From the NCBI GenBank assembly GCA_902569725.1, contig CACFVG010000004.1:1-58376 (forward strand): 58,376 bases of DNA, given 5' to 3'. Under the pieces are notes generated by a model. The model saw only the letters and a list, made by a program, of their open reading frames with translations. It made no database searches and was not told the origin of the DNA. Shown in pieces: positions 1 to 58,376 of this stretch. This stretch comes from an uncultured Pelagibacteraceae bacterium (GTDB lineage: Bacteria; Pseudomonadota; Alphaproteobacteria; Pelagibacterales; Pelagibacteraceae). Numbering within the stretch: the first letter of the stretch is position 1; each line of letters starts with the position of its first letter. Made by a program: the position numbers and the translations under genes.

Positions 1-176
1 GATTTTCATTTAATGATGGCTCTTGGGGTCTGATTAGAGCTTCATCAAATAAGCCATCGTTAGTGGTTGTTACTGAGAGTCCTACATCTGAAGATAGAAA
101 GAAAAAGATCTTTGAATTCATTGATGGATTACTCCAAAAAACTGGTAAAGTTGGTAAATATGATCAAAAAATATAA
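1..176 (+). CDS. Phosphomannomutase/phosphoglucomutase, C-terminal end (partial)
   Basis: The gene starts outside the window; 58 codons are readable in the frame beginning at base 3, ending in TAA at 174-176. The visible peptide contains DGSWGLIRASSNKP, the phosphate-binding loop of domain 4 in the alpha-D-phosphohexomutase family, followed by a VVVTESPTSE stretch and an end in VGKYDQKI, as I recall from alphaproteobacterial phosphomannomutases. The enzyme interconverts hexose 6- and 1-phosphates in the cytoplasm, feeding nucleotide-sugar synthesis, which fits the surface-glycan genes elsewhere in the window. Only the C-terminal domain is seen, so sugar preference cannot be judged. A strong hairpin follows within 65 bp. 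Confidence 0.8.
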   Translation, partial: FSFNDGSWGLIRASSNKPSLVVVTESPTSEDRKKKIFEFIDGLLQKTGKVGKYDQKI

Positions 177-237
177 ACTATAAATTCAACTAATACGAGT
201 TTAAGAAAATTTAGAGAATCGCATATAAATTAATTAA

Positions 238-276
238 GGGGCGGTAGAGGGAGACTGAAACCGCCTCTTTTTTTTT
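238..276 (+). terminator. Rho-independent terminator after the phosphomannomutase gene
   Basis: GGGGCGGT (238-245) pairs with ACCGCCTC (260-267), an 8-bp GC-rich stem with one G-U pair and a 14-base purine-rich loop. A run of T (268-276) follows directly. In a genome this AT-rich, such a GC stem plus T tract is convincing. The convergent exporter gene ends at 275, inside the T tract. Confidence 0.9.
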
Positions 277-1120
277 ATAAATTTAGATATCTATATAAAA
301 AAATAGTTCCAACTATATATAAAAATACTCCAAAAATTCTTTGTAATTTTGATTTGTCAATTTTATGAACTGTATTAGCTCCTATTCTCGCCATAAACAT
401 AGTTATTGGTATAAATATTAGAAAAGCAGGAATATTTATAAATCCCACACTTAACGGTAAATTAGTTTTTAAAATTGAACCTGAAATTAAAAAGCCTATT
501 GCTCCAAATGAAGAAATTACTGAGCCGATAGCAACTGCACTGCCTATCGCTTTATTTATTGGATAGCCAAAATATTTTAAGATAGGAACATTCATAATTG
601 CTCCACCTATGCCCATAGTCGATGAAATGAATCCTGAAATAAAACCAAGTAAAATCCTTGGAATTAGATTAAAATTCACTTTTAACTTATCTGTTTTATC
701 TTTGATGTTTAATAAGTAAGCTCCACAAAAAAAAACAACTATAGTAAAAAACAACAAAAGAGATTTGCTGTCCATTACAGCTGCAAAAATAGTTCCTGAC
801 AAAACTCCTATTATTACAAAAATAGCATAATTTTGGATCACGCTAAAATCAACTGACCCATGCTTTTTGTGAGTTAGTAAGGAAACAATAGAAGTGGGAA
901 CAATTATTGCAAACGAAGTTCCAACTGCTAAATGCATCAAGTAATTCTGATTTATGTTTAAACTATCAAAGATAAAAAATAAAAAAGGAACAGTAATAAG
1001 TCCGCCTCCAATTCCAAACAAACCAGCAAGAAAACCAACTGGAAAAGCTGTTAAAATCATTAAAATAATAAAAAAAGAATATTCGTTTGATAAAATTGAA
1101 CTAATCAATTTGGCCTGCAA
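275..1120 (-). CDS. TauE/SafE family membrane transporter (sulfite/sulfonate exporter-like)
   Basis: A 281-residue, almost wholly hydrophobic protein with about eight membrane segments in two related halves. Each half opens with a glycine-rich motif typical of TauE/SafE (DUF81): GLFGIGGGLITVP near residue 35 and TMGIGGAIMNVP near residue 165. Members export small sulfur anions such as sulfite or sulfoacetate, but many have unknown substrates. The start is uncertain: the first codon is TTG at 1120, overlapping dusA by 20 bp; a second TTG at 1108 lies a few bases after an AGG. It is the last gene of an apparent MFS-rpoZ-dusA-exporter run on the minus strand. A sulfonate link to the taurine genes 30 kb away is only suggestive. 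Confidence 0.8.
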   Translation of the reverse strand: MQAKLISSILSNEYSFFIILMILTAFPVGFLAGLFGIGGGLITVPFLFFIFDSLNINQNYLMHLAVGTSFAIIVPTSIVSLLTHKKHGSVDFSVIQNYAIFVIIGVLSGTIFAAVMDSKSLLLFFTIVVFFCGAYLLNIKDKTDKLKVNFNLIPRILLGFISGFISSTMGIGGAIMNVPILKYFGYPINKAIGSAVAIGSVISSFGAIGFLISGSILKTNLPLSVGFINIPAFLIFIPITMFMARIGANTVHKIDKSKLQRIFGVFLYIVGTIFLYRYLNL

Positions 1121-2093
1121 ATCGAGCTTGTGGAGCTAATTTAACTTTATCCATTATGTGATCTATTTTTTTAACATCAGCATCTCTTACACATAAATTT
1201 TCACTTAAATATCTTTTCCAAAAATTAGATCCTGTTTGACCATGGAACAAACCTAAAGTATGCCTCATTATTTGATTTAATCTTGTTCCTTTTTTTGTCT
1301 CTTCTTTTACATAAGGAATGAGATTTTCAATAACTTCTTGTCTGGAAGGAGTATTATTATTTTTAAAAATTTCTTTTTCGATTTCAGATAAAAAATAAGG
1401 AGAATGATAAACTGATCTACCAATCATTACTCCATCAACTTTGTTTAGGTGGTTTTTAATCTGGTCAGTAGAGGTAATGCCTCCATTTATAATTATTTCT
1501 TCATTTGTAAAATCTTTTTTTAAATTATAAACAACATCATATTTTAATGGGGGAATATTAAGATTTTGTTTAGGAGTAAATTTTCCTAGCATAGCTTTTC
1601 TTGCATGTATAATAAATGTTTTAACTCCAGTATTTTTTAATTTATCTATAAATTTATATAAATTTTCATAATCTTCTTGATCGTCATAACCAATTCTAGT
1701 TTTAACTGTTACTGGAAGTTTAGTTGAAGATTGCATTTTACTTAAACATTCAGCCACAAGATCTGGTTCTTTCATTAAACAAGCGCCAAATTTATTCTTT
1801 TGAACTTTTTTACTTGGACAACCAAGATTCAAATTAATTTCATCATAACCAAAGTCTTCTCCAAGTTTCGCTGCATTGGCTAAAAGTTTTGGTGATGAAC
1901 CTCCTATTTGAAGTGCTAAAGGTTTTTCATTAATATTGAATGATAAAAGTTTTTTTTTGTCACCCCTATCAATTGCTTCTGATACAATCATCTCAGTATA
2001 CAAAAGAACATTTTTACTAATTAAACGTAAAAAATATCTTTCATGACGATCTGTACAATCCATCATTGGTGCGACTGATACTTTTCTATTCAT
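1101..2093 (-). CDS. dusA: tRNA-dihydrouridine synthase A
   Basis: A 330-residue flavin (FMN) enzyme that reduces uridines 20/20a in the tRNA D-loop, using NADPH. The DusA hallmarks are visible: N-terminal VAPMMDCTDRH, the catalytic-cysteine motif LNLGCPS near residue 93, VKTRIGYDD, the FIIHARKA segment and INGGI/MIGRSVY phosphate-binding strands. Length and the extended DusA-type C-terminus match the family. It lies 25 bp downstream of rpoZ and overlaps the TauE-like gene, suggesting co-transcription. No internal anomaly is seen. Confidence 0.94.
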   Translation of the reverse strand: MNRKVSVAPMMDCTDRHERYFLRLISKNVLLYTEMIVSEAIDRGDKKKLLSFNINEKPLALQIGGSSPKLLANAAKLGEDFGYDEINLNLGCPSKKVQKNKFGACLMKEPDLVAECLSKMQSSTKLPVTVKTRIGYDDQEDYENLYKFIDKLKNTGVKTFIIHARKAMLGKFTPKQNLNIPPLKYDVVYNLKKDFTNEEIIINGGITSTDQIKNHLNKVDGVMIGRSVYHSPYFLSEIEKEIFKNNNTPSRQEVIENLIPYVKEETKKGTRLNQIMRHTLGLFHGQTGSNFWKRYLSENLCVRDADVKKIDHIMDKVKLAPQARFAGQID

Positions 2094-2118
2094 AATATAA
2101 GATTGTTATATTATATAA

Positions 2119-2655
2119 TTAACTATTTGTGGTCTCTGAATCTTTTTGTTCTTCGCTAGCTATTTCTTCATCTTTAAGATTATCTAAAGAAACATCTTCA
2201 TCTTCTGCTTCTATTGATTCTTCCGAAGGATTGCTTTCAATTGACTGTTCTTCTGGAGAATTTTTTAATTCAGCAAGGTCTTCTTTTGATACTTGAATTT
2301 TTTCTGGGATTTTTCTTGCTCTTTTTGATGGCAAAATTGGCACACCACTTTTTGATATTTCACCTTTATAAAGATTTTCAAAATCATCACCTACTACTTC
2401 ATCATCCTCTGAAGTATCATCAACTTGTTCAATATGTTTTCTAAGTTTATAAACAGCGCTTTCTACTAAATCTTTAACTTTAATATTTTCTTCAGCGATT
2501 TCTCTAAGAGAAATAACAGTGTTTTTATCATTGTCTCTGTCTAAAGTAGGTTCTATTCCTGAGTTAAGTTGAGTTGCTCTTTCTTTTGCAACCAACACTA
2601 ATTCATAAGGACTATCTACTTTATCAATACAATCTTCTACCGTTACTCTTGCCAT
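2119..2655 (-). CDS. rpoZ: RNA polymerase omega subunit with long acidic C-terminal tail
   Basis: The N-terminal 75 residues match alphaproteobacterial omega: [13 protein letters not shown], then [13 protein letters not shown] and [17 protein letters not shown]. Omega is the small core subunit that helps fold and assemble beta-prime. The protein is 178 residues, longer than the usual 60-130. The extra part (about residues 80-178) is of low complexity and strongly acidic, rich in Glu, Asp and Ser, broken by a basic patch around [13 protein letters not shown]. It is probably disordered. The gene sits between an MFS transporter gene and dusA on the same strand. Confidence 0.93.
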
Positions 2656-2686
2656 GCGAGCTGTTTATACTTGGTAAACTTTAAAA

Positions 2687-3898
2687 TCAAGTGATTTTTA
2701 TGGGGTTTAAATTTTTTCTTATAAAGAACAAAGAGATTATTGAAATAGAAATATATGCTGCAGAAACCAAGGAAATTTGTTCTATAGAAAAACCTTTATC
2801 TATTAAGACACCAAATACAGCTGTTCCAAAAGCTGTGGCAAATACCATTAAAGCTGTAGTAAGAGCTTTAATAGAGCCTATGTATTTAACTCCATATATC
2901 TCTGCCCAAGTAGATGATCCAAGGACATTGCAAAGTCCATTGGTAATACCAATCAATCCAAAGAATACAAATGATGAAAATGGGTTATCAAAATAAAACA
3001 ATACCATTGCAGCAAAAAATAATGGAATATTCATATAAATTAAAATTTTTCGACTTGTAAATTTGTCAATTAAAAATCCTGAAAAAATTAATGCTACAAC
3101 TGAAAGTATAGAGTAAGACATAAAAGATTGTGCAATTATATATGGACCCCAATTTTTTGAAGAAAGAATAAAGGATTGATAAACAAAAGTGCCAGTAGCA
3201 ATAGATGGCATAGCTAGCATATTTGCACAAACTATATAAAATCTATAATCTTTTATAACTTCAATTCTTTTCCATTGTTTAAAATCTTTTTCATTTAAAT
3301 TATTATCATCCTCTTTTTCTCTTGAATCAAAATTAAGATTTTTTACTAAAAAATAAGAAGACAACGGTAAAAAAATTAATACAACAAGTGAAATCCCAAT
3401 CCAAATATTTTGCCATACCGTAATTGTCAAAAGGTAAATCATCAAAACTGGTAAAATAAATTCTGCCGCTGATAAACCAAACCATCCAGTGCTTAAAGCT
3501 TTTCCTCTAGATTTTGTAAAATATCTAGAAATTGTCGTGGTTGCTGTATGAGACATCATTCCTTGGCCAGAAAATCTCATCAATAAGATTGCTATAAATA
3601 ATAATGGTATTGAAGAAATTCTAGAAAAAAAGAAACTAGAAAATGCAAGCAGTAAAATAACGAAAAAAGCAAATTTAGAAATATTTATATCGTCAATTTT
3701 TTTTCCAACCCAAATTAATATAAAACTACTTAATAGAGTAGCTGAAGCATAAACTGAGCCAAATTGTCCATGAGTAATAGATAATTCATTTCTTATGCTA
3801 GGATTAAATATTCCTAAAAAAAAACTCTGTCCAAAACTTGAAAAAAATGTAAATATAAAACCAAATATAACTACTTTTAAACTTAAATTTTTAAACAT
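2687..3898 (-). CDS. MFS transporter
   Basis: A 403-residue protein with about 12 hydrophobic segments and the layout of the major facilitator superfamily: an N-terminal half starting near LKVVIFGFIFTFF, a charged central cytoplasmic loop rich in Lys/Asp/Glu (about residues 195-215), and a second six-helix half. The loop after helix 2 holds WVGKKIDDINI, a degenerate MFS motif A, and its counterpart FLIDKFTSRKI appears in the second half. Substrate cannot be deduced. The start at 3898 is 8 bp from the divergent dehydrogenase start at 3907, so the two share a very short promoter region. Confidence 0.82.
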   Translation of the reverse strand: MFKNLSLKVVIFGFIFTFFSSFGQSFFLGIFNPSIRNELSITHGQFGSVYASATLLSSFILIWVGKKIDDINISKFAFFVILLLAFSSFFFSRISSIPLLFIAILLMRFSGQGMMSHTATTTISRYFTKSRGKALSTGWFGLSAAEFILPVLMIYLLTITVWQNIWIGISLVVLIFLPLSSYFLVKNLNFDSREKEDDNNLNEKDFKQWKRIEVIKDYRFYIVCANMLAMPSIATGTFVYQSFILSSKNWGPYIIAQSFMSYSILSVVALIFSGFLIDKFTSRKILIYMNIPLFFAAMVLFYFDNPFSSFVFFGLIGITNGLCNVLGSSTWAEIYGVKYIGSIKALTTALMVFATAFGTAVFGVLIDKGFSIEQISLVSAAYISISIISLFFIRKNLNPIKIT

Positions 3899-3906
3899 AT
3901 TTTTTT

Positions 3907-4776
3907 ATGACTTGTAAAGTTGCTTTCATTGGTCTTGGTGTAATGGGTTATCCAATGGCTGGTTATATATCAAAAGGTGGACACAAAGTAACTGTTTTTA
4001 ATAGAACAAAATCTAAAGCTGAAAAATGGTTAAGTGAGTACAAAGGTAATATTGCAGAAACTCCTGCTGAGGCTGCAAAAGACGCGGAATATGTTTTTAC
4101 CTGTGTTGGAAATGATAATGATCTTAAAGAAGTTACATTTGGTGAACAAGGAGCTTTTAAAACAATTCAAAAAGGATCTGTATATATTGATAACACAACT
4201 GCTTCAGCAACTATAGCAAGAGAAATTTATGATCACGCAAAAAAAAATGGTTTTGGTTCTTTAGACGCTCCAGTATCGGGTGGTCAAGCTGGTGCCGAAA
4301 ATGGCGCACTAACAGTTATGATTGGTGGAGATCAAGCTGACTTTGATAAAGCAAAAGATAAAATTGATTGTTACAGCAAAAAAATGAAATTACTTGGCAA
4401 AGCTGGAAGTGGCCAGTTAGCGAAAATGGTTAATCAAATTTGTATTGCTGGCTTAGTTCAAGGATTGTCAGAAGGAATTAATTTTGGAATGAAAGCTGGG
4501 CTAAATATGGAAGATGTTATTGAAGTTATTTCAAAAGGAGCTGCTCAATCATGGCAAATGGATAATAGATATAAAACAATGATAGATGATAAATTTGATT
4601 TTGGTTTTGCAGTTGATTGGATGAGAAAAGATTTAAAAATTGCAATGGATGAAGCAAAAAATAATGGATCTTTACTTCCTATAACAGAGATAATTGATAA
4701 ATATTATGGTGAAGTTCAAGAACTTGGTGGCAAACGTTGGGATACATCTAGTTTAATCAAAAGATTTAGAAAGTAA
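3907..4776 (+). CDS. NAD(P)-dependent beta-hydroxyacid dehydrogenase (3-hydroxyisobutyrate/tartronate semialdehyde family)
   Basis: A 289-residue two-domain oxidoreductase. The Rossmann motif GLGVMGYPMA is at residues 10-19, the substrate-binding PVSGGQAGAENG at about 122-133, and the catalytic lysine is K173 in GQLAKMVNQ. The C-terminal domain is all-helical. The family oxidises 3-hydroxyisobutyrate, 2-hydroxy-3-oxopropionate or similar short hydroxyacids; some members reduce succinic or glyoxylic semialdehyde, so the substrate stays open. It is followed after 6 bp by an FMN-binding oxidase-like gene, probably in the same transcript. Confidence 0.88.
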   Translation: MTCKVAFIGLGVMGYPMAGYISKGGHKVTVFNRTKSKAEKWLSEYKGNIAETPAEAAKDAEYVFTCVGNDNDLKEVTFGEQGAFKTIQKGSVYIDNTTASATIAREIYDHAKKNGFGSLDAPVSGGQAGAENGALTVMIGGDQADFDKAKDKIDCYSKKMKLLGKAGSGQLAKMVNQICIAGLVQGLSEGINFGMKAGLNMEDVIEVISKGAAQSWQMDNRYKTMIDDKFDFGFAVDWMRKDLKIAMDEAKNNGSLLPITEIIDKYYGEVQELGGKRWDTSSLIKRFRK

Positions 4777-4782
4777 TAAAGT

Positions 4783-5382
4783 ATGCAGCCAGCATACTAC
4801 GAAGATTTCAAAGAAATAAAAAAGAAAATTTGGTCAATGCTAGATGATGCAGTGACCAATAGAAGTTCTCAGTTCAGAATTCCAGTTTTTGTTTGTGGAA
4901 ATCAAAAAGATTTTGATGGAAGAATTGTTGTTCTTAGAAAATCTGATCAATCAAATAATCTAGTTCAATTTCATAGCGATATTAGATCTGATAAAATTGC
5001 TAAATTAAAAAGCAATAAAAATGCTTCTATGCTTTTCTATGATAAGGAAGAAAAAATCCAAGTTAGGCTAAAAGTAGAGTGTAATATTAATCATAATAAT
5101 GAAACAACTAAAGAGTCTTGGTCAAAAACAGGACATATCAGTAGAAAATGTTATTTAGTTGCAAATGGACCTGGAACAGAATCTCCTAAACCAACATCTG
5201 GATTAAAACCTGAATTAGATAATTTTGAATTTACAATGGAAGAAAGCGAAGAAGGTTATAAAAACTTTACTGTAATTCAATGTAAAATAAAAACTATTGA
5301 ATGGCTTTATTTAGCCGCCAAAGGTCATCGCAGAGCTAGATTTGAAGTTGATAATAACAAAGAATATTGGCTAGTTCCTTAG
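4783..5382 (+). CDS. Pyridoxamine 5'-phosphate oxidase-like FMN-binding protein
   Basis: A 199-residue protein with a split-barrel layout: an N-terminal helix with WSMLDDAVTNRSSQFR, a strand pair with DGRIVVLRKSD, then FHSDIRSDKIAKLKSNKNASMLFYD, the typical PNPOx FMN-phosphate segment. A C-terminal EWLYLAAKGHRRARF strand resembles the flavin-contacting end of the family. It is similar to the general-stress or Alr4036-like branch rather than canonical PdxH, which ends in a conserved RL.P motif not present here. It could act on a flavin, heme or B6-type substrate; I cannot tell which. It is sandwiched in a plus-strand run with spacings of 6 and 3 bp. Confidence 0.75.
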   Translation: MQPAYYEDFKEIKKKIWSMLDDAVTNRSSQFRIPVFVCGNQKDFDGRIVVLRKSDQSNNLVQFHSDIRSDKIAKLKSNKNASMLFYDKEEKIQVRLKVECNINHNNETTKESWSKTGHISRKCYLVANGPGTESPKPTSGLKPELDNFEFTMEESEEGYKNFTVIQCKIKTIEWLYLAAKGHRRARFEVDNNKEYWLVP

Positions 5383-5385
5383 ATA

Positions 5386-5589
5386 ATGTTTATAAAGTTT
5401 ATTTTTTATTTATCTCTAATAATTTTAGGAATGTTTGCTATGAGATTTGGTATAATCCAAATAAGACAATACAAACAAGGTAAAACCAAACTTAAAAAAA
5501 AGTCATTGGAACAGATTGCTTTTGGAATTTTTTTTATAATAATTTTAGGATTAATTATTTATTCAATTGATGGTTTGCTTTTTAATTAA
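5386..5589 (+). CDS. Small two-helix membrane protein, unknown function
   Basis: A 67-residue protein with two hydrophobic segments (about residues 3-24 and 44-63) separated by a basic loop QYKQGKTKLKKKSLEQ. The positive-inside rule would place this loop in the cytoplasm with both ends outside. It starts 3 bp after the PNPOx-like gene and so is likely translated from the same message. The family is not recognised. It ends 6 bp before the convergent carbonic-anhydrase-like gene. Confidence 0.6.
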   Translation: MFIKFIFYLSLIILGMFAMRFGIIQIRQYKQGKTKLKKKSLEQIAFGIFFIIILGLIIYSIDGLLFN

Positions 5590-5595
5590 ACACAA

Positions 5596-6108
5596 CTAAA
5601 AAATTGATTTAGAGTACTTTTTCCAGTTATCTTGATAATGTTTAGTGTTTTCTGCTATATCCTTTTTTTCTTCTTCAGTTACCTCTCTAATAACTTTGCC
5701 AGGAGAGCCAATTACAAGTGAATTGTCCGGTATTACTTTATTTTCAGTAATAAGAGCTTTAGCTCCTATAATACAATTTTTTCCAATTTTTGCATTATTA
5801 AGAATCACAGCACCAATTCCAATTAAACTGTTATCTCCTATCGTACATCCATGAAGCATAACAAGGTGGCCAACTGTTACATTCTTTCCAACTTTTAAAG
5901 GACAACCTGGATCGGTATGTAAAACGCTTCCATCTTGTATATTAGAGCCCTCACCTATGTGAATATTTTCTATATCTCCTCTAAGAGTTGCATTAAACCA
6001 AATGCTAGAGTTTTTATCTAATGTTACATCACCAATAATAACAGCATTGGGTGCGACCCAATTTTCGCCAGAATTTTTTGGTTTTTTATTTTCCAAATCG
6101 TAAAACAT
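5596..6108 (-). CDS. Gamma-carbonic anhydrase family protein (YrdA/PaaY-like)
   Basis: A 170-residue left-handed beta-helix protein built of hexapeptide repeats: PNAVIIGDVTLDKNSSIWFNA, then IGEGSNIQDGSVLH, VGKNVTVGHLVMLHGC and IGDNSLIGIGAVIL. Histidines in SVLHTD, GHLVMLHG match the three zinc/iron ligands of gamma-class carbonic anhydrases. Family members hydrate CO2 or act as metal-bound acyl hydrolases, so true activity is unproven. A short C-terminal helix (KDIAENTKHYQDNW) is as in YrdA. Its start lies 19 bp from the divergent thioredoxin-like gene. Confidence 0.87.
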   Translation of the reverse strand: MFYDLENKKPKNSGENWVAPNAVIIGDVTLDKNSSIWFNATLRGDIENIHIGEGSNIQDGSVLHTDPGCPLKVGKNVTVGHLVMLHGCTIGDNSLIGIGAVILNNAKIGKNCIIGAKALITENKVIPDNSLVIGSPGKVIREVTEEEKKDIAENTKHYQDNWKKYSKSIF

Positions 6109-6127
6109 ATCTTATATAATACTTAAC

Positions 6128-6685
6128 ATGTCGCTTACAAAAACTCCAATATGTGATTTCGGAAAAAAAGCTGAAACTTTCCAATTAAAATCTACTGATA
6201 ATAAAATTATATCACTAAATGATATCAAGGGAGATAAAGGAACTTTGATAATGTTTATTTGCAATCATTGTCCTTATGTAAAGGCAGTTATTGAGGACAT
6301 TGTTGAGGATACAAATAAATTAGCTGATTTTGGGATAAAATCAGTAGCGATTTGTTCTAACGATGTAAAAAATTATCCTGAAGATTCTTTTGAAAATATG
6401 ATTGAATTTTCAAAAGAAAATAAATTTAAATTTCCATATATGATTGATGAAACCCAAGAGGTTGCAAAAAAATATGATGCTGTATGTACTCCTGATTTTT
6501 TTGGTTACAATAAAGATTTAGAATTACAATACAGAGGAAGAATTAGAGAATTAAAAGAATTGAAACCTGTAAGAAGTGGAGAAAGTGATTTATATAAAGC
6601 AATGAAACAAATTTCTGAAACAGGAAAAGGACCAGAAAGCCAAATTCCAAGCATGGGTTGTAATATCAAGTGGTTGAATAATTAA
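6128..6685 (+). CDS. Thioredoxin-fold redoxin (AhpC/TSA-like)
   Basis: A 185-residue cytoplasmic protein with no signal peptide. After a lead-in FGKKAETFQLKS comes the thioredoxin strand and a CNHCPYVKAV motif, giving cysteines C45 and C48. This N-H-C-P-Y variant of CxxC is typical of a broadly distributed redoxin family, several members of which have an alkyl-hydroperoxide or disulfide-reductase role. A later CTPDFFGYNKD segment supplies the cis-proline region. Partner and substrate are unknown. Its stop overlaps the start of the next gene by one base (TAATG), implying translational coupling. Confidence 0.82.
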   Translation: MSLTKTPICDFGKKAETFQLKSTDNKIISLNDIKGDKGTLIMFICNHCPYVKAVIEDIVEDTNKLADFGIKSVAICSNDVKNYPEDSFENMIEFSKENKFKFPYMIDETQEVAKKYDAVCTPDFFGYNKDLELQYRGRIRELKELKPVRSGESDLYKAMKQISETGKGPESQIPSMGCNIKWLNN

Positions 6686-7767
6686 TGTATATAGTAGTTA
6701 CCAGATCTTTTCCGCCAGAAGTTGGTGGAATGCAAAACTTAATGTGGGGACTTACCTGCTCTTTAGCAAAATATAATTTAGTAAAAGTTTTTGCTGATTT
6801 TCATGAAAATTATAAAGAGCATGATCAAAAAGTATCTTTTTCAATCGATAGAGTTGCAGGAATAAAACTTTTAAGAAAATATCGAAAATCATATCTGGTA
6901 AATGAATTTATAAAAAAAAATAAAAATGTTAGTTGTGTTATTGCAGATCACTGGAAAAGTTTAGAATTAATTAAAACAACAAGGAAAAAGATTTGTTTAA
7001 TCCACTCTAAAGAAATTAATCATAAAAAAGGATCGTTTGCTAATAGAAGAATTTTAAAAACTTTCAATAATATTGATCAGGTTGTTGCTAATTCTGAATA
7101 TACAAAAAATCTTGCAGTAGAGATTGGAATAGATGAAAATAAGATAATTGTTATTAACCCAGGCGTTTTTCCTCCTAAAGAAATAGACAAATCATCAATT
7201 AATGAAGCTGAAAATTTATTAAAAAATAAAAATCCTAGATTAATTACAGTTTCGAGGTTTGATAAAAGAAAAAATCATGAAAAAGTAATAATGGCATTAA
7301 GAAACCTTAAGCAAATTTACCCAAATATTATTTATACCTGTATTGGTTATGGAGAAGAGGAAGAAAACGTAAAAAAACTTACAAATGAGCTAGAATTAAA
7401 TGAACAAGTAATATTTTTGAAAAATGTTCCTCAAGACCTAAAAAATGCATTAGTTTCAAAGTCAAATCTTTTTGTTATGCCGTCAATTATACATAAAACT
7501 TCAGTTGAAGGATTTGGTATTGCATACGTGGAAGCTGCTCAATACGGAATACCATCTATTGGTGGAAAAGACGGAGGTGCATCAGATGCAATAAAAAATA
7601 ATGAAACAGGAATGATTTGTGATGGTAATAATTTAGAAGAAATTTATTCTAGTATAGATTTAATTTTAAAAAATAATTCATATTTAGAAATGGGTAAAAA
7701 AGCTAAAGATTACTCAACTAAATTTGAATGGGATAATATAACCAAAGAATATTTAAAAATTTTGTGA
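6685..7767 (+). CDS. Glycosyltransferase family 4
   Basis: A 360-residue GT-B glycosyltransferase. The N-terminal half opens with VTRSFPPEVGGMQNLMWGL, the glycine-rich acceptor loop of GT4 enzymes. The C-terminal half has LITVSRFDKRKNHEKVIMAL, YTCIGYGEEEENVKK and the donor-binding EGFGIAYVEAAQYGIPSIGG motif with the EX7E glutamates (about residues 273 and 281). It would transfer a nucleotide-activated sugar to a lipid or glycan at the inner membrane. The acceptor is unknown. It is coupled to the redoxin gene and lies 1.5 kb from a GT9 gene, suggesting a dispersed set of lipopolysaccharide genes. Confidence 0.88.
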   Translation: MYIVVTRSFPPEVGGMQNLMWGLTCSLAKYNLVKVFADFHENYKEHDQKVSFSIDRVAGIKLLRKYRKSYLVNEFIKKNKNVSCVIADHWKSLELIKTTRKKICLIHSKEINHKKGSFANRRILKTFNNIDQVVANSEYTKNLAVEIGIDENKIIVINPGVFPPKEIDKSSINEAENLLKNKNPRLITVSRFDKRKNHEKVIMALRNLKQIYPNIIYTCIGYGEEEENVKKLTNELELNEQVIFLKNVPQDLKNALVSKSNLFVMPSIIHKTSVEGFGIAYVEAAQYGIPSIGGKDGGASDAIKNNETGMICDGNNLEEIYSSIDLILKNNSYLEMGKKAKDYSTKFEWDNITKEYLKIL

Positions 7768-7779
7768 TAAGATAAATTT

Positions 7780-8193
7780 ATGATCGAAAAATTTAATGGA
7801 ATAATCTACTTAATAATTTTCTTAGTTCATTTTATTGGATTAGGTGTTTACGCTTTCCAGTTAATTATAGGAACAAAAAAATTTCGTGAAAAATTTCAAA
7901 TAGATGAAACAGCATCTACTATGATGAGAATGTGTGGAGCTCTTTTTCTCGGCGCAGTCTTAATGGCAATTTACATTATGTTTGTTAGACCAGGAGGAGT
8001 TGAGGGAACATGGGGATTTTTTAACTTAGTTTTTGTACAAAACTTATGCATCTTTTTAGTGAATACCTATTCTATAAAGATTGATAAAACTGGAATAAAA
8101 AATGACTCAAACGAAGGTGTAATTGCACCATTAGTTTTTACAATTTTAAGTGCAATTCTTTGTTACGGATTAGCAGATAAAATTTATATTTAA
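7780..8193 (+). CDS. Four-helix integral membrane protein, unknown function
   Basis: A 137-residue protein with four predicted membrane segments (about residues 7-27, 47-67, 80-95, 115-134). Between helices 1 and 2 lies a charged stretch with KFREKFQID; helix 2 contains MMRMCGALFLGAVLMAIY. I do not recognise a named family, although the spacing resembles small proteins of the DoxX/DUF4345 kind. It follows the GT4 gene by 12 bp and its stop overlaps the convergent GT9 gene by four bases. Confidence 0.6.
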   Translation: MIEKFNGIIYLIIFLVHFIGLGVYAFQLIIGTKKFREKFQIDETASTMMRMCGALFLGAVLMAIYIMFVRPGGVEGTWGFFNLVFVQNLCIFLVNTYSIKIDKTGIKNDSNEGVIAPLVFTILSAILCYGLADKIYI

Positions 8194-9125
8194 TTTAAAA
8201 TAATTTTTTCCAAAACTTTATCTGTAGATAGTTTTGCTAAATCATTAACTTGAATTGCTTTAAAGTTCTCTCTTTCAATACTTACTTTGTAAGCTGTTGT
8301 ATGGGATCCAAATAAAGTTAAGCCTTTGGCTCCTAAGTGTGCTGCCATATGTGCAGGACCTGTGTCATTTGCAATAACAAATGCACTATCTTTAATTAAT
8401 GAAGAAAGTTGAGAAATATCTAAAGCTTTTCCATTATCTAGAACACATAATGCATTGATATCTTTTGATTCATTAATTTCATCTGGACCTGGAGCCACTA
8501 TAATTTTGTAATGGTCATTATATTGCTTTTTTATTTTTTCAATTAATTCATTATAATGGGGCCACTTTTTTTGTGTAAGGTGTGGTGAACAAAATGGGAA
8601 TAAAACAATATATTTTTCTAATTTATAATCTGATTTTATTTTAGATATATCTGTACAACTCCAAGAAAAGTCAGGAAGCATTGTGTGTTTAATGTTTAAA
8701 CCTGAAGTCTGTAATTGGTGGTTAAATCTCTCCAGAACAGATTTTTTATCAAATTCTTCTTTTATTTGATCTTTGGGAAGTGTTGTTTCCGATGAAGACC
8801 ATATATTAAAATTCGAATTTGGGAATAGAATTTTTTTGTAAAAATTTGTTCTTGAGGAATTTTGTAAATCGTAAACCTTAGATATTTTTAGTTTTTTTAT
8901 TTCTCTCATCAAAAAATAAAGATAGATTAAATTAAACCTGGATAATCTCTTGTCTAATATTACATCTGTCAAATGGGGATTTTTTTTAAATAAATCAAAG
9001 TATGGCTTTGTAGTTAACAAGTATATTTGATCGTTATTATGATTTTCAGATATATCTTGAATTGCGCCACAAGCTTGGGCTATATCTCCTAAAGAACCGT
9101 GTTTTATGATTAAAATATTAGACAT
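8190..9125 (-). CDS. Glycosyltransferase family 9 (heptosyltransferase-like)
   Basis: A 311-residue GT-B protein. The N-terminus reads MSNILIIKHGSLGDIAQA, the standard GT9 opening, and the donor site has FVIANDTGPAHMAAHLGAKGLTLFG near residues 253-275. IVLFPFCSPHLTQKKWP matches the strand-loop that holds the sugar nucleotide. The family adds heptose or related sugars to the lipopolysaccharide inner core. It is divergent from a DUF6165-like gene 32 bp away, which I associate with LPS loci. The exact sugar is unknown. Confidence 0.87.
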   Translation of the reverse strand: MSNILIIKHGSLGDIAQACGAIQDISENHNNDQIYLLTTKPYFDLFKKNPHLTDVILDKRLSRFNLIYLYFLMREIKKLKISKVYDLQNSSRTNFYKKILFPNSNFNIWSSSETTLPKDQIKEEFDKKSVLERFNHQLQTSGLNIKHTMLPDFSWSCTDISKIKSDYKLEKYIVLFPFCSPHLTQKKWPHYNELIEKIKKQYNDHYKIIVAPGPDEINESKDINALCVLDNGKALDISQLSSLIKDSAFVIANDTGPAHMAAHLGAKGLTLFGSHTTAYKVSIERENFKAIQVNDLAKLSTDKVLEKIILN

Positions 9126-9157
9126 ATTTTTAACACCTTAACACACTATAAAATTTT

Positions 9158-9547
9158 ATGAATAAAATTCTAGTTGAAGTATCAGTAGGTGAGCTTTTAG
9201 ATAAGATTTCTATTTTAGAAATCAAGCAAGAAAAAATTAAAAATACTGAAAGTCTCAAATTTATTAAAGATGAATATAATATTCTAAAAGAAGAATTAGA
9301 TAAAAATATAAAAAATGATGAAAATTTAAAAAATCTTTTTAATTCACTAAAAGAAATTAATTCTAAACTCTGGCTTATTGAAGATGATAAAAGAATGTGT
9401 GAAAAAAATAAAGATTTTGGAGAAAATTTTATTAAACTCTCAAGAGATATTCATTTTTTAAATGATAAGAGGGCAAAAATTAAACTAGAAATAAATAACC
9501 ACACTGGTTCAAAAATTAAAGAAATTAAAGAATATACTAGTTATTGA
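9158..9547 (+). CDS. DUF6165-like coiled-coil protein
   Basis: A 129-residue soluble, mostly helical and highly charged protein. The N-terminal ILVEVSVGELLDKISILEIKQEKI resembles the DUF6165 family, small proteins often found among LPS and capsule glycosyltransferases. Heptad-like spacing over residues 25-110 suggests a coiled coil. Function is not established. Its position next to the GT9 gene supports a link to surface-polysaccharide assembly. The end overlaps the convergent permease gene by seven bases. Confidence 0.65.
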   Translation: MNKILVEVSVGELLDKISILEIKQEKIKNTESLKFIKDEYNILKEELDKNIKNDENLKNLFNSLKEINSKLWLIEDDKRMCEKNKDFGENFIKLSRDIHFLNDKRAKIKLEINNHTGSKIKEIKEYTSY

Positions 9548-10215
9548 TATCTATATTTTTTTTCTAAATATTTTATTAAGTTGTGAACTAAAAAAGTAAT
9601 AAATAAATAAATACTTCCTGCTATTATAAAAACCTCCACTGGTCTAAAGGTTGTAGAAATAATAAATTTTGCGACTCCAGTTATATCCATTAGTGTTACA
9701 GTGCTTGCAAGAGATGTTCCTTTTAACATTAATATTATTTCATTACCATAAGCAGGCAAAGACTGCTTAATTGCTATTGGAATTTGAATTTTGGTAAAAA
9801 TAAATACTTTATTTAATCCTAAACTTCTGCCAGCTTCAATAACACCTGGTTTTATTGTTTCAAATGCTGATCTTAATATCTCCGAAGTATACGCTCCAGT
9901 ATTTAATGAAAATGCTATGATTGCACACCAATAAGGTTCTTTTAAAATGGTCCATAAAAAAGTTGTTCTTAAGTATTCTATCTGTCCAAGGCCAAAATAA
10001 ATAATAAATATCTGAACTAAAAGTGGTGTTCCTCGAAACAAGTATGAATATCCATATGCAAATCCACTTACTAGTTTATTTTTATTTAACCTTAGAATTG
10101 CAAAAAATAATCCTAAAATTAATCCAAAAAATAATGATGCTGATAAAAGTTTTAAAGTTATCAGTGTTGCACCTAATAATTTTGGGAAACTTGTTATTAT
10201 TAATTCTAAATCCAT
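9541..10215 (-). CDS. Polar amino-acid ABC transporter permease (HisM/ArtM type)
   Basis: A 224-residue inner-membrane permease with about five helices. The cytoplasmic EAA loop reads EAGRSLGLNKVFIFTKIQIP, the docking site for the ATPase, and the N-terminal YLFRGTPLLVQIF matches HisM/GlnP-type subunits. I chose ATG at 10215, which overlaps the TGA of the partner permease by one base, over a TTG three bases upstream. It pairs with the adjacent permease as a heterodimer. Substrate probably is a basic or polar amino acid. No ATP-binding gene follows; the next gene is convergent. Confidence 0.9.
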   Translation of the reverse strand: MDLELIITSFPKLLGATLITLKLLSASLFFGLILGLFFAILRLNKNKLVSGFAYGYSYLFRGTPLLVQIFIIYFGLGQIEYLRTTFLWTILKEPYWCAIIAFSLNTGAYTSEILRSAFETIKPGVIEAGRSLGLNKVFIFTKIQIPIAIKQSLPAYGNEIILMLKGTSLASTVTLMDITGVAKFIISTTFRPVEVFIIAGSIYLFITFLVHNLIKYLEKKYRYQ

Positions 10216-10907
10216 CAATAGCCTCTACTATAGTTTTTTTCTAATCTATTAATTAATTTCATACTCAAGAAAGTAAGTATTAAATACAAAAGTGCTGCAA
10301 ATGAATAAAAGAAAAGCGGATCTCTGGTTGATCCGGCCGCTATATAAGACTGTCTCATAATTTCAACTAATCCAGTAACTGAAATTAAAGAAGTATCTTT
10401 TAAAGTTATTTGCCAAACATTACTTAGGTTGGGTATTGCCAGTCTTAACATTTGAGGCATAATTACTTTGAAAAAATATATATATTTTTTTAAACCTAGA
10501 ACATGGCAAGCTTCGAACTGGCCTTTATCTATTGATTGAATTGCTCCTCTAAAAACTTCTGTAGAATAAGCGCCAGAAATAATTCCAATTGAAGTAGCAC
10601 CTGTAATAAATGCATTTATTTCGATATAATCATAATAACCAAAAATCTGTGCAACATACATTATTGCACCACTTCCACCAAAAAAGAAAAGGTATATAAC
10701 TAAAAGCTCAGGTACCCCTCTAACAACTGTAGTGTAAGAATTAGCAATTAAATTTAAAATTTTATATTTAGAAAGTTTTAAAGGTGTAAAAATTAATGCA
10801 AATAAAAAACCAATCAGCATTGCTGTAATTGCAACAGCAATTGTCATGAGTGCAGCTACAAAAAGCTCATCACCCCAACCGTTATCTCCAAATGATATTA
10901 AGTCCAT
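10215..10907 (-). CDS. Polar amino-acid ABC transporter permease (HisQ/ArtQ type)
   Basis: A 230-residue permease partner of the preceding entry. It shows YTTVVRGVPELLVIYLFFFG and the EAA loop EACHVLGLKKYIYFFKVIMPQ. FRGAIQSIDKGQFEA is characteristic of HisQ/HisM-family permeases. The gene is first of the permease pair, separated from the binding-protein gene by a perfect 11-bp hairpin that probably lowers permease expression relative to the binding protein. Confidence 0.9.
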   Translation of the reverse strand: MDLISFGDNGWGDELFVAALMTIAVAITAMLIGFLFALIFTPLKLSKYKILNLIANSYTTVVRGVPELLVIYLFFFGGSGAIMYVAQIFGYYDYIEINAFITGATSIGIISGAYSTEVFRGAIQSIDKGQFEACHVLGLKKYIYFFKVIMPQMLRLAIPNLSNVWQITLKDTSLISVTGLVEIMRQSYIAAGSTRDPLFFYSFAALLYLILTFLSMKLINRLEKNYSRGY

Positions 10908-10910
10908 AGT

Positions 10911-10938
10911 AAAAGGCGGTTAAAATAAACCGCCTTTT
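10911..10938 (-). terminator. Hairpin between binding-protein and permease genes (attenuating terminator)
   Basis: AAAAGGCGGTT (10911-10921) and AACCGCCTTTT (10928-10938) are perfect 11-bp inverted copies around a 6-base loop. Read on the minus strand, the stem ends in TTTT just before the permease start. It sits after the binding-protein stop (10950) and before the HisQ-like start (10907), the usual place for a partial terminator that gives excess binding protein. Confidence 0.8.
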
Positions 10939-10949
10939 AAATTTTAAAT

Positions 10950-11813
10950 TTACATTGATGCGTCAAAGCCAAACCACTTAATAGCAAGTTCGCTAATTTT
11001 TCCTGTGCTTCTTGCTTGATCTATAGCTTTATTGAAATCTTTAAGTAGTTGAGCGTCTCTTTTCCCAAGAGCAGAGTCTGAACCAAATTGTGCCTCTTGT
11101 CTTAAACCAACACCTACTCCGTTTCCAAAGTGTCCACCAGAGAAAGTTGGTCCAACTAACACAACAGCTTTTCCAGATTTTTCAGCATAATCAGTAAATG
11201 CTACTGCTGCAGCTAATGCTGCATCACATCTACCTGCTGATAGATCTAGGTTAACTTCATCTTGAGTTTTGTAAGTTCTAACATCAACTGATCCTACATC
11301 ACCTGACTCTAAAAAGTTTTGGTGAATAGTTCCAGTTTGTGTACAAACAGTTTTGCCAGCTAAAGCTCCTGTAATTGTTTTAAGAGCAGCCTTAACATCT
11401 TTACCACCTAAAGATAAATTTATACCTTCAGGAGTAGACATTCCTTCAAGGTCAGAACCTTTCATTACCGCAAGAGATGCAACTTCATCAGCATAACCTT
11501 GAGAAAAAGTTATTACTTTTTTTCTTTCATCAGTAATAGACATACCCGCCATAATAGCATCGTATTTTCTCATTCTTAATGCTGGAATCATTCCATCCCA
11601 ATCTTGTGCTACAATTTTGCAATCTCTTTGCATATAAATACAAAGCCAGTTTGCAAGATCAACTTCAAATCCAATTAGTTTTCCATCTTCAGATGAATCA
11701 TTCCACGGAGGGTATGCGCCCTCTGTTGCAATTCTAATAGTATCCGCTGATAGAGTTGAACAAAAAAGAAATATTGAAGCAAAAACGCTTAATATAATTT
11801 TTTTCAATTTCAT
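10950..11813 (-). CDS. Polar amino-acid ABC transporter, periplasmic binding protein
   Basis: A 287-residue protein with a signal peptide cut after about residue 23 (CSTLSA|DTIRIA). The mature part begins IRIATEGAYPPWND and continues GFEVDLANWLC, WDGMIPALRMRKYDAIMAGMSIT, the signature of the family 3 (HisJ/LAO/FliY-like) solute-binding proteins. Acidic ligand contacts at residues around E49 and D56 resemble binders of basic amino acids or opines, but the ligand cannot be fixed. It is first in its operon and followed by a hairpin; a 70-bp upstream gap from speD-speE may hold its own promoter. Confidence 0.9.
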   Translation of the reverse strand: MKLKKIILSVFASIFLFCSTLSADTIRIATEGAYPPWNDSSEDGKLIGFEVDLANWLCIYMQRDCKIVAQDWDGMIPALRMRKYDAIMAGMSITDERKKVITFSQGYADEVASLAVMKGSDLEGMSTPEGINLSLGGKDVKAALKTITGALAGKTVCTQTGTIHQNFLESGDVGSVDVRTYKTQDEVNLDLSAGRCDAALAAAVAFTDYAEKSGKAVVLVGPTFSGGHFGNGVGVGLRQEAQFGSDSALGKRDAQLLKDFNKAIDQARSTGKISELAIKWFGFDASM

Positions 11814-11883
11814 TATTTACCCCTATAATTAATATTAATTAAAACACATTATTCCACAAAATCTAAGATTTAAAAAGATAAAA

Positions 11884-12924
11884 TTAGTGGTTAATTGATG
11901 AGTAAAAATTCCAAGAACTATCGAAGCTTGGGATATATACTCTATCCAAGGTAGCATTACCAAAATTTTTGTTAAAAACATCTAGCCAATTATCTACTTG
12001 TTTTGGTTTTTTATCTTGGCTTCCAACTTGAGCTGTTATTACCCCATCAGGCTTAAGAATTCTTACTAACGAATTCATATTTTTTGCTGCAAGATCTATG
12101 CAAAACTGATCATCATTTAAATCAATAAATATCTTATCATAACTATCATCTTCAACTTTTTTTATACTTTCAAAAGCATCTCCCCAGACACATTTAACAG
12201 AATTCTTTTCAGTAGCATTTTTACCAATGGATCCGATATGTTTTTTGCAAACTTCAACCACTTCAGGATCTAATTCATACCAATCAATAAATCCAAATCC
12301 TTTTGCTATACACTCTCTTGCAACTCCGCCGTCTCCTCCTCCAATAATTGCTGCTCTATCCTTGCTTTTATTTAATTTCATTGCAGAATTTACAAATGTT
12401 CCACTGTATAAATGTTCATCACTCTCAGCGACTTGTAAATCGCCATCTATAAATAAGGATTTTCCATATTCTACTAAATCTAATATTTCAATATGTTGAC
12501 CTACTTTTGATTTAAAATCTTCAAGAACATCTTTTACTAAATAATTTTTTTTTAATCCTTTTGTGCTGGTATTATCGTAATAAAAAGAAATTGTATCTCT
12601 GTTTAATTCTTTTTTGATAATTCTTTTATGTTCAATTTCTTTTTTTATAACATCTAGAGCAATAGATGGTGCAACTGTTCCACAAGTATAAAAATCAAAA
12701 CTAATTATTCCTTTTTCGGGATATGTATGAAAACTTATATGACTTTCTGCCAACAGAGCTACTAGAGTTAAGCCTTGAGGTTCAAATTTATATTTTGCTA
12801 TATTTAAAACTGTTACTTTTGCTTTTTCTGCAATTTTATGAACTAGGCTTTCGAAGAAAGATGCATCGTATTCTTTCTTTGTACCAATTATATCTAGAGT
12901 AACATGCTCCCCTACTTTAATCAT
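11884..12924 (-). CDS. speD-speE: S-adenosylmethionine decarboxylase - spermidine synthase fusion
   Basis: A 346-residue fusion. Residues 1-115 are a prokaryotic AdoMet decarboxylase proenzyme: self-cleavage would occur between E60 and S61 in LLAESHISFHTYPE to create the pyruvoyl group, with H66 and C81 at the expected processing and catalytic positions. Residues 130-346 are an aminopropyltransferase with GGGDGGVARE at 195-204 binding decarboxylated AdoMet. The usual YHE and DSTDP motifs are replaced by LYSG and IDLNDD, so acceptor specificity may differ from classic spermidine synthase. Such fusions are known in several bacteria including Candidatus Pelagibacter. The product pair is a triamine plus methylthioadenosine, which the upstream genes can recycle. 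It is last in the mtnP-to-speDE run, 25 bp after the aldolase gene. Confidence 0.93.
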   Translation of the reverse strand: MIKVGEHVTLDIIGTKKEYDASFFESLVHKIAEKAKVTVLNIAKYKFEPQGLTLVALLAESHISFHTYPEKGIISFDFYTCGTVAPSIALDVIKKEIEHKRIIKKELNRDTISFYYDNTSTKGLKKNYLVKDVLEDFKSKVGQHIEILDLVEYGKSLFIDGDLQVAESDEHLYSGTFVNSAMKLNKSKDRAAIIGGGDGGVARECIAKGFGFIDWYELDPEVVEVCKKHIGSIGKNATEKNSVKCVWGDAFESIKKVEDDSYDKIFIDLNDDQFCIDLAAKNMNSLVRILKPDGVITAQVGSQDKKPKQVDNWLDVFNKNFGNATLDRVYIPSFDSSWNFYSSINH

Positions 12925-12949
12925 ATTTACCTCTACAAATTATAAAAAA

Positions 12950-13615
12950 TTAACCCTTTTTATAATGAATTATCTTATCTAAAATCTTACTCATCTCAGT
13001 AGATGAAAGAATCTTAGGCTTCCCTAACTTTAATGCAATTATGTATTGATGACAAATATTTTCTATCTCTTGTGCTAATTCAAAAGCTTGTTTTAAAGTT
13101 CCACCGATTGTTAACTGTCCATGGTTTGACATTAGGCAACCTTTTCTCTTTTCTAAAGCTTTAATAATATTAATTGATAAATCTGGTGTACCAAAGGTTG
13201 CATATTCGGCACATTTAATATCGTCTCCGCCAGCTAGAGCGACCATATAATGAAAGGCAGGAATTGATTTACCATGAGTTGAAACTGCAGTGGCATGGGG
13301 AGAATGAGCATGAACTATTGCTTTTGCTTCTCTTTTTTTAATATAAACATCTTGATGAAAACGCCATTCAGAAGATGGATTTAATCCAGAATTAAACATT
13401 TTTAGATTGTTATATTTTTCATCTAAAGCAAGAAAAACAATATCCTCTGGTTTAAGAGTTTCATATTTAATTCCAGAAGGTGTAAGAAGAAATCCTTCAA
13501 CGTCATTTTCTATTACTCTTATAGACAGATTGCCTGATCTAAGAGGAGATAAATTTGTAGTATTCAACATAAGTGCAAATTTTATTATGTCTTCTCTTTC
13601 TTTAATATTTTTCAT
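12950..13615 (-). CDS. FucA-type class II aldolase, probable 5-methylthioribulose-1-phosphate aldolase
   Basis: A 221-residue zinc aldolase. E83 (in PSSEWRFHQ) and histidines H102, H104, H165 match E. coli FucA E73, H92, H94, H155 at a constant offset of ten, and AFHYMVALAGG and YATFGTPDLS also resemble FucA. MtnB dehydratases space their third zinc histidine further away (about 78 residues in human APIP as I recall it, against 61 here), so aldol cleavage is favoured over dehydration. The start overlaps mtnA in an ATGA. With MtnP and MtnA it would complete the DHAP shunt: 5-methylthioribulose-1-phosphate to DHAP plus 2-(methylthio)acetaldehyde. No mtnC, mtnD or mtnK is seen nearby. True fuculose or ribulose phosphate activity remains possible. 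Confidence 0.8.
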   Translation of the reverse strand: MKNIKEREDIIKFALMLNTTNLSPLRSGNLSIRVIENDVEGFLLTPSGIKYETLKPEDIVFLALDEKYNNLKMFNSGLNPSSEWRFHQDVYIKKREAKAIVHAHSPHATAVSTHGKSIPAFHYMVALAGGDDIKCAEYATFGTPDLSINIIKALEKRKGCLMSNHGQLTIGGTLKQAFELAQEIENICHQYIIALKLGKPKILSSTEMSKILDKIIHYKKG

Positions 13616-14682
13616 TTAAATAAATCCTTTAATCCTTTTTCTGATGCTTCACATACACCTTTTTCAGTAATTAATCCTGTTACGTATTTAGCAGGGGTTA
13701 CATCAAAGGCTAAATTCATTGATTTACTTTTTTTTGGATATATTTGTAATTTTTTGACTTTTCCATTTTCATCCAAGCCCTCTATGTGGGATAATTCTTC
13801 TGCGTTCCTCTCTTCTATTGGTATATCTTTATAATTTTTTATATCCCAATCAATTGTAGAACTTGGTAATGCTACATAAAAAGGAACATTATTATCTTTT
13901 GCCGCTAATGCTTTAAGGTAAGTTCCAATTTTATTGCAAACATCTCCGTTAGCTAAAGTTCTATCTGTCCCAACGATGCACATATCAACCTGTCCTCTTT
14001 GCATTAAAATACCTCCAGTATTATCTGCAATAATAGTATTAGATACATTTTCTTCATTTAATTCGTAAGAAGTTAAATTAGCTCCCTGGTTTCTTGGTCT
14101 TGTTTCATCTGCCCATACATGAACTGGTATTCCTTTTTTATGTGCATAATAAATTGGAGAAGTTGCAGTACCCCAATTAATTGTTGCAAGCCAACCAGCA
14201 TTACAATGAGTTAAAATATTTACTGTATCTTTTTTTTTATTATAAATTTCTTCAATTATTTTAAGACCATTTAGTCCAATATTTTCACAAAACTTTACAT
14301 CCTCTTCACAAATTTCTTTTGCTTCATTTAATGCTATTTCTAAAATTTTATCACTATTAACACCTGATAATTTATCTATCATTCTATCAACTGCCCACTT
14401 CAAATTTATTGCTGTTGGTCTTGAATTAATCAAATCTTCTGCAGATTTTTTTAAAAAAGATTGATCATTATTTTCTATAATGGCTAAAACCAATCCATAA
14501 GCAGCAGTGGCGCCAATCAAAGGAGCTCCTCTAACTTCCATAGTTTTTATAGCATTAATCGCATCTTTTACTGTTTTAAGATCTTTAATTATAAATTGAT
14601 GTGGAAGTTTTGTTTGATCAATAATTTTTACAACATTATTTTCAAACCAAATTGTACGATATTCTTTACCTTCAATTTTCAT
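13612..14682 (-). CDS. mtnA: S-methyl-5-thioribose-1-phosphate isomerase
   Basis: A 356-residue member of the eIF2B-like isomerase family, converting 5-methylthioribose-1-phosphate to the ribulose form. Seen motifs are MEVRGAPLIGATAAYGL near residue 48, the catalytic cysteine in LTHCNAGWLAT near residue 160 and the catalytic aspartate in CIVGTDRTLANGDVCNKIGTY near residue 245. The length fits the family. It overlaps both neighbours by four bases (ATGA at each end), showing strict translational coupling with the GFA-family gene and the aldolase. This supports one pathway for methylthioadenosine. Confidence 0.95.
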   Translation of the reverse strand: MKIEGKEYRTIWFENNVVKIIDQTKLPHQFIIKDLKTVKDAINAIKTMEVRGAPLIGATAAYGLVLAIIENNDQSFLKKSAEDLINSRPTAINLKWAVDRMIDKLSGVNSDKILEIALNEAKEICEEDVKFCENIGLNGLKIIEEIYNKKKDTVNILTHCNAGWLATINWGTATSPIYYAHKKGIPVHVWADETRPRNQGANLTSYELNEENVSNTIIADNTGGILMQRGQVDMCIVGTDRTLANGDVCNKIGTYLKALAAKDNNVPFYVALPSSTIDWDIKNYKDIPIEERNAEELSHIEGLDENGKVKKLQIYPKKSKSMNLAFDVTPAKYVTGLITEKGVCEASEKGLKDLFK

Positions 14683-15155
14683 TTTTTAGTTTTTAAATAT
14701 TCTTTATACCTTTTAAGACTTTCTTCAGGCCACGTTTTTTCTGCATCATACATTAATTCAAAACAATTTTGATTTTTTTCTAAATTTAACCAAGGATCTT
14801 TATCTTTAATAAATATATGTGCTTGAGGTGGAAACATATTTGCATCTTCTAAAGTTTTTGTTCTTACAGTTAATCTTCCTATAGCTGTGTCATAATCAGC
14901 ATAAACAAAGACACCACAACTATTACAGAAAAAAACTTTGCATGGCTTTCCACTCCCTGCTGTAAGTTTAGCTGATGACATTTTACCTTTAATTAAAAAA
15001 AATGAATTATCTAAAATGCTTGTATTAACTACATAAGATGAACCAGTTAATACTTTGCAGTCTTTACAATGACATGCTTGTGTAAAAAGAGGTTTTTCAA
15101 TAATTTTATATTTTACTTCGCCACAAACGCACTTTCCTTTTAATTCATACTTCAT
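14679..15155 (-). CDS. GFA-family (glutathione-dependent formaldehyde-activating-like) zinc protein
   Basis: A 158-residue protein with the GFA/CENP-V fold signature: CVCGEVKYKI at residues 9-18, ACHCKDCKVLTGSSY near 28-42, and FFCNSCGVFVYAD near 86-98, giving the seven or so zinc-binding cysteines. Characterised Gfa binds glutathione and speeds S-hydroxymethylglutathione formation, but most family members are uncharacterised. The position, coupled by ATGA to mtnA and inside the methylthioadenosine operon, suggests a role with a thiol or aldehyde made by the pathway, for instance the methylthioacetaldehyde released by the aldolase. That role is inference. Confidence 0.85.
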   Translation of the reverse strand: MKYELKGKCVCGEVKYKIIEKPLFTQACHCKDCKVLTGSSYVVNTSILDNSFFLIKGKMSSAKLTAGSGKPCKVFFCNSCGVFVYADYDTAIGRLTVRTKTLEDANMFPPQAHIFIKDKDPWLNLEKNQNCFELMYDAEKTWPEESLKRYKEYLKTKK

Positions 15156-15162
15156 ATTAAAA

Positions 15163-16089
15163 TTAAATTTTTGATTCTATAAAATCTAAAATTGTTGGAT
15201 TATAATATTGAAAACAATCTCCTAAAGCCATCAGATGTGCATTTTGAATATTTTCTTCCCATCTATTTCCATTATTTATTCCAATTCTTCTACAATTTTT
15301 GTTATTAATTTTATAGTCATCGCTAATTACTATTCTTTTTACTCCTGGAATTTTTTCTATCCAGTCAGACAACAATCCATCATAAGGATCTTTGGGATGA
15401 GTAAAAACTAAAACAGGAAGATTTTTTGCCTTACTAATATCTTTAATTTGATTTTCTCTTAAAAATGCTGGTCCAGGCCTTTTCTTTTTAAAATTTTCTA
15501 AAGCTTTTTCTATACCAACTTTTTTAACTTTATATTTTTTGGACAATTTTCCATAACAAGCATGGTGGGTAGAAATTCCCCCAGCAACCTTGCCAGGATA
15601 TTTTGAAATCAACATCATAGTTGCCCAACCTCCACAAGATTGTCCTGCCATAAAAATTTGATTATTTGGAATACCCAATTCTACAAATTTTTTAATTAAA
15701 TCTAAGTTAGCATTAACTCTTTTATCTAGTTTAGTTATTCCTTTATATGGAAAATCAAATTTATTTTTCCAAAGTCTTTTCCAATCATCACCACCTAAAT
15801 GATCTGTGCAAAAGTTATATACTAAAATCTCTTTACCTTTTACTTTTTCACCCGACAAAGAAGCAAAATTTCTAATATTATTTTTCCAAACACAATTTTT
15901 TGAAGGTTTATCATGATCATCTTGGCCATGATTAAAAATTACTAGAATTTTATTTTTTGGATCTTTTACCTCAAAACCAGTATCTAATTTCCATTCACCA
16001 CTTAGAAAACCACTTTTAAGCAATTTGTCTGCGTGTAAAGGGCTAGAAAATAAAAAAATAATTAGCAAATTAATTAAATATTTTTTCAT
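15163..16089 (-). CDS. Secreted alpha/beta hydrolase (dienelactone hydrolase-like)
   Basis: A 308-residue protein with a signal peptide (about residues 1-20, ending SSPLHA). The fold is suggested by VIFNHGQDDHD (oxyanion strand near residue 52), the nucleophile elbow GQSCGGW near residue 150, an acid candidate in TKHPKDPYDG-like FTHPKDPYDGLL, and a late histidine in QNAHLMALGD. Family members hydrolyse esters or lactones, here in the periplasm. Its substrate is unknown. It lies one base downstream of mtnP and eight bases upstream of the GFA gene, so it belongs to the same transcript although a link to methylthioadenosine use is not obvious. Confidence 0.78.
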   Translation of the reverse strand: MKKYLINLLIIFLFSSPLHADKLLKSGFLSGEWKLDTGFEVKDPKNKILVIFNHGQDDHDKPSKNCVWKNNIRNFASLSGEKVKGKEILVYNFCTDHLGGDDWKRLWKNKFDFPYKGITKLDKRVNANLDLIKKFVELGIPNNQIFMAGQSCGGWATMMLISKYPGKVAGGISTHHACYGKLSKKYKVKKVGIEKALENFKKKRPGPAFLRENQIKDISKAKNLPVLVFTHPKDPYDGLLSDWIEKIPGVKRIVISDDYKINNKNCRRIGINNGNRWEENIQNAHLMALGDCFQYYNPTILDFIESKI

Positions 16090-16959
16090 TTATTTTAAAA
16101 TTCTCCCTGCAACTGTTTTTAATTTTTCAATAGTTTTCTTTGTTCTTTTTTCTGGTGCGGTAATTATTGCAACATCCAAACAATTGTTTGTAGGATCTTT
16201 AGTATCTATATAATGTTCAAAATTTTCTATTAAATTTTTGATCATATTTTTGGCTTTAACTGCGTTTCCTAAAAGAACTTTTATTACTTGTTGAACATCA
16301 ACATTTTTATGGCCAGGATGCCAACAATCATAATCAGTTATCATTGAAACTGAAGCATATCTTATTTCTGCTTCTCTTGCCAATTTAGCTTCAGGCATAT
16401 TGGTCATACCAATTACATCTGCCTTCCATGATCTGTATAAATTTGACTCTGCTAGTGTTGAAAATTGTGGCCCTTCCATAACAACGTAAGTTCCACCTCT
16501 TTGATAATCTATTTTTTCTTTTTTTATTGCTTCTTCACAAGCATTCATTAAACCATTAGATGTTGGATGAGCCATAGAAACATGAGCCACTATCTCATCA
16601 TCAAAAAAAGTTTTACTTCTTGCAAATGTTCTATCTATAAATTGATCAACTATTACAAATTTTCCTGGTGGCAAATCTTCTTTTAAAGAACCAACTGCTG
16701 ACACTGAAACAATATCAGTTACTCCTAATTGCTTTAAGGAATCAATATTAGCTCTAAAGTTTATATTTGAAGGATTAATAAAATGTCCTCTTCCGTGTCT
16801 AGGTAAAAAATAAACTTCTTTATTGTTATAATTTGTCTTTAAGATTTGATCAGAAGGCTTTCCCCAAGGAGTATTTAGGTCTAATAATTCTCTTTCTTTG
16901 AATTCCTCAACATCATACAAACCACTCCCACCAATTATAGCCAATTTATTGTTTGCCAT
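16090..16959 (-). CDS. mtnP: S-methyl-5'-thioadenosine phosphorylase
   Basis: A 289-residue purine nucleoside phosphorylase-family enzyme that splits methylthioadenosine with phosphate into adenine and 5-methylthioribose-1-phosphate. Seen are IIGGSGLYDV at the N-terminus, PRHGRGHFINPSNINFRAN (phosphate and ribose contacts), SVSAVGSL, the substrate-binding VMEGPQFSTLAES and VIGMTNMPEAKLAREAEI, and TDYDCW that selects 6-aminopurines. It leads the minus-strand operon ending in the speD-speE fusion that creates its substrate. The apt gene, which salvages the adenine, starts divergently 41 bp away. Confidence 0.95.
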   Translation of the reverse strand: MANNKLAIIGGSGLYDVEEFKERELLDLNTPWGKPSDQILKTNYNNKEVYFLPRHGRGHFINPSNINFRANIDSLKQLGVTDIVSVSAVGSLKEDLPPGKFVIVDQFIDRTFARSKTFFDDEIVAHVSMAHPTSNGLMNACEEAIKKEKIDYQRGGTYVVMEGPQFSTLAESNLYRSWKADVIGMTNMPEAKLAREAEIRYASVSMITDYDCWHPGHKNVDVQQVIKVLLGNAVKAKNMIKNLIENFEHYIDTKDPTNNCLDVAIITAPEKRTKKTIEKLKTVAGRILK

Positions 16960-17000
16960 ATCAAAAAAATAATTTATTTATTTATATATCGTAATTTATT

Positions 17001-17528
17001 ATGGATTTAAAAGATTATATTAGATCAATTAAAGACTATCCTAAAAAGGGAATTCTTTTTAGAGACATAACAACGTTAATTAAAAATGAAAAAGCTTTTA
17101 AAGAATGCATTGATCAAATAGTTGAGAAAACTAAAAAATTTAAAATAGATAAAATAGCAGCTATAGAATCAAGAGGTTTTGTTTTTGCATCTGCGGTGTC
17201 ATATTTAATTAATAAACCTTTTATATTATTAAGAAAAAAAAATAAATTGCCTGCAGAAAGTCATTCAGTAGATTTTGAGTTAGAGTATGGAACTGCCACT
17301 ATTGAAGTGCACAAAGATTCAATTAAAGAAAATGATTCTGTTTTAATAATCGATGATTTAATTGCAACAGGAGGAACTGCTGAAGCTGCTGCAAAACTTG
17401 TTGAAATATCAAATGGTTCAGTTTCAGGCTTTATTTTTGTTATAAATCTTTTTGACTTAGGTGGTTGTGATAAAATAATTAAACAAGGTTACAAAGTAGA
17501 AAATTTAATTGAGTTTCCTGGACATTAA
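17001..17528 (+). CDS. apt: Adenine phosphoribosyltransferase
   Basis: A 175-residue type I phosphoribosyltransferase making AMP from adenine and PRPP. The PRPP loop VLIIDDLIATGGTAEAA is at about residues 114-130; the N-terminal DYPKKGILFRDITTLIKN and IESRGFVFASAVSYL, with the flexible loop RKKNKLPAES, are typical of Apt. It is divergent from mtnP with a 41-bp shared promoter region and completes salvage of the adenine MtnP releases. It ends 3 bp from a convergent glycosyltransferase. Confidence 0.95.
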   Translation: MDLKDYIRSIKDYPKKGILFRDITTLIKNEKAFKECIDQIVEKTKKFKIDKIAAIESRGFVFASAVSYLINKPFILLRKKNKLPAESHSVDFELEYGTATIEVHKDSIKENDSVLIIDDLIATGGTAEAAAKLVEISNGSVSGFIFVINLFDLGGCDKIIKQGYKVENLIEFPGH

Positions 17529-17531
17529 AAT

Positions 17532-18440
17532 TTATTTAAATAAAGATTTAACTCTATACCAGGATTTTCTTCCAATAAATGCATTTAACAATCCTGAATA
17601 TCTTGCAAAGTACATCGTTTGTTTTTTTTTATTAAATATAATTGCAAAAAATATCATTTTAAAAAAAGATTTTACAAATTTTCCAAACATTTTTTTCATC
17701 GCTAATAAATAATTTGAATATTTTTTATGATAGTAAAACGAAGACCACATCCAATGCCAATTTCTAAACATTTCAGTTTCAATTGTATAATTGGGGTCAG
17801 TCGCAGCAGATCCTTTGTGGCCAAGATGTTTAACTATCAATTTTGAGCTAGAGTAGATCTTTCCACCTTTGATTTTAGTTTGTCTGCAAAAATCTATTTC
17901 TTCAAAATATAAGAAAATATTTTCATCAAATAATTTTGGAGAATTAATGTTATTTGTATCTATCAACATCGAGCAGCCTACAACCCAATCAACCTCCTTT
18001 AAGTTGTTTTGTTCATAATTTTTCTCTTTCAAAATTTTATTTTTTTTATTATCAAAGCTTCCATAAGGAAGATAATTTTCCTCATTACCATAAGATACAC
18101 CTATAATACTAAATTTTATTTCCTGAGCTAAATACTTATTTATTTCTTCAAAAAAATTCTTATCATAAACAACGTCGGGATTTGAAATTAGACCATATCT
18201 TGTTTTTATATTTTCAAAACCAAAGTTATTTCCACCACCGTAACCTAAATTTTTATTTGATAAAATTACTGAAACATTACTAAATTTTTTTTCATATTTT
18301 TCTTTAAAATTTATGTCATTAGAGTTTTCAACAATTAAAATTTTTACATTTTTATCTATAGAATTAATGCAATCATCTAAAATGTCTTGATTTGTTCTAT
18401 ATGTTACAATTATTACTGTTAAATTTTCTAGATTGGACAT
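17532..18440 (-). CDS. Glycosyltransferase family 2 (rhamnosyltransferase-like)
   Basis: A 302-residue GT-A enzyme: NLTVIIVTYRTNQDILDDCINSI at the N-terminus, then NKNLGYGGGNNFG and a DXD-like ISNPDVVYDKNF near residue 85, followed by WVVGCSMLID and FLYFEEIDFCRQTKIKGGKIYS, the ED acceptor-base motif. This layout is common to O-antigen rhamnosyltransferases. The C-terminal region is basic and hydrophobic (about residues 245-285), likely membrane-associated. It is divergent from the dTDP-sugar block whose products it might use. Acceptor and sugar are not determined. Confidence 0.87.
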   Translation of the reverse strand: MSNLENLTVIIVTYRTNQDILDDCINSIDKNVKILIVENSNDINFKEKYEKKFSNVSVILSNKNLGYGGGNNFGFENIKTRYGLISNPDVVYDKNFFEEINKYLAQEIKFSIIGVSYGNEENYLPYGSFDNKKNKILKEKNYEQNNLKEVDWVVGCSMLIDTNNINSPKLFDENIFLYFEEIDFCRQTKIKGGKIYSSSKLIVKHLGHKGSAATDPNYTIETEMFRNWHWMWSSFYYHKKYSNYLLAMKKMFGKFVKSFFKMIFFAIIFNKKKQTMYFARYSGLLNAFIGRKSWYRVKSLFK

Positions 18441-18493
18441 AATAAAGCCTATTTATTTACATTATATAAATAAAGGTATAATTAAAAAAATCT

Positions 18494-19495
18494 ATGAAAA
18501 TATTTATAACCGGTATAGCTGGGTTTTTAGGTAGTCATCTTGCAAAAAAAATGATTGACCTTGGCCACGAAGTTTCGGGCAATGATAATTTAATTGGGGG
18601 AGAAAAAACAAATTTAAATAAAAAAATTAGTTTTTTTGAAACAGATTGCAACGATTTAGATGGAATGTCAAAAATCATTAAAGGTAATGAAATTGTTTAT
18701 CACTGTGCAGCCACAGCTCACGAAGGTCTTTCTGTGTTTTCTCCAAACGTAATAACAAAAAATATATTTCAAGCAAGTGTATCTACCATTACTGCATCAA
18801 TACAAAATAAAGTTAAAAGATTTGTTTATTGCTCTTCAATGGCAAGATATGGAAACCAAGAAACTCCTTTTAAAGAAAATATGACTCCAAAACCTGAAGA
18901 TCCTTATGGTGTTGCTAAAGTTGCGGGAGAAAATGTTTTAAAAATCTTAGCTGACTTAAATGGAATTGAATGGAACATAGCAGTACCTCATAATATCATC
19001 GGTCCCAATCAAAAGTATGATGACCCATTTAGAAATGTATTATCAATATTTATAAATAGAAATTTACAAAATAAACCTGCTATTATTTATGGAGATGGAA
19101 ATCAAAAAAGATGTTTTTCTTATATAGATGATGTAATTTATTGTCTTGAAAAACTAGCGCTCGATAAAAAAATAAATAAAGAAATCATTAACATTGGACC
19201 CGACGAAGAGGAAATTACAATTAATAAACTTGTAGAAATGGTCGCAAATGAAACTGGTTTTAATGGAAAACCTATTTATGTGGCTGACAGACCAAAAGAA
19301 GTTAAATTCGCAACGTGTAATGCTGACAAATCAAGAAGATTGTTAAATTATAAAACTAAAACTAGTTTAAAAGAAGCAATAAACAAAACTGCAGAATTTG
19401 TTAAAAAAAATGGAGTTAAAGAATTTAAATATTATTTACCGGTTGAAATAATTAATGAAAGAACACCAGAAACTTGGGTAAAAAAGTTGATTTAA
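18494..19495 (+). CDS. NAD-dependent nucleotide-sugar epimerase/dehydratase
   Basis: A 333-residue extended short-chain dehydrogenase. MKIFITGIAGFLGSHLAKKM holds the GxxGxxG NAD motif. The catalytic tyrosine and lysine are in PYGVAKVAGEN near residue 139. IYGDGNQKRCFSYIDDVI is the substrate-binding segment of UDP-sugar epimerases. It resembles GalE/WcaG-type enzymes, but the normal YxxxK is preceded by an unusual SSMARYGNQETPFKE, so the reaction (4-epimerase or dehydratase) is uncertain. It starts the plus-strand sugar block, 12 bp before rfbB. Confidence 0.85.
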   Translation: MKIFITGIAGFLGSHLAKKMIDLGHEVSGNDNLIGGEKTNLNKKISFFETDCNDLDGMSKIIKGNEIVYHCAATAHEGLSVFSPNVITKNIFQASVSTITASIQNKVKRFVYCSSMARYGNQETPFKENMTPKPEDPYGVAKVAGENVLKILADLNGIEWNIAVPHNIIGPNQKYDDPFRNVLSIFINRNLQNKPAIIYGDGNQKRCFSYIDDVIYCLEKLALDKKINKEIINIGPDEEEITINKLVEMVANETGFNGKPIYVADRPKEVKFATCNADKSRRLLNYKTKTSLKEAINKTAEFVKKNGVKEFKYYLPVEIINERTPETWVKKLI

Positions 19496-19507
19496 ATTAA
19501 TTTTATA

Positions 19508-20530
19508 ATGAAGAAAAAAATTATTGTCACAGGTGGATTAGGCTTTATTGGAAGTAATCTATGTAAAATATTAATAGATAAAGGTTTTTTTGTAATAAAT
19601 ATTGACAAAGTAAGTTACGCTTCAAATTTCTATAATACTATAGATTTTAAAAATAATAAAAATTACAAATATTTAAAATTAAATATCAACAATAAAAATA
19701 AGCTTATAAAAATTTTTAAAAAGTTTAAACCAATAGGAATATTTAATTTAGCAGCAGAAACTCATGTTGATCGTTCAATTGATTCTCCTAAACAATTCAT
19801 TAATAGTAATATTTTAGGAACTTTTAATCTTCTAGAAGCATTTAAGAAATATTCAAAAAAATATAAAAGATCAAAATTAATTCATATTTCCACAGATGAA
19901 GTTTATGGTGATATTGTAAAAGGAAGAACTAATGAAAATTATCCTTACAGTCCGAGCTCCCCATATGCGGCTAGCAAAGCATCATCAGATCATATTGTGC
20001 TTTCTTATGTTAAAACCTTTGGAATAAAAGCAATAATTACAAATTGCTCGAATAACTATGGGCCCAGACAACACCCAGAAAAACTAATTCCAAAAATGAT
20101 TTATAACATACTAAATAATAAATCACTTCCCATTTATGGAGATGGAAAAAATTCTAGAGAATGGATCTATGTTAATGATCATTGTGAGGCATTGGTGAAA
20201 GTGTTTAAATTTGGAAAAATTGGAGAAACCTACAATATAGGGTCTAATAAAAATTTAAATAATATTGAAATATGTAAAAATTTATTAAAAGTTGCGAAAA
20301 AAAATATAAAAATTGGAAAAAAGGTTAAAATAAAATTTGTAAAAGATAGACCTGGGCATGATAAAAGATATGCACTTGATAGTTATAAATTAATAAAAAA
20401 ATTAAAATGGAAACCAAAAATAAAATTTATAGATGGAATTAAAAATACATTTGAATGGTATTTAAGTAATAAAAAATATTACAAGTCACTTAATAAAAAA
20501 GATATTAATAGAAGATTGGGAAATATTTAA
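19508..20530 (+). CDS. rfbB: dTDP-glucose 4,6-dehydratase
   Basis: A 340-residue extended SDR converting dTDP-glucose to dTDP-4-keto-6-deoxyglucose. Seen are TGGLGFIGSNLCKIL, AAETHVDRSIDSP, the catalytic triad region HISTDEVYGD and SPYAASKASSDH, and NCSNNYGPRQHPEKLIPKMI. The DE pair after ST is diagnostic for the dehydratase. The protein is unusually rich in Lys, Asn and Ile even for this genome. Its stop overlaps the rfbA start by one base (TAATG). Confidence 0.94.
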   Translation: MKKKIIVTGGLGFIGSNLCKILIDKGFFVINIDKVSYASNFYNTIDFKNNKNYKYLKLNINNKNKLIKIFKKFKPIGIFNLAAETHVDRSIDSPKQFINSNILGTFNLLEAFKKYSKKYKRSKLIHISTDEVYGDIVKGRTNENYPYSPSSPYAASKASSDHIVLSYVKTFGIKAIITNCSNNYGPRQHPEKLIPKMIYNILNNKSLPIYGDGKNSREWIYVNDHCEALVKVFKFGKIGETYNIGSNKNLNNIEICKNLLKVAKKNIKIGKKVKIKFVKDRPGHDKRYALDSYKLIKKLKWKPKIKFIDGIKNTFEWYLSNKKYYKSLNKKDINRRLGNI

Positions 20531-21402
20531 TGATTAAAAAAGGAATTATCTTAGCTGGAGGGCATGGAACTAGAATGAGTCCACTAACAAAAGCTGTTAA
20601 TAAACAATTACTACCAATATATGACAAACCTTTAATTTATTATCCATTATCTATTCTAATGCTTTCAAAAATAAGAGATATTTTAATTATTGTAAATAAA
20701 GGTCAATTGAACCAATACAAAAAATTACTACAAGATGGAAAAAATTTAGGTTTAAAAATTAGTTTCATTGAACAAAATTATCCCAAGGGGTTACCGGACG
20801 CATTTGTTTTGGGTGAAAAATTTATTGGAAAAGAAAATGTAGCTCTTATTTTGGGAGACAACTTCTTTTATGGTCAAAGTTTATCTGAAAAATTACTAGA
20901 AAGTAAAAAATTAAAAAATGGTGCAAAAGTACTTCTTCACAAAGTAAGCAAACCTGAACTTTATGGTGTAGCAAAAATTAATAAAAAAAATAAAATTATA
21001 GGTATTAAAGAAAAACCAAAAAAATATTATTCAGAATATGCGATTACTGGGCTTTATTACTTCGATAATAAAGTTGTTAATTATTCTAAAAATTTGAAAC
21101 CTTCCAAAAGAAACGAGATTGAAATAACTGACTTACTGAAAAAATATTTGTCTAATAAAAAACTTTCAGCTGAAATTATAGGGAGAGGTGGTGCATGGCT
21201 TGATACAGGCTCAATCGAAGATTTTTACAAAACAAGTAATTTTGTTTCATCTGTAGAAAATAGACAAGGATTTAAAATTGCATGTATTGAAGAAATTGCA
21301 TTCAATAATAAATGGATAAATAAAAAAAATATTATAAATGCTATAAAATTTTATGGTAATTGTGGTTATTCAAAATATTTAAAAAAACTTATTTCTAAAT
21401 GA
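20530..21402 (+). CDS. rfbA: Glucose-1-phosphate thymidylyltransferase
   Basis: A 290-residue nucleotidyltransferase joining dTTP and glucose-1-phosphate. GIILAGGHGTRMSPLTKAVNKQLLPIYD carries the nucleotide-binding loop and the KQLLP lysine. LILGDNFFYGQ supplies the metal aspartate, and AYWLDTGS-like GAWLDTGSIEDF completes the active site. It is coupled to rfbB upstream (TAATG) and rfbC downstream (ATGA). The order B-A-C-D-like is a compact dTDP-deoxysugar pathway. Confidence 0.95.
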   Translation: MIKKGIILAGGHGTRMSPLTKAVNKQLLPIYDKPLIYYPLSILMLSKIRDILIIVNKGQLNQYKKLLQDGKNLGLKISFIEQNYPKGLPDAFVLGEKFIGKENVALILGDNFFYGQSLSEKLLESKKLKNGAKVLLHKVSKPELYGVAKINKKNKIIGIKEKPKKYYSEYAITGLYYFDNKVVNYSKNLKPSKRNEIEITDLLKKYLSNKKLSAEIIGRGGAWLDTGSIEDFYKTSNFVSSVENRQGFKIACIEEIAFNNKWINKKNIINAIKFYGNCGYSKYLKKLISK

Positions 21403-21923
21403 TTGTAAAAACGAAATTTAAAGATTTATTTATTTATAAAAATAAATCATTTAAAGATAAAAGAGGCTATTTCAAAGAATTGGTTAAAGAAATAGTAATT
21501 AAAAAAAAGTTACCATTCACTGTAATGTCTTATTCTAAAAAAAATGTTATCAGAGGACTACATATTCAAACAAAAAAATCACAAGGTAAATTTATTTCTG
21601 TTTTAAAAGGAAAGATTTACGATGTTGCATTAGATCTTAGAAAAAATTCTAAAACATTCGGTAAAGTCTTTACATGTGTATTAAGTGAAAAAAACTCACA
21701 ATCTATTTATATTCCTCCTGGATTTGCCCATGGATTTTGTGGTTTAAATAAAGAAAATTATATTATTTATAGTTGTACAAAATATAGGAATGCTTCAAGT
21801 GAGAGAGCAATAAAATATAATGATAAAAAATTAAGTATCAATTGGCCAGTAAAAAAACCTATTGTTTCTAAAAAAGATAGAAATGCTATGACGTTTTTTG
21901 AATATAAAAATAAATATTTATAA
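21399..21923 (+). CDS. rfbC: dTDP-4-dehydrorhamnose 3,5-epimerase family protein
   Basis: A 174-residue cupin-fold epimerase. VIRGLHIQTKKSQGKFISVLKG holds the catalytic histidine, IYIPPGFAHGF a conserved contact loop, and YSCTKYRNASSERAIKYND the tyrosine region that acts as acid. The usual RGLHYQ is RGLHIQ here, still within the family range. It acts on the keto-sugar from RfbB. ATGA overlap with rfbA and TAATG overlap with the next gene show coupling. Confidence 0.9.
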   Translation: MIVKTKFKDLFIYKNKSFKDKRGYFKELVKEIVIKKKLPFTVMSYSKKNVIRGLHIQTKKSQGKFISVLKGKIYDVALDLRKNSKTFGKVFTCVLSEKNSQSIYIPPGFAHGFCGLNKENYIIYSCTKYRNASSERAIKYNDKKLSINWPVKKPIVSKKDRNAMTFFEYKNKYL

Positions 21924-22627
21924 TGAAAAAAAAAATCCTTGTTACAGGTGGAGACGGAAGGTTTGCAAAAATTTTAAGAAAAAATAATAAAAAATTGAAC
22001 TTATTTTTTGCCTCAAAGGATCAATGTAACATTTTAAATTTAAATTCAATTATTAAAATTGTAAAAAAAATTAAACCAAAAATTTTAATTCATTGTGCTG
22101 GATTATCTAGGCCTATGAAGATTCATGAAAAAAATATCTCTAAGAGTATTGATTTAAATATTATTGGTACTGCAAATATTACTAAAGTATGCAAGAGATA
22201 TAATATTAAATTAATATATTTTTCCACTGGTTATGTTTATGAAGGAAGAAAAGGAAATTATTCTGAAAATGACCCTGTAAAACCTTTTAATAATTATGCT
22301 CTTTCTAAACTTGGGGGTGAGTGCTCTGTAGCAATGTATAAAAATTCTTTAATTCTAAGAATTACAATGACTGAAAAACCTTTTTTACATACAAAAGCCT
22401 ATTCAAATTTAAAAAGTAATTTTATGTTTCATGAAGACTTGGTTAAAATTTTGCCTGAGATAATAGATCAAAAAGGAATTTTAAATGTTGGAGGAAAATC
22501 TCAATCAGTTTATTCATTTGCAAAAAAAAACAATAAAAACGTAAAAAAATTTAAAGCTAAAAAAAATCTATCATTACCTTTAAATCAGACAATGAGTTTA
22601 GCAAAGTTAAAAAAAATTTTAAGATAA
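21923..22627 (+). CDS. SDR-family dTDP-4-dehydrorhamnose reductase-like protein
   Basis: A 234-residue short member of the RfbD-like extended SDR family: VTGGDGRFAKIL for NAD(P), KPKILIHCAGLSRP, YFSTGYVYEG and the catalytic NYALSKLGGE. Typical RfbD has about 290 residues; here the C-terminal substrate domain is reduced. It could be the last step to dTDP-rhamnose or a related 4-keto reductase. The protein is extremely Lys/Asn-rich. It closes the sugar block and ends two bases from the tRNA-Met gene. Confidence 0.75.
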   Translation: MKKKILVTGGDGRFAKILRKNNKKLNLFFASKDQCNILNLNSIIKIVKKIKPKILIHCAGLSRPMKIHEKNISKSIDLNIIGTANITKVCKRYNIKLIYFSTGYVYEGRKGNYSENDPVKPFNNYALSKLGGECSVAMYKNSLILRITMTEKPFLHTKAYSNLKSNFMFHEDLVKILPEIIDQKGILNVGGKSQSVYSFAKKNNKNVKKFKAKKNLSLPLNQTMSLAKLKKILR

Positions 22628-22628
22628 T

Positions 22629-22705
22629 TGGTAGCGGGAAGTGGGATCGAACCACTGACCTCGGGCTTATGAGTCCCGCGCTCTAACCAACTGAGCTACC
22701 CCGCC
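22629..22705 (-). tRNA. tRNA-Met (CAT anticodon)
   Basis: The minus strand folds as a complete 77-base tRNA with encoded CCA (22629-22631). The acceptor arm is GGCGGGG with TCCCGCT (G-U at both ends), followed by TA, a GCTC/GAGC D-stem, an anticodon loop CTCATAA and a TTCGATC T-loop on AGTGG/CCACT. The anticodon CAT reads AUG. An elongator Met tRNA is favoured over the initiator because the initiator's 1-72 mismatch is absent; the lysidine-modified Ile2 tRNA also carries CAT and is not fully excluded. The last anticodon-stem pair is A-G rather than Watson-Crick. Confidence 0.92.
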
Positions 22706-22810
22706 ACTTGATTTCTGTTGATTTATAATAGTTTTATTTTTTGTTTCAATACTTATCCACAAGCCATAATTCAATTGAATTAATGTTTTTCAACGTTAGT
22801 TTCATCATCA

Positions 22811-23845
22811 ATGAGAATTGAAGAGGAATTAAAACTTGATTATACTGACGTATTATTTAGACCAAAAAGAAGTACCTTATCAAGCCGTAAAGATGTTGAT
22901 TTAGAAAGAACCTATAAATTTAAATATAGCAAAAATGAATGGTCAGGAATTCCAGTAATGGCTGCCAATATGGATGGTGTTGGAGAGTTAGGAGTTGCAG
23001 AAACCTTATCAGATTTTGGTATGATTACTTGTTTAACAAAACAACATGATGTTGGTAAACTAAAAAAATATAAAAAATTAAAGACAATTTACAAAAATAT
23101 CTCTTTAAGTATTGGTATCAAAAAAGAAGATTTTGAAAAATTAGATAAAATATTAAAAGAATTTTCATTTATAAAATTTATTTGTGTAGATGTTGCTAAT
23201 GGTTATTCAGAACATTTTAGTGCGTTTATAAAATCTGTAAGAGATAAATATCCAACAAAAACAATAATTGCTGGAAATGTTGTTACTGCAGACATGACCC
23301 AAGAACTTGTATTAAGTGGAGCTGATATTGTTAAAGTTGGAATTGGTCCTGGAAGTGTATGTACCACAAGAATTCAAACAGGTGTGGGGTATCCACAACT
23401 AAGTGCTGTAATAGAGTGTGCTGATGCTGCTCATGGTTTGGGTGCCCATATAATTGCAGATGGTGGATGTACTTGCCCTGGTGATGTTGCAAAGGGATTT
23501 GGTGGTGGTGCAGATTTTGTTATGCTTGGTGGAATGTTTGCTGGTCATGATGAAGGTGGTGGAAAAATTATAAAATCTAATGGAAGTAAATATATTGAGT
23601 TTTACGGTTCAAGCTCTGAAACAGCTAATAAAAAACATTATGGTGGATTATCTGATTATAGAAGTAGTGAAGGAAGATCTGTAAGAATTAAATATAGAGG
23701 AAAAATAAAAGATTCTATTTTAAATATATTAGGTGGAGTGAGAAGTAGTTGTACCTATGTTGGTGCTCCATCATTAAAACAATTAAGCAAATGTACAACA
23801 TTTGTAAGGGTCAGCAACCAATTTAACGATACATTTTCTAAATAG
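22811..23845 (+). CDS. guaC: GMP reductase
   Basis: A 344-residue TIM-barrel enzyme that deaminates GMP to IMP with NADPH. The start MRIEEELKLDYTDVLFRPKRSTLSSR and PVMAANMDGVGELG are GuaC-type; the catalytic cysteine is in GIGPGSVCTTRIQTG near residue 185. IMP dehydrogenase is ruled out as the better match by the absence of the CBS insertion and of its flap sequence. ADGGCTCPGDVAKGFGGGADFVMLGGMFAGHDE is the phosphate site and substrate loop region. The gene stands alone after the tRNA, with a 105-bp leader from it. Confidence 0.93.
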   Translation: MRIEEELKLDYTDVLFRPKRSTLSSRKDVDLERTYKFKYSKNEWSGIPVMAANMDGVGELGVAETLSDFGMITCLTKQHDVGKLKKYKKLKTIYKNISLSIGIKKEDFEKLDKILKEFSFIKFICVDVANGYSEHFSAFIKSVRDKYPTKTIIAGNVVTADMTQELVLSGADIVKVGIGPGSVCTTRIQTGVGYPQLSAVIECADAAHGLGAHIIADGGCTCPGDVAKGFGGGADFVMLGGMFAGHDEGGGKIIKSNGSKYIEFYGSSSETANKKHYGGLSDYRSSEGRSVRIKYRGKIKDSILNILGGVRSSCTYVGAPSLKQLSKCTTFVRVSNQFNDTFSK

Positions 23846-23898
23846 CAGTTTCAATTTTAATAAATAATTTGTAATATTTTTAAAAAAAATTATTAATA

Positions 23899-24906
23899 AT
23901 GAATAGTAAAATTGTAAATTCTTTATCGGATATTTCAATATCAAAAATCGATTCTAGTGAATCGCCAACAAAGATTACTGAAAAAAATATTTATGATATT
24001 TATTGTGATAATTACGATTCTATTCACTACTTATTTATAGAATTTCAATTCAATTGGCTTCAACAAGCTTATAGTTCTATGAAAGATTTAGATAAGTATA
24101 ATATTTTAGTATATTTATATAAAGAAAATTTTTTAGAGCTTAGTGAAGTATTTAAAGTTAAATCTTTAAATGAATTTTATATTAATCCTAAGTTTAATTT
24201 AGATAAAATTAATATAATTCAAATATCTCAAAAACTTAGACTTTCTAAAGAAACTACTAGAAGAAAAATTTTAGAACTTGAAGAAGATGGAATATTAATA
24301 AAAAATAAGAAAAAAATCTCCGTTACTTTGAAAGCAGGCCTTCTTCAAAAACCAGAAAATACAATTAATTCTTTTTCAAAAATTTTACAATACGTTTCAT
24401 GGTTATTGCATAAGGAAAAAAAAGTAAAAAAATATTATAAAAAAGAATTTTTTATAAAAAAATTAAAAGAAAGATTTACTCAAGTTCTAGCAATTTTTCT
24501 AGAATACCAAATCAATTATTTACTAGTTAGAAAAACATTAGCTAATAATGATTCGGAACTATTTTTCATTGCTGGCTGCCTTATGTACAACCAAATAATG
24601 TTTTTAAAAAGAACTGAAAATAAAAGGCATTACCAAAAAGAATGGATAGATGAAGTTTTTAATATTGGAAATAAAAAAGGAATAAATGCTATGACAATTA
24701 GTGATCTTACAGGAATTCCAAGACCAACTGTAATTAGAAAATTAAAAATATTATCAAAACAAAATGATATATTTAAAGATGAGAAAAATCTTTATTATAT
24801 GACAAAAGGTAAATTTGTTTCTGACTTAAATAAACTTAGACTAAATAATATAAGGGAGCTAAGCACTACAATATCAAGAATTAATAATATTATTTTTTTT
24901 TCTTAA
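23899..24906 (+). CDS. Putative transcriptional regulator with two winged-helix DNA-binding domains
   Basis: A 335-residue cytoplasmic protein. Two separate HTH-like segments are seen: ISQKLRLSKETTRRKILELEEDGI (about residues 109-132) and TISDLTGIPRPTVIRKLKILSKQNDIF (about 262-288), each followed by a short strand-like wing. Between them lies a helical region with basic residues. I do not recognise a named family or an effector domain. It follows guaC by 53 bp on the same strand. One polypeptide with two such domains could bind a split operator alone. Confidence 0.6.
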   Translation: MNSKIVNSLSDISISKIDSSESPTKITEKNIYDIYCDNYDSIHYLFIEFQFNWLQQAYSSMKDLDKYNILVYLYKENFLELSEVFKVKSLNEFYINPKFNLDKINIIQISQKLRLSKETTRRKILELEEDGILIKNKKKISVTLKAGLLQKPENTINSFSKILQYVSWLLHKEKKVKKYYKKEFFIKKLKERFTQVLAIFLEYQINYLLVRKTLANNDSELFFIAGCLMYNQIMFLKRTENKRHYQKEWIDEVFNIGNKKGINAMTISDLTGIPRPTVIRKLKILSKQNDIFKDEKNLYYMTKGKFVSDLNKLRLNNIRELSTTISRINNIIFFS

Positions 24907-25121
24907 ATAGAAACAATTATCCCAGTTACAACTATAACTGCTGCAACCAAACTAAAAAAAATTGTTGATTCCATTTTTTCTTTTTTTTGAGCTAATCTAA
25001 CTTTGTTTAGAAGAACGTTAATATCTACTCTTTTTTTTCTTGAAGATTTTTTTAATGAGTGAAGTTCGCCTTCCAAATTTTGGGTCTCAACTGAATTATT
25101 TGTAATCTGCTCTCCACTCAT
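24903..25121 (-). CDS. Small C-terminally anchored membrane protein, unknown function
   Basis: A 72-residue protein. Residues 1-50 are hydrophilic and basic around KKSSRKKRVDINVLLNKVRLAQKKEKME, with heptad-like leucines; residues 52-72 form one hydrophobic segment (IFFSLVAAVIVVTGIIVSI), so it looks tail-anchored with a cytoplasmic domain. Family is not recognised. It overlaps the convergent regulator gene by four bases. A 92-bp gap upstream separates it from the DMGDH-like gene and can hold its promoter. Confidence 0.6.
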   Translation of the reverse strand: MSGEQITNNSVETQNLEGELHSLKKSSRKKRVDINVLLNKVRLAQKKEKMESTIFFSLVAAVIVVTGIIVSI

Positions 25122-25213
25122 ATAAACTTAATTAAATCACATATATTGCTTTCAGACAATAATTAGTTGTCCAATATGGGTTGAGCAAAAATGTAGGCTA
25201 TAATGCTTCTAAA

Positions 25214-27657
25214 TTATGAATTTTTGTAATTTTTTTGGTTAAGGGGTTTGAGTAAAATTTCAGCTTTATATTTTTTTTTCTCTATTTCGATTTCAATTAT
25301 GTTTTTTTTTAGCGAATTTATATCTTCGTCAATTTTTAAATATCCAAAAGCTAAATTTTTATTAAAATTAAATGAATAGTTCCCTGAAGTTGTTCTTCCA
25401 ATAATTTTACCATCTAGATAAATAGGCTCATCATGAAGCATTAATGGTTCACCTGGTTTACTATTTTTTAAAGTTAACATTGTAAATTTTTTTTTTTGTT
25501 TTTTATCCTTAATTTTAAGTAATGCTTGTTTACCAATAAAATTTATATTTTTTTTATAACTAATTGCAAAATTAAGACCTGCTTCGTATTGGTTTTCTTC
25601 CGGAGAAATATCATGTCCCCAATGTAAAAAACCACTTTCCATTCTCATAATATCCATTGCATGCATTCCACAAAGACTTAACTGGTACTTTTTTCCGTTA
25701 TTTATAATTAAATTATATATTTCTTTTGCTTTATCTTTTTCTATATAAATTTCATAACCTAATTCACCCACATAAGACAATCTTTGTACCCAAACTTTTG
25801 TTTCATTAATTTTAATATATTTTGCAGTACCAAATTTAAAATTTTCATTAGAATAATCATCGTTACTTAAATCTTTCATTAAATCTCTGCTTTTTGGTCC
25901 AAATATTCCAAGTACACAATAATCATCGGTAACATCTGATATTTTAATATTTTCAGATATATGTTTTTCTATATGAAACTTATCATGATCTCTATTTGCT
26001 GCTGATGTTATAATTCTATAGTTATTTTCTTTTAAACAAACAACTGTTAGGTCTGTTTCGATACCTCCATCTTTATTAAGCATTTGGGTATAAGTACATT
26101 TTCCAATTTCTTTTTTGATATTTGCAGTACAAATTTTTTGAAGTTCCTCATGTACAGTTTTGCCTTCTAAATCATATTTAGAAAAAGGCGTTAACTCAAA
26201 CAATCCAATATTTTCTCTAGTATTTTTTGTCTCAAATTCGACTGATGGGTACCAGTTTTGATAGTTATATGAATATTCATATTCTGTTTTCTCACCATTT
26301 TTTGCAAACCACATTGGTCTTTCATACCCACCTGAAACTCCAAAACATGCTCCTTCTTTTTTTAACTCTTCATGATAAGGAACAAGTTTTTGATTCCTTG
26401 AAGTTTTATGTTGTTTATATGGCCAGTGCATTCCATATAAATCTCCTAGTGTTTCGGTAATTCTTGATTTAATAAAATTTATTTCTGAGTGAAAATTTTG
26501 GAATCTTTTAATATCATAAATAAATAAATCTTCATTAATATGTCCATTAATTAACCATTCAGCTGTAACTTTTCCTACCCCTCCTCCACTACCAATTCCG
26601 ATACTATTTAAACCACAGCATGCAAATAAATTTTTTAATCCTGGTACTTCTCCTAGAAGAGTATTTGTATCTGGAGTAAAAGACTCTGGTCCTGCAAAAA
26701 ATTTTCTAATTCCAGCTTTTTCCAACATTGGAACTCTTTTTAAAGCTGCTTCTAAATAAGGTTCAAAATGTTCAAAATTTTCTGGAAATTCACCATATGA
26801 AAAGTCCTCTGGAACTCTATTAGTTTTATTGAATGCGGGAATTGATTTTCCCTCAAATATTCCTATTAACATTTTTCCTGCATCTTCTTTTAAATATAAA
26901 CTGTCATCGAAATCTCTTAAAACTGGGATATTTTTCGGCAATTCATTAATTCCTTCAGTAATTACATAAAAATGTTCTGCTGGATACAATGGAATGCTAA
27001 ATCCGGTATCTTGTCCTATTTGTCTAGACCACATTCCTGTTGCAAGAACGATGTATTCACATTCAATAGTTTTGCCGTTTACAGCCACTCCTGCAACTCT
27101 TCCATTTTTTTTAATTATTTTTTCTACTGGTGATTTTTCAAATATTTTAACACCTTCTTTCCTTGCAGCTTTTGCGAGTAAATTTGTTACACCAATTGGA
27201 TCAGCTTGGCCATCGCCTTGCATAAAAATTCCACCTAAAATATCTTTTTCATTAATGATTGGATAAATTTTTTTATCTGATCAATATTTAATACCTCAAC
27301 ATTTACATCAAACAATTGTGCTGTGGTCGCTTGTCTTTTGAGTTCTTGCCATCTTCCTTTTGTAGTTGCAATTGACAAAGCTCCGTTTAATTTTAATCCA
27401 CTTGAAAAATCTATTTCTTTCTCTAATTTTTTATAAAGTTCTAAAGAATACTTTCTAATCTTTGTTACACCTGCTGAAGGTCCTAATTGACTTACAAGTC
27501 CTGCGGCATGCCAAGTGGTACCAGAAGTTAACTGATCTCTTTCAAGTAAAATGGTGTCTTTCCAGCCAAATTTGGCTAAATGATATGCAGTTGAACAACC
27601 AGTTACACCACCACCAATAACAACAACTTTTGCGCTGCTGGGCAGTTCTTTTTCCAT
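25214..27657 (-). pseudogene. Dimethylglycine/sarcosine dehydrogenase-like FAD-GcvT oxidoreductase, frameshifted
   Basis: Two adjacent frames together make one protein of about 814 residues. The 5' part (27657 to about 27235) begins VVVIGGGVTGCSTAYHLAKFGWKDTILLERD, the FAD site, and ERDQLTSGTTWHAAGL, the flavin-attachment region. It runs into a wrong frame after an A7 run (bases 27268-27274). Adding one A restores KKIYPIINEKDILGG and joins the second frame (to 25214), which holds the rest of the DAO domain and a C-terminal GcvT/aminomethyltransferase domain with folate-site features (YVGELGYEIYIEKD, FLHWGHDISPEENQYEAGL). The intact enzyme would demethylate dimethylglycine or sarcosine, passing the one-carbon unit to tetrahydrofolate. 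It lies four bases from ald. The one-base lesion may be a sequence error. Confidence 0.85.
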
Positions 27658-27661
27658 TTCT

Positions 27662-28777
27662 TTATTTTATAGCATCTGAAGCAGATACAAAAGAGTGACC
27701 AAAAGCATCGGCAACTGCTTTGTAAGTAACGTGGCCTTTATGAACATTTAAACCTTCAAGAAAATTTTTATCTTCTTTTAAGGTTTTTTGATAACCATTG
27801 GCAGCAAGTTTATTTAAAAAAGGGAGGGTTGCTTTATTTAATGCAATAGTTGAAGTTCTTGGAACTCCTCCAGGCATATTAGCAACACAATAATGAACAA
27901 CATCATCAACAATATAAGTAGGTTCAGCATGTGTTGTTGGCTTGCTTGTTTCAACACATCCACCTTGGTCTATTGCCACATCAACAATTACTGACCCTCT
28001 CTTCATTAATTTTAACATATCTTTAGTTACTAATTTTGGAGCTTCCGCGCCTGGAATTAATACTCCACCAACTAATAGATCAGCTTCAGCAACTAATTTT
28101 TTTAAATCTATTTTATCGCTTTGTTGAGGAATTATTTTATCTCCAAATATTTCAGTTAATTGTTTTAATCTTGCTTCAGACTTATCAATAATATGGACTT
28201 TGGCTCTCAGTCCTGTTGCAATAATAGCTGCATTTTCTCCAACCACACCTCCACCTAAAATTACTACCGTTCCTCCTTCAACACCTGGAGCTCCACCTAA
28301 TAATAATCCTCTACCTTTTTGATTTTTTTCTAAACAATGTGCTCCTGCTTGTACTGACATTCTTCCTGCAACTGCACTCATTGGAGCAAGCAAGGGCAGT
28401 CTTCCATTATTGTCAGTTACAGTTTCGTAAGCTATACAGATTGATTTTGAATTAATTAATCCTTGAGTAAGTTCTTTTGCAGCAGCTAAATGCAAATAAG
28501 TAAAAACAATTTGATTTTCTCTAATCATTTTAACTTCATTTGATAAAGGCTCTTTAACTTTAACAATTATTTCTGCATCATTAAAAATATCTTCTGCTTT
28601 TTCTACAATTTTAGCTCCAGAAGATTTATATTGATTATTATCAAATCCTGCTTCGAAGCCACCATTATTTTCAACTAAAACTTCATGGCCGTTTGAGGTT
28701 AATGATTTAACGCTATCTGGCGTAAGTCCAATTCTATTCTCTTGAGGTTTAATTTCTTTAGGAACTCCAATTTTCAT
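27662..28777 (-). CDS. ald: Alanine dehydrogenase
   Basis: A 371-residue NAD enzyme interconverting L-alanine and pyruvate plus ammonium. MKIGVPKEIKPQENRIGLTP is the family start; K75 (VKVKEP) and H96 (YLHLAA) are at canonical catalytic positions. The Rossmann motif is VVILGGGVVGENAA near residue 170, and DVAIDQGGCVETSKPTTH is typical. The gene sits 6 bp after the aminotransferase gene, so it can recycle the alanine that enzyme would make back to pyruvate with release of ammonium. Confidence 0.96.
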   Translation of the reverse strand: MKIGVPKEIKPQENRIGLTPDSVKSLTSNGHEVLVENNGGFEAGFDNNQYKSSGAKIVEKAEDIFNDAEIIVKVKEPLSNEVKMIRENQIVFTYLHLAAAKELTQGLINSKSICIAYETVTDNNGRLPLLAPMSAVAGRMSVQAGAHCLEKNQKGRGLLLGGAPGVEGGTVVILGGGVVGENAAIIATGLRAKVHIIDKSEARLKQLTEIFGDKIIPQQSDKIDLKKLVAEADLLVGGVLIPGAEAPKLVTKDMLKLMKRGSVIVDVAIDQGGCVETSKPTTHAEPTYIVDDVVHYCVANMPGGVPRTSTIALNKATLPFLNKLAANGYQKTLKEDKNFLEGLNVHKGHVTYKAVADAFGHSFVSASDAIK

Positions 28778-28783
28778 AAAGAA

Positions 28784-30130
28784 CTAATTTTTTTTAGATT
28801 TTGCGTAATTATTTATTCCAGTTCTTAGTTTTTCAATTATTTCGTCTATATGTTTTTTTTCAGAAATAAACATTGGCGCTATAATTAAACAGTCACCTGT
28901 AGCTTTAAAATTTACTCCTACTTCATAACAATGTTTAAAACATGTAAAGCCTGCTACACCAGGTTTTTTATCCATTTTAATATCTACTCCAGCCATCATT
29001 CCATAACCTCTTATATTTTCAACTACATCAATATCTTTTAATGAAAATATTGCTTCTTGAAAGTAAGGTGCCATTTCTTTTGATCTGTTAAATATATCTT
29101 CTTTTTCAAAAATTTCTTGAACTGCAAGCGCTGCTGCTACTGATACCGGAATACCTGAATAAGTATATCCATGAAATAATTCTATAGTTCCTTTTGGTGA
29201 ATTATCCATAATTGCATCATAAATTTCCTCTTTACATGCAACAACTCCCATTGGAACAATCCCATTAGTTGTGGCTTTAGCCATAGTCATTAAATCTGGA
29301 GTAACACCAAACTCTTGAGCACCAAATGGTGAACCCATTCTTCCCCAACCTGTTATTACTTCGTCAAATATTAATAGAATCCCATGTTTGTCACAAATTT
29401 CTCTTAATCTTTGCAAATATCCTTTTGGCGGAACAAGTGTTCCTGTAGATCCAGCTACTGGTTCAACAATACAAGCTGCAATATTTTCTCCACCAAAGTT
29501 TACGCAAATTCTTTCTAAATCATTTGCAAGTTCTGCTCCAGTGTCTGGTTGCCCAGATACAAACTTATGCTCTGGTAAATGAGTATGTCTCATATGAACT
29601 ACACCTGGCATTAAAACACTTGAAAATGTTTTAACATTATTAACCATCCCTCCAACTGAAGTCGCACCAATATTCATTCCATGATAAGCTCTTTCTCTAC
29701 CAACAAATCTATATCTATGTCCCTCTCCTCTAGCTTTATGGTAAGCTATTGAAATTTTAATCGCGGTCTCAACAGCTGTTGATCCACATATAGTATAAAA
29801 AATTCTATTTAAATTTCCTGGTGTGTGTTTTGATATTTTTGTTGCAAGCTCAAATGAACCACCAAAACCTTGTTGGAAAGGTTGGCAATAGTCTAAAGTT
29901 TCTAATTGTTTAGTTACAGCATTTATAATTTCTTTTCTTCCATGTCCTAGTGGATTGCAAAATAAGCCTGAACTTGCGTCAATCATAGTTTTTCCTTGAT
30001 GATTCTTTATATAAACACCTTTTGCTTCTGTTATTAGTCTAGGATTTTCTTTAAAGTCTTTATTTGAAGTAAATGGCATCCAATGCTCATTAAGAGAATT
30101 GGGCATTTTAAATTTATTTTCAGCACTCAT
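28784..30130 (-). CDS. Class III omega-amino acid-pyruvate aminotransferase (beta-alanine or taurine type)
   Basis: A 448-residue PLP enzyme of fold type I. The cofactor lysine is K285 in TMAKATTNG, D256 in LIFDEVITGWGRMG pairs with the pyridine nitrogen, and GSTAVETAIKISIAYHK is the phosphate-cup region. LNEHWMPFTSNKDF and GATSVGGM resemble omega-amino-acid:pyruvate transaminases. Beta-alanine, taurine, hypotaurine and other amines are possible donors; divergent placement next to tauABC favours taurine, giving sulfoacetaldehyde and alanine. Alanine dehydrogenase follows in the operon. The 202-bp gap to tauA holds both promoters. Confidence 0.88.
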   Translation of the reverse strand: MSAENKFKMPNSLNEHWMPFTSNKDFKENPRLITEAKGVYIKNHQGKTMIDASSGLFCNPLGHGRKEIINAVTKQLETLDYCQPFQQGFGGSFELATKISKHTPGNLNRIFYTICGSTAVETAIKISIAYHKARGEGHRYRFVGRERAYHGMNIGATSVGGMVNNVKTFSSVLMPGVVHMRHTHLPEHKFVSGQPDTGAELANDLERICVNFGGENIAACIVEPVAGSTGTLVPPKGYLQRLREICDKHGILLIFDEVITGWGRMGSPFGAQEFGVTPDLMTMAKATTNGIVPMGVVACKEEIYDAIMDNSPKGTIELFHGYTYSGIPVSVAAALAVQEIFEKEDIFNRSKEMAPYFQEAIFSLKDIDVVENIRGYGMMAGVDIKMDKKPGVAGFTCFKHCYEVGVNFKATGDCLIIAPMFISEKKHIDEIIEKLRTGINNYAKSKKN

Positions 30131-30332
30131 AATTTTTAATTTTTTTTTGTAAATTCAGTTTTTTTATTTCATAGACTAATTTTTAAAACCTCTCCATAAA
30201 AATCGTAATTTAAACTATACACTTTTAAGTTGCATATGATTAGTTTTGCGAAGGGGTTATATAAACTATCATTTACAAGTCTCTTGTTTTCCACTTTAAT
30301 TGCATTTTTAAATTTAAAAAACAGGAGATTAA
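30131..30332. promoter_or_regulatory. Divergent intergenic region between aminotransferase and tauA
   Basis: The largest AT-rich spacer of this block, serving two divergent operons. A TATAAA at 30260-30265 and the sequence GCGAAGGGG just before it stand out, and a clear ribosome-binding site, ACAGGAG, precedes tauA by about seven bases. I could not place a convincing -35/-10 pair. No riboswitch fold or long hairpin is evident. Shared control of uptake and transamination is likely from the geometry. Confidence 0.4.
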
Positions 30333-31310
30333 ATGAGAAAAATAATTAGTTTTATTCTAGGAACTATTGTTGCTCTTAACTTATCAGTTTCAGTTGCTAA
30401 TGCTGCTGCAAACGAAGTAAGAGTTGCATTCTTTTTAGAATGGGCAACACCGAACCAAGAAGCAAAAGTTAAAAAAACTTTTGATAAGGCTTTAGGTGTG
30501 CCAGTGAAATGGACTAACTTTGCAACTGGTGGTGAGATGACAGAAGCTATGCTATCTGGAGATATTGACATATCTTACTCACAAGGTTTAACACCATTCG
30601 TAAACGCAGTTAATGCTAAAGCGCCTATTAAGCTTGTTGATATTGCAGTTATATACGGAATGGGTGGAACTACATGTGTTGCAGCTAAAGGTATCGATAA
30701 AGGAAATGCTTCTTCTAAATTAGACGGTCAAAAAGTTGCTGTTCCTTTAGGAACTATGGCTGACTATGTTTTTAAAGAAACAATGAGAGTTGTAGGAGCT
30801 GATATTTCTAAAATGAAAGTTGTTGATATGAACCCAGAAGATGGATCTGCAGCATTTGTTAACGGTGACGTTGCAATGGCATGTTTATTTGGTGGTAAAT
30901 CTATCAAAGCAGCTAAAGAAAAAGGTGCTTCATTGCTAACTGTTAAAGAAGCTCAAGATGCTGGTATTGCTGGTATTGATATTACTTCAGTAACTAACAA
31001 ATTCCTAAAAGAAAACCCAGGAATGGTTAGAACTTTCGTTGAAGTAACTCATGAAGCAAACGCTAGATACAATGCTGGAAAAGCTGATATGAATATTATA
31101 GCTAAAGATGCAGCTATGGATCTTGCAGGTACTAAAAAGCAAATGGGTGGATTTGAGTTTCCAAATGCAGGAACAATGAAATCTAAGTATATGAATAAAG
31201 GTGGTATACTTATGACTTACCTAGAAGTTATGGGCAACATGTTTGCTACTTCAGAAAACCCAGCTCTTAAAGATTACGCAGCTGTTGTAGATACTAGTTA
31301 TCTTCCGTAA
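30333..31310 (+). CDS. tauA: Taurine-type ABC transporter, periplasmic binding protein
   Basis: A 325-residue protein with a clear signal peptide cut after about residue 24 (VSVANA|AANEV). The mature start EVRVAFFLEWATPNQEAKV and KWTNFATGGEMTEAMLSGDIDISYSQGL match the NitT/TauT (SsuA/TauA) binding proteins. VAVPLGTMADYVFK forms the hinge. Lower Lys/Asn bias than its neighbours suggests strong expression. It is first in tauABC and is followed by a 15-bp terminator-like hairpin, as expected for an abundant binding protein. Taurine is the best guess, supported by the flanking aminotransferase; other sulfonates or amines are possible. Confidence 0.88.
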   Translation: MRKIISFILGTIVALNLSVSVANAAANEVRVAFFLEWATPNQEAKVKKTFDKALGVPVKWTNFATGGEMTEAMLSGDIDISYSQGLTPFVNAVNAKAPIKLVDIAVIYGMGGTTCVAAKGIDKGNASSKLDGQKVAVPLGTMADYVFKETMRVVGADISKMKVVDMNPEDGSAAFVNGDVAMACLFGGKSIKAAKEKGASLLTVKEAQDAGIAGIDITSVTNKFLKENPGMVRTFVEVTHEANARYNAGKADMNIIAKDAAMDLAGTKKQMGGFEFPNAGTMKSKYMNKGGILMTYLEVMGNMFATSENPALKDYAAVVDTSYLP

Positions 31311-31332
31311 TTAAGAGTTAAAATAGAATATT

Positions 31333-31372
31333 AAATAGGCGCCAATTGAATAAATTGGTGCCTATTTTTTTT
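31333..31372 (+). terminator. Hairpin terminator/attenuator between tauA and tauB
   Basis: AAATAGGCGCCAATT (31333-31347) pairs with AATTGGTGCCTATTT (31353-31367) over 15 bp with one G-U and a 5-base loop, then a T run to 31372. The strength is high for this genome. It falls within the ABC operon, so it likely lets most transcripts stop after the binding-protein gene. Confidence 0.88.
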
Positions 31373-31401
31373 GTAAGAATTCTAATATAAAGTTCTATTA
31401 T

Positions 31402-32199
31402 ATGAGTGATTTAGTTTCTCAAAACGTAAACATGATTTTTAAATCTCCTAAAGGAGAAACTGTTCATGCGCTTAAAGATATAAGTTTTACATTAAAAAAA
31501 GGTGAACTTTTAACTGTTCTTGGTCCTTCAGGATGTGGAAAAACAACTTTATTAAATATTGCAGCAGGTTTTCTTCGCCCAACCTCAGGAATTATTACTC
31601 TTAACGATAAAGAAATTGATGGACCGGGAGTTGAAAGAGGAATGGTTTTTCAACAAGGTGCTTTGTTTGAATGGTTAACAGTTGCAGAAAATGTGAACTT
31701 TGGTTTACGAATGAAAAAAGAAGATCCAGTTAAAACTGCACAAAAAGTTGAAGAATGGCTTGATATTGTTGGTTTAAAAGGTTTTGGAAACACTCCAACC
31801 TACCAATTGTCAGGTGGTATGCAACAAAGAGTAGCTCTTGCAAGATGTTTAATCAATAATCCAGATTTAATATTAATGGACGAACCTTTGGGAGCTCTAG
31901 ATGCTCTAACAAGAGAAAAAATGCAGTCTCTTGTCTTAAAAATATGGAAAGAAACTGGAAAAACAATTATTTTAATTACTCACTCAGTTGAAGAAGCGTT
32001 GCTATTGGGTGAACGCGTTTATGTTATGGCTCCAAGACCTGGAAGAATACATAAAGAATACAAACTTCCCTTTGCTAATATGGGTTTAAATGAAGATTTA
32101 AGAGAAATAAAAAATAACGAAGAATTTGTATCCAAAAGAGAAGAAATTTTATCAATGATTTGGGATATGGAAGAAGAAATAATGGGCAAAGAAAGTTAA
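31402..32199 (+). CDS. tauB: Taurine-type ABC transporter ATP-binding protein
   Basis: A 265-residue ATPase. Walker A GPSGCGKTT is near residue 43, the signature LSGGMQQR near 139, and Walker B LILMDEPLGALDALTRE near 158, followed by the H-loop THSVEEA. The N-terminal KSPKGETVHALKDISF is a TauB/SsuB-type lead. VERGMVFQQGALFEWLTV is typical of this subfamily's Q-loop. It energises the adjacent permease. One base separates its stop from the tauC start. Confidence 0.93.
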   Translation: MSDLVSQNVNMIFKSPKGETVHALKDISFTLKKGELLTVLGPSGCGKTTLLNIAAGFLRPTSGIITLNDKEIDGPGVERGMVFQQGALFEWLTVAENVNFGLRMKKEDPVKTAQKVEEWLDIVGLKGFGNTPTYQLSGGMQQRVALARCLINNPDLILMDEPLGALDALTREKMQSLVLKIWKETGKTIILITHSVEEALLLGERVYVMAPRPGRIHKEYKLPFANMGLNEDLREIKNNEEFVSKREEILSMIWDMEEEIMGKES

Positions 32200-32200
32200 A

Positions 32201-34096
32201 ATGATTACTGGAATTATTACTTTTTTAGTTATTTTTGCTGTTATTGGTTCTATTCTTTATGGACAAAGATTAGCCAAGACCGAAAAAAGTGATGCGGTTT
32301 TTGGAAATCCTGAAAGAGCAAAAGGTGGTGTTCACTGGGTTATAGTTGGAACTAGTTTTCTTTTATTGTCTTGGCTTTACTATTCTTGGGATATAGCAAA
32401 AGCATTCTATCCAAAATCTGCTAATGAACTTTGCCAGGTCGCAAAAGTTAATGAATCATTGTTATCATTAAAATATCTATTTCCAATTGAAGAAAGACAT
32501 CACAAAAGCACTGCGCTAATTAAACGCGAAAATATAAATATACAAAAAAAAATTACCATTATTCAAAATTCAACTGATTTAAAAGATAAAGATAAGGAAT
32601 TATTTGTTAAATTGCTTAAAAAGACTCAAAGAACTATACCTTTGTTAACAGATGAAAAGCTTTTAGAAAATGAAACAAAAGACAAAATCAGAGATTTAAC
32701 CAATAGAATTACTTGGCTAACAGAGGACTTTCAAAAAATAAGTTATCCACCTATTAAAAGTGTAGAAGAAGAAAATAAAAGAATAGAAGAGCTAAAAAAA
32801 CAGCTTGGCTGGGGCGCAACAGGAATGGAAGTCCCTCCTCTTCCAGAAAGTAAAAGAGGTTTAAAATTTCATACAGCTGCTCAAGAATTAAATAAAATTA
32901 GTGATGAATTTTTTTCATTGAGAAACCATAACCCTGAATATTTAAAATTATTGAAAGAAATTAGAGAAGAAATTAAAAAATATAAAGATAGTTTAGATGA
33001 TAGTCAGGAATTAGAAATAACTTTCATTAAAGAAATTAAAAAACTTGGACAAAGAATAGAATATGAAAGCGTTTTTCCTCCAAATGCTCTGGATGAGATG
33101 GAAAAATCGATTAGAGAATTTGATGTAGCTCAAAAAAGTGAACAAGGGAATTTAATTTATATAGATGCTTTATTATTCCCAGCAGGAACTATAGTGGCTA
33201 GTGGTCCTACTTGTGCAGAAGATGGCCCCGGTAGATGGCTTCCAAAACCTTCTGATACATTTAGAATTTTTGGAGATCTTTTAAAACCAAGTGTCGGATT
33301 TAAAATGATACCAATGATTTGGTATGAAATGATGGGAGTAAACAGAATAGTTGGTTTTATATTACCTGATTGGATAGCAGATGTGATGCCAGGTAAATAT
33401 CCAGTTCACAGTGCGGATGGAACAGTAAAACCTAATTTTAAAAGCAAAGTTTTAGATGTAGTAACAGGTGAATTTAAAGCATTTAAAATACCAGTTCCAA
33501 CAGGGCATATCTGGGATTCATTTTTAAGAGTATTTTTAGGATTAACTTTGGGTATTATTTTTGGTGTTCCACTAGGACTGTTTATGGGTCTTAATAGATT
33601 TGCTAAGGGTTTTTTTGATCCATTAGTAGAGTTATACAGACCAGTACCTCCTCTTGCTTGGGCTCCATTAGTAATTACAGTTTTTGGAATAGATAACTTA
33701 GGGAAAGTATTTTTATTATTTATGGTTTCATTTTCTATTATGATTATTTCGGCAAGAGCTGGAGCATCAGGTACCCAACTTTCAAAAATTCATGCAGCAC
33801 ATTCATTGGGTGCATCTAGATGGCAGATATTAAGGGAAGTTATATTTCCTAATTCTTTACCAGAAATACTAACGGGAGTAAGGGTTGCTGTAGGTATGTG
33901 TTGGGGAACATTAGTTGCAGCAGAATTCCTAGCTGGTACCTCGGGTATAGGTTTTGTTGAAAACGTCGCAAGAAAATATATGCAATATGAAGTAATTTGG
34001 ATAACTATATTCGTAATGGGAATGTTGGGTCTTTTATTTGATGTTACAATTAGAAAAATAATAGATAAAACAATTCCTTGGCGTGGCAAAGGATAA
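32201..34096 (+). CDS. tauC: Taurine-type ABC permease with about 350-residue N-terminal/extracytoplasmic insertion
   Basis: A 631-residue permease, whereas usual TauC/SsuC proteins have 250-280. The conserved BPD_transp domain is the C-terminal third (about residues 434-631), with the EAA loop HAAHSLGASRWQILREVIFP. Ahead of it are two membrane helices (about 3-20 and 45-65), then a long hydrophilic part: a charged helical region of likely coiled coil (about 95-320) and a globular patch with PTCAEDGPGRWLPKP. Lone cysteines near residues 78 and 337 could form a disulfide if the segment is periplasmic. Its role is unknown. The gene is intact and in frame, and the ldh-like gene follows two bases on. 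Confidence 0.87.
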   Translation: MITGIITFLVIFAVIGSILYGQRLAKTEKSDAVFGNPERAKGGVHWVIVGTSFLLLSWLYYSWDIAKAFYPKSANELCQVAKVNESLLSLKYLFPIEERHHKSTALIKRENINIQKKITIIQNSTDLKDKDKELFVKLLKKTQRTIPLLTDEKLLENETKDKIRDLTNRITWLTEDFQKISYPPIKSVEEENKRIEELKKQLGWGATGMEVPPLPESKRGLKFHTAAQELNKISDEFFSLRNHNPEYLKLLKEIREEIKKYKDSLDDSQELEITFIKEIKKLGQRIEYESVFPPNALDEMEKSIREFDVAQKSEQGNLIYIDALLFPAGTIVASGPTCAEDGPGRWLPKPSDTFRIFGDLLKPSVGFKMIPMIWYEMMGVNRIVGFILPDWIADVMPGKYPVHSADGTVKPNFKSKVLDVVTGEFKAFKIPVPTGHIWDSFLRVFLGLTLGIIFGVPLGLFMGLNRFAKGFFDPLVELYRPVPPLAWAPLVITVFGIDNLGKVFLLFMVSFSIMIISARAGASGTQLSKIHAAHSLGASRWQILREVIFPNSLPEILTGVRVAVGMCWGTLVAAEFLAGTSGIGFVENVARKYMQYEVIWITIFVMGMLGLLFDVTIRKIIDKTIPWRGKG

Positions 34097-34098
34097 AA

Positions 34099-35104
34099 GT
34101 GAAGCAAAAGATTTTAAAAAATAAAATCATTAAAATATTCAAAAGTCATAAACTAGGCAGTTTACATGCATCAATATGTGCTAACGCTTTAATTAATGCA
34201 GAATTAGTTGGAGCTCCGACTCATGGTTTATCTAGATTAAAAATGTATTGTGATAGAATAAACAAAAAAGTAATTAACCCAAAACCAAAAATTAAAATAA
34301 AAAAAATTTCTCAATCTATTTCCAGGATCGATGCAGATAATAGTATTGGATTTGTAGCTGCTGATATTGGAATAAAACAAGCAATTAAAAATGCAAAAAA
34401 AAACAGGAATAGGATTAGTTGGAATTAAAAATAGTGGCCACTACGGTTTGTCAGGTTATTATGCAGAACAAGCTGTTAAAAAAAATTTAATTGTTTTTTG
34501 TTTTACAAATGCTCCTCCGGCAATAGCTCCTTATGGAGCAAAAAAAAGTTTATTTGGAACAAATCCAATATGTTTTGGAACACCAACATCATCTAAAGTT
34601 CCTTTTATTTTAGACACGTCTGTTTCAGTAATTAATAGAGGCAAAATAAGAGTTGCTGCAAGAACTGGAAAAAAAATACCAGAGGGAGTTGCTTTAGATA
34701 AATTTGGTAAACCAACTACAGATGCAAAAAAAGCATTAGCAGGTGTTCAGTTGCCAATAGCAGGTTTTAGAGGTTCAGGACTTGCATGGATGGTTGATAT
34801 ATTAAGTGGTGTGTTTACTGGTGGAAATCATGGAGGAAAAGTAAAAGATCCTTTTGATGATTTTTCAGGCCCACAAAATATTGGTCACTTATTTTTTGTA
34901 ATGAAACCAAATCTTTTTGTTGGAAATTATAGTGAAAGGATAAAAGAAAATATTAAAAGAATAAAAAGATTGCCTAAAATAAAAGGTATAAAAGAAATTT
35001 TATATCCTGGTCAAAGCAAACAAAGAAGATATAAAAAAAATCTTAATAAAAAAATTAATATTCCAGCAAATATTGCTGAGGATCTTAAAAAATTAAATGC
35101 TTAA
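34099..35104 (+). pseudogene. Ldh2 (malate/sulfolactate/ureidoglycolate) family dehydrogenase, frameshifted
   Basis: Two overlapping frames make one 334-residue NAD(P)-dependent dehydrogenase. The 5' part starts at GTG 34099, two bases after the tauC stop, and holds LVGAPTHGLSRLKMY. The frames part at an A9 run (34395-34403); removing one A restores NAKKTGIGLVGIKNSGHYG. The downstream part has NAPPAIAPYGAKKSLFGTNP, LDTSVSVINRGKI and GFRGSGLAWMVDILSGV, all family hallmarks. Substrates in this family include malate, (R)-sulfolactate, ureidoglycolate and lactate. The position after tauABC makes sulfolactate attractive but unproven. The lesion is either a real inactivation, slippage or a homopolymer error; nothing else is damaged. 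Confidence 0.85.
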
Positions 35105-35684
35105 TAAAGAAGGTTTAACCAAAATTTTTAAAAAATTGTTGGAAGAAGCAAAAAATTCTTATGATGATTTCAATTCTGCTGATGGAAAAATAGGAGATGG
35201 TGATTTAGGTGTTACTATCTTACATGGATTAAAAGAAGTAAATAGTAGTATTGGAAAATTCAGTAATGATATGGGCGCAAATTTTATGCTTTGTTCCCAA
35301 GCTTTTGTTAAAAAATCAGGATCTAGTTTTGGTACTTTAATTGCTTTTTCATTTATGAACATTTCTAAAAATTTAAAAGGAAAAACTGAATGTAATCATG
35401 ATGATATTATAGCTATTTTTGAAACTTCTTTAAAAACAATACTTGAAAGAGGCAAAACTAATCTTGGAGATAAAACTATTGCAGATAGTTTAGATTTAAT
35501 AATTAAAGGCCTTAAAAATAATAAAAATTACTCTGGTGTATTCAAATCTGCAACAAAGAAAGCATTAGAAGATTTCAAAGGTAAAAAAATTAAGATAGGG
35601 AGAGCGCGAATGTTTGAAGAAAAAACAAAAGATTTGGACGACCCAGGTATGCTCGCTTTATATCGATTGGCTAAAGTTTTTTAA
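35097..35684 (+). CDS. dhaL: Dihydroxyacetone kinase, nucleotide-binding DhaL subunit
   Basis: A 195-residue all-helical DAK2 domain. The three metal-binding aspartates D29, D34 and D36 are in ADGKIGDGDLG, matching E. coli DhaL D30, D35, D37; GSSFGTLIAFSF and LGDKTIADSLDLI follow, and the C-terminus GRARMFEEKTKDLDDPGML has the family's nucleotide-lid and RxSY-like region. It starts inside the ldh-like gene (8-base overlap), so it is coupled to the tau operon. The substrate-binding DhaK is 2 kb away on the same strand, with reverse-strand genes between. No PTS DhaM partner is seen. Confidence 0.9.
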   Translation: MLNKEGLTKIFKKLLEEAKNSYDDFNSADGKIGDGDLGVTILHGLKEVNSSIGKFSNDMGANFMLCSQAFVKKSGSSFGTLIAFSFMNISKNLKGKTECNHDDIIAIFETSLKTILERGKTNLGDKTIADSLDLIIKGLKNNKNYSGVFKSATKKALEDFKGKKIKIGRARMFEEKTKDLDDPGMLALYRLAKVF

Positions 35685-35686
35685 TT

Positions 35687-36145
35687 TTAATTTGTAGGTT
35701 TAAAAATCAAACAAAGACCATTATTACAAAATCTCATACCATTTTCGCCAGGGCCGTCTTCAAATACATGTCCATGATGTGCCCCACATTTTGCACAATG
35801 ATATTCAACTCTTTTCATACCTAATGAGTAGTCAATTTTAGTATTAAACGCGCCAGGAAGAGATTCGGTAAAAGATGGCCAGCCTGTTCCACTATCGTAT
35901 TTTGAATTAGAACTGAATAATTTAGCATCACAATTAGCACAATGATAAAATCCATCTCTCTTTTCGTAAAGTAAAGAGCTAGTAAATGGACGTTCAGTTC
36001 CTTCATTGAAAAGTATATTTTTTTGTTGCTTAGTTAGATTTTGATTTATTATTTTTTTTGTAGCTGAGTATAAAAATTTATATGGCAGTAATAAAAATGA
36101 AAATATTGATACACTAAATAATTTTAAAAACTCTCTTTTTAACAT
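35687..36145 (-). CDS. msrB: Peptide-methionine (R)-S-oxide reductase with N-terminal signal or anchor
   Basis: A 152-residue MsrB. Residues 9-28 are hydrophobic after MLKREFLK, so the enzyme is probably exported or anchored. The catalytic domain shows two zinc pairs (CANCD and CAKCG), GTGWPSF, the AHHGHVFEDGPG loop and the catalytic cysteine in RFCNNGLCL near the end. The usual RYCINSAAL is altered to RFCNNGLCL; the cysteine is retained. It would repair oxidised methionine-R-oxide in envelope proteins. It is the last gene of a minus-strand set with two mini membrane proteins and an epoxide hydrolase. Confidence 0.92.
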   Translation of the reverse strand: MLKREFLKLFSVSIFSFLLLPYKFLYSATKKIINQNLTKQQKNILFNEGTERPFTSSLLYEKRDGFYHCANCDAKLFSSNSKYDSGTGWPSFTESLPGAFNTKIDYSLGMKRVEYHCAKCGAHHGHVFEDGPGENGMRFCNNGLCLIFKPTN

Positions 36146-36161
36146 ATTAAGATATATTTTT

Positions 36162-36347
36162 TTATTTTTCTCTATTTTGGTTATCTTTTTTTTCTGAATA
36201 AAATAAGCAAATTAAAAATAAAGCAGTCCATACAAACCCTGCCATAGCCTTGGATAAGGATGTTTCAGCATCCCATAAATCAAGAAACAGAGCGCCTATA
36301 ACGATACCAATTGCATAAATTATTATTACTATTGTGCTTAAATTCAT
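36162..36347 (-). CDS. Small two-helix membrane protein, unknown function
   Basis: A 61-residue protein with hydrophobic segments at about residues 4-22 and 34-52 and a charged end (SEKKDNQNREK). The short acidic loop DLWDAETSLSKAMAG joins them. Family not recognised. The start overlaps the stop of an even smaller upstream gene by four bases (ATGA), so the two are translationally coupled. Confidence 0.55.
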   Translation of the reverse strand: MNLSTIVIIIYAIGIVIGALFLDLWDAETSLSKAMAGFVWTALFLICLFYSEKKDNQNREK

Positions 36348-36481
36348 TGATTTTCTTCTTTATTTTGTTCTTTTTTATTTTCTTCTTTATATTTTTTTCC
36401 TCTAATCACTGCTGTAACTCCCATATAAATTACGTATCCAATAATTAATAAAGAAACTGTAATAAAAATTATTTTTTGCAT
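36344..36481 (-). CDS. Mini membrane protein of 45 residues, unknown function
   Basis: A short reading frame beginning ATG at 36481, directly after the epoxide-hydrolase stop (36482), and ending in TGA overlapping the next small gene as ATGA. The peptide has one hydrophobic segment (IIFITVSLLIIGYVIYM, about residues 4-20) and a very charged Lys/Glu/Asn tail. Tight packing on both sides and a single-helix-plus-tail layout make it credible as a gene. Function is unknown. Confidence 0.5.
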   Translation of the reverse strand: MQKIIFITVSLLIIGYVIYMGVTAVIRGKKYKEENKKEQNKEENQ

Positions 36482-37630
36482 TTAAATATTTTCAATTTTT
36501 TTTGAAAACTTCTGAATATCTTTTATCAATAATTCAGGTTTTTCTAAAGCTGCGAAATGACCACCTTCGGGCATCTCTGTCCATTGTTCTATGTTATAAA
36601 TTCTTTCTACATAGGATTTAGGGGCCCATTCTAAATATTCTTTTGGAAATTTTGCAATTGCAGTTGGAACTTTTAAAGGAAGATGATCTTTTGGAAGAAA
36701 TCTCCCTCCCTCTTCTCTTCTTCCATAATAAATCCATGATGCAGTATTGAATGTTTTAGTTACTAAATAAATCATGATGTTTGATAATAATATATCTTTT
36801 GAGTAAACACTTTCAATGTCTCCATTTTTTATATCAGACCAGCCTCGCATTTTTTCAATTATCCAAGCAGCAACGCCTACTGGACTATCCATCATTGCAT
36901 AACTCAATGTTTGTGGTTTTGTTGCTTGTTGCGTTCTATAACCATCTTCAATTCTTTGTTCTTTTTTAAATCTTTCTTGCCATTCTTTTTCCTCAGGCGT
37001 TTGTGGCCCATCTGGATGACGAGTAATTAAAATATTAATATGTATTCCTAATAGACTTTCTGGAAAATCGTATGCTAGCCAAGTACATATTGTTCCTCCG
37101 AAATCACCTCCTTGTGAAATATATTTTTTATAACCAAGAACATTTATCATTAATGAATTAAATATCTCTGCCATTTTTCTTGGACCTATTGGTCTTAAAG
37201 GACGACCTGAAAATCCATAACCTGGTAAAGATGGTACAATAATATCAAACCCATCTTCTTTTTTTCCACCATATTTTTCGGGATGAGCTAATTGATCGAT
37301 AATATGTAAAAATTCTACTATTGAACCAGGCCAACCATGATTTAGTAATAATGGTTTTGGATTAGATCCACTTCCTTTTTCGTGTATAAAATGAATATCA
37401 ATTCCATTTATATTAGATTTAAAATTATTAAATTTATTTATTTTTTCTTCTGTTTTTCTCCAATTAAATTTATTAACCCAATAATCAGCAAAATCTTTCA
37501 TGTAATCTAAGTTTGTTCCGTAATCCCAGCCTCCATCATCAGGCATCTCATGCCATTGGTAATTCTTCACCTTTGAATATATATTTTGGAGTCTTTCTTC
37601 TGAAATCTCTACTTTAAAAGGTTTTGTCAT
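36482..37630 (-). CDS. Epoxide hydrolase (EHN domain alpha/beta hydrolase)
   Basis: A 382-residue hydrolase of the microsomal-epoxide-hydrolase-like group: an N-terminal EHN region (about 1-110) with EERLQNIYSKVKNYQW, then the oxyanion motif LLNHGWPGSIVEFL, the nucleophile aspartate in SQGGDFGGTICTWLAY, and the catalytic histidine in GGHFAALEKPELL near the end. No signal peptide is seen. Substrate is unknown; the family opens epoxides to diols. It is first in the minus-strand set and divergent from dhaK, 44 bp away. Confidence 0.88.
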   Translation of the reverse strand: MTKPFKVEISEERLQNIYSKVKNYQWHEMPDDGGWDYGTNLDYMKDFADYWVNKFNWRKTEEKINKFNNFKSNINGIDIHFIHEKGSGSNPKPLLLNHGWPGSIVEFLHIIDQLAHPEKYGGKKEDGFDIIVPSLPGYGFSGRPLRPIGPRKMAEIFNSLMINVLGYKKYISQGGDFGGTICTWLAYDFPESLLGIHINILITRHPDGPQTPEEKEWQERFKKEQRIEDGYRTQQATKPQTLSYAMMDSPVGVAAWIIEKMRGWSDIKNGDIESVYSKDILLSNIMIYLVTKTFNTASWIYYGRREEGGRFLPKDHLPLKVPTAIAKFPKEYLEWAPKSYVERIYNIEQWTEMPEGGHFAALEKPELLIKDIQKFSKKIENI

Positions 37631-37674
37631 TTTACTAGTATATATATTTTTAAATTTAAAATATAAAAATAGTT

Positions 37675-38670
37675 ATGAAAAAAATAATCAACAATCCAGC
37701 CAATTTTGTAGAAGAGTCAATTGATGGACTTATTAAATCTCACCCCGAAGTTTATTCTTTAGCCAAAGATAACAATAGAGTTGTAACTAGAGTAAATAAA
37801 GCTTCAAATAAAGTCGGTATAGTTACTGGAGGTGGGTCTGGTCATTTGCCTGTCTTTACTGGATATGTTGGTAAAGGATTTTTAGATTCTTGTGCTATCG
37901 GATCAGTATTTGCTTCTCCATCAGTAGATCAAATGGTTTCAGCAATAAAAAATGCAGATAATGGTAATGGAGTTCTATGTGTTATTGGAAATTACGGTGG
38001 TGATGTAATGAATTTTGAAATGGCTTGTGAAATGGTGGAAGCTGAAGGAATTAAAACAAAAAAAGTGATTGTTGCTGATGATATTGCAAGCGCAAGTGAG
38101 ACTGAGAAAGAAAAAAGAAGAGGAATTGCTGGAATGATATTTGTATTTAAAGTTGCTGGAGCAATTGCTGAAACTGGCGCATCACTTGATGATGTTTTTA
38201 AAACTGCTACAGAAGTTAATAATAATATTCGAACTCTTGGTGTTGCTGTTTCACCTTGTATTTTACCTGAGGCTGGAAAACCTACTTTTGAAATTAGTGA
38301 TGATGAAATTGAAATAGGAATGGGAATACATGGAGAGCCTGGAATAAAAAGAGAAAAATTAAAACCAGCAAATGATTTGGTTGATGACTTATATAAAAGA
38401 ATTATTGATGATTCCAAATTAACTGCTAATGATAATATTGCGGTAATGATAAATAGTTTGGGAGCTACACCTCTTGAAGAATTGTATATTATATCTAAAA
38501 GAGTTAATGAAAACTTATCAAATTCAAAAATAAAAAATATTAAAACTTATGTTGGAAGATACGCAACTTCAATGGAAATGGCAGGAATGTCAATTACAAC
38601 TCTTAAATTAAATGATAATTTAAAAAAATATCTTCTTGCAGAAAGTGAATGTCCTTTTTGGAATAATTAA
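37675..38670 (+). CDS. dhaK: Dihydroxyacetone kinase, substrate-binding DhaK subunit
   Basis: A 331-residue DAK1 protein. GIVTGGGSGHLPVFTGYVGKG is the substrate region; IGNYGGDVMNFEMA and DDIASASETEKEKRRGIAG are characteristic. The histidine that forms the hemiaminal with the ketose is H219 in MGIHGEPG. It should act with DhaL at 35097-35684 to phosphorylate dihydroxyacetone or a related ketose such as erythrulose. The lack of DhaM in the window leaves open whether the phosphoryl donor is ATP. Stop overlaps the convergent BASS gene by four bases. Confidence 0.92.
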   Translation: MKKIINNPANFVEESIDGLIKSHPEVYSLAKDNNRVVTRVNKASNKVGIVTGGGSGHLPVFTGYVGKGFLDSCAIGSVFASPSVDQMVSAIKNADNGNGVLCVIGNYGGDVMNFEMACEMVEAEGIKTKKVIVADDIASASETEKEKRRGIAGMIFVFKVAGAIAETGASLDDVFKTATEVNNNIRTLGVAVSPCILPEAGKPTFEISDDEIEIGMGIHGEPGIKREKLKPANDLVDDLYKRIIDDSKLTANDNIAVMINSLGATPLEELYIISKRVNENLSNSKIKNIKTYVGRYATSMEMAGMSITTLKLNDNLKKYLLAESECPFWNN

Positions 38671-39515
38671 ACTTTTTTTCTCAAAAAATAAATAAATATA
38701 AATCCGGTTATATACATTATTAAAGCATATGCAGCTGTCGGTATCATATAAACAATTTCGTTAGAAATTTCGGTAGCAACAAAAACTGCCAAGGTTCCAT
38801 TTTGAAGTCCACACTCAAGTGAAATACATTTTATTTGTTCCATTCCTGATGCAAAAGTTTTTGCTATAAAATATGCAATGGCCATCATTACTATATTTAA
38901 AGTTAATACTACTAGGCCTGCTTGAGCTAGGTAATCAAAAATATTATCTTTTTCCTCTATCCAAATTGCAATGAAAACAACTAAAAATAATATACCTGTA
39001 ATTTTATCAATAATAGAAGTTTTTGAACTTATAAAATTGTCTGCGAATTTTCTAATTATCATTCCCAAAATTACTGGAACTGCTACCACCAATGCCATTT
39101 TTAATGCTGTTCCTGTCATATTAATATTTTCATCTCCAAAGTTAATGCCTATTAGATCGGCTGAAGTAAAAACAATTAATGGAACTGTTATGATACTAAT
39201 GATACTTATGACTGCTGTTAAAGAAACTGATAACGCCACATCTCCATTTGCAAATTTTGTTAAAACATTTGATGTGATTCCACCAGGTGCAGCCGCTATT
39301 ATCATTACTCCTAAAGCAATTTCCGGTGATGTTCCTAGAGTTTTTATTAATATAAAAGCAACTATAGGTAAAATAATAAGCTGAGATATAAAACCGACTA
39401 AAAAATCCTTTGGCTGTTTAAGGACTCTAATAAAATCTTGGGTTGTTAAACCCAAACCAAGACCAAGCATTATCAATGCTAGTGCAATAGGTGCGATTTT
39501 TGTTACAATTTCCAT
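38667..39515 (-). CDS. Bile acid:sodium symporter (BASS) family transporter
   Basis: A 282-residue protein with about nine or ten helices. The N-terminal MLGLGLGLTTQDFIRVLKQPKDFLVGFISQ and PGGITSNVLTKFANGDVALSVSLTAVISI match the BASS/SBF fold with two sodium sites. Members in bacteria import organic anions such as pantoate, pyruvate or sulfonates, so bile acid itself is unlikely. It lies between dhaK and the phosphotransacetylase-like gene. Substrate is open; a C3 acid or sulfonate would fit the neighbours. Confidence 0.88.
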   Translation of the reverse strand: MEIVTKIAPIALALIMLGLGLGLTTQDFIRVLKQPKDFLVGFISQLIILPIVAFILIKTLGTSPEIALGVMIIAAAPGGITSNVLTKFANGDVALSVSLTAVISIISIITVPLIVFTSADLIGINFGDENINMTGTALKMALVVAVPVILGMIIRKFADNFISSKTSIIDKITGILFLVVFIAIWIEEKDNIFDYLAQAGLVVLTLNIVMMAIAYFIAKTFASGMEQIKCISLECGLQNGTLAVFVATEISNEIVYMIPTAAYALIMYITGFIFIYFLRKKV

Positions 39516-39591
39516 AGTTCAGACACAGTTTTCTACTTTATGTATTTTACTATAAATTAATATAAATTTATATATACAAAAAAACGTAAAA

Positions 39592-40503
39592 ATGCTTTCA
39601 GATAAAGAAATAGTTTGTCCAAATAACCTTCTAAACGTTGCACATAAAAAAAAAGGTGTGGTAGCAGGAATAGTTAACGCAGGAAAACCTCTTCCAATGT
39701 TATCTGTTATGGATGCTGTTAAAGAAAATTTAATCTTACCAATTTTTATAGGCGATAAAGATGAAATTCAAAAATGTGCAGATAATTTGAAATTCGATAT
39801 ATCGAAATTTGAAATTATTCATGAATCTGTAGAAAATAATACTGCAAAAGTTGCAGCAAAACTAGCTTCAGAAAATAAAATAAGAATAATTGTTAAAGGT
39901 CATATTCACACAGATATTCTGATGAAAGAAGTTTTAAAAAGAGAATATAATTTATTAGGTAAAACTAGATTAAGTCACATTTGGCATATGACTTTAGATA
40001 AAGAAGATAAACCATTAATAATTACTGATGGAGCTTTAAATGTAATGCCCAATGTAAAAACAAAAATGCATATACTAAAAAATGTAATTAATTTTTCAAA
40101 TAGAATTGGAAATGAAAAACCCAAGATTGCTATATTATCAGCAACAGAAGAAGTCTTAGATAGCGTTCAAAGTTCGCTAGATGCAAAAGAAATTACTGAA
40201 TTAGCAAAAAAAGAAAATTTAAATGCTGATGTTTTTGGACCTCTTGCATTTGATAATAGTATTTCAAAAAAATCAGCTGCAATTAAAGGAATTAAAAATA
40301 CAGTTGCAGGTCAAGCTGATGTTTTATTAGTTCCAAGTGTTGAAGCTGGAAATGGGTTGGTTAAAATGATGATATATTTTATGGGTGCTTGCGCCGCAGG
40401 TGTAGTTATTGGAGGAAAAGTTCCAGTTGTTATAACAAGCAGATCAGATGAAGCTCCAGCAAGATTAGCTTCTATGGCAGCAGCGGTGGTTGCATTAGAT
40501 TAA
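39592..40503 (+). CDS. Phosphate acetyl/butyryltransferase family protein
   Basis: A 303-residue member of the Pta/Ptb family, which exchanges phosphate and CoA on acyl groups. Seen are GVVAGIVNAGKPLPMLSVMDA, IIVKGHIHTDILMKEVL, LSHIWHMTL and the C-terminal GQADVLLVPSVEAGNGLVKMMIYFMGAC with GGKVPVVITSRSDEAPARLAS, the substrate cleft of the family. No enoyl-CoA hydratase domain is fused. In taurine or other C2-sulfonate breakdown such an enzyme would turn acetyl phosphate into acetyl-CoA, but no xsc gene is present in the window to make acetyl phosphate. The HisD-like gene follows by 25 bp. Confidence 0.85.
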   Translation: MLSDKEIVCPNNLLNVAHKKKGVVAGIVNAGKPLPMLSVMDAVKENLILPIFIGDKDEIQKCADNLKFDISKFEIIHESVENNTAKVAAKLASENKIRIIVKGHIHTDILMKEVLKREYNLLGKTRLSHIWHMTLDKEDKPLIITDGALNVMPNVKTKMHILKNVINFSNRIGNEKPKIAILSATEEVLDSVQSSLDAKEITELAKKENLNADVFGPLAFDNSISKKSAAIKGIKNTVAGQADVLLVPSVEAGNGLVKMMIYFMGACAAGVVIGGKVPVVITSRSDEAPARLASMAAAVVALD

Positions 40504-40528
40504 TTAATGATTTAAAAGCTTAAAAATT

Positions 40529-41815
40529 ATGACAATCAAATATCTTAAAAAATCACCAAAAACATCTTCTACTGATGACACAAAGACAAGAGAAATTGTA
40601 GAAAATATTTTAAAAGATATAGAAGTAAAAAAAGAAGAAGGTTGCAAAGAACTTGGAAAAAAATTTGATAAGTACGATGGAGAAATCATAGTCTCAAAAG
40701 AAAAAATAGAAGAGATAAAAAAGAATTTAGATCAAAAAACAAAAGACGATATTCAATTTTCTCATGAAAGAGTTAGAAAATTTGCAGAAGCTCAATTAAA
40801 AAATTATGGTCAAGATTTTGAAGTTGAACTTTCAGAAGGTTTATATGCTGGTCAAAAATTAATACCTGTTAATACAGCGGGATGTTACGTACCTGCCGGA
40901 AGATATGCTCATATAGCTTCAGCAGTAATGAGTGTTACAACCGCTAAAGTAGCTGGAGTTAAAAATATTTTAGTTTGTAGTTCGCCAAAACCAGATATTG
41001 GAGTGCACCCATCAATTATCTATACAGCTGATTTGTGTGGAGCAGATGTAATTATGAATTTAGGTGGAGTTCAAGCAATCGCTGCAATGACGAATGGATT
41101 ATTTGGAAATGCACCAGCTGATATTTTGGTTGGGCCAGGAAATCAATTTGTTGCTGAAGCAAAAAGAATATTGTTTGGAAAAGTTGGAATTGATTTATTT
41201 GCTGGTCCTACAGAAATTGCTGTAATTGCTGATGAAACGGCTGATCCTGAGATAGTAGCATTTGATTTAGTTGGTCAAGCTGAACATGGTTATAATTCAC
41301 CTGCTTGGCTGTTTACTACTAGTAAAAAATTAGCAGAAGAAGTTATAAAAAGAGTACCTGAATTAATTGCAGATTTACCAGAACTACCCAAACAAAGCGC
41401 AGGGGATGCATGGAGAGATTTTGGTGAAGTTATTCTTTGCGATAATGATGAAGAAATGGCAAAAATTAGCGACGAATATGCACCAGAGCATTTAGAAGTT
41501 CAGACAAAAAATTTGAAATGGTTTCATGAAAGATTAAAAAACTATGGATCTTTATTTATAGGTGAAGAAACAACTGTTGCCTACGGTGATAAATGTTCAG
41601 GAACAAACCATATTCTTCCAACTAAAGGTGCTGGGAGATATACGGGTGGACTATTTGTAGGTAAGTTTATTAAAACACTAAGTTTTCAAAGAATGACAAA
41701 AGAATCCACAAAAGAAGTTGGCGCAGCAGCTGCAAGAATTTCTAGATACGAAGGAATGGAAGCTCACGCACGAACTGGTGATGTAAGACTTAGAAAATAC
41801 GGCTTTTCAAACTAA
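40529..41815 (+). CDS. Histidinol dehydrogenase family NAD-dependent dehydrogenase (catabolic paralogue likely)
   Basis: A 428-residue zinc dehydrogenase of the HisD fold. All catalytic positions are kept: Q250 and H253 (GQAEHG), E320 and H321 (APEHLE), D354 (GDKCSGTNH) and H413 (EGMEAHARTG). Other stretches differ from biosynthetic HisD: PAGRYAHIASAVMSV replaces the usual GG..PSSV, GPTE replaces GPSE, and the C-terminus ends GDVRLRKYG. These features recur in HisD paralogues found in catabolic clusters, including the sulfopropanediol dehydrogenase HpsN group. No other his gene is nearby. The substrate is therefore probably a short hydroxy compound; true histidinol oxidation is not excluded. 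Confidence 0.8.
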   Translation: MTIKYLKKSPKTSSTDDTKTREIVENILKDIEVKKEEGCKELGKKFDKYDGEIIVSKEKIEEIKKNLDQKTKDDIQFSHERVRKFAEAQLKNYGQDFEVELSEGLYAGQKLIPVNTAGCYVPAGRYAHIASAVMSVTTAKVAGVKNILVCSSPKPDIGVHPSIIYTADLCGADVIMNLGGVQAIAAMTNGLFGNAPADILVGPGNQFVAEAKRILFGKVGIDLFAGPTEIAVIADETADPEIVAFDLVGQAEHGYNSPAWLFTTSKKLAEEVIKRVPELIADLPELPKQSAGDAWRDFGEVILCDNDEEMAKISDEYAPEHLEVQTKNLKWFHERLKNYGSLFIGEETTVAYGDKCSGTNHILPTKGAGRYTGGLFVGKFIKTLSFQRMTKESTKEVGAAAARISRYEGMEAHARTGDVRLRKYGFSN

Positions 41816-41820
41816 ATTAT

Positions 41821-42255
41821 TTACAGAGAATTTATTAATTCTGGCGCTATTTTTTTTGATCTAGAATAATATTTAATCTTTTTAATATCTTCTAAATTAG
41901 ACTTATCATTTCCAACAACTACAAAACCTATCATGCCCATACTCTTATGAGGTGTACACCAATAAGCATATATTCCGGGAACTGTAAAAGTATATTCAGC
42001 ATCTTTACTGAATTTTGTTTTAAATTTTTCAACACCTAATGGCACTCCACCTTTAATAAACTCAACATTGTGTCCTGGATTTGTTGACTTCCAAAAAACA
42101 GTATCTCCAACATCTATTCTCACAATTTTTTTGGAATAAACCATAGATTCTTTTCCTAATTTATTCAGCATTTCAATAGTTTCATCTGCAGCAAACGAGT
42201 TAGATGCAAAAAATAACAAAGTTATTAAAACGGTAAGATTTTTTAAAATTTTCAT
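41821..42255 (-). CDS. Pseudoazurin (periplasmic type I copper protein)
   Basis: A 144-residue protein with a signal peptide cut near residue 22 (SNSFA). The copper ligands are H62 in PGHNVE, C100, H103 and M108 in YWCTPHKSMGM; the spacings 38, 3 and 5 equal those of known pseudoazurins. It carries one electron in the periplasm. Usual partners are nitrite or nitrous oxide reductase, neither seen here, so a different acceptor such as a cytochrome oxidase or dehydrogenase is likely. The C-terminal KYYSRSKKIAPELINSL helix is basic. The gene ends 5 bp from the HisD-like gene. Confidence 0.9.
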   Translation of the reverse strand: MKILKNLTVLITLLFFASNSFAADETIEMLNKLGKESMVYSKKIVRIDVGDTVFWKSTNPGHNVEFIKGGVPLGVEKFKTKFSKDAEYTFTVPGIYAYWCTPHKSMGMIGFVVVGNDKSNLEDIKKIKYYSRSKKIAPELINSL

Positions 42256-42414
42256 ATTAAATGTTTAATTGTGTAATCCATAAATATTATATGGTTATCA
42301 ATATATTTATATCAACTCAAACTAGTGTAACAAGTTGACACATATGTGCTGTGACAAAAAATTATCTTAAAATTATTTAATTAATATTATTAAAATGATT
42401 ATGAGAGGAAAAAT
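42256..42414. promoter_or_regulatory. Spacer with perfect -35 box upstream of a small periplasmic-protein gene
   Basis: A spacer of 159 bp between divergent genes. A perfect TTGACA is at 42335-42340, overlapping a 10-bp palindrome CACATATGTG (42339-42348). No matching -10 at ideal spacing is visible; AT-rich TTATCT follows at 21 bp. GAGAGGAAAAAT ahead of the ATG at 42415 is a strong ribosome-binding site. The palindrome over the promoter-like box could be an operator. Confidence 0.4.
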
Positions 42415-42621
42415 ATGAAAAAACTATTAGTTACAATTACATTGGTACTTTTCTCAAGTTCTGCTTTTGCCGGATCCTGCCTAAAGCTAGTTGGAAAAGT
42501 AGATGAAAAAATGCAACAAGTTATGGAATTAAGAGATGCTGGTAAAAAAGCACATGAAGAAGGTGACCATGCAAAATCTGAAGAGCTACTCATTAAAGCT
42601 CTCAATCTTTTTAAAAGCTAA
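42415..42621 (+). CDS. Small secreted protein, unknown function
   Basis: A 68-residue protein with a typical signal peptide (about residues 1-19, SSAFA|GSC). The mature 49-residue part, beginning GSCLKLVGKVDEKMQQV, is helical and charged, ending ELLIKALNLFKS, and has one cysteine. Family not recognised. It has a good ribosome-binding site and its own promoter-like region, and a 12-bp hairpin after it, so it is a free-standing gene, possibly well expressed. Confidence 0.65.
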   Translation: MKKLLVTITLVLFSSSAFAGSCLKLVGKVDEKMQQVMELRDAGKKAHEEGDHAKSEELLIKALNLFKS

Positions 42622-42630
42622 GTAACAAAA

Positions 42631-42682
42631 TTTGATAGGGGTTTAAATTAATCAGTGGACCCCCATTACTACCCCTATCAAA
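42631..42682. terminator. Perfect 12-bp inverted repeat between convergent genes
   Basis: TTTGATAGGGGT (42631-42642) and ACCCCTATCAAA (42671-42682) are exact complements with a 28-base loop. It lies between the stop of the small secreted gene (42621) and the stop of the GH63 gene (42689), the place for a bidirectional terminator. T runs are weak on both sides, and the loop is longer than usual, so another RNA role is possible. Confidence 0.65.
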
Positions 42683-42688
42683 CTTAAT

Positions 42689-43951
42689 CTAATTTTTACT
42701 CAACATTAAATCTAAATAAAGTGCTGCAGACCATGAAAAGTTATTAGCTCCAAAAGGAAGACCAGTTTTAGAACTGTAATATTCATGAAAGTTATTTTGA
42801 TTAATTAATTTAATTGTTAGTTTTTTTACTTTTTCGGCAAAATTTCTATTTTTATTAATTAAAGATTTATAAATTATCCAATTAGTATTAATCCATACAG
42901 GGCCTCTCCAATATCTTTTCTCTTCAAATGAATGATGATCAGGTTTTATTGTAGTATAAAAATACTTCTCATTTACATTAAAATCTTCAAGATTTTTAAT
43001 TATTTTTGTATTCACATCATCATGGTTCAAATCTGCAAATAAAATAAAGAAATTAGTTAGTGAGGGAATTTTAATTTGCGTATTATTTTTTAAATCAAAT
43101 GAAAAAAACATTTTTTCTTTTTCATTATATAAATCAAATATTTTATTCTCTGTTTTTTTGATTTTTTCTTCTAAATCTAAATATTCTAATTTAAATAATT
43201 TTAATAGTTCTATTAAATCTTTATTCGCTTTAAGAAAGATTGAATTAAAACCAATATCAATAATATTAAACATAGAATTATTTAAAAGTTTATTAGGATT
43301 ATAATTGTCTGACTTAAATTGATTTAAGAGAGTTATATAACAATCATAATCTTTATTTAGTGGTCTTTCATCATTGTTTGAAACTTTAAGATCTCTTCTT
43401 TCGTATGATAAATTTTTATCTACATTTATTTTAGATAATGCAAAGTCCCATAATGGAGAATTATCATAACCACTTTCCCACGGGTGTATTATAGATATTA
43501 AACCCGATTGATTTTGGTCTCTATTTTTAAAAAACCATTCATGATATTTTTTTAATTTACAAACTAGATTAAAAACTTTTTTATTTTGCGTTTCATCTAA
43601 TGAATTATTTTTAACAATTATTCTTAAGATTGATGCTGCTATTGGTGGTTGAGTTATTCCAGAAGATGGTATTTCTTTTCCACAAGACCATGTCATGTGG
43701 TTTGGAAAATAGCTGTCATCAACTTCATGAAACAAAATATGTGGTACCATGCCATCATCCCATTGACCTTTTAAAAGGGTTTCCAATTCCTGAATTGCAT
43801 AATCTAAATTAAAATATGAATAACCTAACGATATAAAAGCTGAGTCCCAATTCCACTGAGCTGGGTATAGCTTGTTATTTGTAGGTAGTGTGTAGCCAGC
43901 CCTTCTATTCTCTAGAAGAATTTTTTTAGCAACCTCAACTAAATCGCTCAT
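42689..43951 (-). CDS. GH63 family glycosidase (glucosyl-/mannosylglycerate hydrolase-like)
   Basis: A 420-residue (alpha/alpha)6-barrel glycosidase without signal peptide, hence cytoplasmic. QWNWDSAFISLGY, SSGITQPPIAASIL, the catalytic-aspartate motif HPWESGYDNSPLWD, YWRGPVWINTNWII and the glutamate region FHEYYSSKTGLPFGANNFSWSAAL follow the order in GH63 mannosylglycerate and glucosylglycerate hydrolases. These cleave the osmolytes to sugar and glycerate. The gene is coupled to the sugar permease (TAATG) as the last of an importer operon, suggesting that the imported substrate is its glycoside. The exact sugar and aglycone are not determined. Confidence 0.85.
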   Translation of the reverse strand: MSDLVEVAKKILLENRRAGYTLPTNNKLYPAQWNWDSAFISLGYSYFNLDYAIQELETLLKGQWDDGMVPHILFHEVDDSYFPNHMTWSCGKEIPSSGITQPPIAASILRIIVKNNSLDETQNKKVFNLVCKLKKYHEWFFKNRDQNQSGLISIIHPWESGYDNSPLWDFALSKINVDKNLSYERRDLKVSNNDERPLNKDYDCYITLLNQFKSDNYNPNKLLNNSMFNIIDIGFNSIFLKANKDLIELLKLFKLEYLDLEEKIKKTENKIFDLYNEKEKMFFSFDLKNNTQIKIPSLTNFFILFADLNHDDVNTKIIKNLEDFNVNEKYFYTTIKPDHHSFEEKRYWRGPVWINTNWIIYKSLINKNRNFAEKVKKLTIKLINQNNFHEYYSSKTGLPFGANNFSWSAALYLDLMLSKN

Positions 43952-45143
43952 TAGCCCTTCACACTTCCTGCTGTTAATCCACTTACTAAATATTTTTCAA
44001 AGTAAACAAAAATAAATAAAACGGGTAAGGTCACTATTACTGATCCGGCCATAAGATATTGTCTAGGAGTTTCAGCATCACCACTTAGATACTGTATTGC
44101 CCTTGAAAGTGTAAAAGAATTTGGATTGTCTAAAACATTAAAGAAAATAAAAATTCATTCCAAGCTATCATAAATACGTATAAAGCAACTGATGAAATAG
44201 CTGGAATACTAAGTGGAATTATTATTTTAGTTATAATTCCAAACCAGCTTAATTTATCTAATATCGCCGCTTCTTCTAATTCTTTAGGGATACTTTTGAA
44301 ATATCCTTGTAGCATATATATAGCTACAGGAAGAGTGGTAGCAGTATAAACAATTAATAATCCCTCAATAGAATTTCTCAAGCCCAGCTGACTAAAAACA
44401 GTATAAAGTGGTATCACCAAAACAATTGCTGGAAACATATAAATTATCAATATTGATGTTGATAAAAAAGTTTTTCCAAAAAAGTTTAATCTGGCAATAG
44501 CATAAGCAGCTGGAATTGCAAAAACTAATGTGATGAATACTGTTCCCAGAGATACAATAGTACTAGTTAATATATACTTTCCAAATTTGTAAGATTTAAA
44601 TATTACAAAATATGATTTGAATAAATCTTTAAATCCTTGAGCAAAATTTATACTAAAGTCTAAAGGATTAACTAATAATGCAATTTGTGTTTTAAAGCTT
44701 GTAACTACCATCATATAAAATGGAAACAGAATTACAAATGAAAATAGCACTATTCCAAAAAGTGTTAAAAAATCGAAAATTATTATTTGAGTAGAATGTT
44801 CTTCTTCCAAAATTTTGTTGTTAAACTTTTTAATTTTATTAATGAAAAAATAAAGAATTAAAAATACTCCAATATTATACCAAATGGGCATAGACTGAAT
44901 TAAATAACCATCAATAAATATAAATATTAATGAAAAAATTATTAATTTTAAAATATAATTAAGTTTATTTCCTATTATAACATGGGCCAATGAAACTAAA
45001 AAACCAAGTAAAAAAATAGTTTGAAAATTAAAGTTTTCTAATTTTATACCTTGTAATGTAACTAGTATTTTCCATATAGAAATCAAACTTACTAAAAAGA
45101 AAGATGAAATAATTGAAAAAATTATAATATTTTTAGTTTTCAT
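43951..45143 (-). pseudogene. Sugar ABC transporter permease (MalG-like), frameshifted near its 3' end
   Basis: The main frame runs from ATG 45143 to a TAG at 44130-44132 and ends in AWNEFLFSLMF. Family members continue past this point. A T4 run (plus-strand bases 44132-44135) one base shorter than needed causes the stop; restoring it gives FLDNPNSFTLSRAIQYL through MAGSVIVTLPVLFIF to LVSGLTAGSVKG, a normal MalG ending, and a TAA that overlaps the GH63 start. Corrected length is about 397 residues, longer than the usual 280-300 because of about four additional N-terminal helices. The EAA loop is EAAILDKLSWFGIITKIIIP. The ATG was preferred over a TTG three bases upstream. Confidence 0.85.
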
Positions 45144-46392
45144 CAACTCTCTTTCCTAAAAGTTTAAAATAGAAAAACATGAAAAGAAGTAAAAGAATTA
45201 CTATTACTATAGATACAGCTGAGCCAGTGCCAATATCTGATATTGCAAAACCTTGCTGATAAACATTTATTGGCAAAGTCCTGGTTCCAGATGCTCCACC
45301 TGTAAGCAAAAAAACATCCTCAAATTTATTAAAATTCCAAATAAATCTAATCATGAACAAAATAGAAATTACAGCTGTAATCTGAGGCAATGTTATTTTA
45401 AAAAATTTTTGGAAAGGGCTTGCTCCATCTACATCAGCAGCTTCATATAATTCCTTTGGAATAGCCTGTAGTCTGGCAAGAATAAATAAAAAAGCCAAAG
45501 GAAAATATCTCCATATTTCAAAAATAATAACTGTTGTAAGGGCAAGCCTTAATTTAAAATCGAATCCTAAAATATTTACTGCAATATATTTTTGACCTAA
45601 TAGATTAATCGGTGTTTCTATTATCTGATAATTAATTAACAAACTATTTAAAGTACCGCTGTTCGGGTCAAGTAAAAGTTCCCAAGTATATGCTAATGCT
45701 ACAACTGGCGCTACATATGGAAAAAGCAAAACACTCCTCATAAATGTTCTACCAAAGAATTTCTGGTTGACCATTTGAGCAGTCAATATCCCAAATACAA
45801 TTGAACCAACGGTGCCAAAAAAAGTATAATAAAATGTAGTTAATAATAGATCTATAAACTCATTCTCGAATAGAACTTTTTTAAAATTTTTTAGAGTAAA
45901 CTTTGTATTAAGTAAAATATTATCAGACTTTCCTTTTAGCTTTGGCTTTATTGATTTTATTTCGTTTTTACTTACATTAGATCCATCTTTAGTCTCAAAT
46001 ATTACTTCAAAGTTTTCTCTGTATTTTGCTGGCCAATTTCCAAATTTACAATTTAATTTATTTTTTTTGAATTCACATCTTTTGTCTAAATCTTTTGGTT
46101 GATAATTTTTAGGATATTTGTCTTGAAAAGTAACATCTCTTATTTCTTGTAATAAAGAGCTATTTCTCAGTTTATAAAGAATTTTAATTTTTGTAGTTTC
46201 TCCTAAAATAGATTTAACAATTTTTTTTGCCCGTGGTTCAGGTATCCTTATATCTTTTAATTCGACTTCTTTAAAACTAATCCAAACATTTGCAAAAATT
46301 GGAAATAAAACTATTGCAAAAACTAAAAATACCGCAGGTAAAGTTAGTATATATGCTGTTCTCTTTTCTGTTTTTGCTAGTGTATCGTTCAT
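45133..46392 (-). CDS. Sugar ABC transporter permease (MalF/UgpA-like) with periplasmic insertion
   Basis: A 419-residue permease. After helix 1 (about 14-34) comes a hydrophilic insertion of about 130 residues (35-165) with two cysteines in RCEFKKNKLNCKFG, likely disulfide-bonded in the periplasm. The BPD_transp core follows, with EAADVDGASPFQKFFKITLPQ as the EAA loop, then the family-typical GGASGTRTLPINVYQQGFA. MalF of E. coli also has a large periplasmic loop, but after helix 3, so this one is analogous at most. It overlaps the malG-like gene by 11 bases. Confidence 0.9.
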   Translation of the reverse strand: MNDTLAKTEKRTAYILTLPAVFLVFAIVLFPIFANVWISFKEVELKDIRIPEPRAKKIVKSILGETTKIKILYKLRNSSLLQEIRDVTFQDKYPKNYQPKDLDKRCEFKKNKLNCKFGNWPAKYRENFEVIFETKDGSNVSKNEIKSIKPKLKGKSDNILLNTKFTLKNFKKVLFENEFIDLLLTTFYYTFFGTVGSIVFGILTAQMVNQKFFGRTFMRSVLLFPYVAPVVALAYTWELLLDPNSGTLNSLLINYQIIETPINLLGQKYIAVNILGFDFKLRLALTTVIIFEIWRYFPLAFLFILARLQAIPKELYEAADVDGASPFQKFFKITLPQITAVISILFMIRFIWNFNKFEDVFLLTGGASGTRTLPINVYQQGFAISDIGTGSAVSIVIVILLLLFMFFYFKLLGKRVDEN

Positions 46393-46393
46393 A

Positions 46394-46429
46394 AAAAAAA
46401 GCGGATAAATAATATTACCCGCTTTTTTT
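46394..46429 (-). terminator. Hairpin between sugar-binding-protein and permease genes
   Basis: AAAAAAAGCGG (46394-46404) pairs exactly with CCGCTTTTTTT (46419-46429) around a 14-base loop. On the minus strand the stem is followed by an unbroken T tract just before the MalF-like start, a good intrinsic terminator inside the operon. Confidence 0.85.
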
Positions 46430-46443
46430 AAAAATTAAAATTA

Positions 46444-47769
46444 TTAGAATTTAGCTAACTCAGCATTAATTTTATTAACAGCTTCATCAACAGAGATTTC
46501 ATCGTCTATATATTCTCTAGTGATTCTATTTAGAAACTGAGCGTTAATAATTTTTGATGCTCTAGATAATTCCCCTTCTTTAACTCCCCATCTGCTTGCA
46601 GTATCTAATCCTGCAACAATATTATTAATTACATCCGCAGAGTAAAGATCTGTTAACGGAGCTTTTCTGTCTACTCCTACAGGTAATTTGCTCCAAGCTT
46701 TTGTAAATGCATTTGGATCGCTAGAGTTACCTCTTCTTACTGGGAATTTACCTTCTGGAGCTATAGATAATGTACTTGTGTAACCTTCATCCATAGAATA
46801 CATGATAAATTTTTTAGCTTCATCTGTATCTGCATCCGCAGTTATTCCAAAATATCTAATATCTGCCCAAGCGGCTCCTTTTTTATTATTTGGCCCACTA
46901 AAATTAGTTATAAAACCAGTTTTTTGTGCTAACTCGTTAGAAGTTGGATCAACGTTAAATGTTGGCGGCGCAGAGTCTCTTAGTCCTGCTAATTCGTCCA
47001 TTATAAATGGAGACCAAATTATCATTGGTGTTCTACCAGCAAAATACAGGGCTCTAGATTGTTTCCAATAAAGCTCTCCTGGAGGACTAGCTTTAGCTAA
47101 AACTTTGTAAAATTCTAAAGAATTTTTTAAAGCTTTACCTTGTTTTTTTGTTCCACCTTTTTTAACTAAATTTACACCGTTTGCTAAAAGAACATGCTCT
47201 AAAACTTGACTCATAAAGTTTTCGTCAGTTTTTGTTGCTGCAACGAAACCATACATATTATCACCTGATAAAGCTTTTATTGCTTTGGTAATATTTGCAT
47301 AATTTGTTGGTGCATCTAGCCCAGCTTTTTCAAATAGATCTTTTCTATAGACTACCATTTGAGTCCATCCATCTACTGGTACTGCAGCTATTTTAGAACC
47401 TGATTTAGCCATGTTAAGTGCTCCAGGTGCAAAAGTTTTTTTACCAAGTGCCTTAACTACATCATTATTAGCATCAACATCTAAGATACCTGCTTCAGCC
47501 CATGGCAGAACATATTGCAAAGTATGATAGATTACGTCCGGAAGATTTCCAGATGCGGCTGCAGCTGTTGCACGAGTTCCTAAATCTTTTTCCTCAATTG
47601 GAATTACTTCAACTTTAATCCCGGTTTTAGCTTCAAAAGATTTCGCCATCTCTTCCTGCTTAGCCATTCTCGCTGGTTGGACTTCCGTGGTCCAAAATTT
47701 AATGTCTGCATAGGCTATGTTTGAGTAAAACATAGTTAAGATGCAGATAAGTTTACATATGTTTTTCAT
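46444..47769 (-). CDS. Sugar ABC transporter, periplasmic binding protein
   Basis: A 441-residue family 1 solute-binding protein with signal peptide to about residue 21 (SNIAYA|DIKFWT). Seen are FWTTEVQPARMAKQEEMAKSFEAKTGIKVEVIP, TAAAASGNLPDVIYHTLQYVLPWAEAGILD, and the aromatic-rich VDGWTQMVVYRKDLFEKAGLDAP. These match binders of oligosaccharides and glycosides. With the GH63 enzyme in the same operon, a glucosyl- or mannosyl-glycerate (or -glycerol) is a fair ligand guess. A promoter-like pair and palindromes lie in the 147 bp upstream. Confidence 0.9.
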   Translation of the reverse strand: MKNICKLICILTMFYSNIAYADIKFWTTEVQPARMAKQEEMAKSFEAKTGIKVEVIPIEEKDLGTRATAAAASGNLPDVIYHTLQYVLPWAEAGILDVDANNDVVKALGKKTFAPGALNMAKSGSKIAAVPVDGWTQMVVYRKDLFEKAGLDAPTNYANITKAIKALSGDNMYGFVAATKTDENFMSQVLEHVLLANGVNLVKKGGTKKQGKALKNSLEFYKVLAKASPPGELYWKQSRALYFAGRTPMIIWSPFIMDELAGLRDSAPPTFNVDPTSNELAQKTGFITNFSGPNNKKGAAWADIRYFGITADADTDEAKKFIMYSMDEGYTSTLSIAPEGKFPVRRGNSSDPNAFTKAWSKLPVGVDRKAPLTDLYSADVINNIVAGLDTASRWGVKEGELSRASKIINAQFLNRITREYIDDEISVDEAVNKINAELAKF

Positions 47770-47795
47770 AACATCTCCTTGTTTTAATTATTTCG

Positions 47796-47823
47796 ATATT
47801 AAGTTAATGACAAAATGTCTCAA
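47796..47823 (-). promoter_or_regulatory. Putative promoter for the sugar-binding-protein gene
   Basis: On the minus strand TTGAGA (47818-47823) and TAATAT (47796-47801) are separated by 16 bases, close to the sigma-70 ideal. The start codon is 27 bases downstream of the -10, with AAGGAGAT as ribosome-binding site. This would let the binding protein be expressed apart from the malK-like gene upstream. Confidence 0.55.
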
Positions 47824-47844
47824 TCGGTAGTTCTAATAGTCAGC

Positions 47845-47887
47845 TATGCAAATAATGCATATGATTTTTTGTTATAAAATAACAAAA
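47845..47887. promoter_or_regulatory. Two inverted repeats upstream of the sugar-binding-protein promoter
   Basis: TATGCA-AATAA-TGCATA (47845-47861) is a 17-bp operator-like palindrome. Next to it TTTTGTTAT-AAA-ATAACAAAA (47867-47887) is a 9-bp inverted repeat. Both are between the ATPase stop and the putative promoter. The second may end the ATPase transcript weakly; the first looks like a protein-binding site. No cognate regulator gene is nearby. Confidence 0.5.
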
Positions 47888-47916
47888 TTTAAAAAAAATA
47901 TCAATTTTAAGTTGAG

Positions 47917-48972
47917 TTAACTTTTGATCCTTTTTCCATTTTCATTAAAGATAAAAATGTTATGAAGATCAAAACCAAATGAATTTCCAATTTCAGTTCC
48001 ACTAGATATTTTGGCACTTAATTGATTGTTATCTTTTTTCATATAAACAATTTTTTCGTTACCTAAATTCTCAATAATATCTATTTCAGGTGAAAATTTA
48101 AATTTTGTTTCACTTTTTATTTTTAAATGTTCTGGTCTAATTCCAATAAAATGTTTTCTTTTTTCTAATTTCGCATTTTTTATAGTAAGTTCGTTGCCTA
48201 ATACTTTTATTATTTTTTCTGATTTAATATCCTTTTCATCAATTTCTAAAATATTCATTTTTGGAGTTCCTATAAATTGTGCAACAAAAATGTTAGCTGG
48301 GTCACTATAAATTTCTTCTGGTGTACCTACTTGTTCTATATTACCTTGATTTAAAATAACTATTCTATCTGCTAAAGTCATTGCCTCAACTTGATCATGG
48401 GTAACATAAATCATATTTGTCTTGATTTGTTGGTGTAGCTTTGAAATCTCAACTCTCATTTCCGCCCTCAACGCTGCATCTAAATTTGACAATGGCTCAT
48501 CAAATAAAAATATTTTGGGATTTCTAGTAATTGCTCTTCCAATAGCTACTCTTTGTCTTTGACCTCCAGATAACTGTTTGGGTCTTCTTTCTAAAAGTTC
48601 TTCAATTTTAAGTATTTTTGCTGCTCTTAAAACTTTTGTTTGAATTTCCTCTTTACTTTGTTTTTCAATTTTCAGTCCAAAAGACATATTCTCATAAACA
48701 TTCATATGAGGATACAAAGCGTAAGATTGGAAAACCATCGCTGTTTCTCTTTTCGAGGGATGTAATTCGTTGATAATTTTATCATTGATTTGAATTTTTC
48801 CTTCATCGACTTTTTCTAACCCTGCGATCATTCTCAATAAAGTAGACTTACCACATCCTGATGGGCCAACTAGAACTAAAAATTCATCTTCTTTACCTTC
48901 AAGATTAAAATTATTAATAATTTTATTTTGACCAAATGACTTATGAACATTTGAAAATTTAATATTAGACAT
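47917..48972 (-). CDS. Sugar ABC transporter ATP-binding protein (MalK/UgpC-like)
   Basis: A 351-residue ATPase. Walker A GPSGCGKST near residue 38, signature LSGGQRQRVAIGRAI near 134 and Walker B IFLFDEPLSNLDAALR near 154 are intact. The C-terminal third is the TOBE/MalK regulatory region with HFIGIRPEHLKI. It is typical of carbohydrate importers of the CUT1 class. It is first of the operon but separated from the binding-protein gene by 147 bp with palindromes and a promoter. Confidence 0.93.
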   Translation of the reverse strand: MSNIKFSNVHKSFGQNKIINNFNLEGKEDEFLVLVGPSGCGKSTLLRMIAGLEKVDEGKIQINDKIINELHPSKRETAMVFQSYALYPHMNVYENMSFGLKIEKQSKEEIQTKVLRAAKILKIEELLERRPKQLSGGQRQRVAIGRAITRNPKIFLFDEPLSNLDAALRAEMRVEISKLHQQIKTNMIYVTHDQVEAMTLADRIVILNQGNIEQVGTPEEIYSDPANIFVAQFIGTPKMNILEIDEKDIKSEKIIKVLGNELTIKNAKLEKRKHFIGIRPEHLKIKSETKFKFSPEIDIIENLGNEKIVYMKKDNNQLSAKISSGTEIGNSFGFDLHNIFIFNENGKRIKS

Positions 48973-49007
48973 AATTAATTTATAATATTAATTTTAATAT
49001 ATAGATG

Positions 49008-49622
49008 TCAAACTAAATCTATAATTTCTATAAATACATAACTAGATAAAACAGTCATAAATATAATTATAAAAAAATTTATAATTTTCCAAGCTTTTGA
49101 ATCTATTAAATAGTTTGAAAAAAATTTAGCTAAATAACCTAATGAGAAAAAAAATAAAAATGACGCTATAGCAGCGCCTATTCCAAAAAAATATTTATGT
49201 GAAATTAAAAAATTTTTTGAAAAATTTCCTAAAAAAAAGACTGTATCTGAATAAACATGTGGATTTAAATATGTAAAACCTAGAGTTTTAATTATTATAT
49301 TTTTAAGGGATAAATTACTGCCTTCAAAGTTTATCTCTGATCTTTTATATAAAGACCTTACTTTGCTATAAATAAAGTAAATTAAGAAGATAAAAAGCAA
49401 TATATTAAAAATTAATTCAACATTTTTTGTGAAGTAAATTTTAAAATATTCAAATAAAAATATTCCTAAAAAAATTAAAATTAAGTCTGATATTGAACAA
49501 GTTAAACAAACTAAAAAAACATATTGTTTCTTTAAACCTTGTTCAATTACAAAAATATTTTGAGCGCCAATTGCAAAAATTAAACTCAAACCTGTAATGA
49601 AACCAAGTATTAAAAAACTCAT
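49008..49622 (-). CDS. LysE/ArgO family amino-acid exporter
   Basis: A 204-residue protein with about six helices. The N-terminal FITGLSLIFAIGAQNIFVIEQGLKKQY is the LysE signature, and the second half has TLGFTYLNPHVYSDTVFFLG. LysE and ArgO export basic amino acids; the exact substrate is unknown here. It overlaps the MFS gene upstream by four bases (ATGA), indicating coupling. Confidence 0.88.
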   Translation of the reverse strand: MSFLILGFITGLSLIFAIGAQNIFVIEQGLKKQYVFLVCLTCSISDLILIFLGIFLFEYFKIYFTKNVELIFNILLFIFLIYFIYSKVRSLYKRSEINFEGSNLSLKNIIIKTLGFTYLNPHVYSDTVFFLGNFSKNFLISHKYFFGIGAAIASFLFFFSLGYLAKFFSNYLIDSKAWKIINFFIIIFMTVLSSYVFIEIIDLV

Positions 49623-50785
49623 CTAGTTTTACGATCTGCATGTATTATTGATAGAACAATTAAGATCAAAAAAGGTATACAAAATAAGTTCACAGTTTTC
49701 CAACTGGCTAGAGAAATTAAAACACCGGCGGATAAACTTGCAATTGCCATAGAAGAAAAAACTAATAAATCATTAAATCCTTGAGCTTTAAACTTTTCTT
49801 CAGGTTTATAAGTTGTAACTAACAAACTGGTTCCAGATATAAATAAAAAATTCCATCCAATACCTAAAAAAATTAAACTGATAAAATAATTTAAAAAAGT
49901 TGGTTCAAAAAAACTCATTAAGATTGTTAAAATATAAAATAAAACGCCTGCATACATCATATTACTATAACCAAACCTTTTGATTAAATTTCCAGTAAAT
50001 AGTGATGGTAAAAACATTGCTAAAACATGAAATTGAAGAACTATGCCTGTTTTTTCTAAACTTAAATGATGCACAATATGCATGCTTATTGGTGTTGCTG
50101 TCATTAAAAAAGACATTACTGCGTAAGCAAAAGCTGCTGATGTAATTGCTTGTAAAAATTTTGGATCAGAAAGAAATTCTAAATAATTCCTAGATTTATT
50201 ATCTTCATTAGACACAAAAGAAACTTCTCTAATGTCTCTAAAAAAAAATAATAAAAATGAAGGTATTAATGTTAAAATTGCTAATGTTAAATAAGAACCT
50301 ACATACAAATAGTCACTTACAAAATTTTTTGTATAATTTGACAAACTTATACCAAGAAAAGCAGCAACGATACCAGCTAATAATAGTGATGAAATAGCTT
50401 TAGGAGCTTTTTCTTTTTCAACACTTTCAGCTGCAGCAAAACGATATTGATGGGTAAATGCCATTGTGCCCCCTAAAATAAATTTAGCGATACAAAAGAT
50501 AAAAAAACTTTCTATCATTATTGAATAAGCACCGATCAAACAAGCAATTGATCCAGCTACAGAGGAAAATATAAATCCAAGCCTTCTTCCAATTATACTC
50601 ATTATTTTAGCAGCAAATATTGTAGCTGCTGCAGTTCCAACCACATAAATTGATGGAGGAAGTGTAGACAGTGTTTTTATAGGAGTTAATTGTGATCCAA
50701 TAATACCACTTATAAAAACAGTTACTGTTGCAGCTGTAAAGGCAAATACTTGACTTGAAACAAGTAATGAAAGATTTCTGTTCAT
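49619..50785 (-). CDS. MFS transporter
   Basis: A 388-residue protein of about 12 helices. IMSIIGRRLGFIFSSVAG is the loop 2-3 motif A; a charged central loop (RDIREVSFVSNEDNKSRN) separates the halves, and NLIKRFGYSNMMYAG mirrors motif A in the second half. FTHQYRFAAAESVEKEKAPKAISSLLLAG resembles YnfM/efflux-type members. Substrate is unknown. It follows proW by 8 bp, so it may be transcribed with the betaine importer. Confidence 0.82.
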   Translation of the reverse strand: MNRNLSLLVSSQVFAFTAATVTVFISGIIGSQLTPIKTLSTLPPSIYVVGTAAATIFAAKIMSIIGRRLGFIFSSVAGSIACLIGAYSIMIESFFIFCIAKFILGGTMAFTHQYRFAAAESVEKEKAPKAISSLLLAGIVAAFLGISLSNYTKNFVSDYLYVGSYLTLAILTLIPSFLLFFFRDIREVSFVSNEDNKSRNYLEFLSDPKFLQAITSAAFAYAVMSFLMTATPISMHIVHHLSLEKTGIVLQFHVLAMFLPSLFTGNLIKRFGYSNMMYAGVLFYILTILMSFFEPTFLNYFISLIFLGIGWNFLFISGTSLLVTTYKPEEKFKAQGFNDLLVFSSMAIASLSAGVLISLASWKTVNLFCIPFLILIVLSIIHADRKTR

Positions 50786-50793
50786 AGAAATTT

Positions 50794-52296
50794 CTAAACT
50801 CTTTTCTTCCCTTGAACAACCCTATCTAATATTAATGCTACAAATAAAATAGCTATTCCAGCTAGAATTCCTTGACCAACATTAGCATATTGTAAAGCTT
50901 CTAGAACATCTTGTCCTAAACCTTTTGCGCCAATTAGTGATGCAACTACTACCATGGCTAGACTTAACATCACAGTTTGATTTACACCAGCAAGTATTGA
51001 AGGTGTGGCCAATGGTAGATCTACTTTTCTCAACAAGTACCATTTGGATGCACCATAAGCTATTGCAGCTTCTCTAATAGTTTCTGGAACACCTCTTAAA
51101 CCCAAAACTGTAAGTCTAACAACAGGTGTTCCTCCAAAAATCATTGTAATAATAACTGCTGCAACTTTTCCCGTTCCAAAAAATGCGATTACTGGAATCA
51201 TAAATACAAAAGCAGGCATAGTCTGCATAAAATCCATTATAGGCCTTATCATTGAGTAAAATCTTTGACGTCTTGCACAATAAATTCCTAAAGGTATTCC
51301 AATAACAATACTTAAAATCGCTGCCGTACCAAGTAAAGCAAGTGTAGTCATTGCCTTTACCCAAAAACCAAGAAAACCCATATAAGCTAAAAAACCTGCT
51401 GAATAAATTGCAGTTCTTACACCTGCTGATAAAGCAGTAAGAACTACGATAGTTGTTATTATTACAATCCAAGGCGTTTTTACAAAAAGTAATTCTAAAA
51501 AATCTAATACTGATCTTATTCCAATTGTTATTGCAGTAAATAATGCATCTCCTTTAATAACTGCATAATCAAAAATTGTTTCAACCCATTTTATTGAAGT
51601 AAGTCTAATTTCTGGATGAGTAGGAAAATCATTCATAATAGTCATCAAACCAGGAAAGCTGTAATGAACTACAGAAAACAACATTATTATGGCACTAAAA
51701 AATACACTTAGTAAGTAATTTTTTAATTGCATTCCGGGACTAATTAGTTTGTTTGAAAGCCACTCAGAATATCTTTTTTCTAAAATAGTATTTGCTAATA
51801 CTCCTTGAATTATCTTAACCAAAACTAATACTCCAAAACCAAAGATTGTTATCCAAATAGCTGAGGCTTCGATCTGCTGAACGTCTACTACATATTCTTT
51901 CATAGCTTCTTCTAAAGATTTTATTGCTCTTTTGTATACTTCTACTTTATCTGGATTATTTTCTATTGCTGCTTCAAGTTGTTTATTCCTAAAGTCAATT
52001 GTTGACTGAATTTTATCAATTTTTTCTAAAGCATCTTTGGTAATATTTCCAAATAAACCTCTGATAATTTGAACAACTGCAAATGTTTCTATTATTAAAA
52101 AAGCTAAAGCATAATTCCATATATTTCTCATTCCAAACCAAATTGGGCCTAATAAAGAAGCAAATAAATTAAATGAGAAAGAGTAAGAAGGTTTACTACC
52201 AATTTTTTTAAATTCTTTAATATAATATTCAGGATTTGTTATAACAAAATTACTAATAAGTTCTGATCTAGATAAATTTTTGTTTTCTTTACTCAT
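50794..52296 (-). CDS. proW: Glycine betaine/proline ABC permease with DUF2628-like N-terminal extension
   Basis: A 500-residue permease, much longer than classic ProW (about 350). The C-terminal part (from about residue 300) is the BPD_transp core, with RPIMDFMQTMPAFVFMIPVIAFFG and the EAA loop EAAIAYGASKWYLLRKVDLP. The N-terminal part has FNLFASLLGPIWFGMRNIW, resembling DUF2628 membrane domains, then a charged helix predicted to be coiled coil and additional helices. Start choice: the ATG at 52296 has AAGGAA seven bases ahead; upstream ATG 52302 and TTG 52314 have worse spacing. It overlaps the proV end. Confidence 0.9.
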   Translation of the reverse strand: MSKENKNLSRSELISNFVITNPEYYIKEFKKIGSKPSYSFSFNLFASLLGPIWFGMRNIWNYALAFLIIETFAVVQIIRGLFGNITKDALEKIDKIQSTIDFRNKQLEAAIENNPDKVEVYKRAIKSLEEAMKEYVVDVQQIEASAIWITIFGFGVLVLVKIIQGVLANTILEKRYSEWLSNKLISPGMQLKNYLLSVFFSAIIMLFSVVHYSFPGLMTIMNDFPTHPEIRLTSIKWVETIFDYAVIKGDALFTAITIGIRSVLDFLELLFVKTPWIVIITTIVVLTALSAGVRTAIYSAGFLAYMGFLGFWVKAMTTLALLGTAAILSIVIGIPLGIYCARRQRFYSMIRPIMDFMQTMPAFVFMIPVIAFFGTGKVAAVIITMIFGGTPVVRLTVLGLRGVPETIREAAIAYGASKWYLLRKVDLPLATPSILAGVNQTVMLSLAMVVVASLIGAKGLGQDVLEALQYANVGQGILAGIAILFVALILDRVVQGKKRV

Positions 52297-53341
52297 TTTC
52301 ATTTCCTTCAACAACAGCTTTTAAGAGATCAGATTGACTTATAACTCCTATTTTTTGACTATTTTTATCCGTTACAACAATTGGTTTGTCTTTTGTAATT
52401 GAGGTTTCTATTAATTTGCTTAAAACTTCATTTTCATTAACTATTTCGTTATCATTATCTAATGATCCAAATTTACTTTCATAATCTTTTATAGATTTCA
52501 TGATTGTTTTTGCTTGAACAACTTTTAATCTTGAAATACCTTTAACAAAATCAGCAACATATTCATCAGCTGGATTAACTACAATTTCTTCTGGTGTACC
52601 AATTTGAACTACAGCTCCATCTCTCATTATAGCTATTCTATGCCCTACTCTTACTGCTTCATCTAAATCATGCGTGATAAAGACTGTTGTTTTTTTCATT
52701 TGTTTTGAAAGTTTGATAAACTCTGTTTGAAGTTGTCTTCTTATCAAAGGATCTAATGCACTAAAGGGTTCATCCATTAATAAAAATTCTGGATCAGCGG
52801 CTAATGCTCTAGCTAAACCTACCCTTTGTTGCATACCTCCAGACAGTTCATGTGCATATTTATTTCCCCAGCCTTGAAGCTCTACTATGTTTAAAATATT
52901 ATTTGCGGCATCTAATCTATCATTTTTGCTTACACCTCTTATTTCTAAAGGCATTGCAATATTATCTAGAACTGATCTATGAGGCATTAAAGCAAAATTC
53001 TGAAATACCATTCCTATTTTTTTATTTCTTAATTCTTGTAAATTGTCTTTATCAAATTGCATCACGTCTTGATTGTTTATTAGTATTTTTCCAGAAGTGG
53101 GTTCAAGAAGCCTATTAATATGTCTAACTAATGTAGACTTTCCACTTCCTGAAAGTCCCATAACGCAGAATATTTCTCCTTTATTTACATCAAAAGAAAC
53201 ATCTGAAACACCTATTACCGAATTGTATTTTTCTAGAGCTTCTTGTTTTGAAATATTTTTATTTTGAATTGCATCCAAAGCTTCTTTTGAATTATTTCCA
53301 AAAATTTTCCAGACATTTTGAATTTGGATGGCTATTTCCAT
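52289..53341 (-). CDS. proV: Glycine betaine/proline ABC transporter ATPase with CBS domain
   Basis: A 350-residue ATPase. The extra N-terminal helix (VWKIFGNNSKEALDAIQNKNISKQEALEKYN) is the ProV/OpuAA-type lead. Walker A GLSGSGKST is near residue 63, signature LSGGMQQRVGLARAL near 168, Walker B FLLMDEPFSALDPLIRR near 190. About 80 C-terminal residues form a CBS region (IVVTDKNSQKIGVISQSDLLKAV), which in OpuA senses ionic strength. It couples to proW by a short overlap and lies behind a hairpin after proX. Confidence 0.94.
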   Translation of the reverse strand: MEIAIQIQNVWKIFGNNSKEALDAIQNKNISKQEALEKYNSVIGVSDVSFDVNKGEIFCVMGLSGSGKSTLVRHINRLLEPTSGKILINNQDVMQFDKDNLQELRNKKIGMVFQNFALMPHRSVLDNIAMPLEIRGVSKNDRLDAANNILNIVELQGWGNKYAHELSGGMQQRVGLARALAADPEFLLMDEPFSALDPLIRRQLQTEFIKLSKQMKKTTVFITHDLDEAVRVGHRIAIMRDGAVVQIGTPEEIVVNPADEYVADFVKGISRLKVVQAKTIMKSIKDYESKFGSLDNDNEIVNENEVLSKLIETSITKDKPIVVTDKNSQKIGVISQSDLLKAVVEGNENE

Positions 53342-53379
53342 AAATAATTTTTATATAAATAAAATTTAATCGAAAAGCA

Positions 53380-53408
53380 TTACCTGGCAACTTTATGTTG
53401 CCAGGTAA
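53380..53408 (-). terminator. Hairpin between proX and proV
   Basis: TTACCTGGCAAC (53380-53391) and GTTGCCAGGTAA (53397-53408) form a perfect 12-bp stem with a 5-base loop. It sits after the binding-protein stop and before proV. The T run on the minus strand is short (TTTT after four bases), so it may act as attenuator or message stabiliser rather than full terminator. Confidence 0.75.
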
Positions 53409-53427
53409 ATATAATTATTAACTAAAC

Positions 53428-54390
53428 TTACAGTCCTAACCAGCCGTCAACTGTAGATTTGTTTTGGCTCATCCAATCTCTAGCCACTTCTCCTGGATCT
53501 CTTTTCTTAACAGATACTTGATATGCCATCCAAGATACGTCATCAGCTGATATTTGGAATTTTTTGAAAAATTCAACAATAGCTGGTGATTTTTTTTCTA
53601 AAGATGTTCCCCAACCGATTTGGATTTTTTTAAGTGCATCTTTAGATGCTACATAAGATTTTTTATACCAATCTGGATCTGCTTTTGGCTGTATCATCTT
53701 ATATTTAGCAGGATCATGTTTAGGTTCTTCTAGCATTACTACGTCAGCCATTCCCCAAATTGCATGAGGTTTGTAACAATAGAATGCATAGCCTTCACCT
53801 TTTTTGATTGAGTCTAAAACTCTAGCATTTTTAACTGCTTCTGCTGCTCTTATAGGTTCAATTCCAGCATCAAGTAATTTGTAATCTCTTACTTTTACTT
53901 CATTAACGTTTGCTGAAGCCCAGCCATCTGCACCAATCCAGAACTCACCTTTACCGTTGCCATCGCTATCCATAGCTTTAACAACTTCTGGTCTTCCTAA
54001 ATCTTCGATTGCAGTGATATTCATTTTTTTAGCAAATTGTTGAGAAACGCAATAACCTTGGTTTCCTTCGTAAGAATTACTACTTAACTTTAAAGTTCCT
54101 TTTGGAACTAAATCGTTAGTGTAAGCTTCTTGGTTTGGTAACCAAATATCAGGGTGAACTTCTATTTCACCTTTACTTCTATCAATTGCTCCGTAGATTG
54201 CAGTGTTGTTCCCAGGAACTAATTCTGCTTCTCCACCCATTTTATCAATAACTACTGCAGCTAATAAATTCGCTATAGCAGTTGCACCTGTCCAACCTGG
54301 ATCACCAATTTTCACTTTTTCAGCAAAACTTGAAAAAGGAACTAGTATTGAGATCAACCCAGCTATTAAGGTACTTTTTAATATTCTCAT
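53428..54390 (-). CDS. proX: Glycine betaine-type ABC transporter, periplasmic binding protein
   Basis: A 320-residue OpuAC/ProX protein with signal peptide to about residue 23 (PFSSFA|EKVKIG). IGDPGWTGATAIANLLAAVVIDKMGG, VHPDIWLPNQEAYTNDLVPKG and WIGADGWASANV are family marks, with tryptophans that could form the aromatic cage for a trimethylammonium head. DVSWMAYQVSVKKRDPGEVARDWM is the standard end. Betaine, choline-like or DMSP-type ligands are possible. It heads proXVW. Confidence 0.91.
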   Translation of the reverse strand: MRILKSTLIAGLISILVPFSSFAEKVKIGDPGWTGATAIANLLAAVVIDKMGGEAELVPGNNTAIYGAIDRSKGEIEVHPDIWLPNQEAYTNDLVPKGTLKLSSNSYEGNQGYCVSQQFAKKMNITAIEDLGRPEVVKAMDSDGNGKGEFWIGADGWASANVNEVKVRDYKLLDAGIEPIRAAEAVKNARVLDSIKKGEGYAFYCYKPHAIWGMADVVMLEEPKHDPAKYKMIQPKADPDWYKKSYVASKDALKKIQIGWGTSLEKKSPAIVEFFKKFQISADDVSWMAYQVSVKKRDPGEVARDWMSQNKSTVDGWLGL

Positions 54391-54479
54391 GTTTTCCCCT
54401 ATTGTTAATTAAATTTAAAATTCAATTTTAACTATGTTATTTTTAAAGAGTCAATTTATTAGAAAGACGCTATTTAATA

Positions 54480-55232
54480 TCATTCTAAGAACTTTTTTAC
54501 TTTTTCATTGAACTTTTGAGGTTCTTCGAGGTGGACATTGTGACTGCAGTCTTTAAAGATCTCTAATTTACTATTAGGTATATTTTTTTTTAAAGTATTA
54601 ACTTGATCAAAATTATATGAAAGATCTTTGTCACCCCAGATGATTAAGGTATTTTGTTTTATATTTTTTAAATTTTCATATCCTCTCCAATTTTTCATTG
54701 CAATAAGAGCATTATCAGCAGCTTCTATAGAAATATTTTTAACTGCATTTTCACAAAAATAATAATATTTAGCTTTGTCACCTTCTACAAACCACTTTTG
54801 TGGAACTCTACTTACTGTTTCTTTCAACCCATCTTTTTTTAATCTCTCTCTAGTCGTATCCATTGTTTCAAATCTTCCTGGGATATCTCCAATTGAACCA
54901 GTTGCAAAACAAATTAGTTTTTTAATTCTATCTTTTGAAATTTTCACCATTTCTTGAATTATCATTCCTCCCATTGAATGTCCCATAAGATGAAATTCAC
55001 TTATTTTTTTTTCATCAAGACATTTAAATACAAACTCTGCAATTGAATGAATATTATTTAAAGATTGAGCTTTATAACTTTCTCCAAAACCAGGTAGGGC
55101 TGGTGTGATTACTCTAAAGTGCTTACTTAAAAATTCTTTTTGTAAATTCCACATTTCTGAGGAACCCAAATATCCATGAACTAAAACCAAAGGAAAACCT
55201 GATCCAATATCATCAATATATATGTCTTGCAT
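54480..55232 (-). CDS. Alpha/beta hydrolase
   Basis: A 250-residue cytoplasmic hydrolase. PLVLVHGYLGSSEMW is the oxyanion strand, LMGHSMGGMI the nucleophile elbow (serine near residue 96), LIIWGDKDLSYN holds the acid and CSHNVHLEEPQKFNE the catalytic histidine. Length and layout fit carboxylesterase or meta-cleavage-type hydrolases. Substrate is unknown. It stands 89 bp upstream of proX on the same strand. Confidence 0.88.
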   Translation of the reverse strand: MQDIYIDDIGSGFPLVLVHGYLGSSEMWNLQKEFLSKHFRVITPALPGFGESYKAQSLNNIHSIAEFVFKCLDEKKISEFHLMGHSMGGMIIQEMVKISKDRIKKLICFATGSIGDIPGRFETMDTTRERLKKDGLKETVSRVPQKWFVEGDKAKYYYFCENAVKNISIEAADNALIAMKNWRGYENLKNIKQNTLIIWGDKDLSYNFDQVNTLKKNIPNSKLEIFKDCSHNVHLEEPQKFNEKVKKFLE

Positions 55233-55299
55233 AATTATATTTAGAATATAGTTGTATACTTAAATGTTAAAAACAAAAATCAAAATTTAAATAGCCTTT

Positions 55300-55995
55300 A
55301 TGATCGGAATATTGGGAGGAATGGGAACACAAGCTGGTCTGGACTTTTGTAATAAATTAGCAAAACTTAACCGTGGCAAACTAGATCAACAATACCCAAT
55401 GTTTATCCTTTATAATAAATCTAATACTCCAAAAAGACCTGAGAATTTAAAGAAATATTACAATGTCTTAAAGGCGCTTGTAGATGGTTGTAAAATGTTA
55501 CAGAAAAATAAATGTAAATTTATTGTTATGCCATGTAACACTGCGCATTATTGGCATGATGATATCCAAAAGAAAATTAAAATTCCTTTATTAAGTATGC
55601 CAAAAGAAGTTTATTTACATACAAAAAAAACATGTAAAAAAAATTCTACTATCGGAATTTTGTGTACTGAAGCGACTTTAAAAACAAATGTTTATAATAA
55701 TTACTTTGATAAAAATTTTAAATTAATAAGCCCTGATAAAAAATTACAAAAAAATTCTGTAAATAAAGCAATTAAACTTGTCAAAATGGGTAAAGTTAAA
55801 GAAGCTGAGATAGCGCTAAGGACTGCAGTAAAGTATTTAATAAAAAAAAGGTGCAAAAAAATTATATTAGGATGTACTGAATTACCAATAGCTATTTTTG
55901 CTTATAAATCATTTAGAAAAGCTAAGGAATCAAGACTCTTTATTGACCCAAATTTATTATTAGCTGAAGTTTGTATGAAAAAATACAAAAAATAA
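55300..55995 (+). CDS. Aspartate/glutamate racemase family protein
   Basis: A 231-residue two-domain racemase-fold protein. MIGILGGMGTQAGLDFCNKL is the family N-terminus. The two catalytic cysteines are in MPCNTAHYWHD near residue 84 and LGCTELPIAI near residue 194, as in aspartate racemases. Cofactor-independent racemisation of aspartate or glutamate is the family reaction, though some members are isomerases or hydrolases. It is divergent from the hydrolase gene, 67 bp away. Confidence 0.88.
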   Translation: MIGILGGMGTQAGLDFCNKLAKLNRGKLDQQYPMFILYNKSNTPKRPENLKKYYNVLKALVDGCKMLQKNKCKFIVMPCNTAHYWHDDIQKKIKIPLLSMPKEVYLHTKKTCKKNSTIGILCTEATLKTNVYNNYFDKNFKLISPDKKLQKNSVNKAIKLVKMGKVKEAEIALRTAVKYLIKKRCKKIILGCTELPIAIFAYKSFRKAKESRLFIDPNLLLAEVCMKKYKK

Positions 55996-55996
55996 A

Positions 55997-56650
55997 TTAT
56001 TTTTTTTCATTTACAATAAAGAATAATTTTCTTGGAAAAGTACCTTCTTCAAATTTTTCTAAAGTAATATTTTTAAATCCATTTAATAAAGAATTAACTT
56101 TTTCTTCTGAAAAATAATGAACAATAAATCCGTCATTTTCATATAGATCTTCTCCTAAATGTTTTCCATTTTTGTAATCACCGTCATTTGTGTGACGAAC
56201 AGTATAGATATTCAAACCATTTGGTTTTAAAATTCTATGAATTTCGTTATTTAGTTTTTCCAAGTCTTTTATTGTCAAAGCCATACAATAAAGCATGTGA
56301 GAATAACATGCGTCTACTGAGTTGTCTTTAAATGGAAGTTTTTCTCTTACATCAAATAATTTTGTTGAAATATAGTTTGATAAGTTACCCTTCTTGATTT
56401 TGTGATTTATTGTTTTAATTCCAGAAGAGCTGTAATCTAAAGCTTGAATTTTAATATTATTTTTTGCAAAAAAAATACTATCCCTTCCTAATCCTGCCCC
56501 TAGTTCTATAATATTATTTATTTTTTTTTCTTTAAAAAAGTTTAAAGCTTTTTTAGCTGAGATACTTGGTTCAAGACCAAACATCTCAGGCTTATTTGAG
56601 AAATTTTTTTCCCAATGCTGAGATTGTTGATCTAATTCGTTTTGATCCAA
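55997..56650 (-). CDS. Class I SAM-dependent methyltransferase
   Basis: A 217-residue methyltransferase. IIELGAGLGRDSIFFAKNN is motif I, ALDYSS motif II, and FKDNSVDACYSHMLYCMAL motif IV, followed by LNNEIHRILKPNGLNIYTVRH. This resembles TehB/thiopurine-type small-molecule methyltransferases; the acceptor is unknown. The start is a TTG at 56650: no ATG upstream is in frame, and the conserved QHWEKNFSNKPEMFG begins only 11 residues in, so a later ATG would cut the domain. It follows the peroxiredoxin gene by 3 bp. Confidence 0.85.
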   Translation of the reverse strand: MDQNELDQQSQHWEKNFSNKPEMFGLEPSISAKKALNFFKEKKINNIIELGAGLGRDSIFFAKNNIKIQALDYSSSGIKTINHKIKKGNLSNYISTKLFDVREKLPFKDNSVDACYSHMLYCMALTIKDLEKLNNEIHRILKPNGLNIYTVRHTNDGDYKNGKHLGEDLYENDGFIVHYFSEEKVNSLLNGFKNITLEKFEEGTFPRKLFFIVNEKK

Positions 56651-56653
56651 ATT

Positions 56654-57316
56654 TTACTTATTAGGATCTGGTACTTTACGAAGATAAGGTTTTATTGTTT
56701 CCCATCCATCAGGATAAATTTTTTTTGCCTCATCATTTGTAACTTTGGGCACAATAATAACGTCTTCACCTGGTTTCCAATTAGCAGGTGTAGCTATTTT
56801 ATGCTTAGCAGTACGTTGCATTGAATCAATTGTTCTTAATATTTCATCAAAGTTTCTACCAGTGGTCATTGGATAAGTTAAAAATAAACCAATTCTTTTG
56901 TCTGGTCTAATTACATAAACTGTTCTCACTGTTTCATTGTCTACAGCAGTACGACCCATAGATGTTGTTCCCGCATCACCTTCTAACATGTTGTAAAGCT
57001 TAGCAACTGCTAGATCTTCATCTGCAACAATTGGATAATTTGGTTTTAATCCACAAACATCTTTAATATCTTCTAACCATTTAACATGGTCTGATACCGG
57101 ATCTACACTTAAACCCATAACTTTTACATTTCTTTTTTCAAACTCTGGCTTCATTTTAGCTAATGCACCAAGTTCAGTTGTGCAAACTGGTGTAAAATCT
57201 TTTGGATGTGAAAATAAAACACCCCAACTATCCCCTAGCCACTCATGCAAAGATAATTTTCCCTCTGAAGTTTCAGCTGTAAAATCTGGAGCCAAACTAT
57301 TAATTTTTAATGTCAT
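56654..57316 (-). CDS. 1-Cys peroxiredoxin (Prx6 type)
   Basis: A 220-residue peroxidase that reduces hydroperoxides. The peroxidatic cysteine is C45 in HPKDFTPVCTTELG, and GLSVDPVSDHVKWLEDI plus the long C-terminal arm VIVPKVTNDEAKKIYPDG identify the Prx6 branch. A second cysteine near residue 90 (DVCGLKP) is not at a classic resolving position. It is divergent from the persulfide dioxygenase gene, suggesting joint response to oxidants or reactive sulfur. It has a good ribosome-binding site GAGAGG. Confidence 0.93.
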   Translation of the reverse strand: MTLKINSLAPDFTAETSEGKLSLHEWLGDSWGVLFSHPKDFTPVCTTELGALAKMKPEFEKRNVKVMGLSVDPVSDHVKWLEDIKDVCGLKPNYPIVADEDLAVAKLYNMLEGDAGTTSMGRTAVDNETVRTVYVIRPDKRIGLFLTYPMTTGRNFDEILRTIDSMQRTAKHKIATPANWKPGEDVIIVPKVTNDEAKKIYPDGWETIKPYLRKVPDPNK

Positions 57317-57399
57317 TTTTTTCCTCTCATTAGTATTTTTAGAACAATTATAAACAAGATTGATTTGCTATGCAATTTTTTATAGTGTCTTTATTGCTT

Positions 57400-58092
57400 A
57401 TGATTTTTGAACAGCTCTTTGACAACAAATCTTCAACTTATACTTACATTATATCAAGTGGCAAAGGTAGAGAGGCTTTAATAATCGATCCTGTAATAGA
57501 ACATACTGATGAATACATAAAATTATTAAAAAATTTAGAATTAAAATTAGTTAAAGTAATTGACACACATATACATGCTGATCATGTCACTGGGTTAAAC
57601 GAACTAAATAAAAGAACTAACTGTACTAGAATTATGGGAGAAAAATCTAAATCTGAAGTAGTTGATTTAAGAATAAAAGATAGTGAAAAAATAAATATAG
57701 AAAACATAGAACTTAATGCAATTTATACTCCAGGCCATACAGACTGTTCTTATAGTTATTTAATGAATGATAGAGTTTTTACCGGTGATACTCTTTTAAT
57801 AAATGGGACTGGAAGAACAGATTTTCAAAATGGAAGTGCAGAAGATGCTTATGACTCATTGTTTAACAAGTTATTAAAATTACCAAAAGACACATTGGTG
57901 TATCCAGCACATGATTATAATGGAAAAAAATTTTCTACTATTGAAAATGAAAAAAATAATAATCCAAGACTACAAGTAAGTTCAAAAGAACAGTATGCAG
58001 AAATAATGAATAATCTAAATTTAGCAAATCCTAAAATGATGGATATAGCTGTTCCAGCAAATGTTAAAGGGCTTACTTTAGATAGACTTTAA
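57400..58092 (+). CDS. Persulfide dioxygenase (ETHE1-like metallo-beta-lactamase-fold enzyme)
   Basis: A 230-residue enzyme from ATG 57400. An ATG at 57370 adds ten hydrophobic residues, but MIFEQLFDNKSSTYTYII is the normal ETHE1-type start. THIHADHVTGL is the metal motif, YTPGHTDCSYSY supplies the next histidine, and FTGDTLLINGTGRTDFQNG is diagnostic for persulfide dioxygenases rather than glyoxalase II. It oxidises glutathione persulfide to sulfite with iron and oxygen. Sulfite so formed could leave by the TauE-like exporter, though it is far away. It is divergent from the peroxiredoxin gene. Confidence 0.9.
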   Translation: MIFEQLFDNKSSTYTYIISSGKGREALIIDPVIEHTDEYIKLLKNLELKLVKVIDTHIHADHVTGLNELNKRTNCTRIMGEKSKSEVVDLRIKDSEKINIENIELNAIYTPGHTDCSYSYLMNDRVFTGDTLLINGTGRTDFQNGSAEDAYDSLFNKLLKLPKDTLVYPAHDYNGKKFSTIENEKNNNPRLQVSSKEQYAEIMNNLNLANPKMMDIAVPANVKGLTLDRL

Positions 58093-58197
58093 TTTTCTAC
58101 AAACCAGATAAATTCAACTCAAAGATGTTTAATAAAAGATTTTTAAAAGAAAAAAGCCTACCCTTTCCTAGTTGGATATAAATAATGCATATCTGTT

Positions 58198-58237
58198 ATG
58201 TAACAAAGTTGTTACATTATTAAATTAAAAATAATAA
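58198..58237 (+). promoter_or_regulatory. 20-bp palindromic operator-like site overlapping a putative promoter
   Basis: ATGTAACAA-AG-TTGTTACAT (58198-58217) is a perfect 9-bp inverted repeat with a 2-base centre. Its right arm contains TTGTTA (58209-58214), and 17 bases on is TAATAA (58232-58237), a plausible -35/-10 pair. A repressor bound to the palindrome would block the promoter of the gene starting at 58272. The rest of 58093-58271 is AT-rich spacer. Confidence 0.6.
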
Positions 58238-58271
58238 AATAATTTTTAAGATAAGAAGGAAAGGAGGAAAT

Positions 58272-58376
58272 ATGGAAAAAGAAATGCTTGCGTTAGCAAA
58301 ATTTAAATCTGGTGAAGGGAAATTTGAAAAATTCATGGGGTGGATGCAGTCAGATGAGGGAATGGGAGTAAGAAAA
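58272..58376 (+). CDS. Unidentified protein, N-terminal 35 residues (partial)
   Basis: An ATG at 58272 preceded by a strong AAGGAGG ribosome-binding site opens a frame that runs out of the window. The visible peptide is MEKEMLALAKFKSGEGKFEK and continues to MGVRK. It has no signal peptide or motif I recognise; KFKSG.GKFEKFMGWM hints at a small alpha/beta protein. The near-perfect ribosome-binding site and the palindrome at the promoter suggest a regulated, well-translated gene. Confidence 0.65.
   Translation, partial: MEKEMLALAKFKSGEGKFEKFMGWMQSDEGMGVRK

Follow-up and report, generated by a model that had tools for sequence, protein, structure and literature searches.

A one-base frameshift at an A7 tract in a SAR11 FAD oxidoreductase/GcvT gene, probably an error of the assembled sequence

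Does the one-base frameshift that splits a DMGDH/SarDH-like gene of an uncultured SAR11 bacterium belong to the living cell or only to its assembled sequence? The gene lies in a stretch of 58,376 nucleotides (hereafter the window; 29% GC), which is contig C4 of an assembly of 993,384 bases in 39 contigs that is 81% complete. The nearest relatives of this genome (G000) are SAR11 (Pelagibacteraceae) genomes; below, the nearest one is called G101, and a second relative used for comparison is called G200. The plus strand of the window reads TTTTTTT at 27268-27274, which is A7 on the coding (minus) strand. The whole split FAD-oxidase/GcvT gene extends from 27657 to 25214 on the minus strand and is made up as follows:

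27235..27657, minus strand: N-terminal part of 140 codons, the FAD-binding start of a DAO-type oxidoreductase, with about 10 codons outside the family before the stop TAG
27268..27274, minus strand: A7 tract, the site of the frame break as judged from the sequence and from relatives; A8 in the nearest relatives
25214..27267, minus strand: C-terminal part in the -1 frame, with the rest of DAO and with FAO_M, GCV_T and GCV_T_C; the ORF list starts it at the ATG at 27223

The first-pass annotation had described a one-base frameshift in this tract, the same family continuing past it in another frame, and a single A as sufficient to restore the reading frame. This description holds in all its parts. 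Frame 0 before the tract runs from 27657 to 27235 and ends with the TAG, and the -1 frame after the tract stays within the same family down to 25214 without a further stop. In a profile search, the first piece matched Pfam DAO from 1 to 126 and the second from 133 to 353, which indicates that little is lost at the junction. A gain of one base at the tract would join both frames, as in the relatives. The abundance of A7 in the window is only mildly in excess, with 294 overlapping matches versus 248 ± 25 in shuffles, 4 out of 100 of which reach 294; the unusual part is the frame break. Past the tract, a private P to Q change was seen at codon 147 (window 27218-27220) in the mostly conserved MPGDG motif, where some relatives have K.

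Comparison with related genomes, a check that the first-pass annotation had proposed, was carried out on several sets. In the alignment of the first set, all 29 relatives carry an additional base at this point, and A8 is present in each of the six nearest (89-93% identity). When 399 genomes were searched for the local motif, it was matched in 10, of which nine have A8 and one, G000 itself, has A7. Both halves lie in one frame in 108 of 110 loci, although some loci represent the same genome twice (e.g., L003 and L057) and the independent relatives are fewer than this count. Only the window itself (L002) and L049 (AG-414-M02) depart from this; L049 has a different frameshift deeper in the same gene, with an extra base in another A run. 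A protein search of the 399 genomes with the intact orthologue as query found an internal stop and a short frame only in G000 among the best 150 matches listed, a count that may miss some broken genes. Many relatives have a shorter or interrupted tract, and, G000 apart, none among the 29 or in the 110 loci is out of frame at this site. The extra base in the relatives, with A8 in the nearest ones, indicates that the change is a one-base loss from A8 to A7, which is private to this assembly as far as examined. A search of phages with a 758-base stretch gave no match, and neither did a search of viral contigs with the exact A7 motif.

The split gene does not look like a decaying one. In 12 aligned sequences, the private codons of the gene in G000 comprise 15 non-synonymous and 31 synonymous ones, and the resulting N/S of 0.48 is the lowest of the 12. 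Compared with G101, the gene has an N/S of 0.42, which places it at the 63rd percentile among 552 other pairs, and private residues at invariant columns number eight in G000 and between two and 17 in the other 11 sequences. Pseudogene decay or relaxed selection was rejected on these values, as N/S is not raised. The absence of decay leaves three options for the lesion: it is very recent, it is bypassed, or it is not real.

It had further been proposed that the cell, if the break is real, would lack this step of betaine breakdown. In SAR11, betaine breakdown is assigned to BHMT, DMGDH and SARDH genes in the passage of PMC3160333 that deals with this pathway. The likeness of the split gene to the dimethylglycine/sarcosine dehydrogenase family is a full one in architecture, since DAO, FAO_M, GCV_T and GCV_T_C appear in order over the two pieces. 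However, the orthologue in G101, a single frame of 814 codons, gave no equivalog assignment, with the best 25 of its 57 NCBIfam matches all below cut-off (as are the best 25 of 40 for a paralogue on contig C6), and the gene has the following neighbours, among them sulfonate/taurine-type transport genes:

27662..28777, minus strand: ald, alanine dehydrogenase, uninterrupted (TIGR00518 above cut-off)
28784..30130, minus strand: class III omega-aminotransferase, uninterrupted (NF052567 AptA above cut-off)
30333..31310, plus strand: sulfonate/taurine-type ABC substrate-binding protein (TIGR01728 and TIGR01729, both below cut-off)
31402..34096, plus strand: ATPase (31402-32199) and permease (32201-34096) of an ABC transporter, presumably the one to which the binding protein belongs

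The binding protein falls below the cut-off of the taurine model, and the sulfonate/taurine-type substrate of the transporter is thus a putative one. Across 80 loci, which differ in size, ald has relatives in 64, the aminotransferase in 57 and the binding protein in 48. G000 also has two separate paralogues of the split gene on C6, at 13204-15567 and 25209-27533, with 34% and 32% identity over about 800 residues and no internal stop. The second of these adjoins a gene at C6:27695-28516 that belongs to PF02574, a family which we take to include BHMT. The context of the split gene suggests sulfonate/taurine rather than betaine. With such neighbours and with two uninterrupted paralogues elsewhere in the genome, it does not follow that the cell lacks the betaine step, and the functional reading is corrected to this extent.

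The frameshift at the A7 tract is not the only one in the window, where two more genes are broken at homopolymers:

34165..35104, plus strand: Ldh_2 gene with the second A-run frameshift of the window, A9 at 34395-34403 and A8 in G101; given in the ORF list as two frames, 34078-34428 and 34391-35104
43951..45146, minus strand: ABC permease gene with the third homopolymer frameshift, T4 (coding strand) at 44132-44135 and T5 in G101; its ORF is cut to 44130-45146 by T4, with about 60 codons lost at the end

A comparison of whole genomes was made with 958,302 of the 993,384 bases of G000, 912,573 bases of G101 and 400,000 bases of G200. ORF pairs with less than 80% coverage or less than 78% identity were dropped, and a mid-gene filter, which was chosen after a loose first scan, ignored shifts in the outer 8% of an ORF. 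A mid-gene frameshift in G000 with an intact counterpart in G101 was found in 12 of 573 pairs (545,015 nt), or 2.2 per 100 kb, and the reverse in 1 of 571, which is a genome-wide excess against the sister genome. The Fisher test gave p = 0.003 for 12 versus 1 and p = 0.011 for 10 versus 1 after removal of two doubtful cases, values to be read with the caution that the affected genes on contig C12 are neighbours, so that the 12 events are not independent. The doubtful cases are on C15 (compensating indels and a near-start shift) and on C33 (ZnuA family, a near-start shift); the lone case in G101 is also near a gene start. Against the 400 kb of G200, G000 was broken in 5 of 266 pairs and G200 in 1 of 266, and between G101 and G200 the counts were 1 of 213 (G101 broken) and 0 of 210 (G200 broken). 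The excess depends on trimming: at 0, 3, 5, 8, 10, 15 and 20%, the counts were 19, 16, 14, 12, 12, 9 and 8 for G000 versus 13, 7, 3, 1, 0, 0 and 0 for G101. The loose scan gave 37 of 573 versus 32 of 571 pairs, many of which differed at the ends of ORFs. Mid-gene stops that lie in frame, with no shift, were found in 2 of 573 pairs for G000, in none of 571 for G101 and in 1 of 213 for G101 when viewed from G200.

Most of the events add or remove a single base within or next to an A/T run, and the genes concerned are unrelated. In A/T runs of at least five, one-base changes were counted in 9 of 6,761 runs of G000 as seen from G101 versus 5 of 6,627 in the reverse direction, where the count may include some of the same events from the opposite side. 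The affected Pfam families are Aldedh, ROK, ABC permease, Ldh_2, ZnuA, TPR/sulfotransferase, AICARFT/IMPCHase with MGS (which we take to be a purH-like gene), FMN_dh and Arginase, and one protein had no Pfam match; the scan covered ten of the twelve reference proteins and the split gene, with C15 left out. Pooled over 11 frameshifted genes, N/S was 0.39 versus 0.35 for the others. High values came from C12, with 0.88 (94th percentile) for the sulfotransferase gene and 0.61 (82nd percentile) for the purH-like gene, which carries two separate single-base insertions. At the end of this contig (L197, 26041-31362 of 31433), three successive genes, the purH-like one included, each have more than one single-base insertion; the middle gene showed its shifts in the comparison with G200 (82% identity) and in no other. 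Further shifts lie on two contigs of 4-5 kb. In the 80 loci of relatives, four frameshifts were found in 463,131 nt of coding comparison, in three loci and each with one more base in an A run, by a scan that would miss shifts near gene ends.

The A7 tract is probably an error of the assembled sequence. According to this explanation, the true tract would be A8, one A would have been lost during whole-genome amplification, sequencing or consensus calling, and the living cell would make the FAD oxidoreductase/GcvT protein in its normal, unbroken form of about 814 residues, as G101 is predicted to do. We infer that G000, like the genomes nearest to it, is single-amplified, and that its frameshifts arose mostly in vitro. 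The AG-series isolate numbers attached to 71 of the 80 loci are presumably those of GORG-Tropics single-amplified genomes, although MAG appears in the titles of some of these records. The benchmark of the GORG-Tropics workflow, in the part of PMC11247762 that gives it, averages 3.0 indels of any kind per 100 kb; the rate in G000 is near this value and would therefore fit in-vitro error, if G000 is of that kind. The events also resemble the homopolymer errors of draft or single-amplified genomes in being one-base changes of A/T runs that are spread across unrelated genes and that sister genomes lack. However, the two AG-series genomes compared, G101 and G200, are much cleaner, and AG-series origin alone does not explain the excess. 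The explanation by error is further weakened by the small asymmetry without trimming (19 versus 13) or in the loose scan (37 versus 32), and by the position of the three shifts of the window inside a 58 kb contig, away from its ends. The raised N/S of the two C12 genes would also fit real decay there. The main rival is a real and very recent deletion, in which replication slippage would have shortened A8 to A7 in this cell alone or also in its close kin; the gene would then yield a truncated protein and no functional enzyme. Runs of A8 are natural sites of replication slippage, the sequence does read A7, and an absence of decay is to be expected of a young deletion. A private deletion in one sorted cell would look the same as an error, and an elevated indel rate in the cell could underlie the genome-wide excess. 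A real deletion would nevertheless imply that one genome has gathered about ten lesions of this kind, with two in the purH-like gene, when the two compared genomes have next to none, and several of the lesions lie at a contig end or in tiny contigs. A real deletion is possible on this evidence, and less likely than error. The first-pass annotation had named a homopolymer error and a very recent mutation side by side. Both stay viable, given a one-base loss in a continuous gene without decay, and the data lean to the former. The observation is a correct one with an ordinary cause, most likely a sequence error and otherwise a private recent deletion. Claims of pseudogenes or gene loss from a single uncultured SAR11 assembly need a check against sister genomes, because this assembly has, over the genes compared, about two mid-gene frameshifts in every 100 kb.

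The absence of decay could also be accounted for if the tract is read through, either by slippage of RNA polymerase on the A run or by a ribosomal -1 shift at A_AAA_AAA, so that some full-length protein would be made, as has been proposed for genes of Buchnera and Blochmannia, or as in dnaX-like cases. This is improbable, and nothing points specifically to it. The frame change is indeed -1, and ATA AAA AAA sets the heptamer in the right register, but the heptamer is in register in 688 of 923 ORFs of G000 and therefore carries no signal. In the 87 nt downstream, no stable structure was found by a folding model that excludes pseudoknots (z +1.08; 174 of 200 shuffles fold as well). Programmed -1 frameshifting was rejected on the ubiquity of the heptamer and the lack of a stimulatory fold; the comparison in E. 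coli involving A_AAA_AAA, as presented in the relevant section of PMC5009743, also counts against it. As to the polymerase, the account of transcription errors in PMC5574713 gives one-base insertions as the commoner error in A/T runs, and the split gene is under normal constraint, as a slippage-rescued gene would be. According to the same account, however, insertions increase exponentially with the length of the run; A7 is short, and the survey of the E. coli and Buchnera transcriptomes described there found no restored frame. In Blochmannia vafer, according to the frameshift section of PMC3017870, eight genes have poly-A/T frameshifts that may be corrected, and four of these are private, as A7 is here, and show no rate acceleration. 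The split gene shares with the Buchnera and Blochmannia genes of that section an AT-rich genome, a one-base shift in an A run and constraint. In contrast, several of the shifts reported there are conserved among populations or species and lie in long tracts of nine or more, and the A7 state here was found in G000 and in none of the relatives examined (29 relatives, 110 loci and 10 motif-matching genomes). The transcriptional slippage raised by the first-pass annotation is thus unsupported, and a search of the open-licence literature for Pelagibacter together with transcriptional slippage found no papers. A broader version, in which a SAR11 lineage has about ten real poly-A/T frameshifts in conserved genes, the purH-like one included, and tolerates them through slippage of the polymerase or the ribosome, is more improbable still; if true, it would mean endosymbiont-like tolerance of frameshifts in a free-living bacterium. 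An 8-A run in a coding region can change its length readily, which would suit phase variation, with the run as an on/off switch kept by selection. This is the least credible of all these explanations, since many relatives have a tract that is shorter or interrupted, and none of the others examined is out of frame there.

Among the other AG-series genomes, the ald and aminotransferase genes in L037 (3240-3690) and L062 (670-720) have a private extra base in an A run. In the window, the sole Rfam match at gathering thresholds is a tRNA on the minus strand at 22632-22705.
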